Shown one piece after another: positions 1 to 50,441 of a DNA stretch of 50,441 bases (position 1 is the first letter of the stretch; every line of letters starts with the position of its first letter). The notes below the pieces were generated by a model that saw only the letters and a program-made list of their open reading frames with translations, was not told where the DNA came from and did not search any database. The position numbers were made by a program, and so were the translations under genes. Source of the DNA: an uncultured Gammaproteobacteria bacterium (GTDB lineage: Bacteria; Pseudomonadota; Gammaproteobacteria; Pseudomonadales; Pseudohongiellaceae); NCBI GenBank assembly GCA_903862645.1, contig CAIOZF010000004.1, positions 1-50,441 on the forward strand, written 5' to 3'.

Positions 1-8
1 CTGAAAAA

Positions 9-84
9 TGGCTGGGGTGGCTGGACTCGAACCAACGCATGCAAGGATCAAAACCTTGTGCCTTACCAACTTGGCGACACCCCA
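9..84 (-). tRNA. tRNA-Gln (anticodon TTG)
   Basis: Read on the minus strand, the segment folds as a 76-nt tRNA with CCA encoded. The acceptor strand is TGGGGTG paired with CACCCCA. The D-arm is GCCAAGTTGGTAAGGC, the anticodon loop TTTTGAT carries TTG, and the T-loop has the canonical GGTTCGAGTCC. It closely resembles gammaproteobacterial tRNA-Gln as I remember it. It lies directly downstream of ispE on the same strand, a common arrangement in this class. Confidence 0.95.
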
Positions 85-150
85 ATAACTTGCGCACCTT
101 TTACTACAACTCGTGCGATAACTTTTGCAAAAGCATGTTTGCATGCCGGG

Positions 151-978
151 TCAGATTGCACTGCTTTTTTGCAGGCCGCGAGCGACAAATCCTCGCCAGC
201 CTGTCGGTAGTTGCTGCAACAATTTTTGTGCCTCAGCTTCCGAATCGAACCCTGCGAATACACTTGCACCGGTTCCGGTCATCCGGGCATCAACGAATTC
301 ATTGAGCCATTTCAGCGCGTTGTCCACCTGCGGATAGAGCTTGCGGACGATGTTTTCACAGTCATTTCTGGTCTGCCCAGCCAGAAAGGCGGCCATTTTG
401 ATTGCAGTCGTGTTCCGTGTCAATTGCTGATTGGAAAAAATGTCCCGGGTGGAAACATGACAATCCGGTGTCACCACAAGGAAGAATTTCTGCGGTAAAT
501 CCACGATTGTCAGGATTTCGCCTACGCCTTCGGCCCATGTGGATTGCCCTTTGACGAACACCGGGACATCAGCACCGAGGCGAACTCCCAGGGCGCACAG
601 TGCGTCATTACTGAGTCTAGTGTCCCACAGGCGGTTCAGCGCCAGCAGAGTAGTCGCGGCGTTGGAGCTGCCACCTCCCAGCCCGGCCCCCATCGGGATA
701 TTTTTTTCCAGGCGGATATCGGCCCCCATTGTGCAGCCACTGTGCTCGCGCAATGCTCGCGCTGCACGTAGAATCAGATTGTCATCAGTTTGCAATTCGG
801 GATTGTCGCATTGCAGTGTGAGGAGGCCGCTGTCCTCACGTCTGAAGTGCAGGCGATCGTTAAAGTCGATGATCTGAAAGATCGTCTGCAATTCATGATA
901 GCCGTCGGGTCTGCGTCCGGTGATGTGCAGGAACAGATTCAGTTTGGCCGGGGAGTTGAGGGTCAGGATTTCGTTCAT
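151..978 (-). CDS. ispE: 4-diphosphocytidyl-2-C-methyl-D-erythritol kinase
   Basis: The 275-residue protein is a GHMP-superfamily kinase. It phosphorylates the 2-hydroxyl of CDP-ME with ATP in the cytosolic MEP pathway to isoprenoid precursors. The N-terminal [20 protein letters not shown] is the family signature, with the Lys and Asp of the active site. A glycine-rich ATP loop [14 protein letters not shown] follows at about residues 94-107. The C-terminal [10 protein letters not shown] is the third GHMP motif. Length is normal (about 280). It follows lolB by 14 nt on the same strand and precedes tRNA-Gln, so lolB-ispE is probably one transcript. Confidence 0.97.
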
Positions 979-992
979 GAGTGCCTTGGCGC

Positions 993-1595
993 TTACTGCA
1001 GAAGCGTCCAGTCCAGTCTCACAAAATCCAGACGCAGAGGTGACTTCTGGATACGGATGCGGGTGGGCAGTGATTCTGTTGCGTAGCTGGTATAGCCCAG
1101 ATATTCCACCTGCCAGCCAGACTGCTGCAGGCTGATCAGTCGATTGTCGATGTCGAATGCCGGTTCACTAGTGGCGCCGGGCGCGGGAATTCCCTTGATC
1201 CAGTAACTCAGTTGCGCCACTGGCAATTCATATCCCAGCTGCTCATAAACCAGTTGTTCAGGCGTGTCTGCGGTCAGAGCGTCTTTGCCTTCCTGCTGCA
1301 GCACCACCCTGCCGGGTGTCCCGGTGATCTCAGTCGCTCCCGCATTCAGAGTGCCCCAGAGATTGATGACATAGTCCTCGCCTCGCTGTTGCCACCGTAT
1401 GCGCGAGGAATGCGATTCCTTGTCATCCCGCACACCGATACGGCCGGTGAACTCCCACAAAGTCATGGATTCGAGGACTTGCAGCCGCTGCCCCCAATCA
1501 TCGTTGATAGGGGCGTCCATGCGTGGGGTGGTGGCGCAGGCTGTCAGCAACAGCGGCAGCAGGACAGACCTAAGGATGGTTTTGATGCCGGTCAC
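993..1595 (-). CDS. lolB: Outer-membrane lipoprotein receptor LolB
   Basis: LolB is the outer-membrane receptor that accepts lipoproteins from LolA and inserts them in the inner leaflet. From the chosen GTG start the protein is 200 residues, the usual length. It opens with a short lipoprotein signal ending in the lipobox LLTAC. The body has the one-domain open-barrel pattern, including [14 protein letters not shown] and an alternating hydrophobic core. The GTG lies one nucleotide after the TAG of the upstream TPR gene, which suggests translational coupling. The frame is open for another 67 codons upstream but only inside that gene, so the longer form is rejected. The next gene is ispE. Confidence 0.93.
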
Positions 1596-1596
1596 G

Positions 1597-3324
1597 CTAA
1601 CTGCCCGTGCCAGAGAATTTTTCGATGACGCGCTTGAGAAGTGTACTGTCCGGGTTTTCCTGCAGCGCTTCGTCCCATAGCTCGCTGGCTTCGCTGTGAC
1701 GACCCATTGCCCACAGGACTTCGCCAAGGTGTGCGGCGACTTCCTGATCACGGAACAGCAGATAAGCGCGCTGCAGATTGGCCAGAGCTTCTTCATAGCG
1801 TCCCAGTTTGTATTGGATCCAGCCCAGGCTGTCGATGATGGCGGGGTCCTCCGGATCGATCGCCACTGCGCGTTCGATCAGGCTCAGTGCTTCGTTAAAG
1901 CGATCAGTACGGTCTGCCAGCGAGTAACCCAGATGGTTCAATGCGCGAGCGTCGTTTGGGTCCAGCGCGATGATACTGCGCAGGTCCTCCTCGACGCGTG
2001 TCGAGTCATTCAGGCGTTCGCTGACCAGCACGCGAGCAAATAGCAGGTCGGTGTTGTCAGGGAGTGCGGTGATCGCCTCAGTCAATAGAGTCTCGGCTGC
2101 TTCGTTGTAGCCGGCGGCCAGCAGGGCGTCGGCCTCCACGGTCGTCAGCAAAGCCTGCAGTCGCGGATTGCCTTCGGAAACGCTCATCGCCCACTCGTGC
2201 GCCGCATCGAAACTGCCATCCTGCACCAGCAACCGAATGACCTGACGCTGGGCATTCAAGAAGTTATTGGAGTCGAGTTTCACCTGCTGATAATGCGCAA
2301 CGGCCTCGCTGTTGTTGTCCTCGGCCTCGGCGATGTAGCCTAGATAGAAATGGGTGTCATTGGGGCGGTAGTTGACATTGAGCAGTCGTGTAAACAACTC
2401 CTTGGCTCTGGGGACGGACTCAAGTTCGAGTTCGAGAAGTGCCAGCGAATAGAGTGTCTCATTGTCATCGGGAGCCATCTCGGCCAGAGTCGCAAACTGC
2501 GTTCTGGCGTTCTGGAGATCCTGTGCCTGCACCAGCAGCCGCGCATAGTTGAAACGCATCAGGCGGTTGTCGGGGTAGGTTTCGATTCCGACTTTGAGAA
2601 TCGCAAGCGACTCGTCGATCTTGTTCTGTTGCAGTTGCAACTGGGCTTCGATCAGCACCAGCCGCGCCGAGTCTCCATAGACCTTCTTGTAGGCCACCAG
2701 TTCGATCATCGCGGCCTCAGTGAGCTGGCTCTGCTCCAGCAACTGTATGAGGCTGTAATGCAGAGAGCGGTGCTCGGGGTAGGTCAGTCGCAACTCTCTG
2801 AGGGCATTGATGATGGTGCCGCGCGCCGGGATCGAAAGGTCTGCGGTGCGGGTGGCGATGGAACTGAAATCGATCTCTCCGCCCAGTTCCAGTACTCGTC
2901 GCATGTGGGCGACGGCCTCATCGACATTGCCGCTTTCCAGCAGCTGATAGCTCAGGACCAGATGCGGCTCTACCGAGTCGGGGTCCTTTTCAATCCACAG
3001 GCGGCCGAGTTCGGTCATCGCCTCTGTATCGCCCAGAGCTGAGGCAAACTGACTCGCGCGACGAATGACGCCCAAGTCCTGCGTTTCCATGGCCATGGCG
3101 TAGTAGTCCTGCGCGGCCTCGGGCAAATACCCGCGTTGACCACCCAGTTCATTGAGAATGGCGCGATTCAATTGTTCGGTGGTGAAATTGCCGTACGCGA
3201 TCGGTTCAGGCGCCGGCGCGGCAGCCTCGGTGACCGGTTCTTCCTGGGGCGGAGGAACCGATTGACATGCCCCCAGTGCGAGAGCCATGGCCAGCAAGAG
3301 CGATCTTGTAGGAAGTCTGTTCAT
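1597..3324 (-). CDS. TPR-repeat outer-membrane lipoprotein
   Basis: The 575-residue protein has a lipoprotein signal, with lipobox-like LALGAC at about residues 15-20 followed by QSVPPP. A Pro/Ala/Glu-rich linker and then tandem TPR units fill the rest of the chain. The C-terminal units are clearest, for example ARALNHLGYSLADR and IDSLGWIQYKLGRYEEALAN. Genes of this type sit upstream of lolB in many Pseudomonas-like genomes. The function is not established; TPR arrays imply protein-protein contacts at the envelope. The stop codon is one base from the lolB start. It diverges from hemA across a 358-bp region. Confidence 0.88.
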   Translation of the reverse strand: MNRLPTRSLLLAMALALGACQSVPPPQEEPVTEAAAPAPEPIAYGNFTTEQLNRAILNELGGQRGYLPEAAQDYYAMAMETQDLGVIRRASQFASALGDTEAMTELGRLWIEKDPDSVEPHLVLSYQLLESGNVDEAVAHMRRVLELGGEIDFSSIATRTADLSIPARGTIINALRELRLTYPEHRSLHYSLIQLLEQSQLTEAAMIELVAYKKVYGDSARLVLIEAQLQLQQNKIDESLAILKVGIETYPDNRLMRFNYARLLVQAQDLQNARTQFATLAEMAPDDNETLYSLALLELELESVPRAKELFTRLLNVNYRPNDTHFYLGYIAEAEDNNSEAVAHYQQVKLDSNNFLNAQRQVIRLLVQDGSFDAAHEWAMSVSEGNPRLQALLTTVEADALLAAGYNEAAETLLTEAITALPDNTDLLFARVLVSERLNDSTRVEEDLRSIIALDPNDARALNHLGYSLADRTDRFNEALSLIERAVAIDPEDPAIIDSLGWIQYKLGRYEEALANLQRAYLLFRDQEVAAHLGEVLWAMGRHSEASELWDEALQENPDSTLLKRVIEKFSGTGS

Positions 3325-3682
3325 GCGCTGTCATTCACCAGAGGTTGACCCGGGAGCGGGTTGGGTAAAGTGCCGGATGGAAATTATAAGTCACAGAGGG
3401 TGTTGGCTGGCAGAGTGCTGTCTGACAGGAACACAAGTGCTAGCCAGTGTACATTTATTGGAGTCGCTTTAACAACTTCGCCCGGCTGGTTCAGGGCCGG
3501 ACAGCGGCGCTAGAATACTGGCTCATGGACTCCGCTTCGCTGGTGCTGCTTGGGGGTTGACGCCTGCAGCGGGCAGCCCCGGAATTATGTCGATGGGCAC
3601 CGCTACACTTATTTAGTACTATGACCAGCTTTTTTTCGCTTCTCGATCTGCCCTAGGTTCTGGGTGTTAGGCAAGGTTTTCT
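3325..3682. promoter_or_regulatory. Divergent intergenic region, TPR-lolB / hemA
   Basis: This 358-bp gene-free stretch must hold promoters for both directions. A TAGAAT hexamer at 3511-3516 is a plausible minus-10 element for hemA, but no good minus-35 sits 17 bp upstream. A TTGACG at 3557-3562 has only a weak partner (AATTAT, 20 bp away). No RNA fold or operator was evident. The individual promoter guesses are low confidence. Confidence 0.35.
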
Positions 3683-5035
3683 ATGGCGTTGGTCCTGCTT
3701 GGCATAAATCACAATACCGCGAACGTCGATTTTCGCGAGCAGGTCGCCTTTCCGCCCGAGAAGGTCGGGGATGCGATCAGGCGTGCCAGCGAATTGGAGG
3801 GCGTCGAAGAACTGGTGATTGTCTCGACCTGCAACCGCACCGAACTCTATGTGCAGATCGACCTTGGCGAGACCTCGGCCGTTGACCCCGATGTTTACAT
3901 CGATCCGGAATTGATGCGCGAACATGAGTGCCGTTTGATCACATGGCTGAGTCAGTTCCATGGACTGCAGGAAGATGAGGTTCGCCGTTCCTCCTATTTC
4001 CGTTGGCGCGACGATGTCATCCGTCACCTGATGAGGGTGTCCTGTGGACTGGACTCAATGGTTTTGGGTGAGCCGCAAATACTCGGGCAGATCAAGTCAG
4101 CCTATGCCGTTTCCAAGGACATGGGTGTCATCGGCGGCAATCTCGGGCGCGCCTTCCAGGAAGCCTTTTCAATCGCCAAGCAGGTCCGCACCGACACCGC
4201 TATCGGCGAGAGCCCCGTCTCAGTAGCATATGCCGCAGTAACGTTGGCGGAACAAATCTTCTCCGATCTGTCCAGCCTCAACGCACTGCTGATTGGGGCG
4301 GGACGCACAATAGAGCTGGTGGCCAGGCATCTAACCGAAAAGGGCGTGCGCAATATAGTAGTGGCCAACCGCACCCTGCAGAATGCAGTAGAACTGGGGG
4401 CAAAATTCGGTGCCGAGGGCGTGCTGCTCTCCGATATTCCCGAACAGTTGGTGAAGGCCGACATTGTGGTTTCCTCTACCAACAGCCAGTTGCCATTGCT
4501 GGGGAAGGGCGCAGTGGAGAGTGCCATCAAGCGGCGCCGTCACAAACCGATCCTGCTGGTGGATCTGGCGGTGCCCCGGGACATTGAGCCCCAGGTTGGC
4601 GAGATTGCTGATGCTTATCTCTACAGCATCGACGACATTCGTGACGTAATTGAAGACAGCGTCAAGAGCCGGACGGAGGCTGCAGCGCAGGCCAGTTCGA
4701 TCATCGAGAGAGGGGTGCAGGATTACATTCGCCAGCTGCGTTCGCTCAACGCCGTCAATACGTTGCGAGCCTTCCGTGACAAGGCCGAACAGATTCGCAG
4801 TCGTGAGACTGAAAAGGCGCTGAGGGCGCTGGAACGAGGCGAACCCGCAGCTCAGGTGCTGGAGTCATTGGCCCGAGGTCTCACCAATAAACTGATTCAT
4901 TCTCCCAGCGTGCAAATGAAGAAGGCCAGTGCCGACGGCCGCGACGAGGTCGTGCAGCTGACGCGCGAACTGTTCGAACTGGATGAACCGCTGACATTAT
5001 CGCCCCCCCCCCCTGCAGACTCTGAAAACCCATGA
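3683..5035 (+). CDS. hemA: Glutamyl-tRNA reductase
   Basis: HemA reduces glutamate on tRNA-Glu to glutamate-1-semialdehyde with NADPH, the first committed step of C5-pathway tetrapyrrole synthesis. The 450-residue protein starts [13 protein letters not shown]. It carries the catalytic motif [10 protein letters not shown] with Cys50, the [15 protein letters not shown] block, a Rossmann segment ([17 protein letters not shown]) and the C-terminal dimerisation helix. The last residues include a proline run encoded by eleven consecutive C (5003-5013). Its TGA overlaps the prfA start (ATGA at 5032-5035), so the two are translationally coupled. hemA-prfA-prmC is the usual gammaproteobacterial order. 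Confidence 0.98.
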
Positions 5036-6117
5036 AAGAATCGATATTCAATAAACTGGAAAACCTCAAGGATCGCTATCAGGAGCTGGAGGCGCTGCTG
5101 AGCGATTCCGAGGTCCTCTCCAATCAAGAGCGTTTCCGCAACCTCTCCAAAGAGTTCGCAGAGATCGAGCCCGTGGTAAAGGCCTTCACGCAGTTCCAGG
5201 ACGTACAGGATCAGCTGCGCCAGGCCCGTGAGATGCAGAAAGACGCCGACAGCGATATTCGCGCTATGGCTGACGACGAGGTCAAGAGCATCGAGGCCGG
5301 GCTGGACGAACAGGAACTTGAACTGCAGAAACTCCTCTTGCCCAGGGACGAGAAAGACAGCTGCAACATCTTTCTGGAGGTACGTGCTGGCACTGGCGGC
5401 GATGAGGCGGCAATCTTCTCCGGCGATCTGTTCCGCATGTATTCGCGTTACGCGGAAGTGCAGGGTTGGCGTCTGGAAATTCTCAGCGAACGTCCCGGCG
5501 AGCACGGGGGTTACAAGGAAATTATCACCCGCATCGAGGGTCGCAATGTCTATGGCCATCTGAAGTTCGAGTCCGGCGCCCACCGCGTGCAGCGTGTGCC
5601 GGAAACCGAGACTCAGGGGCGCATCCACACCTCCGCATGCACAGTAGCCGTCATGCCGGCCATGGACGAACTTGCCGAGATAGAGATCAACAAGGCCGAC
5701 CTGCGCGTCGATACCTATCGTTCCAGCGGTGCTGGGGGGCAGCACGTGAACAAAACCGATTCGGCAATCCGGCTCACCCATATCCCGACGGGGATCGTGG
5801 TGGAGTGTCAGGACGAACGCTCGCAGCACAAGAACCGCGCCCGGGCGATGTCGCTGCTGCATGCCAAAATCAACGATCAGGCCCAGCAGGCGGCGGCGAA
5901 AGAAGTCTCTGATACACGCCGGCAGCTAGTCGGCACGGGGGATCGCTCCGAACGAATCCGCACCTACAATTATCCGCAGGGACGGGTCACCGATCACCGT
6001 ATCAATCTCACCGTCTACAAACTGGGTGAGGTCATGGAAGGTGCTCTGGATTCGGTGATCCAGCCGCTCGTCAACGAGCATCAGGCCGACCTGCTCTCCG
6101 AGCTGGCGGATTCCTGA
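5032..6117 (+). CDS. prfA: Peptide chain release factor 1
   Basis: RF1 recognises UAA and UAG and triggers peptidyl-tRNA hydrolysis on the ribosome. The 361-residue product has the codon-recognition segment [13 protein letters not shown], in which the PxT tripeptide reads PET. It also has the catalytic [13 protein letters not shown], with GGQ at residues 235-237, whose Gln is the methylation target of the next gene product. Length is standard. The start codon overlaps the hemA stop, and prmC follows after about 30 bp, making a three-gene operon. Confidence 0.98.
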
Positions 6118-6148
6118 TTACCGGTGGGCACTTGATTAAAGGTCGATC

Positions 6149-7009
6149 ATGACAGGCACTAGCATCAAACAGGCACTGCGCATGGCGCAGCATGCGCTGA
6201 TGGGCAGTGATACAGCACAGATTGATGCCGAACTCCTGCTCGCTGCTGCGCTTGGAAAACCCCGAACTCACCTCTATACCTGGCCCGAGCAGATTCTCAC
6301 TCCGGCGCAGCGTTCCTATTTTGAGTCGGTGTTGGAGCGTCGCGTGCTGGGCGAGCCTGTGGCCTACATCATCGGTACCCGCGATTTCTGGACATTGAAC
6401 CTGCGCGTCAACCGCCATGTGCTGATTCCACGCCCGGAAACCGAGCTGCTGGTAGAAACGGCACTGGCGCTGGTGACGACACCGGAAGCCCAAATTGCCG
6501 ACCTCGGCACCGGCAGTGGAGCGATTGCTCTAGCGCTTGCCTCCGAACGGCGACTGTGGAAAGTGGTGGCAACCGACATGAGCATCGCCGCATTAACAGT
6601 AGCGAGCGATAACGCCAGCCTGCTGGGTATTCCGAATGTGGAGTTCCGGCAGGGCAGCTGGTGTGAATCCCTCGAACCCGCGCAGTTCGATCTGATCGTC
6701 AGCAACCCACCCTATATTGATGCTGCTGATCCGCATCTTGCCCAGGGTGATCTGCGCTTCGAGCCACGGTCCGCGTTAGTAGCGGCCGATGAGGGGCTGG
6801 CCGACATCCACGCTTTGTGTTCACAGGCTTCGAACCATCTAAAGACTGGCGGTTGGCTCCTCCTCGAACACGGTTGGACGCAGGGCTCTTCTGTCAGGGG
6901 CAGTCTTGAGCAGAACGGGTTTGACGCGGTCAGCACTCTGAAGGATTTGAATGGCAATGATCGCGTCACGCTGGGGCGCCGAGGCCTATCGCCACCAGCG
7001 CTACCGTGA
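6149..7009 (+). CDS. prmC: Release factor glutamine methyltransferase
   Basis: PrmC (HemK) N5-methylates the GGQ glutamine of RF1 and RF2 using S-adenosylmethionine. The 286-residue protein has a helical N-terminal domain, then the SAM-binding loop ADLGTGSGAIALALA near residue 114. The catalytic motif SNPPYI follows, with Asn at about residue 186. Length matches the family (about 280). It sits directly after its substrate gene prfA. A weak ribosome site (AAAGGTCG) precedes ATG 6149. Confidence 0.97.
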   Translation: MTGTSIKQALRMAQHALMGSDTAQIDAELLLAAALGKPRTHLYTWPEQILTPAQRSYFESVLERRVLGEPVAYIIGTRDFWTLNLRVNRHVLIPRPETELLVETALALVTTPEAQIADLGTGSGAIALALASERRLWKVVATDMSIAALTVASDNASLLGIPNVEFRQGSWCESLEPAQFDLIVSNPPYIDAADPHLAQGDLRFEPRSALVAADEGLADIHALCSQASNHLKTGGWLLLEHGWTQGSSVRGSLEQNGFDAVSTLKDLNGNDRVTLGRRGLSPPALP

Positions 7010-7143
7010 TGGCTATCGCTCCTGTCTCCAAGTAGGCGGATGCTAATCTGCTCGTTGTTATAATGGGCATTGTGCTGCAGCCTAATGGCATGCTGACCGG
7101 AACCCCTGCCATCACACGGGAAACCCCAGCGTCGTCGCAGTGC

Positions 7144-7680
7144 TCAGAACCCTGATCCTGGCTGTTTCAGGAATTCGATCTCCTCTTCGCTAGAGAGGCG
7201 ACCGAGAATTGCATTCCTGTGCGGGTAACGTCCGAAGCGGTCGATGATGATTTTATGCTTGAGTTCAAACTCATAGTTGCCCTGCGGGGCATGCTCGCGA
7301 TACAGCCCTTCGGCGATGGCATGAATCTCTCTGGACTCGCTGTGCATATAGGGTAGCAGCAAGAACGCGCGCTCAACCGGGGAGAGATGACTGAGGGCTC
7401 CGGCGGTGACGGCCTCCTGCGCCAGCACTAATGCCATTGGGTCCTGCGCGAATGCCGCAGGAGTGTTGCGGTGGATATTGCGGGAGAACTGGTCCAGTAC
7501 AATGATCTCAGCGAGGCGGTCCGTGGGTCTCTCTCGCCAAAGGAATAGTTCCGCCTGCGCAGCTCGATTCAGTAGCGGCAGAAAGCGCTCCCTGATCAAG
7601 GCATCGAACGTGGGGTCAGCAACCCACCATTGCTTCGGTTCAATCTCCTCAAACCAGAATTTGAGCACTGCGTTGTCCAT
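7144..7680 (-). CDS. DUF924 family protein
   Basis: The 178-residue cytosolic protein has the features I associate with DUF924 (PF06041). These are an N-terminal VLKFWFEEIEPKQWW, then LDQFSRNIHRNTPAAFAQD, then LLPYMHSESREIH. The fold is all-helical and TPR-like. No enzymatic activity is firmly established for the family. The gene lies opposite to the hemA operon and breaks the more usual prmC-moeB adjacency. Start ATG 7680 gives the complete N-terminal motif, and no upstream extension is needed. Confidence 0.85.
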   Translation of the reverse strand: MDNAVLKFWFEEIEPKQWWVADPTFDALIRERFLPLLNRAAQAELFLWRERPTDRLAEIIVLDQFSRNIHRNTPAAFAQDPMALVLAQEAVTAGALSHLSPVERAFLLLPYMHSESREIHAIAEGLYREHAPQGNYEFELKHKIIIDRFGRYPHRNAILGRLSSEEEIEFLKQPGSGF

Positions 7681-7889
7681 ACTCTCCCCTCCGTCCAGCC
7701 TTGTCTTGATTTGTAGCTGTATACTATTTGGGAGTTTGCGTTTGATCGCAAGGCCTGCAGTACCAAATCGTGCCCTGGACGGAGGTGCAATTTCGGTTGA
7801 AACAGAGCAAAATCCGCCGCCGTGAAGAAGTGCTTCAAAAAAATACTGACTGCGTGAGTGTGTCTATGCTCACGTCGAGGAGACTTTAA

Positions 7890-8393
7890 GTGACGATGTC
7901 CAATGTTCGCCGTTCCACCTTGCGCGCGCGCATGGTGTTCTCTTTTCTGGTGTTGGGGCTATTGGTGCCGGGGCATTCTCAGGCGCAGGTTTTCCCGCGC
8001 GGAAATGGTCTGGCGCTAGAAGGAATCAGGCAGTTTGATATGTACGCGGAAGTCAGCGATTGGATTGGCATGGCGGGTGATCCCAAAGAATTCCGGTTGA
8101 ATGTCCAGAGAGGGTTCGAGGCCGGTTTGGAGTCAGCAGGTGTCTCTCGTCGTGTGGCGGCTCGTGATTCCCTGATCTGCAGGGTACAGGCGACCGTGGC
8201 AGGCGAACTGGTGGCTTATACCTCCAGAGTGGAATACTGGGGTAACACCCCGGTGGGTGTGCATGCCCTGCTCTGGGAAAACGGCAGCATCGCCACCGTG
8301 CCGCAGGCGCAATTCAACGAAGAACTCGTGGCCACTCAGTGCGCGAACTACTTCGCCGAAGAGTGGCAGAAGTGGAATCCCAGCCAGAGCTGA
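7890..8393 (+). CDS. Exported protein of unknown function
   Basis: The 167-residue product has a classical signal peptide: a basic start, the hydrophobic core MVFSFLVLGLLVPG, and probable cleavage near HSQAQ-V, about residue 31. The mature part is a small globular domain of about 135 residues with two cysteines and a VAYTSRVEYWG segment. I do not recognise the family. The GTG at 7890 is preferred because GAGGAG (7877-7882) is 7 nt upstream, whereas the ATG at 7896 would have 13 nt spacing. It precedes the moeB-like gene by 53 nt and is probably co-transcribed with it. Confidence 0.75.
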   Translation: MTMSNVRRSTLRARMVFSFLVLGLLVPGHSQAQVFPRGNGLALEGIRQFDMYAEVSDWIGMAGDPKEFRLNVQRGFEAGLESAGVSRRVAARDSLICRVQATVAGELVAYTSRVEYWGNTPVGVHALLWENGSIATVPQAQFNEELVATQCANYFAEEWQKWNPSQS

Positions 8394-8446
8394 GTAGTTC
8401 GGGTTACACTGCGTCAGTTGCAAATTTCCAGTAAGGACGAACCACA

Positions 8447-9199
8447 ATGCGGGACGACGAGCTACTGCGCTACAGCCGTCAGATCATGCTGCCGGAGATG
8501 GACGTTGCGGGTCAGCAGAAATTGCTGGACGCCACTGTGCTGATTGTCGGCATGGGTGGGCTGGGATGTCCGGCCGCCATGTACCTTGCCTCTGCCGGCG
8601 TCGGGCACCTCATCATTGCCGACGACGACACTGTTGAAATCACCAATCTGCAGCGTCAGATCGCTCACGGTCAGCACTCACTAGGGCAGGCCAAGGTTTT
8701 GTCGGCGCAGGAAACGCTGCGGGGGCTCAACCCCGATGTTCGCATTACTCCTCTGCAGAAGCGTCTCACGGACGAAGATCTCGATGCACTCGTGCCGACT
8801 GCCACGGTGGTAGTCGATGCCTGCGACAACTTCACGACACGCTTCGCGCTCAACAAAGCCTGCGTTCGACACCGTGTGCCGCTGGTATCCGGGGCGGCCA
8901 TCCGCATGGAAGGGCAGGTGGCGGTTTTCGACAGCAGGGAAGAGAGCAGCCCCTGTTATCAGTGCCTGTACCGTCTAGGCGACGATGAGCAGGCCACCTG
9001 TTCCCGCAACGGGGTTATGGCGCCAGTAGTCGGCATCATCGGCTCGGTGCAGGCGATGGAGGCCATCAAGGTGATCTCAGGGGTTGGCAAATCGCTGACC
9101 GGCCGCCTGTTACTGCTGGATGCCCGCAACATGCAGTGGCGGGAAATGCGGCTGCCGCGAGACCCCGAGTGCGCGGTCTGCTCCACACGTGCCCGCTAG
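8447..9199 (+). CDS. moeB: MoeB/ThiF-family adenylyltransferase (E1-like)
   Basis: These enzymes adenylate the C-terminal Gly-Gly of a small sulfur carrier (MoaD for molybdopterin, or ThiS for thiamine). The 250-residue protein begins RYSRQIMLPEMDVAGQQKL. It has the ATP loop VLIVGMGGLGCPAAMYLASA, the helper residues in DDDTVEITNLQRQIAHG, and a zinc site made of CYQC (about residue 170) and CAVC at the C terminus. The MoeB-type Cys lies in ATCSRNGVMAPVVG. Linkage to hemA-prfA-prmC favours MoeB over ThiF, but the two cannot be separated by sequence alone. Its 3' end overlaps the opposite TonB receptor gene by 4 bp. Confidence 0.92.
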   Translation: MRDDELLRYSRQIMLPEMDVAGQQKLLDATVLIVGMGGLGCPAAMYLASAGVGHLIIADDDTVEITNLQRQIAHGQHSLGQAKVLSAQETLRGLNPDVRITPLQKRLTDEDLDALVPTATVVVDACDNFTTRFALNKACVRHRVPLVSGAAIRMEGQVAVFDSREESSPCYQCLYRLGDDEQATCSRNGVMAPVVGIIGSVQAMEAIKVISGVGKSLTGRLLLLDARNMQWREMRLPRDPECAVCSTRAR

Positions 9200-11361
9200 A
9201 ACGTCGATCTGATCTTCAACAGAACCTGTGGCCCGGTGTTTGTGCAGCTGTATTCGATTTCCCGCAAATTACGATTGCGGATGTGCCCGTTGTAGCGCTT
9301 CCTCTCAAGGCACCTTTCTGAGTCAAGGGCATTGTTCACTTCGAATCTGTAAGTGATATTGCGGTAACCGACTTTTTCGACAAACGCCACAAGGTCCGTT
9401 CGCACCTTGCCGATACCATAGAACAGCACATTATCAATGTCATAACGCACACGATTGCCGCCGGTGCCGCCCACTCCGCCAATGCCATCCTGATAACTCA
9501 TGCCGTAGCTGAGATTCAACGCTGACACGTCATGGCGGAAGCCAATGCGGAAACTGCCTCGGTCGATGGGAATAATCGTGCGCTTTTTCGCAATGAGGGG
9601 GTCATAGATATGCGCGTCTTCCAGATTGAGTCCTGCCGTGAGCACCGCACCGGGAAGGTTCAGAAACCCCAGCCGAATACTGGCATTCAGATACAGACCG
9701 AATATCTCGCCATCGCCAACATTGCCGTTGGTGCTCAGCAGCGTTTTGCTGTTTGGAGAGATGTCGATTCGGCCTATGGAATTGTGAACGTCGTAGTAGA
9801 ACAAACGGGAATTGAGCACACCGCTGTCGTTGGGAAGTCTGTAGTCGAGATTGAGGTTGTAGCGCCAGGTCTGTTCCTGTTCCAGCGACGGGTTGCCTGT
9901 CCAGGTGTCCTGGTCTTCATCCTGCGCATTCACACTGGCTGAAAAGTCAGCAAAGCTTAGCTGCGACACATCTTTTTCTGCAGACATGCGCAATTGGAAA
10001 CTGCGGTTTATATCAAAGCGGAAATCCAGTTTCGGCTTGATGAAATCAAAGTCTCGTTTCTTGTCGACGTCGCCAGTCTGTGCAATTTCCGACACTTCAT
10101 ACAGCAGGCTGCTTTCGAGTGACATACGGGGATTGAGCTGCCAGTTGTGGACAGCAAATCCTTCATAGCGAATTTCCTCCACCTGAGAGATGGCATTGGG
10201 AACAAGTACGGGTGACAGGCCACCGTGGTCAGCGGAGGGGGCGGCTGAGGTTCTGGAGCCCAATCTCAGTGCGGAGTTCTGAATGGTTTTTGCAGCCTCG
10301 AAGCCAAGTTCCAGTGCTTGCCCCTCAGACAGACCCCAGGAATAGGAAGTCCGGGCAATGCGCTCTCGGTAGCGACTGTCTGAGGCGAGGAACAGATTTT
10401 TCGTCTCGGGTTGGCCGATTCCTGCAGACACATAGCGTTCGCGAACGCTGTCGTTGTTCTTTTCGTTGACGATCAACAACACCTTGTATTTGGCGCCGTC
10501 GTCGAAGGTGTGTTCGTAGTCTCCTCCGACCTCCCAATTGTCGGCTGCAGCCGGCAGGTCCTCGCGTTCGATCATAATCTTCTGTGGTGACGTTTTCAGA
10601 TCGGTGATAGTGCGCAGCAATGTCGCGGGTGGATTGCTCTCGCCGTACAACGCATTCAAAGACACCCGGTCGGCCGCTGACAACTGATACACCAGATTCG
10701 AATTCAGGGCGTAGTTGGTCTGTTCTCTCTGGCGATCGAAGACACGCGTCTCATTGAGAGCACCATTGGCGAGCACGCTGAGTTCAGAGCTCTCCTGCCA
10801 TTCATACGCCGAGCTGACAGTACCGCCAATGAGGTACTGCAATTGACCGGTTTGGCCGCTGTAAGACAATGACCCGATCGGCTCGGTAGTCCCATCGTGG
10901 TAGTAGGCTGCACCGGCTTCAGCGGAAACACTCGACGTGGACTGGGTTTCCAGCAGCACGATATTGACCAGCTGGCCACTATTGCGGACATCGAGATCGC
11001 CAGACGTGCCGCGAATGATTTCGATATGACTCACCTGGCTGGCCGGGATGCGATCAAGCTGAGTTCGGGTTTCGTTGGCCTTGCCTGCCATGCGTTTGCC
11101 ATTGATGAGGATCTGACTTTCCCCGCCCAGTCCGCGATTGTTGTTGTTTCCGATGCTGGGAATCTGGTTGCCATCGAGGGCAAGTGCGATTCCGGGAATA
11201 CGATTCAACATGTCGTTGACGGAGACAGCGCCGAATTCTGCAAAATAGCTGGCCGGATAGGTGACCGAAGCATTCTCCTCAGAAGTGGTTTGGGCGTGAC
11301 TGATTGCTGATGTGAACGATAAAAAGATACTGGCCATCAAGGCAGGGGTGGTTCTCAACAA
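9196..11361 (-). CDS. TonB-dependent outer-membrane receptor
   Basis: The product is about 721 residues, with a signal peptide (SIFLSFTSAISHAQ), a plug domain and a 22-strand-type barrel ending in the terminal Phe (KIRSTF) expected for BAM insertion. The plug contains VNDMLNRIPGIALAL, ILINGKRMAGK and IEIIRGTSG. No N-terminal signalling domain is present. The substrate is unknown: no TonB, ABC transporter or catabolic gene is adjacent. The longest frame starts at TTG 11361, but ATG 11337 (MASIFLSF) also leaves a full signal peptide. Neither has a clear Shine-Dalgarno, so the start is uncertain. Confidence 0.92.
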   Translation of the reverse strand: MLRTTPALMASIFLSFTSAISHAQTTSEENASVTYPASYFAEFGAVSVNDMLNRIPGIALALDGNQIPSIGNNNNRGLGGESQILINGKRMAGKANETRTQLDRIPASQVSHIEIIRGTSGDLDVRNSGQLVNIVLLETQSTSSVSAEAGAAYYHDGTTEPIGSLSYSGQTGQLQYLIGGTVSSAYEWQESSELSVLANGALNETRVFDRQREQTNYALNSNLVYQLSAADRVSLNALYGESNPPATLLRTITDLKTSPQKIMIEREDLPAAADNWEVGGDYEHTFDDGAKYKVLLIVNEKNNDSVRERYVSAGIGQPETKNLFLASDSRYRERIARTSYSWGLSEGQALELGFEAAKTIQNSALRLGSRTSAAPSADHGGLSPVLVPNAISQVEEIRYEGFAVHNWQLNPRMSLESSLLYEVSEIAQTGDVDKKRDFDFIKPKLDFRFDINRSFQLRMSAEKDVSQLSFADFSASVNAQDEDQDTWTGNPSLEQEQTWRYNLNLDYRLPNDSGVLNSRLFYYDVHNSIGRIDISPNSKTLLSTNGNVGDGEIFGLYLNASIRLGFLNLPGAVLTAGLNLEDAHIYDPLIAKKRTIIPIDRGSFRIGFRHDVSALNLSYGMSYQDGIGGVGGTGGNRVRYDIDNVLFYGIGKVRTDLVAFVEKVGYRNITYRFEVNNALDSERCLERKRYNGHIRNRNLREIEYSCTNTGPQVLLKIRSTF

Positions 11362-11670
11362 GGGTGTGCTCGCTTATTTTTATTTATAGGACGTTTCTGC
11401 CTGGTCACAGTTGCCAGGAAGGTGCGGAGTATTAGGGTTTAAAGGCGTGAGCATGTCTACCGTATAACTTACAAATTATGGATGGATCTCCAAGTGCTGT
11501 GAATTCAGAATCGCTTGGCCTGAGCTTAAGCCGCAATATGATCCGCCCGAAGGTAATTCAGGCAAGGCTGAGCTAGGAGTGATGGCGGCATTGGTCTAGA
11601 ATCACGCCCCTCCGCCTGACTTTGCGCCATCAGTCGTGATGGTCGCGCCGACACTCTCTGGAAACTCCCC
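11362..11670. promoter_or_regulatory. Divergent intergenic region, TonB receptor / rdgC
   Basis: This 309-bp stretch contains no credible gene. A TAGAAT at 11597-11602, about 70 bp before rdgC, is a plausible minus-10 but lacks a good minus-35. The receptor side is AT-rich between about 11370 and 11390. No Fur-like 19-bp palindrome was found, which gives no support to iron control of the receptor. Confidence 0.3.
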
Positions 11671-12633
11671 ATGTGGTTCAAGAACATCCGCTTTTATCGC
11701 TTCACAGCCCCCCTTGATTTGAGCGCTGAGGCGCTGGAAGAAAAACTCGCTGAGCACGCCTTTCGCTCCGGCACCACCTTCGATCGGACGCGCACGGGTT
11801 GGGTGAGCCCCATCGGTGGCGACCATGACGCGCTGACCCATTCCCTAGGGGACTTCATCATGTTCTGCGCGCGCAAGGACGAAAAGCTGTTGCCTGCCTC
11901 CGTCGTCAATGATGCGCTGGCGGAGAAGGTTGCCGAGATCGAGCAGCAGCAGGCCCGCAAGATCAGCCGCAAAGAGAAGGCTCAGTTCAAGGATGATGTC
12001 ATTGCCGCGCTGTTGCCCAGAGCGTTTTCCCGCACACGGAGAATTCATGCGTATCTGGCGCTCCATGACAATCTCCTGATCATCAACACCAGCAGCGCCA
12101 GTGTGGCAGAAGACATGGCCTCGTTGCTTCGAGACAGTATCGGCTCCCTGCCCATCGCACTGCCGGATCTGCAGCATGCGCCGAGTGAGGTGATGACCCG
12201 CTGGCTGGAGAAGCAGAAGGCTGGCGAGCAGTTCGTCATCAATCAGGACTGCGAGCTCTTCAACCCGCTGGAGGACAGCAATGTGATACGGTGCAAGGGC
12301 CAGGATCTGAGCAGCGACGAAATCAAGGCGCATCTGCTGGCGGGCAAGCAGGTAAAGAAGCTGGGATTGGTCTGGAATGACACGCTGAGCTGTGTGATTG
12401 CTGCGGACCTTGCGGTTACGCGTCTGAAGTTCGAAGACATGATTCTGGAGCGGGCGCAGGAGACGGATGCGGAAAGTGAAGCGCAGCAGTTCGATCAGGA
12501 TTTCGCGATCATGAGTCTGGAGATTTCGCGTCTGTTGAAGTCGCTTCTGGCCGCATTTGGTGGGCTGTCCGAGGTTGAAGCTGGCGTGGTTGCAGGCCCG
12601 CTGAAGGCCGATCAGGTGAGTGGCCACTATTGA
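11671..12633 (+). CDS. rdgC: Recombination-associated protein RdgC
   Basis: RdgC is a ring-forming, non-sequence-specific DNA-binding protein of the nucleoid that moderates RecA activity. The 320-residue protein starts MWFKNIRFYRFT, the family N terminus. Typical blocks are GWVSPIGGDHDALTHS and REKAQFKDDV-type segments (here SRKEKAQFKDDVIAALLPRA). ISRLLKSLLAAFGG lies near the C terminus. Length is close to the usual 300-305, slightly longer at the C terminus. It is transcribed alone, followed by a hairpin plus T-run before the helicase gene. Confidence 0.96.
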   Translation: MWFKNIRFYRFTAPLDLSAEALEEKLAEHAFRSGTTFDRTRTGWVSPIGGDHDALTHSLGDFIMFCARKDEKLLPASVVNDALAEKVAEIEQQQARKISRKEKAQFKDDVIAALLPRAFSRTRRIHAYLALHDNLLIINTSSASVAEDMASLLRDSIGSLPIALPDLQHAPSEVMTRWLEKQKAGEQFVINQDCELFNPLEDSNVIRCKGQDLSSDEIKAHLLAGKQVKKLGLVWNDTLSCVIAADLAVTRLKFEDMILERAQETDAESEAQQFDQDFAIMSLEISRLLKSLLAAFGGLSEVEAGVVAGPLKADQVSGHY

Positions 12634-12723
12634 TGTTCCGGCGCTTGGAAGCTATGATTCCTGCGCGTTCAGCGCGAGAACATATAAGTAACAGATTTAT
12701 AAGTAAATTCAGGACTGACAGGA

Positions 12724-12743
12724 ACCCTTGCGAGGGTATTTTT
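12724..12743 (+). terminator. Rho-independent terminator or leader attenuator before the helicase gene
   Basis: ACCCT (12724-12728), loop TGCG, AGGGT (12733-12737), then ATTTTT. The stem is short but has the right shape. It is 91 nt after the rdgC stop and 33 nt before the helicase ATG, so it could end rdgC transcripts or act in the helicase 5' leader. Confidence 0.5.
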
Positions 12744-12775
12744 AACCGGCCACAAGGCCAGCGGCGAAGTTCCCT

Positions 12776-14083
12776 ATGGATAATGAAATAAGCGACCAGA
12801 GGCTGGAGTTTTCAGCCTTCGATCTGGTTGATTCTCTCAGAAAGGCGATAGCAGATCTCGGATTTCAGTATTGCACCCCTATCCAGGCAGAGAGCCTGAA
12901 ATATACCCTTCAGGGCCACGATGTCACTGGAAGGGCACAGACAGGCACCGGCAAAACGGCTGCCTTCCTGATCACCATCATCAATGACCTGCTCAGCAAT
13001 CCGGTGCAAGAGCAGCGCTACATCGGCGAGCCGCGTGCTCTTATCATCGCACCTACCCGTGAACTGGTGATTCAGATCGCCAACGATGCGCGGAATCTCT
13101 GCAAGCACTCCGATCTCCATATCGTGACCTTGGTTGGTGGTGAGGACTATCAGAAGCAGCTGCGGGCAGTGGATCGTCGCCCAGTCGATATAGTGGTGGC
13201 AACCCCCGGTCGATTGATTGATTTCGTGCAGAACGACCAGCTTTATCTGGGACTGGTCGAGTTGATGGTGATCGATGAGGCAGACCGCATGCTCGACATG
13301 GGCTTCATTCCGCAGGTACGCGCTGTGGTGGCGCGCACGCCGTCCAAAGAGTGCCGTCAGACGCTGTTGTTCAGTGCGACGTTTACGCCGGAGATTCTGG
13401 AACTGACCAAACGCTGGGCAATGGACCCGATCATGATCGAGATCGAGCCCACTCAGGTGGCCACAGACACGATCGATCAGATCGTGTATCTGGTGACCAG
13501 CGCGGACAAGTACAAACTGTTATACAACATCATCCATTCGGCGGGCGCGGACAAGGTTATCGTCTTCAACAACCGCCGCGATCAGGTCCGCAAGCTGGCG
13601 GACAATCTCTATCGCAATGGTATTAACTGCGGCCTGCTGTCAGGAGAGGTGGCACAGAACAAACGCGTGCAGACGCTGGAGGCCTTCCGCGATGGCACGC
13701 TGCAGGTGCTGGTGGCGACAGACGTCGCGGGCCGTGGTCTGCACATCGACGATGTGTCGCACGTGATCAACTACAGTCTGCCGGAAGAAGCGGAAGATTA
13801 TGTGCATCGCATTGGCCGTACTGGCCGTGCCGGCAACGTCGGGACATCGATCAGTTTTGCCTGCGAGGAAGATTCTTTTCTATTGCCCAACATCGAAGAG
13901 AAGTTGGGGCACAAATTGGCGTGCATCCGCCCGGATGACATTCTGCTGACGCCACCGCCTGCCTTCACGAGACCGACTCGGTTCACAGCACCACCAAAGA
14001 CTGGTGACAGCAGGGGCGGTGATCGCGGTCGCTCTGATGGCCGAGGACGTCCCGACAGCAGTCGCAGCCGTCCACACCGCTGA
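12776..14083 (+). CDS. rhlB: DEAD-box ATP-dependent RNA helicase (RhlB-like)
   Basis: The 435-residue protein has the complete DEAD-box set. The Q-motif region has FQYCTPIQAESL, motif I is AQTGTGKT and Ia is PTRELVIQIA. Motif II is DEAD within VIDEADRMLDMGF, motif III is SAT, and VI is HRIGRTGRAG. A disordered Arg/Gly/Ser-rich tail of about 40 residues follows, typical of RhlB and RhlE proteins that contact RNA or RNase E. RhlB unwinds structured RNA for the degradosome. The RhlB call rests on remembered N-terminal resemblance; RhlE or SrmB subfamilies are alternatives. The Shine-Dalgarno is weak. Confidence 0.88.
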   Translation: MDNEISDQRLEFSAFDLVDSLRKAIADLGFQYCTPIQAESLKYTLQGHDVTGRAQTGTGKTAAFLITIINDLLSNPVQEQRYIGEPRALIIAPTRELVIQIANDARNLCKHSDLHIVTLVGGEDYQKQLRAVDRRPVDIVVATPGRLIDFVQNDQLYLGLVELMVIDEADRMLDMGFIPQVRAVVARTPSKECRQTLLFSATFTPEILELTKRWAMDPIMIEIEPTQVATDTIDQIVYLVTSADKYKLLYNIIHSAGADKVIVFNNRRDQVRKLADNLYRNGINCGLLSGEVAQNKRVQTLEAFRDGTLQVLVATDVAGRGLHIDDVSHVINYSLPEEAEDYVHRIGRTGRAGNVGTSISFACEEDSFLLPNIEEKLGHKLACIRPDDILLTPPPAFTRPTRFTAPPKTGDSRGGDRGRSDGRGRPDSSRSRPHR

Positions 14084-14090
14084 CGATTCT

Positions 14091-14172
14091 TGTGGGAGCT
14101 TGCCTGCAAGCGATTGTGTCTTCACTGCGAAGATGCACCTAAGACCTAATCGCTTGCAGGCAAGCTCCCACA
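14091..14172. repeat. REP pair (perfect 23-bp inverted repeat), locus 1
   Basis: The arms at 14091-14113 and 14150-14172 are exact reverse complements around a 36-nt spacer. Each begins TGTGGGAGCTTGCC and contains an internal TTGC-CTGCAA palindrome. This is the Pseudomonas-style REP pattern. It fills the gap between the helicase and the converging PA4642-like gene and may act as a two-way transcript end. Confidence 0.85.
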
Positions 14173-14175
14173 GGT

Positions 14176-14505
14176 TTATTTGGAGCGGGATCTCCTTGCT
14201 CCCGCCTCTTCCAGCAGCCGCGCATATTCCACGGATTTTCTGTGTCGTGAGACATGATCGAGAAAAGTGCTACCGTCGCTGAGGCGGACGTTGATATCTC
14301 GCCCTGCTTCGATGAAGTAGCCAATGAAACGCTCGAAGGTATCGGGCAGCATGCCGCGATACGCCTTGAGCAGGATGTTGTAATCTGAAGGCATGCCCTC
14401 GGGCGGCAGCATTTCCAGGAAGCCCTGCACGCGTTCATCTGTCCAGAATTCGTCCCTTACGGCAGCCTGCGTGCGCGCGGCGCCGGTTTTCTTTTCTTCA
14501 ATCAT
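14176..14505 (-). CDS. PA4642-like conserved small protein
   Basis: The 109-residue protein (MIEEKKTGAARTQ...) resembles what I remember of the Pseudomonas PA4642 family. Shared features are LLKAYRGMLPDTFERFIGY followed by FIEAGRDIN and an ankyrin-like ending. No function is known. The ATG at 14505 is chosen because the longer frame overlaps gatB codons and adds no conserved residues. It lies 25 nt after the gatB stop on the same strand, so it is probably the last gene of a gatC-gatA-gatB operon. Confidence 0.78.
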   Translation of the reverse strand: MIEEKKTGAARTQAAVRDEFWTDERVQGFLEMLPPEGMPSDYNILLKAYRGMLPDTFERFIGYFIEAGRDINVRLSDGSTFLDHVSRHRKSVEYARLLEEAGARRSRSK

Positions 14506-14530
14506 GAAAGTTTGACTCGATCGAGTGGAT

Positions 14531-15964
14531 TCAACCCTTGAGCTTTTGCAGCAACAGGGCATTGAGTTGGTCGGGGTTGGCCTTGCCTTTGGAAACCTTC
14601 ATCGCCTGACCGATGAAGAAGGCGAATACTTTCTCCTTGCCGGCACGATACTGGGTGACCTGCTCGGGATTCGCTGCGATCACCTCGTCCACCAGTTTTT
14701 CGATGGCGCCGGAGTCGGTCACCTGCTTCAGGCCCTGGCTCTCGATGATCTCGTCGACAGACTGCTCGTTGCCGAGCATGGCCTCGAACACGGTCTTGGC
14801 GATCTTGCTGGAAACGGTCTGGTCCTTGATGCGGCCGATCAGAGCACCGAGACGTGTCGCGCTCACGGGCGACTGGTTGATCTCCAGATCACTCTTGTTC
14901 AACAATCCCTGCAGGTCGACAGTCACCCAGTTGGCGGACAGTTTGGCGTCGTCACAGATTTTCACCACTTCTTCGTAGAAATTGGCCATCTCGCGGCTGC
15001 TTGCGAGAACGCCCGCGTCATAGTCGCTAAGCCCATACTGGCTCACGAAGCGTGCACGTTTGGCGTTCGGCAGTTCTGGCAGCTCGGCGCGCACGGATTC
15101 GATGTAGGCTTCGTCGATGACCACCGGCAGCAGGTCTGGCTCGGGGAAATAGCGGTAGTCGTTCGCTACTTCCTTGCTGCGCATCGAGCGGGTTTCGTCC
15201 TTGTCGGCGTCGTACAGGCGGGTTTCCTGAATGATGCGGCCGCCATCTTCCAGAATGTTGATCTGGCGCTGTACTTCGTGATTGATAGCTTTCTCGACAA
15301 AACGGAAGGAGTTGATGTTCTTGATCTCGGCGCGGGTGCCGAATTCCTTCGCGCCCAGTTTGCGCACGGAGACGTTGGCGTCGCAGCGCATGGAGCCCTG
15401 CGCCATGTTGCCGTCGGAGATGCCGAGGTAAAGGATGATGGCGTGCAGTTTCTTAAGATAGGCCACAGCCTCTTTCGCGTTGCGCAGCTCCGGTTCGGAA
15501 ACGATCTCCAGCAAGGCGGTGCCCGCCCGATTCAGGTCGATACCAGTCAACCCCAGGAAGTCCTCGTGCAGTGATTTGCCTGCGTCTTCCTCGATGTGCG
15601 CGCGCGTGATGCCGATGACCTTATCGGATCCATCTTCCAGTGTGATCTGCAGGCTACCCTTGCCCACAGTGGGGAACTGCAGTTGCGTCACTTGATAGCC
15701 CTTCGGCAGATCCGGGTAGAAGTAGTTCTTGCGGTCAAAGACCGAACGACGGCCGATTTCGGCATCAATGGCCAGACCGAACTTCACCGCCATGCGCAGC
15801 ACTGCCTCGTTGAAGACCGGCAGGGTGCCGGGCATGGCCAGGTCATAGATGCCAGCCTGCGTGTTGGGTTCTGCTCCGAAGGTGGTGCTGCTGCCGGAGA
15901 AGAGCTTGCTCTTGGTGTCTAGTTGTACGTGTACTTCCAGACCGATGACTGTTTCCCAGACCAT
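14531..15964 (-). CDS. gatB: Asp/Glu-tRNA amidotransferase subunit B
   Basis: GatB is the kinase/tRNA-binding subunit of the heterotrimeric amidotransferase that converts misacylated Asp-tRNA-Asn or Glu-tRNA-Gln to the amide form. The 477-residue product has the start [20 protein letters not shown] and the [11 protein letters not shown] block. [14 protein letters not shown] and the ISRE-related [17 protein letters not shown] segment follow, then a C-terminal YqeY-like helical tail. Length is normal. It follows gatA by 3 nt. Confidence 0.97.
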
Positions 15965-15967
15965 GAC

Positions 15968-17416
15968 TTATACCTCCGGCCCTTGCAGATGCCAGTCCGT
16001 GTTTTGCTGATACTGATGGGCGACGTTGAGCAGGCGCGCTTCGTCGAAATCCTTGCCGACCAGCTGAATGCCGATGGGCAGGCCCTGGTGCGAGCCGGCA
16101 GGGATGGACATGCCGGGCAGGCCAGCCAGGTTGACCGCGATGGTGTAGATATCTTCAAGGTACATGGTCACCGGATCGCTGTTCTTTTCGCCAAGTTTGA
16201 AGGCCGTATGCGGTGTGGTCGGTCCGATGATCACGTCCACCTCCTTGAAAGCGTTGTCGAAGTCCTGCTTGATAAGGCGGCGGATCTGTTGCGCCTTGAT
16301 GTAGTAGGCATCGTAAAAACCCGCCGAAAGTGCGTAGGTGCCGATCATGATGCGGCGCTTGACCTCGCTGCCGAAACCTTCGTTGCGGCTGCGCTTATAC
16401 ATGTCTTCCAGATTCACAGGGTCGGCGCAGCGATAACCGTAGCGGACACCGTCGAAGCGGGACAGGTTGGCAGACGCTTCGGCTGGGGCGATAACGTAAT
16501 AGGCAGGGACAGACAGATGGCTGTTCGGCAGATCGACTTCTTGGATGGTGGCGCCCAGGTTCTCGAATACCTTCAGAGCAGCCTGCAGTGCGGATTCGAC
16601 CTCCGCTCCGAGGCCTTCTGCGAGATGCTGACGTGGCACCCCGATGCGCAGGCCCTGCAGTGAATCGTTCAGCGTCGCCATGTAATCCGGTGCGGCCAAG
16701 TCGACGCAGGTAGAGTCCTTGATATCAGGGCCGGCGATCGCGTTCATCATCAGTGCCGCATCTTCAGCGCTCTTGCTGATGGGTCCGGCCTGATCGAGGC
16801 TGGATGCGAAGGCGATCATGCCCCAGCGGGAAATGCGGCCATAGCTCGGCTTGAAGCCGGTGATGCCGCAGAATGCCGCTGGCTGACGGATCGAGCCGCC
16901 GGTGTCGGTGCCGGTGGCCATCGCGCACAAGTCGGCCGCGACCGCAGCTGCAGAACCGCCGGATGACCCGCCGGGGACGCGTTCGGGGTCCCAGGGGTTG
17001 CGGACTGCGCCAAAGAAACTGGTCTCGTTCGAAGAGCCCATCGCGAACTCGTCCATGTTGGTCTTGCCAAGCGTCACTGTTCCGGCTGCATTGAGACGTT
17101 CGACAACGGTGGCGTTATAGGGGGCGATGAAGTTCGACAGCATCTTCGAGGCGCAGGTGGTGCGCACATCCTGCATGCAGAAGATGTCTTTGTGGGCGAT
17201 GGGGATGCCGGTGAGCGGGCCGTATTCGCCACGCGCCCTGCGCTGATCTGCCGCTCCGGCCTGTGCCAGTGCCAGTTCTTCTGTGACTGTGATGTAAGCG
17301 TTGTAGACACCATTGAACTGCTTGATGCGGCTGAGATAATCACGGGTCAATTCTGTGCTGGAAAATTCTCCCCGGGCCAGCGAGCGCGAGAGTTCGGCGA
17401 CTGTTCTGCGAGACAT
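15968..17416 (-). CDS. gatA: Asp/Glu-tRNA amidotransferase subunit A
   Basis: GatA is the amidase subunit that releases ammonia from glutamine. It belongs to the amidase-signature family with a Ser-cisSer-Lys triad. Visible elements are the Lys in [10 protein letters not shown], the Gly/Ser-rich [14 protein letters not shown] and the nucleophile region [14 protein letters not shown]. From ATG 17416 the protein is 482 residues, the family length. The frame is open upstream to 17557, but that part overlaps gatC and is not conserved. The gene ends 3 nt before gatB. Confidence 0.97.
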
Positions 17417-17480
17417 GCTTGTGTGTCCTTGATCTGGATTTAGTGATTCTTGATAGCGGTGCTGTTGGATAGCTGTGCGT

Positions 17481-17768
17481 CTACTCGATGACCTTCGGTA
17501 CCAGATAGAGGCCATCCTGCACGGCAGGTGCAATTTTCTGTAGATATTCGCGCTCATTTCTCTCGGTCACCACATCGGGGCGCAATCTTTGGACAGCGTC
17601 AAATGGATGTGCGAGAGGAGCGACATTGGTAGTCTCAACACTCTGCATTTGGTCGATGAGATTGAGGATGGAGGAAATGCGATTGGCCACTTCCTGTGCT
17701 TCAGCAGCATCAATATGCAGACGTGCCAGGTGAGCAATTTTTTCGACGTCTGATTTCTCTAAAGCCAT
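17481..17768 (-). CDS. gatC: Asp/Glu-tRNA amidotransferase subunit C
   Basis: The 95-residue GatC wraps around GatA and stabilises the complex. It has the family pattern of an N-terminal helix ([13 protein letters not shown]), an ILNLIDQM helix, then [19 protein letters not shown] and a C-terminal FLVPKVIE-type end (here YLVPKVIE). It is first in the minus-strand gatC-gatA-gatB operon. It diverges from mreB across 361 bp. Confidence 0.95.
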
Positions 17769-19170
<1,402 letters not shown>

Positions 19171-19188
19171 CCCGCTAGAGGTTTCGAC

Positions 19189-20205
19189 ATCAAGACCCTA
19201 TTCATCAAAGGAGTATCGCTGGAATACCGCGTCGCCGCGTTCGTGGTTCTTTCGATAACTGTCATGTTCGCTGACAGCCGCTTCGACTATCTTGATCGAG
19301 TTCGATACACCCTTGGTTTCCTTACCGCCCCTGTCTATTGGGTAGCCGACATTCCCGCGCGCGTCTCTTACTGGATAGACGACGTGTTCGTTTCCCACGG
19401 TGATCTCATCGATGAGAACGCGCGTTTGCGTGAAGAGTTGCTGTTCGCACAGCGTGAGCTGCAGCTGGTCGCGGGACTGTCCACGGAGAACAGTCGACTG
19501 AAAGCTCTTCAGGAGGCCTCCGCCAGAGTCAGTGGCCGAATTCTGACTGCAGAGATCATCAATATTTCCTCCGATGCAGCCACTCGGCGAGTCCTGATCA
19601 ATCGTGGCGAACAGCACGGCGTCATGCTCGGTCAGGCGCTGCTGGACGCCCACGGCCTGATGGGACAGGTGGTCGAAGTACTGCCTTTCACGAGCTGGGT
19701 CATGTTGATTACCGATTCACGCCATGGCACTCCGGTGCAGGTTAATCGCAGCGGCGAGCGTGCTATTGCGCGGGGCATTCGCAGCGAAATTCCGGAGCTG
19801 GAACTGGAGTATGTGCCCGATACCTCGGACATCGTTGTTGGTGACCTGCTGGTCAGTTCCGGTCTCGGGCAACGCTTTCCTAAGGATTACCCCGTCGCCC
19901 AAGTGACCAGCGTGGTGCATGATCGAGGCCAGCCCTTTGCCACCATCAAGGCCAGACCTCTGGCGCAGATGGATCGCACCCGGCATGTCATGCTGCTGGA
20001 GCTGGCTCGGGACGAACTGGAGCCGCAGTCGCTGAACAGCGCGGCACCGAGTTGGGTCGAAACTGGCACGTCTGTCGATGGGGCGGTACTAGAAGGAGAT
20101 GGTGTTCCTGCAACGACAGACGCACCGCCAGACGGACCACCAGACAATAGTGCCGTTTCCCCCGCCGTTGACGAACAGCCCCCGGCAGCCACAGGACAGG
20201 AGTAG
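19189..20205 (+). CDS. mreC: Rod-shape-determining protein MreC (apparent ATC start)
   Basis: MreC is a bitopic periplasmic scaffold of the elongasome. The protein has one N-terminal membrane helix (AAFVVLSITVMFA). A coiled coil follows (LIDENARLREELLFAQRELQ), then the two-beta-barrel domain with ALLDAHGLMGQVVEV, and a long Pro/Ala/Asp-rich tail. Family N termini, as I remember them, read like MKPLF-x-RG-PSL. Here the matching residues are IKTLFIKGVSL, with ATC at 19189 in the start position and AGAGG 7 nt upstream. The first standard start in frame, GTG 19243, would cut the membrane helix. A CTG at 19219 behind AAAGGAG is another option. 338 residues from 19189. Confidence 0.88.
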   Translation: MKTLFIKGVSLEYRVAAFVVLSITVMFADSRFDYLDRVRYTLGFLTAPVYWVADIPARVSYWIDDVFVSHGDLIDENARLREELLFAQRELQLVAGLSTENSRLKALQEASARVSGRILTAEIINISSDAATRRVLINRGEQHGVMLGQALLDAHGLMGQVVEVLPFTSWVMLITDSRHGTPVQVNRSGERAIARGIRSEIPELELEYVPDTSDIVVGDLLVSSGLGQRFPKDYPVAQVTSVVHDRGQPFATIKARPLAQMDRTRHVMLLELARDELEPQSLNSAAPSWVETGTSVDGAVLEGDGVPATTDAPPDGPPDNSAVSPAVDEQPPAATGQE

Positions 20206-20207
20206 AA

Positions 20208-20696
20208 ATGGAGCCTCGCGCCAACGCCTTCTGGGTGGTGATCCTGACTTTTTTTGTGGCATATCTGCTCGCCATCGTGCCCTTTCCGGACTGGGCCATG
20301 AACTATCGACCGCAATTGGTGGTCATGGTGTTGATCTACTGGGGTATGGCGCTTCCCTATCGGGTGGGCATTGGTTTCGCTTGGATTGCCGGTCTGCTGA
20401 TGGACATTCTTGATGGATCAGTGCTTGGTTTGAATGGGTTGGCGTTTGCGATCATCGCCTACATTACCCTGAGCCTGCATCAACGCCTGCGGATGTTTTC
20501 TTTGGCTCAGCAGAGCGGTGTAGTGCTGGCGCTGATTGGTCTGCAGCTAATTATGACCCACTGGATTAAGATTGCCGCCGAACAGGCCGTCAACACCAAT
20601 CTGTTGTTTCTGCTGGGGGCCCTGTCCAGCGCCTTCGTCTGGCCCTGGCTGTTCATGCTGCTACGGCAGATGCGGCGGGGTTTCGGCGTCAGATAA
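20208..20696 (+). CDS. mreD: Rod-shape-determining membrane protein MreD
   Basis: MreD is a small multispanning inner-membrane partner of MreC. The 162-residue protein has about five hydrophobic helices (for example FWVVILTFFVAYLLAIV and VVLALIGLQLIMTHWI). It also has the family segment YRPQLVVMVLIYWGMALPYRVG and DILDGSVLGLNGLAFAIIAY. It begins 2 nt after the mreC stop, behind an ACAGGAG ribosome site, so expression is coupled to mreC. Confidence 0.95.
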   Translation: MEPRANAFWVVILTFFVAYLLAIVPFPDWAMNYRPQLVVMVLIYWGMALPYRVGIGFAWIAGLLMDILDGSVLGLNGLAFAIIAYITLSLHQRLRMFSLAQQSGVVLALIGLQLIMTHWIKIAAEQAVNTNLLFLLGALSSAFVWPWLFMLLRQMRRGFGVR

Positions 20697-20755
20697 GCGG
20701 TGTACGCCAGGCCCAGGGGCTCGCAAGGAATGGTTTCGCTAGCAGAAGGTATGTT

Positions 20756-21394
20756 ATGTCAAATAGATTTTCAGGGGTCATTTTGGCCTCAGCCTCACCG
20801 CGTCGCAAAGAATTGCTTGAGCAGATAGGCGTGCGTTACGAGATTGCCGATCACACGGTCACTGAAGAGGCTCTCCCGGGCGAGACGGCCACCGCCTTCG
20901 TGCAGCGGCTGGCGCTGGAAAAGGCGCAGTCCATCGTCAATTCCCTTTCCCTGCAGCAAATCCTCAACGCGACTTCCTGGCCTGTATTGGGCGCCGATAC
21001 CATCGTCGTGTGTGATGGGCACATTCTGGGTAAACCTGCTGACAAGGCGGATGCGTTTCGCATGTGGCGGCTGCTCAGCGGCCGGGAACATAGTGTCTAC
21101 TCGGCGGTGGCGCTGTGCAACCACGGGCGCGACGAGGTGCGTATGTCGACCACTGCAGTTACCTTCAGGAATTTTTCCGAGCAGGATTGTGAGATGTACT
21201 GGGCCAGTGGCGAACCACAGGGCAAGGCAGGCGCGTATGCCATTCAGGGCCTTGGGGCACTCTTCGTCAGCGCCGTGGTGGGAAGTTACACCGGTGTGGT
21301 GGGGCTTCCCCTTTTTGAGACCGCTGAGCTGTTGCAGCTTTTCGGTGTGCGAACCGGATTGTCGGGTGGCGCAGGAGGGGCTGCCGATGAGTGA
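20756..21394 (+). CDS. maf: Maf-type nucleoside triphosphate pyrophosphatase
   Basis: Maf proteins hydrolyse dTTP, UTP or modified nucleotides to monophosphates. The 212-residue protein has the family start ILASASPRRKELLEQIG and the catalytic aspartate in VLGADTIVVCDGHILGKP. The later block GKAGAYAIQGLGALFVSAVVGSY includes the Lys and the specificity loop. Linkage to mreBCD and rng is the usual context of the dTTP/UTP (YhdE) type. Its last 8 nt overlap the start of rng. Confidence 0.95.
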   Translation: MSNRFSGVILASASPRRKELLEQIGVRYEIADHTVTEEALPGETATAFVQRLALEKAQSIVNSLSLQQILNATSWPVLGADTIVVCDGHILGKPADKADAFRMWRLLSGREHSVYSAVALCNHGRDEVRMSTTAVTFRNFSEQDCEMYWASGEPQGKAGAYAIQGLGALFVSAVVGSYTGVVGLPLFETAELLQLFGVRTGLSGGAGGAADE

Positions 21395-22865
21395 AGAAAT
21401 CCTGATCAATGTGACCCCCATGGAAACGCGGGTGGCGCTGATCGAAAATGGCCTGCTGCAGGAAATCTTCATTGAACGCCCGCACAGCAAAGGTCATGTG
21501 GGTGACATCCATCTGGGCAAGGTCGTCAGAGTCATGCCCGGCATGGAGGCGGCGTTTGTCGACATCGGACTTGAGCGCGCCGCCTTCATTCATAGCGCTG
21601 ATATTGCCCCGATCGGTGCGGATGGATTCGAGGTACGTGCGGACCCACCGCCACCGATCCAGAATCTGGTTCGCGAGGGACAGATGCTGGTCGTCCAGGT
21701 TTCCAAGGACCCCATCAGTACCAAGGGCGCCAGATTGACCACTCACCTGACTCTGCCCTCCCGCAATCTGGTGTATCTCCCGCGCAGCCCGACTATCGGC
21801 ATTTCCCAACGACTTGAAGATGAGGCGGAGCGCGCGCGTCTTCTAAGTGTTGTGGAGGAATGCATTCGCCAGGAAGACATGCAGGGGCGTGGTGGATTCA
21901 TCATTCGCACGGCTGCGGAGGGTTGTAGCGCCGACGAGTTCATCGAAGACATTCGCTTCCTGAAGAAACTCTGGAACGCTGTTGAGCGCCGTATCGGCGA
22001 GGGCCGCGACGCGCATGTGTTGCATCGTGATGTGCCATTGTACATGCGGGCCATGCGCGATCTAATCACACCGCATATCGAGAAAATCCGCGTCGATACG
22101 CAATCCGCTTATGAAGAGATCGCGCGCTTCATTGAAGATTTCATCCCTGATTTCAACAACAAGCTTGAGCTATATGCCGGTGAGCGGCCGGTGTTCGATC
22201 TGCACGGGATTGATGACGAGATCAACAAGGCGCTGGGACGCCAGGTCAAGCTCAAGTCCGGAGGTGATCTCATCATCGATCAGACTGAATCGATGACGAC
22301 GGTGGACGTAAATACCGGTGCCTATCTCGGCAGCAAGAATCACGCGGAGACTGTGCTCAAGACCAATCTCGAAGCCGCCACCGCCATCGCTCGACAACTG
22401 CGTGTGCGCAATCTTGGTGGAATTATTATTCTTGATTTCATTGATATGATCGACCCGGAACATCAGCGGCAAGTTCTGCGCACACTCGCCAAGGCGCTGG
22501 AAAAGGATCATGCGCGCACCATGATCACCGGCATGTCAGAACTCGGGTTGGTGGAGATGACACGCAAACGCACGCGCGAGAGTCTCGAACAGCTTCTGTG
22601 CAGCGAGTGTGCGGTGTGCAAGGGACGTGGTCGGTTGAAGACGGCGGAGACCATTTGCTACGAGATCTTCCGTGAGATCATGCGCGTTGCCAGGGTCTAT
22701 GAGAATGACGTGATTCTCGTCATGGCCTCGCAAGGCGTTGTCGACAGATTGCTGGATGAAGAGTCCAGCACACTTGCCGATCTGGAAGAATTAATCGGCA
22801 AGACGGTCAGGTTTGAGGTGGAACCCATGTATACTCAAGAGCAGTTCGACGTCGTGTTGTTCTAG
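21387..22865 (+). CDS. rng: Ribonuclease G
   Basis: RNase G is the shorter paralogue of RNase E. It matures the 16S rRNA 5' end and decays some mRNAs. From ATG 21387 the protein is 492 residues, the usual length. It has the start MSEEILINVTPMETRVAL, the S1-like region VGDIHLGKVVRVMPGMEAAF, and catalytic acidic residues in TTVDVNTG and IIILDFIDM. A zinc-link-like pair lies in CSECAVCKGRG. The frame extends upstream inside maf but that part is not RNase G. An AGGAGGGG ribosome site precedes the ATG. Confidence 0.97.
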   Translation: MSEEILINVTPMETRVALIENGLLQEIFIERPHSKGHVGDIHLGKVVRVMPGMEAAFVDIGLERAAFIHSADIAPIGADGFEVRADPPPPIQNLVREGQMLVVQVSKDPISTKGARLTTHLTLPSRNLVYLPRSPTIGISQRLEDEAERARLLSVVEECIRQEDMQGRGGFIIRTAAEGCSADEFIEDIRFLKKLWNAVERRIGEGRDAHVLHRDVPLYMRAMRDLITPHIEKIRVDTQSAYEEIARFIEDFIPDFNNKLELYAGERPVFDLHGIDDEINKALGRQVKLKSGGDLIIDQTESMTTVDVNTGAYLGSKNHAETVLKTNLEAATAIARQLRVRNLGGIIILDFIDMIDPEHQRQVLRTLAKALEKDHARTMITGMSELGLVEMTRKRTRESLEQLLCSECAVCKGRGRLKTAETICYEIFREIMRVARVYENDVILVMASQGVVDRLLDEESSTLADLEELIGKTVRFEVEPMYTQEQFDVVLF

Positions 22866-25800
22866 TGCCATTAGCCACAATGATAGCCAACCTGCTGAAA
22901 AAGACGCTCTCGTCACTCCTGACCGCTTGCGTGGTGGTACTGCTGTTGCTGGCCGTTTATGTCAGCCTGGGGCGGCAGTTGATGCCGTATGCTGTTAACT
23001 ATCGCGCCGACGTCGAGTCCAGACTTTCCGCACAGATCGGGCAGCAGGTGCGCATCGGAGCGCTCAACGGAGGCTGGAATGGCCTCAATCCCCTCTTGTA
23101 TCTTCAACAAGTCCTGATTTCTCCGTTGTCACCCGCCAACGCGGGACAGGCGCTGCTGATCGATAGTGTCTCCCTCGAAGTCGATGTTTTGGCCAGTGTG
23201 CTTGCCCGGCAGCTGGTGTTGGGCAATGTCGACCTGCGCGGGCCGGAATTCACGGTTGTTGAGCTGGCCGATGGACGCTGGCAGTTGCAGGGGTTCGCAA
23301 TGCCTGCGGAGCCAGGCCTGACCCCCGATCAGCTGCTGGACATGATTGCCCGGTTTCAGGAGCTGAGCCTCAGTAATGTAACGTTTACGGTCATGCGCCG
23401 GGACGGACGCAGCAGTGTCTTTGAACGCAGCCGGTTGCAGATGCGCAATCGGGGTGAGCAGCACTATATGTATCTCGATTTGCTGCAGGGCGCCTCGACA
23501 ACCGAGCTGAAACTGGCTGCTGAATTGACGGGAACCAGTGTCAGCACACTGTCCGGTGAGATCTATGCGTTGGTACCGCAAAACGACTATTCTGAAATCG
23601 CTGCGGGGCAATATGCAGATATCGTGGATCTGCAGGCTCTCAATGGTGGCGCCGAGTTGTGGATGACACTTGCTGATGGCCAGTTGCGCACCATTCAGGG
23701 GGACGCCACGCTGGCACGTCTGGCACTGAGCCGTGCACAGCAGGCGGCGGGGGTAGAGTTAACTGATGTCTCGACGCACCTTTTTGCCCGCAGGAATCCC
23801 GGCGCCGGCGGTGAGGGCGTCAGTCCGGCGGTTCCAACCTGGGAAGTGTGGCTGAATGACCTGAGCTTGCAGTGGGATGCATTGCGCTGGCGCGAGAGCG
23901 ATCTGTATCTTGCCTATGCCGAGGATGATGCCATCCACCTGCTCGCCGATTCCTTCAACCTCGGCATTGTCACTGGCCTGGTTGGCGGGTTGGATGTCCT
24001 CGCCCCATCCGCTGATACCCAGCTCGCCGCACACAATCCGCGCGGCGAGCTGCGCAACCTCGATCTGCAATGGTCACTGCGTGATCCCGTCGCTGCCGCA
24101 GGGCAGGACCCTGCCGGGCAATCTGCAGAGCAGGCAGCCCGCGAACAACTGACGCTGACAGCCAATCTGGACGACGTAAGTTTCAGCGCCACCTTGGATT
24201 CTCCAGCGCTGTGGGGCGTCGATGGTTTTGCGCAAGTCTCCTACAGTGCGTCGGCACGCAACCTCGCCGGCGTGGTGGAAGTGGATTCATCGCGTTTCAT
24301 GATGCAACTTCCGCAGCTCTTCAATGACGCCTGGGCCTATGATTATGTGAACGGACGCGTGAAGTTCAGCCTTGATCTCACCGATGGGCAGTATCTGCGT
24401 CTGGCCAGCAGTGTCATCGTGGCTAAGTCGGACGTGGTCGATGGCAGGGCGCAGTTCGCGACGGAGTTCCGCCTCACCGCTGCTGACGAGCGCAGCTCCT
24501 CCCTGGAGTTGATGGTCGGTGCCCTGGAGGCAGACGCCAAGGGCAAATCTTTGTATCTGCCCAGAGGGCCGATCGTGCCTGAAAATCTACGCAATGTCAT
24601 GAATTGGCTTGATGGCGCTGTGCTTGAGGGGACCGTAACCCAGAGCGGGGTGATCTATCGCGGCTCAGTCATGCCGGGCTCAACCCCTGAGGAAAAGACG
24701 CTGCAGATGTATTACAACGTGGCGGGCGGGACCTTGCGATTTGATCCTCAGTGGCCGGCGCTTGAGAACATCCTCGGTCATGTGGTTATAAATGATCGTA
24801 ACGTGGATATTCAGGTGGAGTCCGGGCAATCGCTGGATATCGGATTCGATGCCACCACCGCATCCATTCGCCCAGGCCCCGACGGCACCAGCAGCTGGTT
24901 GAGCGTCACCGGGCGAGGCCGCGGAGCGGCACAGCAGGGGCTGCGCTATCTGCAGGAAACGCCGGTGACACGTGGTTTCGGCAGCTATCTCGCCAACTGG
25001 CAGGCCTCGGGTGAGGTGGGCATGAATCTGGATCTGCAGATACCCCTCGGACTCGCTGCTATAATCCCGCAGGTGGACGTCAGCCTGGCATTGCTGGACA
25101 ACACGTTGTCGATTCCTGAGTTTGATCTGAATTTCTCCCAGCTCGGTGGACAACTCAATTTCAATACCCAGTCTGGTCTGAGTGGCAACGCCATGAGCGC
25201 CAGTTTGTTTGGCAATCCCATTGCGGTTGCGCTGCAGAGCGAAACCGACGCCGCCCGTGGCACCACCACTGTCGTAGAGCTAACCGGCAGAGCGGGAGTG
25301 CAGGAGCTGCGCGATTGGCCCAGGCAGAGCGCGTTCGTGCAGGGGGTGTTACGTCGTGCCGAGGGTGAGATGAATTACCTGGCGCGTCTGGATGTCATCC
25401 AGCCTGCGCCTGTCGAGGGCGCAGCTGAGCCGGTCATACAGACGCGGCTCGCGATCTCGTCTGACCTCAGGGGCATCGTTCTGGATTACCCGGCGCCATT
25501 GGGCAAGAGTCAGGAGGGAGCACTGCCGTTAGCTCTGAGTATCGACTTTCTGCAGGAGGGTCAGGATCTGAGTGTTGCGATTGGTGATCTCGGCTCGATG
25601 ACTGTCGGTCTCTCGCAGGGACAGATTCGTAATGGTCTGGTTTTTCTTGGGAAGCGCGATGAGGGGGTCACCGTTCGCCGTCTGGATGTCGATGCTCCGG
25701 GGCTTGATGTTGTAGGGCAACTGTCCAGGTTCAATTATGACGAATGGATGGCCGCTCTGCGTCCGGAGGCAGCAGTCGGTGAAAACCCCGATCCAGATGC

Positions 25801-27130
25801 TGCAGCGAACTTTTCCAGCCTTCATGACGCCATCAATGCCGTGGATGTGACATTAGGACGGGCTGTCGTTTTTGGTCAGGTTGTCGATAATGTCAATCTG
25901 CAGATAGCCAGTGAGGAGCGGGACTGGCAGATCTCACTGGCCAGTGAGACGGTCGCCGGGGTCGTCCGTGTTCCCTATCGATTTGGTCTGCCATTGGATG
26001 TGCATCTGACCCACTTGCGGCTGCCTGCGCCGGAGCAGATTGATCTGGAAGCCAGGCTGAAACAGGTGGTCATCGATGTTAAGCGTGCCTTCGAGCTTCA
26101 GCAGTCCCAGCCAGCAATGCTTGTACTCAAGCCGGAGCCAGCAGAAAGGGTCGATCCATTGCAGGCCTTCGATCCCAGGCAACTGCCGCGTCTGCGCTTT
26201 GTTGCCGACGATGTGCGTCGTGGAGAAGTGGATTTCGGGCGTTGGCAGTTCACGTTGGAGCCGACCGTTAGTGGTGCCGAGTTCACCGATCTGATGGTTG
26301 CCGCACGCGGACTGCAGGCCGGCAGAGATGGCGAGGAGGCGCGGTTCCTCTGGAATTACGATGGCATCGAACATCACAGCTATCTAAATACAGTGCTACA
26401 GGCGGGAAATATCGCCGGGGTACTCAGCGCCTTCGGCTATGCGCCGAGTCTTGAGAGTAGCAGCGCCGAGTTTCACGCCAATCTTGATTGGCCGGGCAGT
26501 CCGGCGTTTTTTGCCGTCACCGGACTGAGTGGCGACATGGACATGAAGATTCGGGAAGGTCGCTTCCAGCAGGGAGGCGCAGGTGCTGCCAACAGCGCGC
26601 TGAAGCTTATCAGCATCATCAACTTCGATGCACTGGTCCGGCGTCTGCGCTTCAGCGACGACCTGTTCAGCAGTGGTTTGTCTTATGAAGAGATCAATGG
26701 GGTCATGACGCTGGACAGGGGGATCGTCAATATCGTCAATCGCCTGCAGATCATCGGGCCAGCGAGTCTCTTTCAGGTCGCTGGACAACTCGATCTTGTC
26801 CAACAGACGATCGATGGCAGTCTGTACATCACGCTGCCCGTGAGCGACAACATTCCCTGGATGAGCGGCATCGCCGTTCTCAACAATCTGATCAACTGGC
26901 AGGTCGCCGTCGGTGTGTTCCTGTTCGATCAAATATTTGGTGATCAGGTGGATAGCCTGACCAGTGCGCAATATACCTTGCAGGGGCCCTGGGAAGGACT
27001 GGAGCCGCGTTTGAATCAGGTCTTTGGAACGCCCTCGGAGGCCGTTTCAGGGGCGCCCGGGCAGCCGGATCCAAGCAGTCAGCCGCCGGCGCAGACACCC
27101 GTTCCACAGAATCCAGCCGTGAGACAATGA
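22865..27130 (+). CDS. yhdP: YhdP-family AsmA-like envelope protein
   Basis: The 1421-residue protein has one N-terminal membrane anchor (VVVLLLLAVYVSLG). It is followed by a very long beta-rich periplasmic body of the AsmA/YhdP type (bridge-like lipid-transfer family). YhdP, with TamB and YdbH, is linked to phospholipid movement to the outer membrane. Recognisable parts are VRIGALNGGWNGLNPLLYL near the N terminus, YLPRGPIVPENLRNVMNWLDG in mid-chain (split here by no gap) and DFDALVRR-like INFDALVRRLRFSDDL near the C terminus. A Pro/Gln-rich tail ends it. The GTG at 22865 overlaps the rng TAG; ATG 22880 is an alternative. The rng-yhdP-nitrilase order is conserved in related bacteria. Confidence 0.92.
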   Translation: MPLATMIANLLKKTLSSLLTACVVVLLLLAVYVSLGRQLMPYAVNYRADVESRLSAQIGQQVRIGALNGGWNGLNPLLYLQQVLISPLSPANAGQALLIDSVSLEVDVLASVLARQLVLGNVDLRGPEFTVVELADGRWQLQGFAMPAEPGLTPDQLLDMIARFQELSLSNVTFTVMRRDGRSSVFERSRLQMRNRGEQHYMYLDLLQGASTTELKLAAELTGTSVSTLSGEIYALVPQNDYSEIAAGQYADIVDLQALNGGAELWMTLADGQLRTIQGDATLARLALSRAQQAAGVELTDVSTHLFARRNPGAGGEGVSPAVPTWEVWLNDLSLQWDALRWRESDLYLAYAEDDAIHLLADSFNLGIVTGLVGGLDVLAPSADTQLAAHNPRGELRNLDLQWSLRDPVAAAGQDPAGQSAEQAAREQLTLTANLDDVSFSATLDSPALWGVDGFAQVSYSASARNLAGVVEVDSSRFMMQLPQLFNDAWAYDYVNGRVKFSLDLTDGQYLRLASSVIVAKSDVVDGRAQFATEFRLTAADERSSSLELMVGALEADAKGKSLYLPRGPIVPENLRNVMNWLDGAVLEGTVTQSGVIYRGSVMPGSTPEEKTLQMYYNVAGGTLRFDPQWPALENILGHVVINDRNVDIQVESGQSLDIGFDATTASIRPGPDGTSSWLSVTGRGRGAAQQGLRYLQETPVTRGFGSYLANWQASGEVGMNLDLQIPLGLAAIIPQVDVSLALLDNTLSIPEFDLNFSQLGGQLNFNTQSGLSGNAMSASLFGNPIAVALQSETDAARGTTTVVELTGRAGVQELRDWPRQSAFVQGVLRRAEGEMNYLARLDVIQPAPVEGAAEPVIQTRLAISSDLRGIVLDYPAPLGKSQEGALPLALSIDFLQEGQDLSVAIGDLGSMTVGLSQGQIRNGLVFLGKRDEGVTVRRLDVDAPGLDVVGQLSRFNYDEWMAALRPEAAVGENPDPDAAANFSSLHDAINAVDVTLGRAVVFGQVVDNVNLQIASEERDWQISLASETVAGVVRVPYRFGLPLDVHLTHLRLPAPEQIDLEARLKQVVIDVKRAFELQQSQPAMLVLKPEPAERVDPLQAFDPRQLPRLRFVADDVRRGEVDFGRWQFTLEPTVSGAEFTDLMVAARGLQAGRDGEEARFLWNYDGIEHHSYLNTVLQAGNIAGVLSAFGYAPSLESSSAEFHANLDWPGSPAFFAVTGLSGDMDMKIREGRFQQGGAGAANSALKLISIINFDALVRRLRFSDDLFSSGLSYEEINGVMTLDRGIVNIVNRLQIIGPASLFQVAGQLDLVQQTIDGSLYITLPVSDNIPWMSGIAVLNNLINWQVAVGVFLFDQIFGDQVDSLTSAQYTLQGPWEGLEPRLNQVFGTPSEAVSGAPGQPDPSSQPPAQTPVPQNPAVRQ

Positions 27131-27157
27131 TACTTTGCAATAAGCAGGGGGTTTGCA

Positions 27158-28024
27158 ATGAGCATGAAGGCCGCAGTGGTACAAATGGTCAGCACCGCCA
27201 GCGTCGATGCCAATCTCAAGGCCGCCGGCTGCCTGATTGACGAGGCAGCACACGCTGGTGCCAGTCTGGTGTTGTTGCCGGAGAATTTCGTGGTGCTTGA
27301 TGGAGGACCCCTCAGTCAGTTTTCCGAAATCGAAGGGGATGTACAGGCACCGATTCAGGGTTTTCTTGCCGACACGGCGCGACAGCACGGAATCTATCTG
27401 GTGGCTGGCACGATGCCTGTGCAGTCCAGACCGCGACAGATCATCAGTGCCGCAGGAGCTGTAGTTCCAGCGCCGGAACTAATCGGGGATGGGCGGGTGC
27501 GTCCGGCCAGTCTGGTCTACGATCCGCAGGGAAAGCTGATCGCACGCTATGACAAGATGCACCTCTTTGATGTCGAGGTGGATGATCCGCAGGCCCGTTA
27601 TATGGAATCGCGCAACTTTGAACCAGGTGACAACGTTGTCTGTGTCTCGACGCCATTGGGACGCGTGGGGCTGAGTATCTGCTACGACCTGCGGTTCCCT
27701 GAGCTCTACCGCCGCCTGCTGGAGCAGGGTGCGGAGCTGCTGACGGTGCCGTCGGCGTTCACGCGGGTCACCGGCGAGGCCCATTGGGAAGTCTTGCTGA
27801 GGGCGCGCGCCATCGAGAACCAGTGCTACGTGCTGGCGGCCAATCAGGGTGGGGTGCATAACGCGACCCGAGAGACATTCGGGCACTCCATGATCGTGGA
27901 TCCCTGGGGGCGCGTACTGGCCCGTGTGGAGAAAGGAGAGGGGGTTGCGGTAGCGTCGATCGACCTGGAGTCACTGCATGAACTGCGCCGCAAGATGCCG
28001 GTGCAGGCGCATCGCCGACTGTGA
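27158..28024 (+). CDS. Nitrilase-superfamily amidohydrolase (Nit1/YbeM-like)
   Basis: The 288-residue carbon-nitrogen hydrolase shows the Glu-Lys-Cys triad: E42 in LLPENFVVL, K133 in YDKMHLFDV and C175 in SICYDLRFPE. Proteins of this branch hydrolyse deaminated glutathione or related omega-amides, acting as metabolite repair enzymes; that substrate is inferred from family, not seen. It follows yhdP by 27 nt behind an AGGGGG ribosome site. In Pseudomonas-like genomes tldD usually comes next, but here it is absent. Confidence 0.9.
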   Translation: MSMKAAVVQMVSTASVDANLKAAGCLIDEAAHAGASLVLLPENFVVLDGGPLSQFSEIEGDVQAPIQGFLADTARQHGIYLVAGTMPVQSRPRQIISAAGAVVPAPELIGDGRVRPASLVYDPQGKLIARYDKMHLFDVEVDDPQARYMESRNFEPGDNVVCVSTPLGRVGLSICYDLRFPELYRRLLEQGAELLTVPSAFTRVTGEAHWEVLLRARAIENQCYVLAANQGGVHNATRETFGHSMIVDPWGRVLARVEKGEGVAVASIDLESLHELRRKMPVQAHRRL

Positions 28025-28137
28025 GTCTGAGCAGGCACTTTTTCCCGTTGAACACCCGGTCGCCTTTCAACTATGATTCGCGACGTTTTTGATACGCGGC
28101 ATGCCCATTGGCTGCCGCACGCTGGAGTGACTGAACT

Positions 28138-28869
28138 GTGAAAATTGACATGAGTCTGCTGACTAATCTGGTGGCATTGGGGTTGTTGCTCGCAGGGCTG
28201 GTGCTCCCCGAACCTGCGGGTTCCTGGGCCCTCAGCGTGGGCGCCTTTGCTCTCTCCGGTAGCATTACCAACTGGCTGGCCATCTATATGCTGTTCGAGC
28301 GGGTACCTGGCTTCTATGGTTCGGGTGTAGTCCCTTTACATTTTGAAGAGTTCAAGCGGGGCATTCGCAAGATGATCATGCAGCAGTTCTTCAGCGAGGA
28401 GAACATTGCCAAGTTCATGCATGAAACCGGTAGCATGTCACGCAGTCTGGATGCAGAGATACTAAAGCTGATCGACAAGCTGGATCTTACCAAGGCGTTT
28501 GAGTCACTGCTCGACGTGATCATGAGTTCCTCATTCGGTAGCATGCTGGGAATGTTTGGTGGGCGCGACGCCCTTAATCCCCTGCGTGAGCCGTTTGTTC
28601 GCAAGATGCGCGATTACTTTCGCGATGTGGTCGATACCGACGCGTTTCGAGAGAGTCTTGCTGAAGGGATTGCCCATGCCGGAGAAGGTAAGAACACATT
28701 GTACGCCCGGATTGAACATATTGTTGACCGGCGTCTGGACGAGCTGACTCCCCATCTTGTCAAGGAAATTGTTCAGTCCATGATTAAGAAGCATCTTGGC
28801 TGGCTGGTAGTTTGGGGTGGCGTTCTGGGTGGTCTCCTGGGTGTTGTGGCTAAGGCAGTAGGTTGGTAA
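28138..28869 (+). CDS. DUF445 family membrane protein
   Basis: The 243-residue protein has hydrophobic segments at both ends: LLTNLVALGLLLAGLVLP plus a second stretch, and the C-terminal LVVWGGVLGGLLGVVAKAVG. Between them lies a helical domain. The block SGSITNWLAIYMLFERVP followed by GVVPLHFEEFKRGIRKMI is the DUF445 signature as I remember it. Function is unknown. GTG 28138 adds three residues before ATG 28150, and both are possible. A terminator hairpin follows 22 nt after the stop. Confidence 0.85.
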   Translation: MKIDMSLLTNLVALGLLLAGLVLPEPAGSWALSVGAFALSGSITNWLAIYMLFERVPGFYGSGVVPLHFEEFKRGIRKMIMQQFFSEENIAKFMHETGSMSRSLDAEILKLIDKLDLTKAFESLLDVIMSSSFGSMLGMFGGRDALNPLREPFVRKMRDYFRDVVDTDAFRESLAEGIAHAGEGKNTLYARIEHIVDRRLDELTPHLVKEIVQSMIKKHLGWLVVWGGVLGGLLGVVAKAVGW

Positions 28870-28890
28870 AAACGGTATGATCAGCTAAAA

Positions 28891-28918
28891 ATAGAACGGG
28901 TGTTCTATCTTTTTTTTT
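28891..28918 (+). terminator. Rho-independent terminator after the DUF445 gene
   Basis: ATAGAAC (28891-28897), loop GGGT, GTTCTAT (28902-28908), then a run of nine T at 28910-28918. The position and T-run fit transcript termination of the yhdP-nitrilase-DUF445 group. Confidence 0.85.
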
Positions 28919-29223
28919 GTAAATGACCATGTCTTCAGTAAACTGCCTTTCAAGACTGGCTCAGTGTCTTTTTAATCGCTGATGCATGTTAAAGTGATTT
29001 TTATCAACATGTTACGAACGCTGGGCTGATGCCCCGGAATGGTGTGTCTCAAATCGCCACGCATGCGCATGCGCTTGCGCAATTGTATTATTTTGTATCA
29101 TTAGATTTAAAAAAACAGGCCCTTGTAATACAATTCATACCGTTGAAAGCGATCCCGCAGATCAGCATTCGAGATAGCTGATTTTTTTGAAACCAATTTC
29201 GAGATAGGACTGAGTAATTTATT
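28919..29223 (+). promoter_or_regulatory. AT-rich upstream region of the TetR gene with operator-like repeats
   Basis: This 305-bp gene-free stretch has three notable elements. A perfectly alternating purine/pyrimidine run lies at 29058-29074. An inverted repeat ATCAGC-N10-GCTGAT covers 29161-29182. Two copies of TTCGAGATAG lie at 29168-29177 and 29198-29207, exactly 30 bp apart. The repeats lie within 60 bp of the TetR start, the expected place for an autoregulatory operator. A T-run after the inverted repeat also permits a terminator reading. Confidence 0.45.
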
Positions 29224-29808
29224 ATGGCAAGACCAGTTGAGTTTGAGTACAACGATGTATTAACCAATGCGATGGAGCAATTCTGGCGTGAAGGTTTTGA
29301 AGCCAGCTCTGTGCAGAAGTTGTTGGATGTTACCGGCATCAACCGTGGCACTTTGTACAATTCCTTCGGCGACAAGGACACCTTCTTCAAGGCCTGTCTG
29401 GATCACTACAATAAGCTGACAGCAAAAGATCTGGATGCGTCCCTGAATAATGCAGACCTGGCGCCCTGGGCGGCTGTTGAGAAGTATTTTGATCTGGCCG
29501 TGCTGTCTGTGAGCAATAAGCAGCGCAGCATGGGCTGTCTGCTGGTCAACTCTCTTTGCGAAAGCATCAACTACGACAAAGAGATACAGAAGATCGTCCG
29601 TAACTCCTTCGCCGTTGTCCGCAAGGCTCTGGTCAAGCGCCTGAAGGATGCCGAGAAGGGCGGCAAACTGAAGAGCGGCGTATCCGCCGACTTTGCTGCA
29701 GACCAGTTGATGAACACATTGTATGGTCTGCGCGTCAATTCCCGTGACGCCAGGCCGGTGAAGCAACTTTCTGAAATCGTTAAATTTACTGTCGACTCTC
29801 TGAAGTAA
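29224..29808 (+). CDS. TetR/AcrR-family transcriptional regulator
   Basis: The 194-residue protein has an N-terminal TetR helix-turn-helix. QFWREGFEASSVQKLLDVTG is followed by NRGTLYNSFGDKDTFFKACL, the signature of the recognition helix and YxxF motif. The C-terminal ligand domain includes GCLLVNSLCES, similar to the NemR/AcuR-like branch that senses electrophiles through cysteines. The ligand is inferred only. No efflux pump or reductase is adjacent; the next gene is exbD, 234 bp downstream. Base composition upstream is more AT-rich than its neighbours. Confidence 0.9.
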   Translation: MARPVEFEYNDVLTNAMEQFWREGFEASSVQKLLDVTGINRGTLYNSFGDKDTFFKACLDHYNKLTAKDLDASLNNADLAPWAAVEKYFDLAVLSVSNKQRSMGCLLVNSLCESINYDKEIQKIVRNSFAVVRKALVKRLKDAEKGGKLKSGVSADFAADQLMNTLYGLRVNSRDARPVKQLSEIVKFTVDSLK

Positions 29809-29957
29809 GAGCAGGTAGCTCTGGATCCTGTGAACCGGGGCGGCAGTACTCTAAACAGCTATGAAAGAGGGGGGGGGATGGCGTCGTCTGATAACATCCC
29901 CTTCGTCTTTCGGGACTCTCGTTCCGGCTCTTGTGGAGAGTTTGATATCGGGTATAC

Positions 29958-29985
29958 TTGGGCTCTGAGCTCCAAGCGGTATATT
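29958..29985 (+). promoter_or_regulatory. Candidate exbD promoter with embedded palindrome
   Basis: TTGGGC (29958-29963), a 16-bp spacer, then TATATT (29980-29985). The start codon is 58 bp downstream. CTTGG (29957-29961) and CCAAG (29972-29976) form an inverted repeat inside the promoter, a position that could serve a repressor. No binding protein is indicated. Confidence 0.35.
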
Positions 29986-30042
29986 TAAAACAAAAAGTGG
30001 TCAGACGCTTGACCCATGGGTTTTTAAGGTAGGTAGAGAGAA

Positions 30043-30462
30043 ATGAGAAAGCTTGCTAGCAAAAAAAAACTAGACGAAAGTAACGTAGACCTGACCCCCA
30101 TGCTGGACGTGGTGTTCATCCTTCTGATTTTCTTCGTTGTTACCGCAACGTTCCTTTCCGAGACCGCTATCGATGCGGCCAGCACTCCCAATAGTGACGC
30201 TCCGCCGCAGAATCCTAATGATGACACCAAGAAAAACATTCTGGTTGAGCTGGGTGCCAATAACGATATCATCCTCAATGGCGAGCCACGCCCGGTTCTG
30301 CTGAGTCAGATCCGCTCCAACATTGACCGTCTCAAAGCAGAGAATCCTGCAGCGACCCTGATCGTGAAGCCACACAATCGTTCCAACGTGCAGACGCTGG
30401 TGGCGGTGATGGATGCGGCAAGGCAAGCTGGCATTGCTGGTATTTCGGTTGTAGAGCCTTGA
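30043..30462 (+). CDS. ExbD/TolR-family proton-channel protein
   Basis: The 139-residue protein has a short cytosolic N terminus and one membrane helix carrying the essential Asp in DLTPMLDVVFILLIFFVVTA. A periplasmic ExbD domain ends in TLVAVMDAARQAGIAGISVV. With ExbB it would couple the proton gradient to TonB. Here it stands alone, with no exbB, tonB or second exbD in the window. Codons 7-9 are a run of nine A (30061-30069), where loss of one base gives an immediate TAG. An AGAGAG ribosome-site region precedes ATG 30043. Confidence 0.92.
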   Translation: MRKLASKKKLDESNVDLTPMLDVVFILLIFFVVTATFLSETAIDAASTPNSDAPPQNPNDDTKKNILVELGANNDIILNGEPRPVLLSQIRSNIDRLKAENPAATLIVKPHNRSNVQTLVAVMDAARQAGIAGISVVEP

Positions 30463-30539
30463 TTCAGCAAGCTTCCGTCGATTCGACAGTTATCTGACTA
30501 ACCCCGCTTCAGGGTGAACAGGACTGTAGGAATACTCCC

Positions 30540-30567
30540 AAAAACGCACCCCTCGAGGTGCGTTTTT
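30540..30567 (+). terminator. Rho-independent terminator after exbD
   Basis: An 11-bp perfect stem, AAAAACGCACC (30540-30550) and GGTGCGTTTTT (30557-30567), encloses CCTCGA, followed by CGTTTTC. Symmetry of the A and T runs allows use in either direction. It isolates exbD from the aldolase gene 34 bp further on. Confidence 0.9.
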
Positions 30568-30601
30568 CGTTTTCAGTGCGTGAAATTTTCGAGGTGCTCT
30601 T

Positions 30602-32602
30602 ATGCTCAGTCTCTGGAATGACCAGGAGGCAGCCGGTTTTGCCAAAGACCCGCAACTGGGTCTGCGCGTCTACAGTTCCCGGTTACTGGGGCAGAGTGCC
30701 GATCTGGTGTTGCATGGTGGCGGCAACACCTCGGTCAAGAGTAGCGTGGCCAATGTTTTTGGCGACACCGAGACTGTTCTCTTCGTCAAAGGCTCGGGTT
30801 GGGACTTGCAGACTATAGCCGCAGGAGGCTTCGCGCCGGTGCGGCTTGACTACCTGTTGCGCCTGGTGGATCTGTCGTCGCTCACCGATACCGAGATGAT
30901 GCGTGAGCTGCGTCTTGCGCTCCTCGATCCCGCTGCACCTACTCCATCTGTCGAAGCCATCCTGCATGCGTTGATACCCACACGCTATGTCGACCACACT
31001 CACGCCGATGCGGTGGTGGCGATCAGCAATACCCCCAAAGGCGCGGCGGCACTGCGCCAGATCTATGGCGACGATGTGCTCATCCTGCCTTACGTCATGC
31101 CCGGCTTCATTCTGGCGCGGCAGGTCTTTGAGGCGACCCGCAACGTGGACTGGAAGAGACTCAAGGGAATCATCCTGCTGCACCACGGCGTCATCACCTT
31201 CGATGACGATTGTCGTGCCAGCTATGAGCGCATGATCGAGCTGGTCAGCATGGCCGAAGGTTATCTTGAGCAGCGCGGCGCGCTGACGGGATCGGTGCGG
31301 GAGCAGACTCAGGGTCACGCTCACATACCGGCCAGAGCCATCGATTTCACGCAGATTGCAGGAGTGCGCAGAGTGGCCAGCGAGATGATGGGTTCACCCC
31401 TACTGGTACGCTGGGATCAATCCGCAGAGGCAGTGGCATATGCGTCATTGCCGGATATTGCCACTCTTGCCATGCGCGGCCCGCTCACGCCGGACCACAG
31501 CATTCACACGAAAGTCTTCGCGGCCATCTATGACGAGAATCCCGTGCCGGGACTCCAACAGTTCAGGAGCGATTACCAGGCCTACTTCCGGCGTCACTCC
31601 TCCGCTCACCATACCTGTCTCGACACGGTGCCCCGTTTCGGGGTCTGGCAAGGGAAGGGCATGCTGTATATCGCGCAGGACGTCAAACGTCTGGGGGTCG
31701 TCGCCGATATCTCTGCGCATACCATGAAAGCCATTCAATGGGGCGAGGTATTAGGCGGCTGGACGGCGCTGCCGCATCAGGATCTGTTTGACATCGAATA
31801 CTGGGAGCTGGAGCAGGCCAAGCTCAAACGCGGTCAGGCACGAGGGGAATTCGAGGGGCGCGTGGTCGTAGTGACCGGCGCTGTGTCGGGCATCGGCCAG
31901 GCCTGTGTCGAGGCATTCCTCGCCAAGGGGGCGGCCGTGGTCGCGCTGGACATCAATCCGCAGATCACCAGTGCCTGGAAATCCGCTCAGGTGTTGGGGC
32001 TGGTCTGCGACGTGACCGACGCCCAACAGATCACCGAAGTCTTGCAGCAAGCCATTGCCGCTTTCGGTGGCATCGATGTGCTTGTGAGCAACGCCGGGAA
32101 TTTCCCCCCGAGTCGGCCTTTGCAGGGCATGGATGACCAGACCTGGGAGCAGTCGATGAACTTGAACCTCGGCTCGCACATGAAGATGCTGCGCGCCTGC
32201 ATCCCATTTCTGGAGCAGGGGCTGGACGCATCGGTGGTGTTCATTGGTTCCAAGAACGTGCCAGCGCCGGGGCCGGGTGCCGGGGCCTACTCAGTAGCCA
32301 AGGCCGGGCTCGCACAACTGGCCCGGGTGGCGGCGCTGGAGCTGGGGAGCAAGGGTATTCGCGTCAATACCATCCACCCGAACGCGGTCTTCGACACCGG
32401 ACTCTGGACTGACGAGGTGCTGGCGCAGCGTGCCAGCAGCTATAAGCTCAGCGTCGACGAATATAAGAAGAACAATGTCCTGGGCCGCAGTGTCGGTTCC
32501 AAGGATGTCGCCCGGCTGGCGGTACTGATGGCAGGGGAAGGCTTCGCCTGTACCACCGGGGCACAGGTGCCGGTCGACGGCGGCAACGACAGGGTGATCT
32601 GA
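30602..32602 (+). CDS. Class II aldolase / short-chain dehydrogenase fusion
   Basis: The 666-residue protein has two enzymes. Residues 1 to about 400 are a class II (zinc) sugar-phosphate aldolase, with LVLHGGGNTSVKS, the metal histidines in DHTHADAV (about residue 132) and HHGVITFDDD (about 194). From about residue 420 comes an SDR domain, with NAD loop VVVTGAVSGIGQA, the SNAGN motif and active-site YSVAK near residue 562. The layout matches RhaEW/YuxG, which cleaves rhamnulose-1-phosphate and oxidises lactaldehyde. No rhamnose gene is nearby. Overlap with an MtnA-type isomerase gene (shared A in TGATG) instead suggests 5-methylthioribulose- or 5-deoxyribulose-1-phosphate as substrate, giving DHAP and an aldehyde for the SDR domain. 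GAGG lies 8 nt before ATG. Confidence 0.9.
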   Translation: MLSLWNDQEAAGFAKDPQLGLRVYSSRLLGQSADLVLHGGGNTSVKSSVANVFGDTETVLFVKGSGWDLQTIAAGGFAPVRLDYLLRLVDLSSLTDTEMMRELRLALLDPAAPTPSVEAILHALIPTRYVDHTHADAVVAISNTPKGAAALRQIYGDDVLILPYVMPGFILARQVFEATRNVDWKRLKGIILLHHGVITFDDDCRASYERMIELVSMAEGYLEQRGALTGSVREQTQGHAHIPARAIDFTQIAGVRRVASEMMGSPLLVRWDQSAEAVAYASLPDIATLAMRGPLTPDHSIHTKVFAAIYDENPVPGLQQFRSDYQAYFRRHSSAHHTCLDTVPRFGVWQGKGMLYIAQDVKRLGVVADISAHTMKAIQWGEVLGGWTALPHQDLFDIEYWELEQAKLKRGQARGEFEGRVVVVTGAVSGIGQACVEAFLAKGAAVVALDINPQITSAWKSAQVLGLVCDVTDAQQITEVLQQAIAAFGGIDVLVSNAGNFPPSRPLQGMDDQTWEQSMNLNLGSHMKMLRACIPFLEQGLDASVVFIGSKNVPAPGPGAGAYSVAKAGLAQLARVAALELGSKGIRVNTIHPNAVFDTGLWTDEVLAQRASSYKLSVDEYKKNNVLGRSVGSKDVARLAVLMAGEGFACTTGAQVPVDGGNDRVI

Positions 32603-33714
32603 TGCTGGTGAACGGACAACCTCAGCGCACGATCTGGTTCGATGACGCGCAGCAATGCGTGAAGATCATCGATCAGACCCTGCTGCCGCATCACTTCAAC
32701 ATCCTCAGTCTGCACACGCTGGACGGTGCCTGCCACGCCATCATCAGCATGCAGGTGCGCGGCGCGCCGCTGATCGGTGTCACGGCGGCCTTTGGTGTCT
32801 ATCTCGCGCTGCGTGAGGGCGATGTGGATTTGGTAACGATCTGCGAGCGTCTGCTGCAGACCCGCCCGACCGCTGTGAATCTGCGCTGGGCATTGGCGCG
32901 GGTGCAGGCTGAGCTGGCGACCTTGCCAGTTTCCGAACGCACCGTTGCCGCGCTGCGTCTGGCGCAGCAAATGGCGGATGAAGACGCTGCGGCCTGCAGC
33001 GCCATCGGCGACCATGGGCTGCCGCTGCTGGAGAAGGCCTGGGAGGAGAAGCGGCGCCAGCACCCCGAAGCTAAATGTCTCAACGTGCTGACCCACTGCA
33101 ACGCCGGCTGGCTGGCAACGGTGGACTGGGGCACGGCGCTGGCGCCGATCTACAAGGCCCACTTCAAGGGTATTCCCGTGCATGTGTGGGTGGATGAGAC
33201 CCGACCGCGCAATCAAGGTGCTTTTCTTACCGCCTGGGAACTGCAGCAGCAGGGCATTCCGCACACGGTCATCGTCGACAACGCGGGCGGCCATCTGATG
33301 CAGCATGGCGAAGTGGATATGTGTCTGGTGGGCAGCGACAGGACCACGGCCACCGGCGATGTCTGCAATAAGATCGGCACCTATCTCAAAGCCCTGGCAG
33401 CCTTCGACAACGGCGTGCCGTTCTATGTGGCGCTGCCGGTATCGACCATCGACTTCAGTCTGGGCGATGGCGTGCGCGAAATTCCCATCGAACAGCGCCA
33501 CGCCAGTGAGGTGTCGCACATGCAGGGGCTGGATGCGCAGGGGCAGTTGAGTCGTGTGCAGGTGATGACCAGTCACAGCGCCATCAACAACTTTGGTTTC
33601 GACGTGACACCGGCACGGCTGGTGACGGCGCTGATTACGGAGAGGGGAGTGTTTGCGCCGAATCGCGAGAGTCTGCGGCCCTTGCACATAGGAGCGGGCG
33701 CTGCCCGCGATTGA
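32602..33714 (+). CDS. mtnA: MtnA-type methylthioribose-1-phosphate isomerase
   Basis: MtnA converts 5-methylthioribose-1-phosphate to the ribulose-1-phosphate ketose. The 370-residue protein has RGAPLIGVTAAFGVYLA, TRPTAVNLRWALARV, the catalytic Cys166 in LTHCNAG and the catalytic Asp246 in LVGSDR. Two deviations from the family motifs as I remember them are visible. QGA-F-LTAWEL has Phe where Arg is usual, and ATGDVCNKIGT has Thr where Asn is usual. It overlaps the aldolase-SDR gene by one base, so the two act in one pathway. The last residues (IGAGAARD) and the stop lie inside a REP element. A specialised 5-deoxyribose-1-phosphate isomerase is an alternative. Confidence 0.9.
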   Translation: MLVNGQPQRTIWFDDAQQCVKIIDQTLLPHHFNILSLHTLDGACHAIISMQVRGAPLIGVTAAFGVYLALREGDVDLVTICERLLQTRPTAVNLRWALARVQAELATLPVSERTVAALRLAQQMADEDAAACSAIGDHGLPLLEKAWEEKRRQHPEAKCLNVLTHCNAGWLATVDWGTALAPIYKAHFKGIPVHVWVDETRPRNQGAFLTAWELQQQGIPHTVIVDNAGGHLMQHGEVDMCLVGSDRTTATGDVCNKIGTYLKALAAFDNGVPFYVALPVSTIDFSLGDGVREIPIEQRHASEVSHMQGLDAQGQLSRVQVMTSHSAINNFGFDVTPARLVTALITERGVFAPNRESLRPLHIGAGAARD

Positions 33715-33755
33715 CTTTCGCACTAGGTAAATCGTGGGCAGTGCCCGCTCCCACA
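33688..33755. repeat. REP pair, locus 2 (overlaps the mtnA 3' end)
   Basis: The left arm, about 33688-33712, has core GGAGCGGGCGCTGCCCGCGA. The right arm, 33730-33755, is its near-complement, ending GCTCCCACA. The left arm encodes the last residues of MtnA; the right arm ends about 7 bp before the stop of the converging HIT gene. Confidence 0.8.
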
Positions 33756-33761
33756 CAAGCC

Positions 33762-34109
33762 TTACCCTGGCGGCCAGCTCAGGTGCCGCCCGGCCAGAAT
33801 GTGCAGATGGATGTGATGAACCGTCTGTCCGCCATCGACGCCGGTGTTGAAGACGCAGCGAAAACCATCCTCCGCAATCCCTTCCTGTTCGGCAATCTTG
33901 CGTGCTCGCAGCATCAGCCTGCCCATCAACGCGCTGTCGTCTTCTTCCAGAGTGGCTACGCTCAGGATGTGTTTGCGCGGGATCAACAGGATGTGTTGCG
34001 GGGCGCCTGGGTTGATGTCGCGGAAGGCGTAAAGCTCGTCGTCGCTATAGACGCGCGTTGAGGGTATCTCGCCAGCGGCGATCTTGCAGAACAGACAGTG
34101 GCTTGCCAT
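33762..34109 (-). CDS. hinT: HIT-family nucleotide-binding hydrolase (HinT-like)
   Basis: The 115-residue protein is a histidine-triad purine nucleoside phosphoramidase type. It starts CLFCKIAAGEIPSTRVYSDD and has the central HILLIPRKHI-type segment. The triad HHIHLHILAG lies near the C terminus, with histidines alternating with hydrophobic residues. Length equals the family norm. CLFC plus a later His may bind zinc. It converges on mtnA, separated by REP locus 2. HinT proteins hydrolyse AMP-lysine-like adducts; no link to the neighbours is implied. Confidence 0.93.
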   Translation of the reverse strand: MASHCLFCKIAAGEIPSTRVYSDDELYAFRDINPGAPQHILLIPRKHILSVATLEEDDSALMGRLMLRARKIAEQEGIAEDGFRCVFNTGVDGGQTVHHIHLHILAGRHLSWPPG

Positions 34110-34231
34110 TTCTTCTCTTTTCTCTCACGATGGACCGGCTTGATTACCTGATCTGGAGTTTAAAGGACGCCCTGTGATGTGACAATCGCACGGCTAACGA
34201 CAAAAATAAGAACAATCTTCAGGAGCCCGCC

Positions 34232-35299
34232 ATGCCGGTATTTTCGCGACTCGCTTCAGTCAAAAGCAGCAGACTTGCTGCCTGGCTGCTTTGCACTATC
34301 TCCGCGTTGTTCTCCGCCGCTTTGTACGCCCAGAACGTCGCCGACAATCCCTATCACGCCCAGTACGACTGGGTGAAGATGCCCGAGGGGCAAAAGATCG
34401 GCGTGCCCAGTGGCGTCTTTCCCGATCCGGATCGCCAGCACATCTGGGTGCTGTCGCGCTGCGGCGAGAACCACTGCGCCCTGCATCCTGAAGTGGACCC
34501 TATCCTGAAATTCGATCTCGACGGCAATGTCGTCGACAGTTTCGGCGCGGGGCTGTTCTCCTGGCCGCATGGGTTCTTCCTCGATCATGAGGGTTTCCTG
34601 TGGGTGACCGAAGGTGCGCCAGTGGGTGACGAGCGTCTGGTGGAGGGAACCAAACGCGGTCTCGGACATCAGGTCTTCAAACTGAATAAAGCCGGAGAGG
34701 TCTTGATGGCCTTGGGTGAGGCAGGTGTGGCAGGAGCCGATGAGAGCCACTTCAACGGCCCTGCCGATGTCGTGGTGGCGCCGAACGGTGACATCTGGAT
34801 TGCCGACGGCCATCGCGGCGGCAACAACCGCGTCGTCAAGTTCGCGCCTGACGGCACCTTTCTGCTGCAAATAGGTGGTGGACCGGAGTCCCGCAGTGGC
34901 GATCCTGGCCGCTTCAACGACCCCCACGGCATTACCATCGACAAGCAAGGCCGCATCATCGTCGCGGATCGCGGCAACAACCGGACGCAGATCTTCGACC
35001 AGGAGGGCAAGCTGCTGAAAGTCTGGACTCAGCTCGGCCGTCCGAGCACTGTGTTCGTGGATCACAACGACATTCTCTATGCCGGCGACGGCATGTCCGA
35101 CGAGAACTGGAACCCCGGCTGGGAGCGCGGCATCCGCATCACACCGGCCTCCTCCGGCTGGGTGACGGCCTTCATCCCCGACCGCGAAGTGGCAGTAGGC
35201 ACCGGCGTGGAATTCCTTGGTGTGGATCTGGAGGGCAACATATACTCTGGCGAAGTCGGACGTGAGCGTCTGGTCAAATATATCCGCGTCAGGCCATGA
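34232..35299 (+). CDS. Exported NHL-propeller protein, peptide alpha-amidating-lyase-like
   Basis: The 355-residue product has a signal peptide, probably cleaved near ALYA-QN at about residue 33. A six-bladed NHL-type propeller follows. Blades carry WPHGFFLDHEGFLWVTE (His113), HFNGPADVVVAPNGDIWIAD, DPHGITIDKQGRIIVADRGN (His232, Arg247) and GHQVFKL. These match, as I remember them, the zinc-binding and catalytic blades of peptidyl-alpha-hydroxyglycine alpha-amidating lyase. The catalytic Tyr position is His194 here, and the third zinc His appears missing. Activity is therefore uncertain; a plain NHL scaffold is possible. AGGAG lies 6-7 nt before ATG. The stop overlaps the glutaminyl cyclase gene (ATGA). 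Confidence 0.82.
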   Translation: MPVFSRLASVKSSRLAAWLLCTISALFSAALYAQNVADNPYHAQYDWVKMPEGQKIGVPSGVFPDPDRQHIWVLSRCGENHCALHPEVDPILKFDLDGNVVDSFGAGLFSWPHGFFLDHEGFLWVTEGAPVGDERLVEGTKRGLGHQVFKLNKAGEVLMALGEAGVAGADESHFNGPADVVVAPNGDIWIADGHRGGNNRVVKFAPDGTFLLQIGGGPESRSGDPGRFNDPHGITIDKQGRIIVADRGNNRTQIFDQEGKLLKVWTQLGRPSTVFVDHNDILYAGDGMSDENWNPGWERGIRITPASSGWVTAFIPDREVAVGTGVEFLGVDLEGNIYSGEVGRERLVKYIRVRP

Positions 35300-36120
35300 A
35301 AGCAGGTGTTATGAATCTCTTGAGAACGACAATTTCCGCAGCGCTGCTGTTGCTGTTTACCTGCCAGGCGCAGGCCCAGGTTCCGGTCTACGGCTACAAG
35401 GTCATCAAGTCCTATCCGCACAACATCAGCTCCTTCACCCAGGGGCTGCAGATTCACGACGGTTACCTCTACGAGGGCACCGGGCTGGAAGGGCGTTCCT
35501 CGCTCAGCCAGATCAATCTCGAAGACGGCAAGGTGCTCAAGAGCAAGCGTCTCGCCCAGCAGTATTTCGGCGAGGGCATCAGCATCGTCGGCGATAAGAT
35601 ATTTCAGCTCACCTGGCAATCCAACCTCGTCTTTGTCTACGATCTGGCGACATTCAATTCGGTGACTTCCCACTACCATCCGACCGAGGGCTGGGGCCTG
35701 ACCTATGACGGCAGCCAGCTGATTCTCAGTGATGGCAGTGCGTCGCTGCAGTTCATCGACCCGGAGACTTTTCAAGTTGCGCGCAAGGTGGAGGTGCGCC
35801 TTGAAGGACAGCCGGTCAACTCGCTGAACGAACTCGAATACATCAACGGCGAGGTATGGGCCAACGTCTGGCAGACCAATGAGATCGTGCGCATCGATCC
35901 ACAGAGCGGCGCGGTGACCGGCATCGTGGATCTGGCCGGTCTGGTCGGGCAGACGCGCACCGGCGGCGATGGCGCGGTGCTCAATGGCATCGCTTGGGTG
36001 CCCAATGTAGAGTCCACTGCAACACCAGGCTCCTCTGTAACACCAGGCTCCGGGCGTCTCTTCGTCACTGGCAAACTGTGGGGCAATCTGTTCGAGATCG
36101 AACTGGTGCCTCGCCAGTGA
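35296..36120 (+). CDS. Plant-type glutaminyl-peptide cyclotransferase
   Basis: This enzyme cyclises N-terminal glutamine of peptides to pyroglutamate, releasing ammonia. The protein has a signal peptide (LLRTTISAALLLLFTCQAQA) and a five-bladed propeller of the papaya type (PF05096). Typical motifs are SFTQGLQIHDGYLYEGTG, FGEGISIVGDKIFQLTWQ, EGWGLTYDGSQLILSDGSA, LNELEYINGEVWANVWQTN and LFVTGKLWGNLFEIELV. The frame starts at ATG 35296, overlapping the preceding stop. ATG 35311 has a better-placed AGG and leaves a normal signal, so it may be the true start. Predicted location is the periplasm. Confidence 0.92.
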   Translation: MKAGVMNLLRTTISAALLLLFTCQAQAQVPVYGYKVIKSYPHNISSFTQGLQIHDGYLYEGTGLEGRSSLSQINLEDGKVLKSKRLAQQYFGEGISIVGDKIFQLTWQSNLVFVYDLATFNSVTSHYHPTEGWGLTYDGSQLILSDGSASLQFIDPETFQVARKVEVRLEGQPVNSLNELEYINGEVWANVWQTNEIVRIDPQSGAVTGIVDLAGLVGQTRTGGDGAVLNGIAWVPNVESTATPGSSVTPGSGRLFVTGKLWGNLFEIELVPRQ

Positions 36121-36136
36121 TACGGCAGGAGTGTGA

Positions 36137-37192
36137 ATGCGATTCCTGCGCCGACCACTTCTGACTCTTGGTTTTTCCTTTCTGGTGCTGGGCCTGATCA
36201 GCGGCTGCGAGAGCGTCGCTTACTACGGACAGGCGGCGCAGGGCCAGATGTCACTGCTGCTGGGCCGTGAAGCCATTGCCGAGCGACTGACACAATCGAC
36301 CCTGCCAGACGCCGAGCGGCGCAAGCTGCAACTGGTGCTCGACGCGCGCGCCTTCGCTGAACAAACCCTCTTGCTGGACGCCGGTGACAGCTATCTCTCC
36401 TACGTCGAACTCGACCGCAATTTCGTGTTGTGGAACGTGTTCGCCGCCCCCGAATTTTCCACGACACCGGTGAGCTGGTGTTACCCCATCGCGGGGTGCG
36501 TTGCTTATCGAGGCTACTTTGCCGAAGCCTCGGCCCAGCGCGCTGCCGACCGTCTCGTCGCCGAAGGGTTCGATGTCTACAGCGGCGGCGTGGATGCCTA
36601 CTCGACTCTGGGCTGGTTCGCCGATCCGCTCACCAGTATTGTGCTGCGCCGTTCGGAGCAGGGGCTGGTGGCGCTGCTGTTTCATGAACTCGCGCATCGA
36701 CGGGTTTACCTGCCGGGCGACACCACCTTCAACGAAAGCTTTGCGACCTTTGTCGAGCAGGAGGGGCTGCGGCGCTGGCTGCTGGCCAATCCGCAGCAGG
36801 GAGTTGTGCAGCAGAGGGTGGATGAGGACTCGATACAGGCAGAGTTTGTGGCGCTGGTGACCGGTTATCGTGACCGGCTGACTGCGCTTTATGCTGAGCC
36901 GCTGGAGCCGTCGCAGATGCGGGAACGTAAGGATGCGATCCGGCAGGAGTTGCGGGATGAATATGCCGTGCTGCGCGAGCAGTGGGGCTATACAGGCTAT
37001 GACCGCTGGTTCGCGGGACCGCTCAACAATGCCCAGCTTTCTACCGTGGCGTCCTACAACGATCTGGTGCCGACGTTTGCGGCGTTGTTGGAGGAGGTCG
37101 AAGGAGATCTTCAGCGTTTTTATGAGCGGGTCACCGAGCTTGCGGCGCTGCCAGAGCAAGAGCGGCGACAGCTGTTAGAGCGGCCCTGGTAA
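36137..37192 (+). CDS. Predicted lipoprotein aminopeptidase (PF10023 type)
   Basis: The 351-residue protein has a lipoprotein signal, GLISGC at about residues 19-24. A gluzincin-like catalytic segment reads LLFHELAHRRVYLPGD, with His183, Glu184 and His187. Downstream, TFNESFATFVEQEGLRRW supplies the next glutamate ligand. These features match the putative aminopeptidase family COG4324 as I remember it. It starts 16 nt after the glutaminyl cyclase stop, so three exported peptide-related proteins are probably co-transcribed. Substrates are unknown. Confidence 0.88.
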   Translation: MRFLRRPLLTLGFSFLVLGLISGCESVAYYGQAAQGQMSLLLGREAIAERLTQSTLPDAERRKLQLVLDARAFAEQTLLLDAGDSYLSYVELDRNFVLWNVFAAPEFSTTPVSWCYPIAGCVAYRGYFAEASAQRAADRLVAEGFDVYSGGVDAYSTLGWFADPLTSIVLRRSEQGLVALLFHELAHRRVYLPGDTTFNESFATFVEQEGLRRWLLANPQQGVVQQRVDEDSIQAEFVALVTGYRDRLTALYAEPLEPSQMRERKDAIRQELRDEYAVLREQWGYTGYDRWFAGPLNNAQLSTVASYNDLVPTFAALLEEVEGDLQRFYERVTELAALPEQERRQLLERPW

Positions 37193-37227
37193 CTGTTTTT
37201 TCACTGCCTGTGCCTGACTATTGCGCC

Positions 37228-37298
37228 TGTGGGAGCTTGCCTGCAAGCGACTTTTTGATATCGCCCTCAGCCCCTGTCGCGAGCAGGCTCGCTCCCAC
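37228..37298. repeat. REP pair, locus 3
   Basis: The left arm, 37228-37250, is identical to the left arm of locus 1. The right arm, 37277-37298, is a variant ending GCTCGCTCCCAC, so the two arms are only partly complementary. The pair fills the convergent gap between the aminopeptidase and TPR genes. Confidence 0.82.
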
Positions 37299-37309
37299 TG
37301 GGTGTGGCG

Positions 37310-38062
37310 TTAGCGAGCCAGTTGAGCCTCAAGTCCGGTAATGAGGTCCTTGTAGAACTGGGAGGCGGGGTCGATGGCGGCCGCCGCGCGATACTGGGTC
37401 AGGGCTTCCTCCAGGCGCTGTTCTGATTCCAGCATGCGCCCCAGAGTTCGGTGCACGAAGGGATCGGGCGGGGCCACGGTCAGTGCCTTCTCGTACACAC
37501 GAATGGCCTCAGCCATGCGACCGGCGTTGGCGTAGGTATTGCCCATCACATAGATCTGTGACGTGTTCCCCGCGTCATTTTCGATGGCGCGCAGGTCGAC
37601 TTCGATGGCTTCATCGTAGCGCTGGGCATCACGCAACAACTGCCCCAGCGTGTTCAACGAGGCGATCAAACCCGCCGTCACCTCTTTCTGCAAATCGATG
37701 AAACGCGCCAGCATAGGGATGGCGTCGTCGAAGCGTTTCTGAAAATAGAAGATGTTGGCCAGCTGGCGGTAGGTGTCGGCGAAGTTCGGGTCGGCAGTAA
37801 TGGAGAGCTGGTACTCGGCGATGGCCTCGTCGAAGCGCTCCAGATTGTTGTAAGTATTACCGCGTCGGTAGTGTGTTTGACCCAATTCGGGATCGATGAC
37901 GGCGCTGCTGCGTTCGACATTGAGATTGCCATAGCGGCTGATGCTGTCTGCTACGCTGGAGCCCGTGTCTTGCGCAAGTGCAGCGTCCGGGCTCCCGATG
38001 ATCGTCCCGACTACAAGTGTCAGGCACGCAATCGTTCTGTTAAGTATCAGCCTTAATTTCAT
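37310..38062 (-). CDS. Exported TPR-repeat protein
   Basis: The 250-residue protein has a signal peptide (LNRTIACLTLVVGTIIGSPDAALAQ, shown in parts: hydrophobic core CLTLVVGTIIG, cleavage near ALAQ). About five TPR units follow, for example HYRRGNTYNNLERFDEAIAE and ADTYRQLANIFYFQKRFDDA. It probably works as a periplasmic adaptor; no partner is indicated. It lies downstream of the flavoprotein-SelD gene on the same strand, but a terminator-like hairpin separates them. Confidence 0.85.
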   Translation of the reverse strand: MKLRLILNRTIACLTLVVGTIIGSPDAALAQDTGSSVADSISRYGNLNVERSSAVIDPELGQTHYRRGNTYNNLERFDEAIAEYQLSITADPNFADTYRQLANIFYFQKRFDDAIPMLARFIDLQKEVTAGLIASLNTLGQLLRDAQRYDEAIEVDLRAIENDAGNTSQIYVMGNTYANAGRMAEAIRVYEKALTVAPPDPFVHRTLGRMLESEQRLEEALTQYRAAAAIDPASQFYKDLITGLEAQLAR

Positions 38063-38103
38063 CCCCGATCTCCCTCTGGCGCCAATGCCAGCCTGTTCTA
38101 AAA

Positions 38104-38125
38104 CGTCCGGCGACTATACCGGACG
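38104..38125 (-). terminator. Terminator-like hairpin after the flavoprotein-SelD gene
   Basis: On the minus strand CGTCCGG (38125-38119), loop TATAGTCG and CCGGACG (38110-38104) are followed by TTTT. It is about 75 nt beyond the stop codon at 38199. The T-run is short, so an operator for the downstream TPR gene is an alternative. Confidence 0.5.
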
Positions 38126-38198
38126 GTCCTGGCAACATCCAGATGAAGGCAGTACTCCCGCGGCGGGGCAAAATGGTGTGAGCCCCCCGCAGTAGTCT

Positions 38199-40496
38199 CT
38201 AGTCAGTCAAGGTGACAGTTGCAGCCGTCGAGCTTGCGGTGCTGACCCTACCGATGGCGGCAGCGAGTCCATAACCGGCCGCGCGCAAGTGCGTCAGGCA
38301 GGCGCCGGCTTTTGCCGCCGGGATGCTGGCCAGCAGGCCTCCTGCGGTCTGCGGGTCGTACAGCAGCTGCAGCCGTGGCGCGGCCGCGAACCGCTTAGCA
38401 TCGATCAGCATATCGTCGTGCTGGGCATTGTCCGCATGCAGTGAACTCAGCAGACCGCGCTCGATACAGGTCAACGCACCATCCAGCACCGGCAATGCAG
38501 ACAAGGACAGCGACACGCGCGCGCCCTCTGGTTCAATCATTTCCCGCAGATGGCCAAGCACACCGAAGCCGGTGATATCAGTACAAGCCGTGGCGCCATG
38601 CTGGACCAGCGTCTGCGCCGCCAGGTGATTGGACTGCTGCATATGTTCAAGCGCATTGCTGATCCAACGCTGGCGCGCCTGCCAGCGCATGTCGGCCGCA
38701 AACAGCGTGCCGGTGCCCAGAGGTTTGCAGAGGATCAACACGTCGCCCTCGCGCATGCCGGTCTTGCGCAGCAGGCGGTCGGCTGGCGCGAAGCCGTTGA
38801 CGCTGAGGCCAAAGCTCAGCTCCTGCGCCTCGCTGGTGTGGCCGCCAATCAGCGCCGTGTCGTGAGCGTTCAGAACCTCGGTGCAGCCCGTCATGATCTC
38901 CAGCAGACGAGCCTGCATGAGATGCGGCGCCGCGTAGGGAATGCTGACGATGGCCAGCGCGGAATGCGCTGTCGCGCCCATGGCGTGGATGTCACTCAAA
39001 CAGTGGACGGTGGCGATGCGCGCGAACAGGTAAGGATCGTTGATGAAGGCCCGGAAGTGATCGACCGACTGCAGCAGAACACGGCTCTTGTCGATGCGGA
39101 TCATCGCGCAGTCCTCGGTGCTCAGATGCGTGGAAATGACATCCCCATGCGTACACGGATGCACCTGCTCCAGCACCTGTTGCAGCATCGTACTCCCAAC
39201 CTTCGCGCCACACCCTGCGCAGCGCATCCCCTTGTGGGAGCGGGCCTCGCCCGCGATATTTTTATCTTCCAGCGGGCCACGCAAATTTGTGTACTTCCCC
39301 ACAAACCTCCGATCAATCCAGTCCTTCCACACTCCCACCCAGCGCCCCTGCCACGACCACTGGCCACGGGACGCCATGGCAGCGCCGTCGCCGGTATTGA
39401 TCATCGCCATGGCGTCGCGCTGCGGTGTGTAAGCGCGCAATGATTGACCCAGGGCAAAGCGGCGCAGATTGGCGGCAAGTGGCATACCCTGGCGCACGGC
39501 GTAGACACCCGATCTGGGGCGTGGGAAGCCGTCAATGCTGGCGATGTCTCCGGCAGCATAAACCATTGGATGACTCACCGACTGCAGGTTCTGATTGACG
39601 CGGATGAAACCCTTGTCGTCGAGCGCGAGCCCGGTGTGCTGGAGCCATGCTGGAGCGCTGGCGCCGGTGGCGATCACGATGCTGTCGGCAGACAGGCGTC
39701 CGGACCGTTCGCTGCCCACCGCCAGCGAGGGGTCAGATGCCTCCCAAAGCACAGTATTGGTTTCGATGGCCTTGACGGAACATTGCAGTCGCACCTCGAT
39801 GCCTTTGCGTTGCAGTGTCTGCAGCGCCCGGGCCTGAGTGGCGTCATTGTGAGTTGTCAGCAGGGAAGCGCTGTTGCTCAGGAGCAGGATGCGCAGAAGC
39901 GTGCCTGAATCCTTTGCCGCTGTTGTCGCATTTTTTCGTGCATTGCTGAGCAGACGCGCCTGCATGGCGCAGGCCAGCTCCACACTTGCCGGGCCTCCGC
40001 CGATGATGGCGATGGTGTAGGGTTTCCCTTGCGCCAGAGCCTCCCCCGCCTGGTGCTGCATGTCATCCCAGCGTTGCAGAAATTCTGGAATGGGCTTTAC
40101 CGCAACGGCGAACTCCTGCGCGCCGGGTAATCCATGCAACGCCGGGCGCGATCCAATATTGATCGATAGCATGTCGAAGCCGAGTGCCGGCCGGCCGGGG
40201 CAATGAAGCTGGCGGGTCTGCAGATCGATATGCTCGACGCTAGTTTGAATCAGTCGCACTCCGGCCATCTGCGCCAGTGGGCGCAGATCAATGTAGAGCT
40301 GGTCCACGCCGCAGTGGCCGATGAGATAGGCTGGCAGAGCGCCGGAATAGGGCGTATCCACATCGCGGGTCACCAATGTCACTTCCAGACCAGGCACAGG
40401 GTTTTTTGCCAGGTGCATCAGCACGGCCAGATGGCTGTGGCCGCCGCCGAGCAGGACAAGACTCTTTAAAGAGGGGACATACGTGGATGGGTTCAT
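38199..40496 (-). CDS. selD: FAD-dependent oxidoreductase / selenide,water dikinase fusion
   Basis: The 765-residue protein joins two enzymes. The N-terminal 400 residues are an NDH-2-like flavoprotein, with FAD loop LVLLGGGHSHLAVLMHLA, IAIIGGGPASVELACAM and VYAAGDIASIDG. From about residue 424 comes SelD, which makes selenophosphate from selenide and ATP. The catalytic loop reads CAGCGAK with Cys429 and Lys432, equivalent to E. coli Cys17 and Lys20. VLQSVDHFRAFINDPYLFAR, ALIGGHTSEA and LLYDPQTAGGLLASIP follow. Such fusions are known; the flavoprotein may supply reduced selenium. Selenophosphate users (SelU/MnmH or SelA) are not in the window. A REP sequence at 39233-39256 encodes part of the joint. 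Confidence 0.93.
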   Translation of the reverse strand: MNPSTYVPSLKSLVLLGGGHSHLAVLMHLAKNPVPGLEVTLVTRDVDTPYSGALPAYLIGHCGVDQLYIDLRPLAQMAGVRLIQTSVEHIDLQTRQLHCPGRPALGFDMLSINIGSRPALHGLPGAQEFAVAVKPIPEFLQRWDDMQHQAGEALAQGKPYTIAIIGGGPASVELACAMQARLLSNARKNATTAAKDSGTLLRILLLSNSASLLTTHNDATQARALQTLQRKGIEVRLQCSVKAIETNTVLWEASDPSLAVGSERSGRLSADSIVIATGASAPAWLQHTGLALDDKGFIRVNQNLQSVSHPMVYAAGDIASIDGFPRPRSGVYAVRQGMPLAANLRRFALGQSLRAYTPQRDAMAMINTGDGAAMASRGQWSWQGRWVGVWKDWIDRRFVGKYTNLRGPLEDKNIAGEARSHKGMRCAGCGAKVGSTMLQQVLEQVHPCTHGDVISTHLSTEDCAMIRIDKSRVLLQSVDHFRAFINDPYLFARIATVHCLSDIHAMGATAHSALAIVSIPYAAPHLMQARLLEIMTGCTEVLNAHDTALIGGHTSEAQELSFGLSVNGFAPADRLLRKTGMREGDVLILCKPLGTGTLFAADMRWQARQRWISNALEHMQQSNHLAAQTLVQHGATACTDITGFGVLGHLREMIEPEGARVSLSLSALPVLDGALTCIERGLLSSLHADNAQHDDMLIDAKRFAAAPRLQLLYDPQTAGGLLASIPAAKAGACLTHLRAAGYGLAAAIGRVSTASSTAATVTLTD
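39233..39256. repeat. Single REP, locus 4, inside selD
   Basis: TGTGGGAGCGGGC, CTC, GCCCGCGA: the same core as locus 2, with a perfect 6-bp inner hairpin. It is read in frame on the minus strand as about AGEARSH (residues 415-421), just before the SelD catalytic loop. No inverted partner was seen nearby. Confidence 0.8.
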
Positions 40497-40642
40497 TGCT
40501 CAGGGGTTCCGCTGCTGAGCGAGTATAGCCAGACAGACAATCATTGGGAAACAGCTACGTTGTCTGGTGCTGCCTATGCAGGGCTTGCCCGCCCTGTCTC
40601 GCCCAGCCCGGTCAGGGCAGAGGCGAGTGCAGGCGGCGCGCA

Positions 40643-41764
40643 TCAGATGGAGCGGATTGGAGACCCAATATAGAGGGCGCTTGGTCGCATGATCTTGTTG
40701 TCCAGACGGGATTCGAGGAAGTGCGCCAGCCAGCCCACGCTGCGAGCCATGGCAAAACCCGCAGTGAAGTAGGTCGCGGGGATGCCGATGGCGAGATTCA
40801 CCGGGCCTTTGTAGAACTCGAGGTTGGCCCAGACTTCCTTGCCCTTCTTCTGCATCTCCGCATTGAACTCCTTCTCGATCTCCTTGAGTGTCAGAAACAC
40901 GTTCTCGGACTCGGTACCCTGGCAGAGCTTCTCTGCCATGGGCTTGAGGATCGCAGCGCGCGGGTCGAGCTTGGTGTATTCGCGGTGGCCCATGCCCATC
41001 AGACGGCCTTTGTTGGCCAACAGATCCAGCACGTAGGCGCGGGCGTTGGCGGGGCAACCGACTTTGATGGCCTCGTTCAGAGCTGCTTCATCGGCACCGC
41101 CATGCAGCGTGCCGTAAAGTGAGCCGACGGCGGAAGACAGCGCTGACTCGACGGGTGACAACGTGCTTGCTGCGACACGCAGGGTGAAGGTGCCGGCGTT
41201 GAAGCTGTGCTCCAGCTGCAGAATCTGCAACATCTCCAGGCAGCGGATATGCTCAGCAGAAGCATCCTTGGCGTGGAACATGGACAGGAAATTGTCGAGG
41301 TAAGGCTTGCCGGCGTTGAACACCGGCAATTTTTCGTTCAACTGCAGGCGACGGAAGGAAGCAAGCAGGGTTGGAATCTTGGCTACCACGGCCAGTCCAC
41401 GATAGCCTTCCTTGTTGGTGAAGGGCAGATCCTGAACGCCTTTCGGGGTGGTATCCAGCACCGGAATCACGGACTGCAGCATACGCATGGTGTGCAGCTG
41501 ACGCGGCAGGGCGGCGAGAATGTTGAGTTCGCTGGCGCTTAGTTCGCCATTGGCCTGCAGAAATTTTTCCAGTTGTTGTTCCTGTTCGGCTGTCGCCAGC
41601 TCACCAAACAGCACCAGCCATACCACGCGGGTGAAGCTGAGGGTGACGAGTTGTTCGATGGTATAACCGCGATAACTGAGACGGCCCAAATCGCCTTCGA
41701 CATTGCTGATGCTGGTCTGGTCGGCGATGACGTCTTCGAGGCCCTTGGAAAATGTAACTGACAT
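40643..41764 (-). CDS. Citrate-synthase-like protein with altered catalytic Asp
   Basis: The 373-residue protein belongs to the citrate/2-methylcitrate synthase family and has type I length. It shows SYRGYTIEQL, a His in LEHSFNAGTFTLRV, YGTLHGGADEAAL and a second His in MGMGHREYTKLDPRA. The end is NKIMRPSALYIG. The usual NxDFYS motif carrying the catalytic aspartate reads NLEFYKG, so Glu316 replaces Asp. HGGAN is HGGAD. Substrate could be oxaloacetate with acetyl-CoA, propionyl-CoA or another acyl-CoA. No prpB, prpD or acnD is adjacent. It diverges from a LysR regulator across 238 bp. Confidence 0.85.
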   Translation of the reverse strand: MSVTFSKGLEDVIADQTSISNVEGDLGRLSYRGYTIEQLVTLSFTRVVWLVLFGELATAEQEQQLEKFLQANGELSASELNILAALPRQLHTMRMLQSVIPVLDTTPKGVQDLPFTNKEGYRGLAVVAKIPTLLASFRRLQLNEKLPVFNAGKPYLDNFLSMFHAKDASAEHIRCLEMLQILQLEHSFNAGTFTLRVAASTLSPVESALSSAVGSLYGTLHGGADEAALNEAIKVGCPANARAYVLDLLANKGRLMGMGHREYTKLDPRAAILKPMAEKLCQGTESENVFLTLKEIEKEFNAEMQKKGKEVWANLEFYKGPVNLAIGIPATYFTAGFAMARSVGWLAHFLESRLDNKIMRPSALYIGSPIRSI

Positions 41765-41912
41765 GATGTGTACCTTGCCTGGATTTGGTCTTGGTTTTTT
41801 GGGGGAACTGGCTTTTGAATTACGCTGGCAATCTGCTTCGCCGCGCAGGAGAAAGCAGCGGCTAGGTGGACCGATCTTGTTCGTATTATAGAAATGGCAA
41901 TTTTGAGGGTAA

Positions 41913-41929
41913 AATTAGACCGGCTAATT
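41913..41929. promoter_or_regulatory. Candidate LysR-type operator
   Basis: AATTAG (41913-41918), ACCGG, CTAATT (41924-41929) is a perfect 6-bp inverted repeat. It contains the T-N11-A core typical of LysR-type boxes and lies between the citrate-synthase-like gene and the LysR gene. It is a reasonable regulator site for both promoters. Confidence 0.5.
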
Positions 41930-42002
41930 GTGAGTTAAGGTATGCTAATGTCAAAGGCCGCCATCCTGAGCGGCCTGCGACGCCAAAGTACACGGAAAGC
42001 CT

Positions 42003-42956
42003 ATGATGATTTCCACCCACCTGGAGACCCATGAGATTCGGGTGTTCAAGACAGTCTGCGAAACCGGCGGGTTCAAGTCGGCCGCCGACCGTCTCTATGT
42101 AACTCAGTCTGCGGTCAGTCAGGCAATCGCCAATCTGGAGCGCAAGCTGGGGACATTGCTGATCGAGCGTGGCAAACCCATCACGCTGACCGAGCCGGGG
42201 CAACGCATGAGGGAGTATGCGGAGCGAGTGCTGCAGGAGGAACAGGATGTGCTGACTGACATCGCCAATATTCGTCAGGGCGTGGCCTCAACCCTGCAGA
42301 TCGCCATGAGCGGCACGGTCAGTCAGCTATTCGGCAACGAGCTGCTTGAAGACTATTGCGACAGTAACCCTCTGACGCGCCTGAAGGTCGACGTGATGCC
42401 CAGTCGCAAGATCATCCAAGGAGTACTGGCCGACGCGCTGGAGCTGGGCTTCGGGCCCTTTCAGAATCAGATGCCCAATCTGCTGGAGACGGTGCCGCTG
42501 TTCCGCGAATCGCGCAAACTGGTGATCAATCGTAGCCATCCGAAACTGGAGCGCCTGCTGGAAGATCCGGAGAAATGTCTGCAGGAGATTCCGCTGTTGG
42601 TCTCGCATCTGGAGGACCCGGACGTGCGGCCTGCTATTGAAAAGCTGCGCAACGAGTTCGGCACTATCTGGGAGATCAGCAATCTGTCACTGCGCCTGAA
42701 CATGGTCTCAAAGAACATCGGCATGTGCTATGTCGACGAGCGCGTCCTGCGTGCCAATGCCGTGTGTGCCGACTTCGTGCAGTTGCCGGGGTTGGCGTTC
42801 TCCAATATCGAGCTGACCTTCGGGCTCTACTATCGCAAGCGCCGCGCGCTCTCCACCGGGGCGCGGCAGTTCATCGATATCTGTCAGTCGTTCGCATTCG
42901 ATGGCAACCACCTCAACGATGGCCGTCTGAATGAAATCCAAGTGCAGCGAGGCTGA
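42003..42956 (+). CDS. LysR-family transcriptional regulator
   Basis: The 317-residue protein has the N-terminal winged helix FKTVCETGGFKSAADRLYVT followed by QSAVSQAIANLERKLG and LLIERGKPITLTEPG. A periplasmic-binding-like effector domain follows. It is divergent from the citrate-synthase-like gene, the classical arrangement for a LysR activator and its target, and ends 2 nt before the patatin-like gene. The effector is unknown. The start could be ATG 42003 or ATG 42006. Confidence 0.93.
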   Translation: MMISTHLETHEIRVFKTVCETGGFKSAADRLYVTQSAVSQAIANLERKLGTLLIERGKPITLTEPGQRMREYAERVLQEEQDVLTDIANIRQGVASTLQIAMSGTVSQLFGNELLEDYCDSNPLTRLKVDVMPSRKIIQGVLADALELGFGPFQNQMPNLLETVPLFRESRKLVINRSHPKLERLLEDPEKCLQEIPLLVSHLEDPDVRPAIEKLRNEFGTIWEISNLSLRLNMVSKNIGMCYVDERVLRANAVCADFVQLPGLAFSNIELTFGLYYRKRRALSTGARQFIDICQSFAFDGNHLNDGRLNEIQVQRG

Positions 42957-42958
42957 AT

Positions 42959-44035
42959 ATGTCTGCATTGCAACTCTATGCCGGTCCTTCTGCGCTGCGC
43001 GCCTTGCGCCGCGACGGCCTGCAGGCCAAAAAATTCCGCATGATTGTCGGCGCCTCTGGTGGGCCGAAGTGGTTCGTACTTTATGGGCTGGATCGTTATC
43101 TGTTCGGGGACTTTTTCTCTGGAAGTTCACAACCCCTGGCGACGCTGGGGTCTTCGGCCGGCGCCTGGCGTCTCGCCTGTCTGGGGCTCGCCGATCCGCT
43201 GGCGGGGATTGACCGACTGGCCTCCCATTATTCGCGGCAACGTTATTCGGCCCGACCCACCATGCAGGAGATCAGCATGGAGGCGCGCAAACTGGTGGAA
43301 ACGATGTTGGGTCCGGGCGGCGCCCCAGAGATCGCAAACAATGCGCGGGTGAGTGTGCATATCGTGGCGGATCGCGCTCGGGGGCTGCTGCGCTCCGACC
43401 GCAAGCCACTGCTGCTGGGAGGGCTGGCGCTGTGCGCCGCCGCCAATGCCTTGAGTCGTCGCAGCCTACGCCTGAGTTTCGAACGGGTGCTGTTTCATGC
43501 CGGGGAGCCGTTACCGTCGCTGACCCGACTGCGGGATATTCCCACCCGCTGCGTGCAATTAACCGAACGCAATGTTCGGGAAGCCCTGCTAGCCAGTGGT
43601 TCGATTCCGCTGGTGATGGAGGGAGTGCGTAATGTGCCGGGCGCGCCGCCTGGGGTATACCGCGACGGTGGGATTGTCGACTACCATTTCGACTTGCCGT
43701 TCTTCGATGGCGAGGGTCTGGTGCTCTACCCGCACTTCTACCCGCATCTGAAGCCCGGCTGGTTCGACAAATCGCTGCGCTGGCGACGGGTCAATCCCGT
43801 CTATTACGATAACGTGCTGCTGCTTGCACCATCTGCGGAGTTTGTTGCTGGTCTGCCCTATGGCAAGATACCGGACCGGAAGGACTTTGAGACCATGGAT
43901 GACGCCACTCGCTTTGCGTACTGGCAGACTGTGCTCGCTGAGAGTGTGCGACTCGCTGAGGAGTTCGCGCACATGGCGGAGACGGGGGCCGGTCTGGAGC
44001 GTATCAGACCATTTACAGAGATCATGAACCGTTGA
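42959..44035 (+). CDS. Patatin-like phospholipase/acyl hydrolase
   Basis: The 358-residue protein has the patatin Ser-Asp dyad. The nucleophile elbow is LGSSAGAW with Ser66, and the Asp lies in YRDGGIVDYHFDLPF at residue 236. An oxyanion glycine motif GASGGPKW is at about residues 31-38. There is no signal peptide, so it should be cytosolic. It starts 2 nt after the LysR stop and is probably co-transcribed with it. The substrate (phospholipid, acyl-CoA, polyhydroxyalkanoate-type ester) is not known. Confidence 0.87.
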   Translation: MSALQLYAGPSALRALRRDGLQAKKFRMIVGASGGPKWFVLYGLDRYLFGDFFSGSSQPLATLGSSAGAWRLACLGLADPLAGIDRLASHYSRQRYSARPTMQEISMEARKLVETMLGPGGAPEIANNARVSVHIVADRARGLLRSDRKPLLLGGLALCAAANALSRRSLRLSFERVLFHAGEPLPSLTRLRDIPTRCVQLTERNVREALLASGSIPLVMEGVRNVPGAPPGVYRDGGIVDYHFDLPFFDGEGLVLYPHFYPHLKPGWFDKSLRWRRVNPVYYDNVLLLAPSAEFVAGLPYGKIPDRKDFETMDDATRFAYWQTVLAESVRLAEEFAHMAETGAGLERIRPFTEIMNR

Positions 44036-44042
44036 GAGTGAT

Positions 44043-44249
44043 GTGATGCTTAAACGAAAGTCTGCGCCGGTCATGGTGTTGAAAGCCCTGACCGTGCTGA
44101 TCATAAGTCTCGGTCTGACGGCCTGCCTGGGCGCAGTGGTGGGAACGGCGGTGGATGTCACGCTCGAAGTCGCCAAGGTGCCATTCAAGGTGGTGGGGGC
44201 AGTCGTCGATGTGGCGACTCCCGAAGAAGACGATGATGACGAAGACTGA
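44043..44249 (+). CDS. Small lipoprotein (NF038104-like)
   Basis: The 68-residue product has a lipoprotein signal with lipobox LTAC at residues 25-28. It is followed by VVGTAVDVTLEVAKVPFKVV and an acidic tail of Glu and Asp only. Proteins like this are common in gammaproteobacteria, often behind unrelated genes; function is unknown. It follows the patatin-like gene by 7 nt, so it is likely part of the same transcript. The first ATG (44043) and second (44046) are adjacent. Confidence 0.8.
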   Translation: MMLKRKSAPVMVLKALTVLIISLGLTACLGAVVGTAVDVTLEVAKVPFKVVGAVVDVATPEEDDDDED

Positions 44250-44252
44250 GCC

Positions 44253-44530
44253 CTAGGATCCGCAGGTTTTGGAGTCGGTAGATCCCCATCCTTTGTCCGG
44301 CATCGCCAGCCCACTCAGCTTCATGGCTAAGTTCTCACACTTTGCGGTGATTAGACTGACACGGGTCATAGGTGAGGCCGTGTTTGGGCAGCAGGCGCAA
44401 ACCGGCACGGAATTCTTCCTTGCCATACAAGTAGCTGGGCGTGCGTCCGAAGATCGGCAGATTTGCGGGATGGTTGTCTTTGGCACCGCAATGGCGAATG
44501 CCTCGCAATGGACCGCCGCTGGCTTCAGTA
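44253..44530 (-). pseudogene. Decayed amidohydrolase-2 family gene fragment
   Basis: Two minus-strand frames hold recognisable pieces of a COG3618-type metal-dependent hydrolase. The first reads GGPLRGIRHCGAKDNHPANL and then FRAGLRLLPKHGLTYDP, ending at a TGA near 44340. The second, shifted, reads CENLAMKLSGLAMPDKGWGS to a stop at 44253. In intact relatives, as I remember them, about 60 residues with an LNH motif lie between these parts. N-terminal and metal-binding segments are also gone. It appears to be a deletion remnant next to an intact small membrane protein gene. Confidence 0.65.
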
Positions 44531-44812
44531 CCTGTTTCCCTGATCGTAGTCCCGCCGCTGCGGCTTCAACGGTGCGAGCAGTATGTAGAAGATCCAGGCA
44601 AACCACGAGAGGAAGATGATGGCCATAATCCACGCCGCTTTTTCCCCGCCACTGGTCTGGTCGGAGCCGAGAATCAGCAGAATCGGCAGGAACCAGATAA
44701 AGAAACAACCGAAGACCACCACGAGGGCCAGTCCGGCAGTCAGCACCGGGATGGCCAGCAGGATAAGGGCGGTCACAATTACGAACGTCAGCAGAGCGGA
44801 TAAGATTTTCAT
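44525..44812 (-). CDS. Small membrane protein, two to three helices
   Basis: The 95-residue protein has helices FVIVTALILLAIPVLTAGLA, then VVVFGCFFIWFLPILLILG, and a C-terminal IMAIIFLSWFAWIFYILLAP. A basic tail RRDYDQ follows. The last two helices resemble a phospholipase-D-nuclease-like N-terminal (PLDc_N) hairpin, but I am not sure. Start ATG 44812 has AAAGGAG 14 nt upstream; an in-frame GTG at 44824 has it 2 nt upstream, so the start is uncertain. It lies downstream of the TPP-enzyme gene on the same strand? No: it is beyond that gene's 3' end by about 170 nt and could be read through. Confidence 0.7.
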   Translation of the reverse strand: MKILSALLTFVIVTALILLAIPVLTAGLALVVVFGCFFIWFLPILLILGSDQTSGGEKAAWIMAIIFLSWFAWIFYILLAPLKPQRRDYDQGNRY

Positions 44813-44983
44813 TGCGGGACTCACATCTCCTTTGGGTTAGCGGGCAATACCGAGGCAATAGCGATATTTGTGCCAGAATATTTTCACTGCTGCTTCAAAA
44901 GGTTGCGTCAATCATTTGGGTGAGGCTGAGCGCTTTTAACCACTTTATGGCGAAAACCCTCAGTGTAAGCCGGCATTTCCCGA

Positions 44984-46537
44984 TCAGCAATTTGCCTGAA
45001 TCAGGAATGGGCCTGGTTGCCGATAGCTGTTCTCCAGCAGCGCACAGAGTTCCTCGCCCGAATTGGCGACCGCGGCGGGCACTCCGAAGCCGTTGGCGAG
45101 ACTCACCCAGTTCAGTTCTGGATTGCCGATATCGAAAAGGCTGGCAGCGACCGCCCCCACATCGGTGACACCCAGACGCCCGTACTCTACGTTGAGGATG
45201 TTGTAGCTGCGGTTGGCGTAGATCACCGTGGTGACATTGAGGCGTTCGCGGGCCTGGGTCCACAGGCACTGCAGCGTATATCCCGCTCCCCCGTCTCCCA
45301 ACAGAGCCAATACCCGGCGGTCCGGACAGGCCAGCGCGGCGCCGGTTGCGGCCGGCCCACCCTGGCCGATCGAGCCACCTGTCAAGCTGAGCCAGGAGTG
45401 CCGTGCGGAAACCTGGCAGAGCGGGTGGGCCGCATTGCCGCCCCCAGAATCGGTCGTCACGATAGCATTCTCCGGGAGTGTGGCGGCCACTGCCTGAGAG
45501 ATGACGCGGGTATTCAAAGGCCCTTGGGGTCTGGCGTTGTCGGCCTTTTCAAAACGCTTGATCTCACAGTTCCCTGCTTTCAAGAGTGTCACGACCTGCT
45601 GCAGTGCGTCGGCAGCATCCTCCTCGATGCGAGCCAGCGTATGGACCGCACAGCCCTCGGGAATCGGTCGTCCGGACTGCGACTGATAGGCAAAGAAGCT
45701 GGCAGGAGTCTGTGCCCCCACTAGAATCAGATGCTCAGTGCCGTTGAGAGTTAACAGGATTTGTTCGGGGAAATAGGGCATGCGCTCCAGGTGCACAGTG
45801 CCCGGCCCTCCATCGGTGCGAGCCGGAAATGTGCCGCTAATCAGGCGGCAGCCCGTCTTGGCAGCAAGCTTGCCTGCAGACTCCAAGGCCTGTGCCGTCA
45901 GGGCATCGTGCTCCAGCAGCAGCACGGTCTTCTCACTGGCGGCCATGATTTTGGCGATGGCTGCCGCATGTTCGCCGCCAATGCGCACGCGCGTTGGCAG
46001 CGGGTTCGGACTGACCGGCCCGGGGGATTCACCCCATGCGGCATCGGCGCCCATGATGAGGGTGGCGATCTGCCCCTGTGAACCAGGCATTGCAAGCAGC
46101 GTGGCAGTAAAAGCATCCGCTCCGTCCTGCGCGAGAGTGTCTGCAGTACTGCAGGACTTGATCCATGAGGAAAAGTTGCGCGCGAGCGTGTCAATATCCG
46201 ATGTCAGCGGCGCATCGAAACCAATGTGATACTGAGGATGATTACCGACGATATTGATTAGCGGAGTGCCGGCCTTGCGGGCGTTATGCAGGTTGGCGAT
46301 GCCGTTGGCGAGTCCGGGGCCGAGGTGCAGCAGCGTGCAGGCCGGCTTGCCTGCCATGCGGGCATAACCGTCGGCGGCACCCGTGCAGACACCTTCGAAC
46401 AGTGTCAGGACGGAGCGCATGCGCGGTACCTGATCCAGCGCCTGTACCAGATGCATCTCGGATGTGCCGGGGTTGGCGATACACAGTTCAACGCCACAAT
46501 TGGCGAGGGTTTCGATCAGGGCTTTTGCGCCGTTCAT
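44984..46537 (-). CDS. Thiamine-diphosphate-dependent enzyme (acetolactate synthase/decarboxylase-like)
   Basis: The 517-residue protein has three TPP-enzyme domains. The N-terminal Pyr domain has the catalytic Glu in TLFEGVCTGAADGYARM and LLHLGPGLANGIANLHN. The C-terminal PP domain has the Mg-TPP motif GDGGAGYTLQCLWTQ to YANRSYNIL. The branch is close to the MdlC-like acetolactate synthase large-subunit proteins outside the ilv operon. The substrate is unknown. ATG 46537 gives the family N terminus (MNGAKALIETLANCGVE); a longer frame to 46627 is not supported. It follows an aldo/keto reductase gene by 100 nt on the same strand. Confidence 0.9.
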   Translation of the reverse strand: MNGAKALIETLANCGVELCIANPGTSEMHLVQALDQVPRMRSVLTLFEGVCTGAADGYARMAGKPACTLLHLGPGLANGIANLHNARKAGTPLINIVGNHPQYHIGFDAPLTSDIDTLARNFSSWIKSCSTADTLAQDGADAFTATLLAMPGSQGQIATLIMGADAAWGESPGPVSPNPLPTRVRIGGEHAAAIAKIMAASEKTVLLLEHDALTAQALESAGKLAAKTGCRLISGTFPARTDGGPGTVHLERMPYFPEQILLTLNGTEHLILVGAQTPASFFAYQSQSGRPIPEGCAVHTLARIEEDAADALQQVVTLLKAGNCEIKRFEKADNARPQGPLNTRVISQAVAATLPENAIVTTDSGGGNAAHPLCQVSARHSWLSLTGGSIGQGGPAATGAALACPDRRVLALLGDGGAGYTLQCLWTQARERLNVTTVIYANRSYNILNVEYGRLGVTDVGAVAASLFDIGNPELNWVSLANGFGVPAAVANSGEELCALLENSYRQPGPFLIQANC

Positions 46538-46637
46538 GTGCGGCTCCGTCGTAGTGAGAACAAGTCGAGAAACGAGGTCGAGAAATAAGGTTGTGCAGTC
46601 CATCCAGTCCTGGCTTGCAAATAGCACCCCTGCATAG

Positions 46638-47618
46638 CTATTCGTCCGGGTCCAAAGAGATCATCTGCGAGGGTGCATAGCGGTCACCGAGAACCTTCGT
46701 CGCGTCGACAGTGGTGCCGATACGCCGCAGATCTGCCATGCTGATCTGCAATTGCTCGGCGGCCGCATTTTCCTCCACATAGCGGACGTGCTTGGTGCCG
46801 GGGATCGGAACAAAGTTATCGTCCTGTGCCAGCACCCAGGCGATTGCCAGCTGGGCAATGCTGCAGCGATAGACATCGGCGATTTCCTGCAGCTCCTGCA
46901 CCATGCGCAGGTTGCTGACGAAATTCTCCCCCATGAAGCGTGGCATCGTCTGCCGCATATCGTCCGGCTCCAGTTCCTGAATGTCAGTGATCACGCCGGT
47001 GAGGAAGCCGCGTCCAAGCGGGCTGAAGGGCACAAAACCGATGCCCAGTTCGCGACAACAGTCGAAGACCTTGTGCTCGGGGTTGCGCGTCCACAGAGAA
47101 TACTCGGACTGTACCGCACAGATCGGATGTTCGCGATGGGCCCGGCGCAGTGTCACAGATGACACTTCGGAGAGTCCGATATGGCGAATCTTGCCTGCGC
47201 GCACGAGATCACTCAGTGCGCCAACACTCTCCTCAATGGGAACATTGCTGTCCAGTCTGTGCAGGTAGTAAAGGTCGATGACGTCGGTCTGCAGACGGCG
47301 CAGGCTGGCCTCGCAGGTGGACTTGATGCTGGTGGGTGTCCCATCCACGGCGCGTTTGCCGTCACGGATCAGGATGCCGCACTTGCTGGCAAGGGTGAAT
47401 TCGTGGCGGCGCGACTTGAGCGCCTCGCCGATCAGGGTCTCGTTATGCCCCAAACCGTAGAGGCTGGCGGTGTCGAGAAAGGTGTAGCCGATGTCCAGTG
47501 CGCGATGCAGTGTCCGCTCCGATTCGGCTCGATCTGCGGTGCCATAGGACTGGGACATGCTCATGCAGCCGAGCCCTAGCGCCGACACTTCGAGTGCTCC
47601 AATTCTTCTCGTCTTCAT
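46638..47618 (-). CDS. Aldo/keto reductase
   Basis: The 326-residue NADPH-dependent reductase has the tetrad of the superfamily: Asp and Tyr in FLDTASLYG, Lys in LASKCGI and His in LYYLHRLDSN. The start MKTRRIGALEVSALGLGCMS and FVPFSPLGRGFLTG are typical of the AKR13/YdhF-like branch. It reduces aldehydes or ketones; the substrate is not known. It is first in a minus-strand pair with the TPP enzyme, which suggests that it may reduce an aldehyde or acyloin made by that enzyme. Its promoter side carries LexA-like repeats. Confidence 0.92.
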   Translation of the reverse strand: MKTRRIGALEVSALGLGCMSMSQSYGTADRAESERTLHRALDIGYTFLDTASLYGLGHNETLIGEALKSRRHEFTLASKCGILIRDGKRAVDGTPTSIKSTCEASLRRLQTDVIDLYYLHRLDSNVPIEESVGALSDLVRAGKIRHIGLSEVSSVTLRRAHREHPICAVQSEYSLWTRNPEHKVFDCCRELGIGFVPFSPLGRGFLTGVITDIQELEPDDMRQTMPRFMGENFVSNLRMVQELQEIADVYRCSIAQLAIAWVLAQDDNFVPIPGTKHVRYVEENAAAEQLQISMADLRRIGTTVDATKVLGDRYAPSQMISLDPDE

Positions 47619-47733
47619 GGCATCCCCTTGGACACAGCGCTCGCATCCCGGCGCGACGGCGAGAGTCTAGCACACAAGCCCGAGATGGCAGGCGACCGGT
47701 CCGGAGCGAAAGAGGGGAGGATGGTCGCGGCCG

Positions 47734-47780
47734 TTTATACAGTGTTGTACTGTATAAATAGATAGTGTATAAATATACAG
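47734..47780. promoter_or_regulatory. LexA-like operator array
   Basis: TTTATACAGT (47734-47743) and ACTGTATAAA (47749-47758) are a perfect 10-bp inverted repeat around 5 bp. At 47765-47780 follows GTGT-N8-ACAG with an AT-only spacer, one base from the LexA consensus CTGT-N8-ACAG. CTGT at 47750-47753 also begins a poorer box (CTGT-N8-ATAG). The array lies between the aldo/keto reductase and an 80-residue unknown gene. Confidence 0.6.
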
Positions 47781-47794
47781 CGCTCTAAGAAAAA

Positions 47795-47814
47795 CCCTGC
47801 AAAAAAATGCAGGG
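47795..47814 (+). promoter_or_regulatory. Hairpin in the leader of the 80-residue gene
   Basis: CCCTGCA (47795-47801), six A, TGCAGGG (47808-47814): a perfect 7-bp stem with an all-A loop and no T-run. It lies between the LexA-like repeats and the ribosome site, so it would be in the 5' leader of the mRNA. Confidence 0.5.
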
Positions 47815-47852
47815 AGCCAATGACGGAATGACCAAAAGAGGGAGTCATGATC

Positions 47853-48095
47853 ATGAAAATCTTTGCCCAAACCAGTGAATTACCAAAAGTATACAACGGT
47901 GTCCTCGATGCCGCCGTGCAGGAACAGGAGATCTTTCAGATCGCATCTCTGCTGCCGCATACCAGTGTCCATGACATTCGTCGCAAGCTGCTAAGCCTGG
48001 CCAGCGACCAGCGCTTCGTCATGAATTACTGGCTGAAAGTGTGCAAACTGCGGGCTTTCCGTGGGCAGCCCATGCCATGGGATCAGGTTCACTGA
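47853..48095 (+). CDS. Small protein of unknown function behind LexA-like sites
   Basis: The 80-residue soluble protein (MKIFAQTSELPKVYNG...) is predicted helical, with two cores, AAVQEQEIFQIASLL and HDIRRKLLSLASDQRFVMNY. It ends in KLRAFRGQPMPWDQ. I do not recognise it. ATG 47853 is preferred because GGAG (47841-47844) is 8 nt upstream; the in-frame ATG at 47847 would be only 2 nt away. It does not resemble SulA as I remember it. Position and operator suggest a DNA-damage-inducible gene, but that is inference. Confidence 0.7.
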   Translation: MKIFAQTSELPKVYNGVLDAAVQEQEIFQIASLLPHTSVHDIRRKLLSLASDQRFVMNYWLKVCKLRAFRGQPMPWDQVH

Positions 48096-48122
48096 AATTA
48101 ATTTCAGGTGATTCCTTGAGTT

Positions 48123-48140
48123 ACATGAATTTCTTCATGT
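48123..48140. repeat. Inverted repeat downstream of the 80-residue gene
   Basis: ACATGAA (48123-48129), TTTC, TTCATGT (48134-48140) form a perfect 7-bp stem 28 nt after the stop codon. It lacks a following T-run, so it is only a weak terminator candidate. Confidence 0.4.
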
Positions 48141-48264
48141 GCTCATTTAAGCCCTGGTACTTGATCGAATTGGTTTCTTTGATATGATTGCGAGTAGTTG
48201 GTTATTTTAACGCCACCTTTCAGTCTGTTCTTTTAACCCGTTCCTTTACAGCAGCCCCTGAGCA

Positions 48265-49704
48265 TTGATTTCCATCGTCGCTAGAAACAGCCTGCCTGCC
48301 TGCGCGCGCGATCAGCATAACCTTACCAGGGTGCTGAGCGGCGGCTTGTGGTGGTTGGTGTTCAGCTGGCTGATCCTTGCTGCACTGGCACAATCTCAAG
48401 CCGTGGCGCAGACGCCTGCGCTGGAACAGGAAGCGCTCCCCGAGATCACGGATGTTGGCAGCATCCGCATGCCGGCGGACTTCAATCAGGTGGATTTCTA
48501 CCTGATCACAGTCGATGTCGGGAACCACATCTGGGACAATTTCGGGCACACGGCGCTGCGGGTTGTGGATCGCGAGAACGACTCAGACCTGGTGTTCAAC
48601 TGGGGAATGTTTGATACCAGTGTTGGCAACGTTACCTTCGCTACCAATTTTCTGCGCGGCATTCTCAACTATAAACTGGGCGTATCGCCGCCGGGCTGGG
48701 AACTGGGGCGCTACGAGCGCGAGCAGCGCACGGTCTGGCAGGATCGTCTCAATCTGACCAGTGAGCAGAAGGCCGTCCTCTATCGCCGTCTGGCGTGGAA
48801 TCTGCGCGAAGAGAACATCGTCTACTCCTATCAGTACTTCTTTGATAACTGCACCACGCGGGTCCGTGACTATCTGAACGAGGCCCTCGGCGGTCGTCTG
48901 GAGAGTCAGAACCGGGCGCCGGTGCAGCGCACCTTTCGTGATGAAGTAATGTCGCACTATGCGTCGGTGCCTTATTTGGCATTGGGTCTTGATGTGCTGA
49001 TGAACGAGCGCATCGATCGGCGCATGAGCCAGTGGGAGGAAATGTTTTTGCCCGCTCGTCTGCGCCAGGAACTGCTCAGCTTCCAGTCTGATATCACGGT
49101 CAGCGGTCAAAGCCAGCCGATGCTGACGGATAGCAGTGTGGTCATGGAGTTCCAACCTCCCGCGGCTGGCCCGGATCCTTACTATCTCGCCGCAGTGGTG
49201 CTGCTGTTGCCCGCGATTTTCCTATTCTTTCAGATGAGGCGAATTCCACTGGCGTCGTTCTCAAGTCAGACCGGCTTCACATTGCGCTCATCAGGGCTGA
49301 GCTATCGTTTGCTGGGGCTAGTGGTGGGAGTGCTGGCGCTGTGCAGCGGGTTGTTTGGCCTGGTAATGACATTTGCCTGGCTGGAGTCCGGTCATCTGGA
49401 TCTGCACAATAATCTCAATCTGCTGTTGTTCTGGCCAACCGACCTCATTGGCTTTGTCTACGCCATGGGCTGGCTGTTACTCGGCAAAAGCTGCGCGGTG
49501 GGCAAAACGTATCACAAAATAATCGTCGCCTATCTGCTTTGCCATCTGATCGCCATACTGGCCTACGCCTTCCTTTTCCTGACCGGTATTGCCGGCCAGC
49601 AGGTCGGCTCCCTCCTCTTGTACGTGGTGCCTGCGTTGCTGGTTTTCACGCCCGTGGTTTGGAGTGCGGGATTTACTGCAGTGCGTAGAATCCGTTTCTT
49701 CTGA
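48265..49704 (+). CDS. DUF4105 (Lnb N-terminal domain) membrane protein
   Basis: The product is up to 479 residues. It has an N-terminal membrane segment or signal (LWWLVFSWLILAALAQS). The periplasmic DUF4105 domain has the presumed catalytic His95 in DNFGHTALRV and Cys196 in FDNCTTRVRDYLNEAL. Five C-terminal membrane helices span about residues 305-475. DUF4105 is, as I remember, the periplasmic domain of Lnb, a lipoprotein N-acyltransferase described in Bacteroidetes. The same fold is used by other thiol hydrolases, so acyl transfer is only a hypothesis. The TTG at 48265 is the first start in frame; GTG 48331 is another. Neither has a good ribosome site. Confidence 0.82.
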   Translation: MISIVARNSLPACARDQHNLTRVLSGGLWWLVFSWLILAALAQSQAVAQTPALEQEALPEITDVGSIRMPADFNQVDFYLITVDVGNHIWDNFGHTALRVVDRENDSDLVFNWGMFDTSVGNVTFATNFLRGILNYKLGVSPPGWELGRYEREQRTVWQDRLNLTSEQKAVLYRRLAWNLREENIVYSYQYFFDNCTTRVRDYLNEALGGRLESQNRAPVQRTFRDEVMSHYASVPYLALGLDVLMNERIDRRMSQWEEMFLPARLRQELLSFQSDITVSGQSQPMLTDSSVVMEFQPPAAGPDPYYLAAVVLLLPAIFLFFQMRRIPLASFSSQTGFTLRSSGLSYRLLGLVVGVLALCSGLFGLVMTFAWLESGHLDLHNNLNLLLFWPTDLIGFVYAMGWLLLGKSCAVGKTYHKIIVAYLLCHLIAILAYAFLFLTGIAGQQVGSLLLYVVPALLVFTPVVWSAGFTAVRRIRFF

Positions 49705-49836
49705 GTTTTTCCCTTCCCGCGTTTCTTTATTCGTTGGCAACTGGACAGAATCCCATTCCTTGTCTATCTGTTGATGAGAAGGGCGTGCACATACCCGTCT
49801 ACCTCACCACAACAACCAGTTCGCATGGAGGCGACT

Positions 49837-50136
49837 ATGGCCATCTGTCTAAGCAAGGCACAAGGACGATCAGTTCAAGAAGGTCTCATCAGCAGGGAAG
49901 TTGAGCAGGACGGCATGACGGTGCGCGTCGAGGCAGAATTGGTGGAAGAAGGCTCCTGGGTGCTCCGCGTCATCGGCAGGCGCGGCCAGATATCTCAATG
50001 GACGGAGTACTTTCCGAGTTCTGCAGAAGCGCTGACTACCGGACTGACGGCCATTCGTTACGAGGGGATCGAAGATTTTTACGATGATCCCGTTTTCCGC
50101 TATCTCCAGAAGGGACATGACCCTTTGCAGCATTGA
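49837..50136 (+). CDS. Small conserved-looking protein of unknown function
   Basis: The 99-residue product (MAICLSKAQGRSVQEG...) looks like a single small alpha/beta domain, with MTVRVEAELVEEGSWVLRVI as an antiparallel pair. A helix (SSAEALTTGLTAIRYEG) and an acidic-aromatic end, EDFYDDPVFRYLQ, follow. I do not recognise the family. ATG 49837 is chosen because GGAGG (49827-49831) is 5 nt upstream; longer in-frame starts at 49771 and 49825 lack this. It stands alone between the DUF4105 gene and an acyl-CoA dehydrogenase gene. Confidence 0.72.
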   Translation: MAICLSKAQGRSVQEGLISREVEQDGMTVRVEAELVEEGSWVLRVIGRRGQISQWTEYFPSSAEALTTGLTAIRYEGIEDFYDDPVFRYLQKGHDPLQH

Positions 50137-50318
50137 GAGAGTCTCAACGGTGGTCCTTCCCACGTACCTGCAATGAGGCGGGCTGGTTTCGAGAAAGGCG
50201 TCGAACGAATGCTCGGTATTGCGTTTTCATCATCCTGGAAAGGTGATAAAGTCGCTCCTGTCATCGACGCTGGTGACGATAGAGCCACTGATTTTTATAA
50301 CGTTTTCAGGAGAGTCGT

Positions 50319-50441
50319 GTGGACGTCGCATTCACCGCCGAAGAACTGCAATTCAAAAAAGCCGTACGCGAATTTCTGGAGGCCGAGTTTCCAGCCGACA
50401 CTCGCGCCAAGGTAGATGGCCGTGTCCGCCTCGACAAGGAA
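50319..50441 (+). CDS. Acyl-CoA dehydrogenase, N-terminal part (cut by window end)
   Basis: The first 41 codons are visible. After the GTG start the protein reads DVAFTAEELQFKKAVREFLE, then AEFPADTRAKV. This is the N-terminal helical domain of acyl-CoA dehydrogenases that use FAD in beta-oxidation or related acyl-thioester oxidation. CAGGAGAG at about 50307-50313 is a good ribosome site, 5-6 nt before GTG 50319. The active-site Glu and FAD regions lie outside the window, so the subclass cannot be told. Confidence 0.82.
   Translation, partial: MDVAFTAEELQFKKAVREFLEAEFPADTRAKVDGRVRLDKE

Follow-up and report, generated by a model that had tools for sequence, protein, structure and literature searches.

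Side-by-side genes for a plant-type glutaminyl cyclase and a putative aminopeptidase in Pseudohongiellaceae, a family with an excess of predicted glutamine N-termini

The locus lies in a stretch of 50,441 nucleotides (the window; contig CAIOZF010000004.1 of assembly GCA_903862645.1) from an uncultured gammaproteobacterium of the Pseudohongiellaceae, referred to below as the host family. Three genes on the forward strand encode an NHL propeller protein (NHL), a glutaminyl cyclase (QC) and a putative aminopeptidase (AP), with the NHL gene placed between a HIT-domain gene and QC (Table 1). All three products carry predicted export signals, as the first-pass annotation of this DNA had proposed: the NHL protein would be cut at LYA|QNVAD (read by eye) and QC at AQA|QVPVY, and AP displays the lipobox LISG|C. 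Gln is located directly behind the predicted signal peptide in the NHL protein, in QC and in the neighbouring TPR protein (ALA|QDTG). The same annotation had QC overlapping the NHL gene through an ATGA. This overlap is specific to the window genome, as the upstream ATG is absent in all three relatives with an intact trio, each of which retains the ATG at 35311, the likely start of QC. Elsewhere in the window, positions 38199-40496 (reverse strand) hold a 765-residue open reading frame that looks, by eye, like an NADH-dehydrogenase-type oxidoreductase fused to selenide, water dikinase. A class II aldolase domain fused to a short-chain dehydrogenase (Pfam) is encoded at 30602-32602 (forward strand), directly followed by an IF-2B family gene that we take to be MtnA-like.

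Table 1. Genes and start codons at the locus, in window coordinates.
Feature	Position	Strand	Description
HIT-domain gene	33762..34109	-	divergent neighbour, kept in many relatives
NHL gene	34232..35299	+	exported six-bladed NHL propeller with PAL fold, 355 aa
Upstream ATG	35296..35298	+	overlaps the NHL stop (ATGA); probably not the start used
QC gene	35311..36120	+	plant-type glutaminyl cyclase, PF05096; start is the conserved ATG 35311
AP gene	36137..37192	+	PF10023 putative aminopeptidase; lipoprotein signal LISG|C; HELAH-x12-E
TPR gene	37310..38062	-	exported, convergent neighbour, kept in many relatives

QC scores 308 bits against PF05096 (cut-off 22.3), DUF6923 being its only other Pfam match, and belongs to the sequence family of the plant-type cyclases (E 6e-92). 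Its solved relatives are 3NOL, 3MBR, 2FAW and 3NOK, among which 2FAW is presumably the papaya enzyme and 3MBR that of Xanthomonas. Alignment with 2FAW revealed that the papaya catalytic residues Q24, E69, N155 and K225 are all kept; at the Q24 position 3NOL and 3MBR have Glu, in contrast to the Gln of the window enzyme. The four residues are listed in PMC5837995, which also describes plant-type QC as evolutionarily unrelated to animal QC. The PF05096 domain and the complete set of residues place the window enzyme in the plant type (type I). Neither its Pfam matches nor its four solved relatives, all glutamine cyclotransferases of the plant type, point to the zinc-dependent, aminopeptidase-like fold of the animal type (type II). 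Searches of 115 genomes with each of the three proteins (71 from the host family, the window genome included) located QC in 70 of the 71 host-family genomes, the QC matches in G004, G009 and G069 being partial; by the PF05096 domain, QC is present in 70 of the 71 and in 15 of the 44 others. Export signals, judged by eye, are present on 28 host-family QC N-termini, consistent with the extracytoplasmic cyclase of the Q-rule discussed below. The cyclase's own mature start is Gln in 16 of these 28 (by eye). Several relatives have a lipobox-like Cys; the window QC looks like a signal-peptidase-I export.

AP matches PF10023 with 396 bits (cut-off 25) and contains the HExxH...E motif of a zincin. The motif HExxH-x12-E recurs in 27 of 30 AP loci of relatives, the script giving no such reading frame in the other three. 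For the lipoprotein aminopeptidase gene of the first-pass annotation, the activity is predicted from the Pfam family name; a search for solved sequence relatives at E up to 1 returned none. In a survey table of PMC3650047, the fold match of the PF10023 aminopeptidase is leukotriene A4 hydrolase.

The two genes are closely linked. AP was found in 66 of the 71 host-family genomes, with four of the 70 QC carriers having no AP, and the order and strand of QC and AP are identical in all 66 genomes with both. In 65 of these the genes are within 630 nt of each other; in G010 the distance is 4.8 kb and the AP matches lie on two contigs. This linkage may be an inherited gene order, since HIT, MtnA, TPR and SelD genes are also syntenic with QC-AP in many relatives, and since a frame we assume to be YjbQ/UPF0047-like separates QC from AP in all five long gaps inspected (L110, L105, L106, L111 and L114). 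QC and AP would then be no more than syntenic members of an inherited HIT-QC-AP-TPR-SelD order, QC modifying exported proteins by itself and AP serving, for example, peptide scavenging or envelope maintenance. Consistent with this possibility, QC and AP are linked in none of the five genomes of other families that contain both. Against it, the pair is co-directional in 66/66 genomes despite the insertions, and capping and aminopeptidase action form two sides of a published model, as set out in PMC10653852. We regard simple synteny as a credible explanation, although one held at rather less than even odds.

The first-pass annotation had treated the three genes as a unit and named lack of conservation in relatives as grounds for abandoning that idea; the neighbourhood survey points in this direction. 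An NHL orthologue (E up to 1e-90) occurs in 17 of the 115 genomes and directly precedes QC in only four, the window genome (G000), G013, G010 and G005. A fifth, G011, retains a remnant at the same place that matches NHL residues 322-354 only. The trio was consequently rejected as a conserved operon. HIT and QC are direct neighbours in many other relatives; no HIT gene was within reach at four loci from the genus, L097 and L099-L101. In a tree of 65 rows, with long branches elsewhere in it, the window NHL clade joins four Acidobacteriota and three Gemmatimonadota rows with support 100/99, and ten other NHL rows of the host family form a separate clade, also at 100/99. L053 was left out of the alignment on account of a stop codon, and L019 was left out of the alignment (A2) and the tree on account of unknown residues in its translation. 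The latter, a Woeseiaceae record and hence a gammaproteobacterial carrier outside the tree, encodes an NHL protein with 69% identity. The rarity of the trio, the adjacency of HIT and QC in other relatives and the tree placement together indicate that the NHL gene is probably a late, lateral arrival at this locus, and its source lineage was probably close to the Acidobacteriota or Gemmatimonadota. The long branches of the tree and the L019 copy outside it are grounds for caution here.

The NHL protein does resemble peptide α-amidating lyase (PAL), as had been noticed earlier: in structural comparison its predicted model matches PAL best, with a six-bladed fold over 289 residues. H113 aligns with PAL His585 and H232 falls on His690 (by eye), both kept in 44/44 NHL-family sequences. 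At the position of His786 (by eye) the window protein has V326, and A, V, I, L or S occurs in 44/44, while His194, also His in 44/44, aligns with Tyr654. We take these four PAL residues to be three zinc ligands and the catalytic tyrosine; an open-paper search on the PAL zinc residues returned nothing. This agrees with the earlier reading of two retained zinc histidines, a His in place of the Tyr and no hydroxylating partner at the locus; the NHL gene is neither fused nor linked to a hydroxylase, in contrast to PAL. If the protein is an enzyme, it perhaps uses a rearranged site (H113, H194 and H232) in place of PAL's. The window genome contains 17 NHL matches, of which six others are 40-48% identical to the window protein; the nearest annotated plasmid relatives among the matches listed are only 27-32% identical. 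In the A2 alignment, 40 of 44 NHL-family sequences, drawn from several phyla, have Gln at window residue 34, where the mature protein is predicted to begin, and a search of five genomes of Alphaproteobacteria with Gln-start NHL proteins (G137-G141) gave no PF05096 cyclase.

An attempt to read NHL function from its neighbours elsewhere was rejected, as 20 neighbour proteins assigned by Pfam belong to mixed families. They include PQQ quinoprotein, PLD-like, DsbD, TonB plug, FAA hydrolase, aminotransferases, sulfate permease, DUF885, HupE/UreJ, glucose/sorbosone dehydrogenase, amidohydrolase, cupin and gamma-glutamyltranspeptidase, among others, and, of the 72 loci clustered, at most 13 share any one neighbour cluster. 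Eleven of 64 NHL loci (L015, L016, L019, L028, L036, L047, L048, L055, L056, L066 and L067) share one cluster; the member checked, from L015, proved to be a PQQ quinoprotein dehydrogenase.

These data bear on the proposal that the three genes form an operon for finishing peptide ends, with a PAL-like lyase, a cyclase and an aminopeptidase working at both termini of secreted peptides. The fold match to PAL is consistent with it, as are proteins with a copper type II monooxygenase C-terminal domain in 5/5 genus genomes searched, an HHM/HxH-motif protein near an NHL paralogue in the window genome and a copper protein close to a weak NHL match in another genome (L219; see below). The proposal is nevertheless very improbable given the restriction of the trio to four of 115 genomes, the separate ancestry of the NHL gene and the replacement of the PAL Tyr and the third zinc His (the latter position by eye). 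There was also no PF01082 match in five genomes, although the controls of that search likewise gave none. The analogy with animal peptide hormones drawn by the first-pass annotation fails on the same grounds: the trio is rare, QC is the unrelated plant-type enzyme, the NHL gene appears to have arrived separately and its neighbours elsewhere are mixed. What survives of the suggested capping or trimming of periplasmic peptide ends is its N-terminal half, QC and AP, as a possibility.

The N-termini available to such a pair were surveyed with a home-made predictor of signal-peptidase-I sites, all sites thus being predicted. Its first version judged a site by the residues that precede the cut and, beyond it, did no more than bar Pro at +1. 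Later versions also filter hydrophobicity after the cut, the strictest from +2 on, and so favour hydrophilic mature starts; predicted sites with a nearby Cys were dropped. Evenly spaced samples were taken from G041, G054, G075 and G098, a single contig each represented G100 and G093, and most stretches of the window genome were chosen because their contigs carry NHL copies. The controls comprised five 50-kb stretches of E. coli and three stretches of one Bacteroidota plasmid. With the first predictor, Gln occupied +1 in 75/269 sites of three host-family genomes versus 13/121 of two QC-less genomes of the order. The looser filtered predictor gave 70/183 and 9/69, respectively, against a background of 6-7% Gln at +2 to +15 in the host family; the corresponding counts were 3/37 for a pair of QC-positive genomes from other families, 11/16 for the Bacteroidota plasmid and 1/7 for one E. 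coli stretch. NHL-family members were removed from the strict counts (seven in G000, one in G054, eight alphaproteobacterial, five from Gemmatimonadota and three or four, by site rule, from Acidobacteriota), which then gave 40/90 in the host family versus 3/30 in the QC-less genomes, 1/13 in QC-positive genomes of other families, 4/5 in Bacteroidota and 1/16 in the five E. coli stretches. Choosing the last site gave 44/91 versus 4/30, and four further variants pointed in the same direction. Fisher tests of the strict counts against the QC-less genomes gave p = 7.5e-4 for the host family and p = 7.1e-4 for its two evenly sampled genomes only, both ignoring kinship, and members of the same family are not independent samples. 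In the three sampled host-family genomes, close to half of the exported proteins predicted with confidence seem to start with Gln. The two QC-positive genomes from other families show little excess, so that QC is by itself no predictor of the habit. The high Gln share first seen at alphaproteobacterial loci was rejected, since it fell to 0/5 once NHL-family members were removed and thus reflects how those loci were chosen.

Mature starts of two orthologues were read by eye in 30 genomes (15 host-family, 7 QC-positive others and 8 QC-less). In BamA the first mature residue is Gln in 15/15, 4/7 and 0/8 of these, respectively; in TolB it is Gln in 6/15, 4/6 readable (the unreadable G078 protein was dropped) and 2/8. 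Comparison of BamA with TolB and with the QC starts reported above indicates that the Gln habit differs between proteins, strong in some cases and weak in others. By these predicted starts, QC-positive families elsewhere share part of it.

The closest precedent is the Q-rule of Bacteroidetes. PMC5837995 and PMC10653852 report that most signal-peptidase-I substrates in that phylum have Gln after the signal peptide (mean 71%), that QC converts it to pyroglutamate, and that the tested proteins became less abundant when their Gln was replaced, presumably through the action of aminopeptidases. The host family seems similarly to combine a large predicted Gln share with an extracytoplasmic cyclase, although its share is 44-48% (strict) or 28-38% (looser) versus the published 71%. 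Most Bacteroidetes QCs are predicted lipoproteins, in contrast to the signal-peptidase-I appearance of the window enzyme. A further difference is that a metallopeptidase gene adjoins the host-family QC. The 2023 paper (PMC10653852) confines the Q-rule to Bacteroidetes, and the 2018 paper (PMC5837995) describes a continuum that extends to some other groups, a few cyanobacteria among them. There is a precedent for capping in Proteobacteria, since PMC3608174 records pyroglutamate on nine Gln-start periplasmic proteins of the alphaproteobacterium Novosphingobium. No published report of a Gln excess after signal peptides in Gammaproteobacteria was present among the literature matches listed. The novelty, if the data hold true, would be a family-wide Gln bias outside Bacteroidetes together with a peptidase neighbour.

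We propose, with a probability of about 0.5, that QC and AP work as a cap-or-trim pair whose targets are the N-termini of Sec-exported proteins cut by signal peptidase I. In the host family the share of exported proteins on which signal peptidase exposes Gln would lie between a large minority and about half, and the periplasmic plant-type QC would cyclise this Gln to pyroglutamate. The modified end would shield the protein from aminopeptidases, the neighbouring lipoprotein zincin AP being one of the enzymes guarded against, and AP would degrade ends left uncapped. The NHL propeller would be a later insertion and itself a Gln-start client. Among the elements of this reading, the gene families, the catalytic residues of QC, the conserved gene order, the Gln excess at predicted +1, the NHL tree placement and the PAL-like fold are directly supported. 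The activities of all the enzymes, the protection and the role of AP as the trimming counterpart we infer. A purely nutritional role, in which QC and AP break down imported peptides in the periplasm and pyroglutamate is incidental, is consistent with the predicted activity of AP and its published fold match, and with a DUF885 gene that follows QC in L010. This role leaves unexplained both the Gln excess at +1 and the near-universal occurrence of QC in the host family, and is unlikely. The cap-or-trim proposal may be extended to suggest that the host family evolved its own Q-rule, with Gln starting up to about half of its exports and the linked, membrane-anchored AP removing uncapped proteins, an extracytoplasmic N-end rule whose writer and reader are encoded side by side; at present this is speculative and on balance doubtful. 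The Gln excess is the part of the results most worth following: in combination with a near-universal QC in Proteobacteria it would offer an independent setting in which to ask why bacteria cap N-termini, and the linked peptidase gene would be an immediate candidate for the protease against which capping protects.

Some NHL matches lie close to genes with features of copper proteins. In the window genome, unlinked to the window, L344 (G000:C215:28400-30300, positions 1-1317) encodes a protein with a PF03712 copper type II monooxygenase C-terminal domain (31 bits, cut-off 23) and HHM and HMH motifs, which we take to be PHM/DBM-like. L345 encodes a relative that scores under the cut-off and is without several of these histidines. 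In L171 (G000:C235:1-6000, positions 788-2284 and 4154-5197) an FHHM/PHLH protein, 25% identical to the copper protein and with only a sub-threshold cytochrome c match in Pfam, is encoded about 2 kb from a convergent PAL-like NHL paralogue that holds an in-frame TAG, so that genes resembling a hydroxylase and a lyase are neighbours. A second NHL/copper pairing occurs in L219 (G054:C1:1900001-1920000, positions 965-1891 and 4346-5671), where a copper protein that shares 54% identity with the L344 protein is encoded about 2.5 kb away from a weak NHL match (24%).
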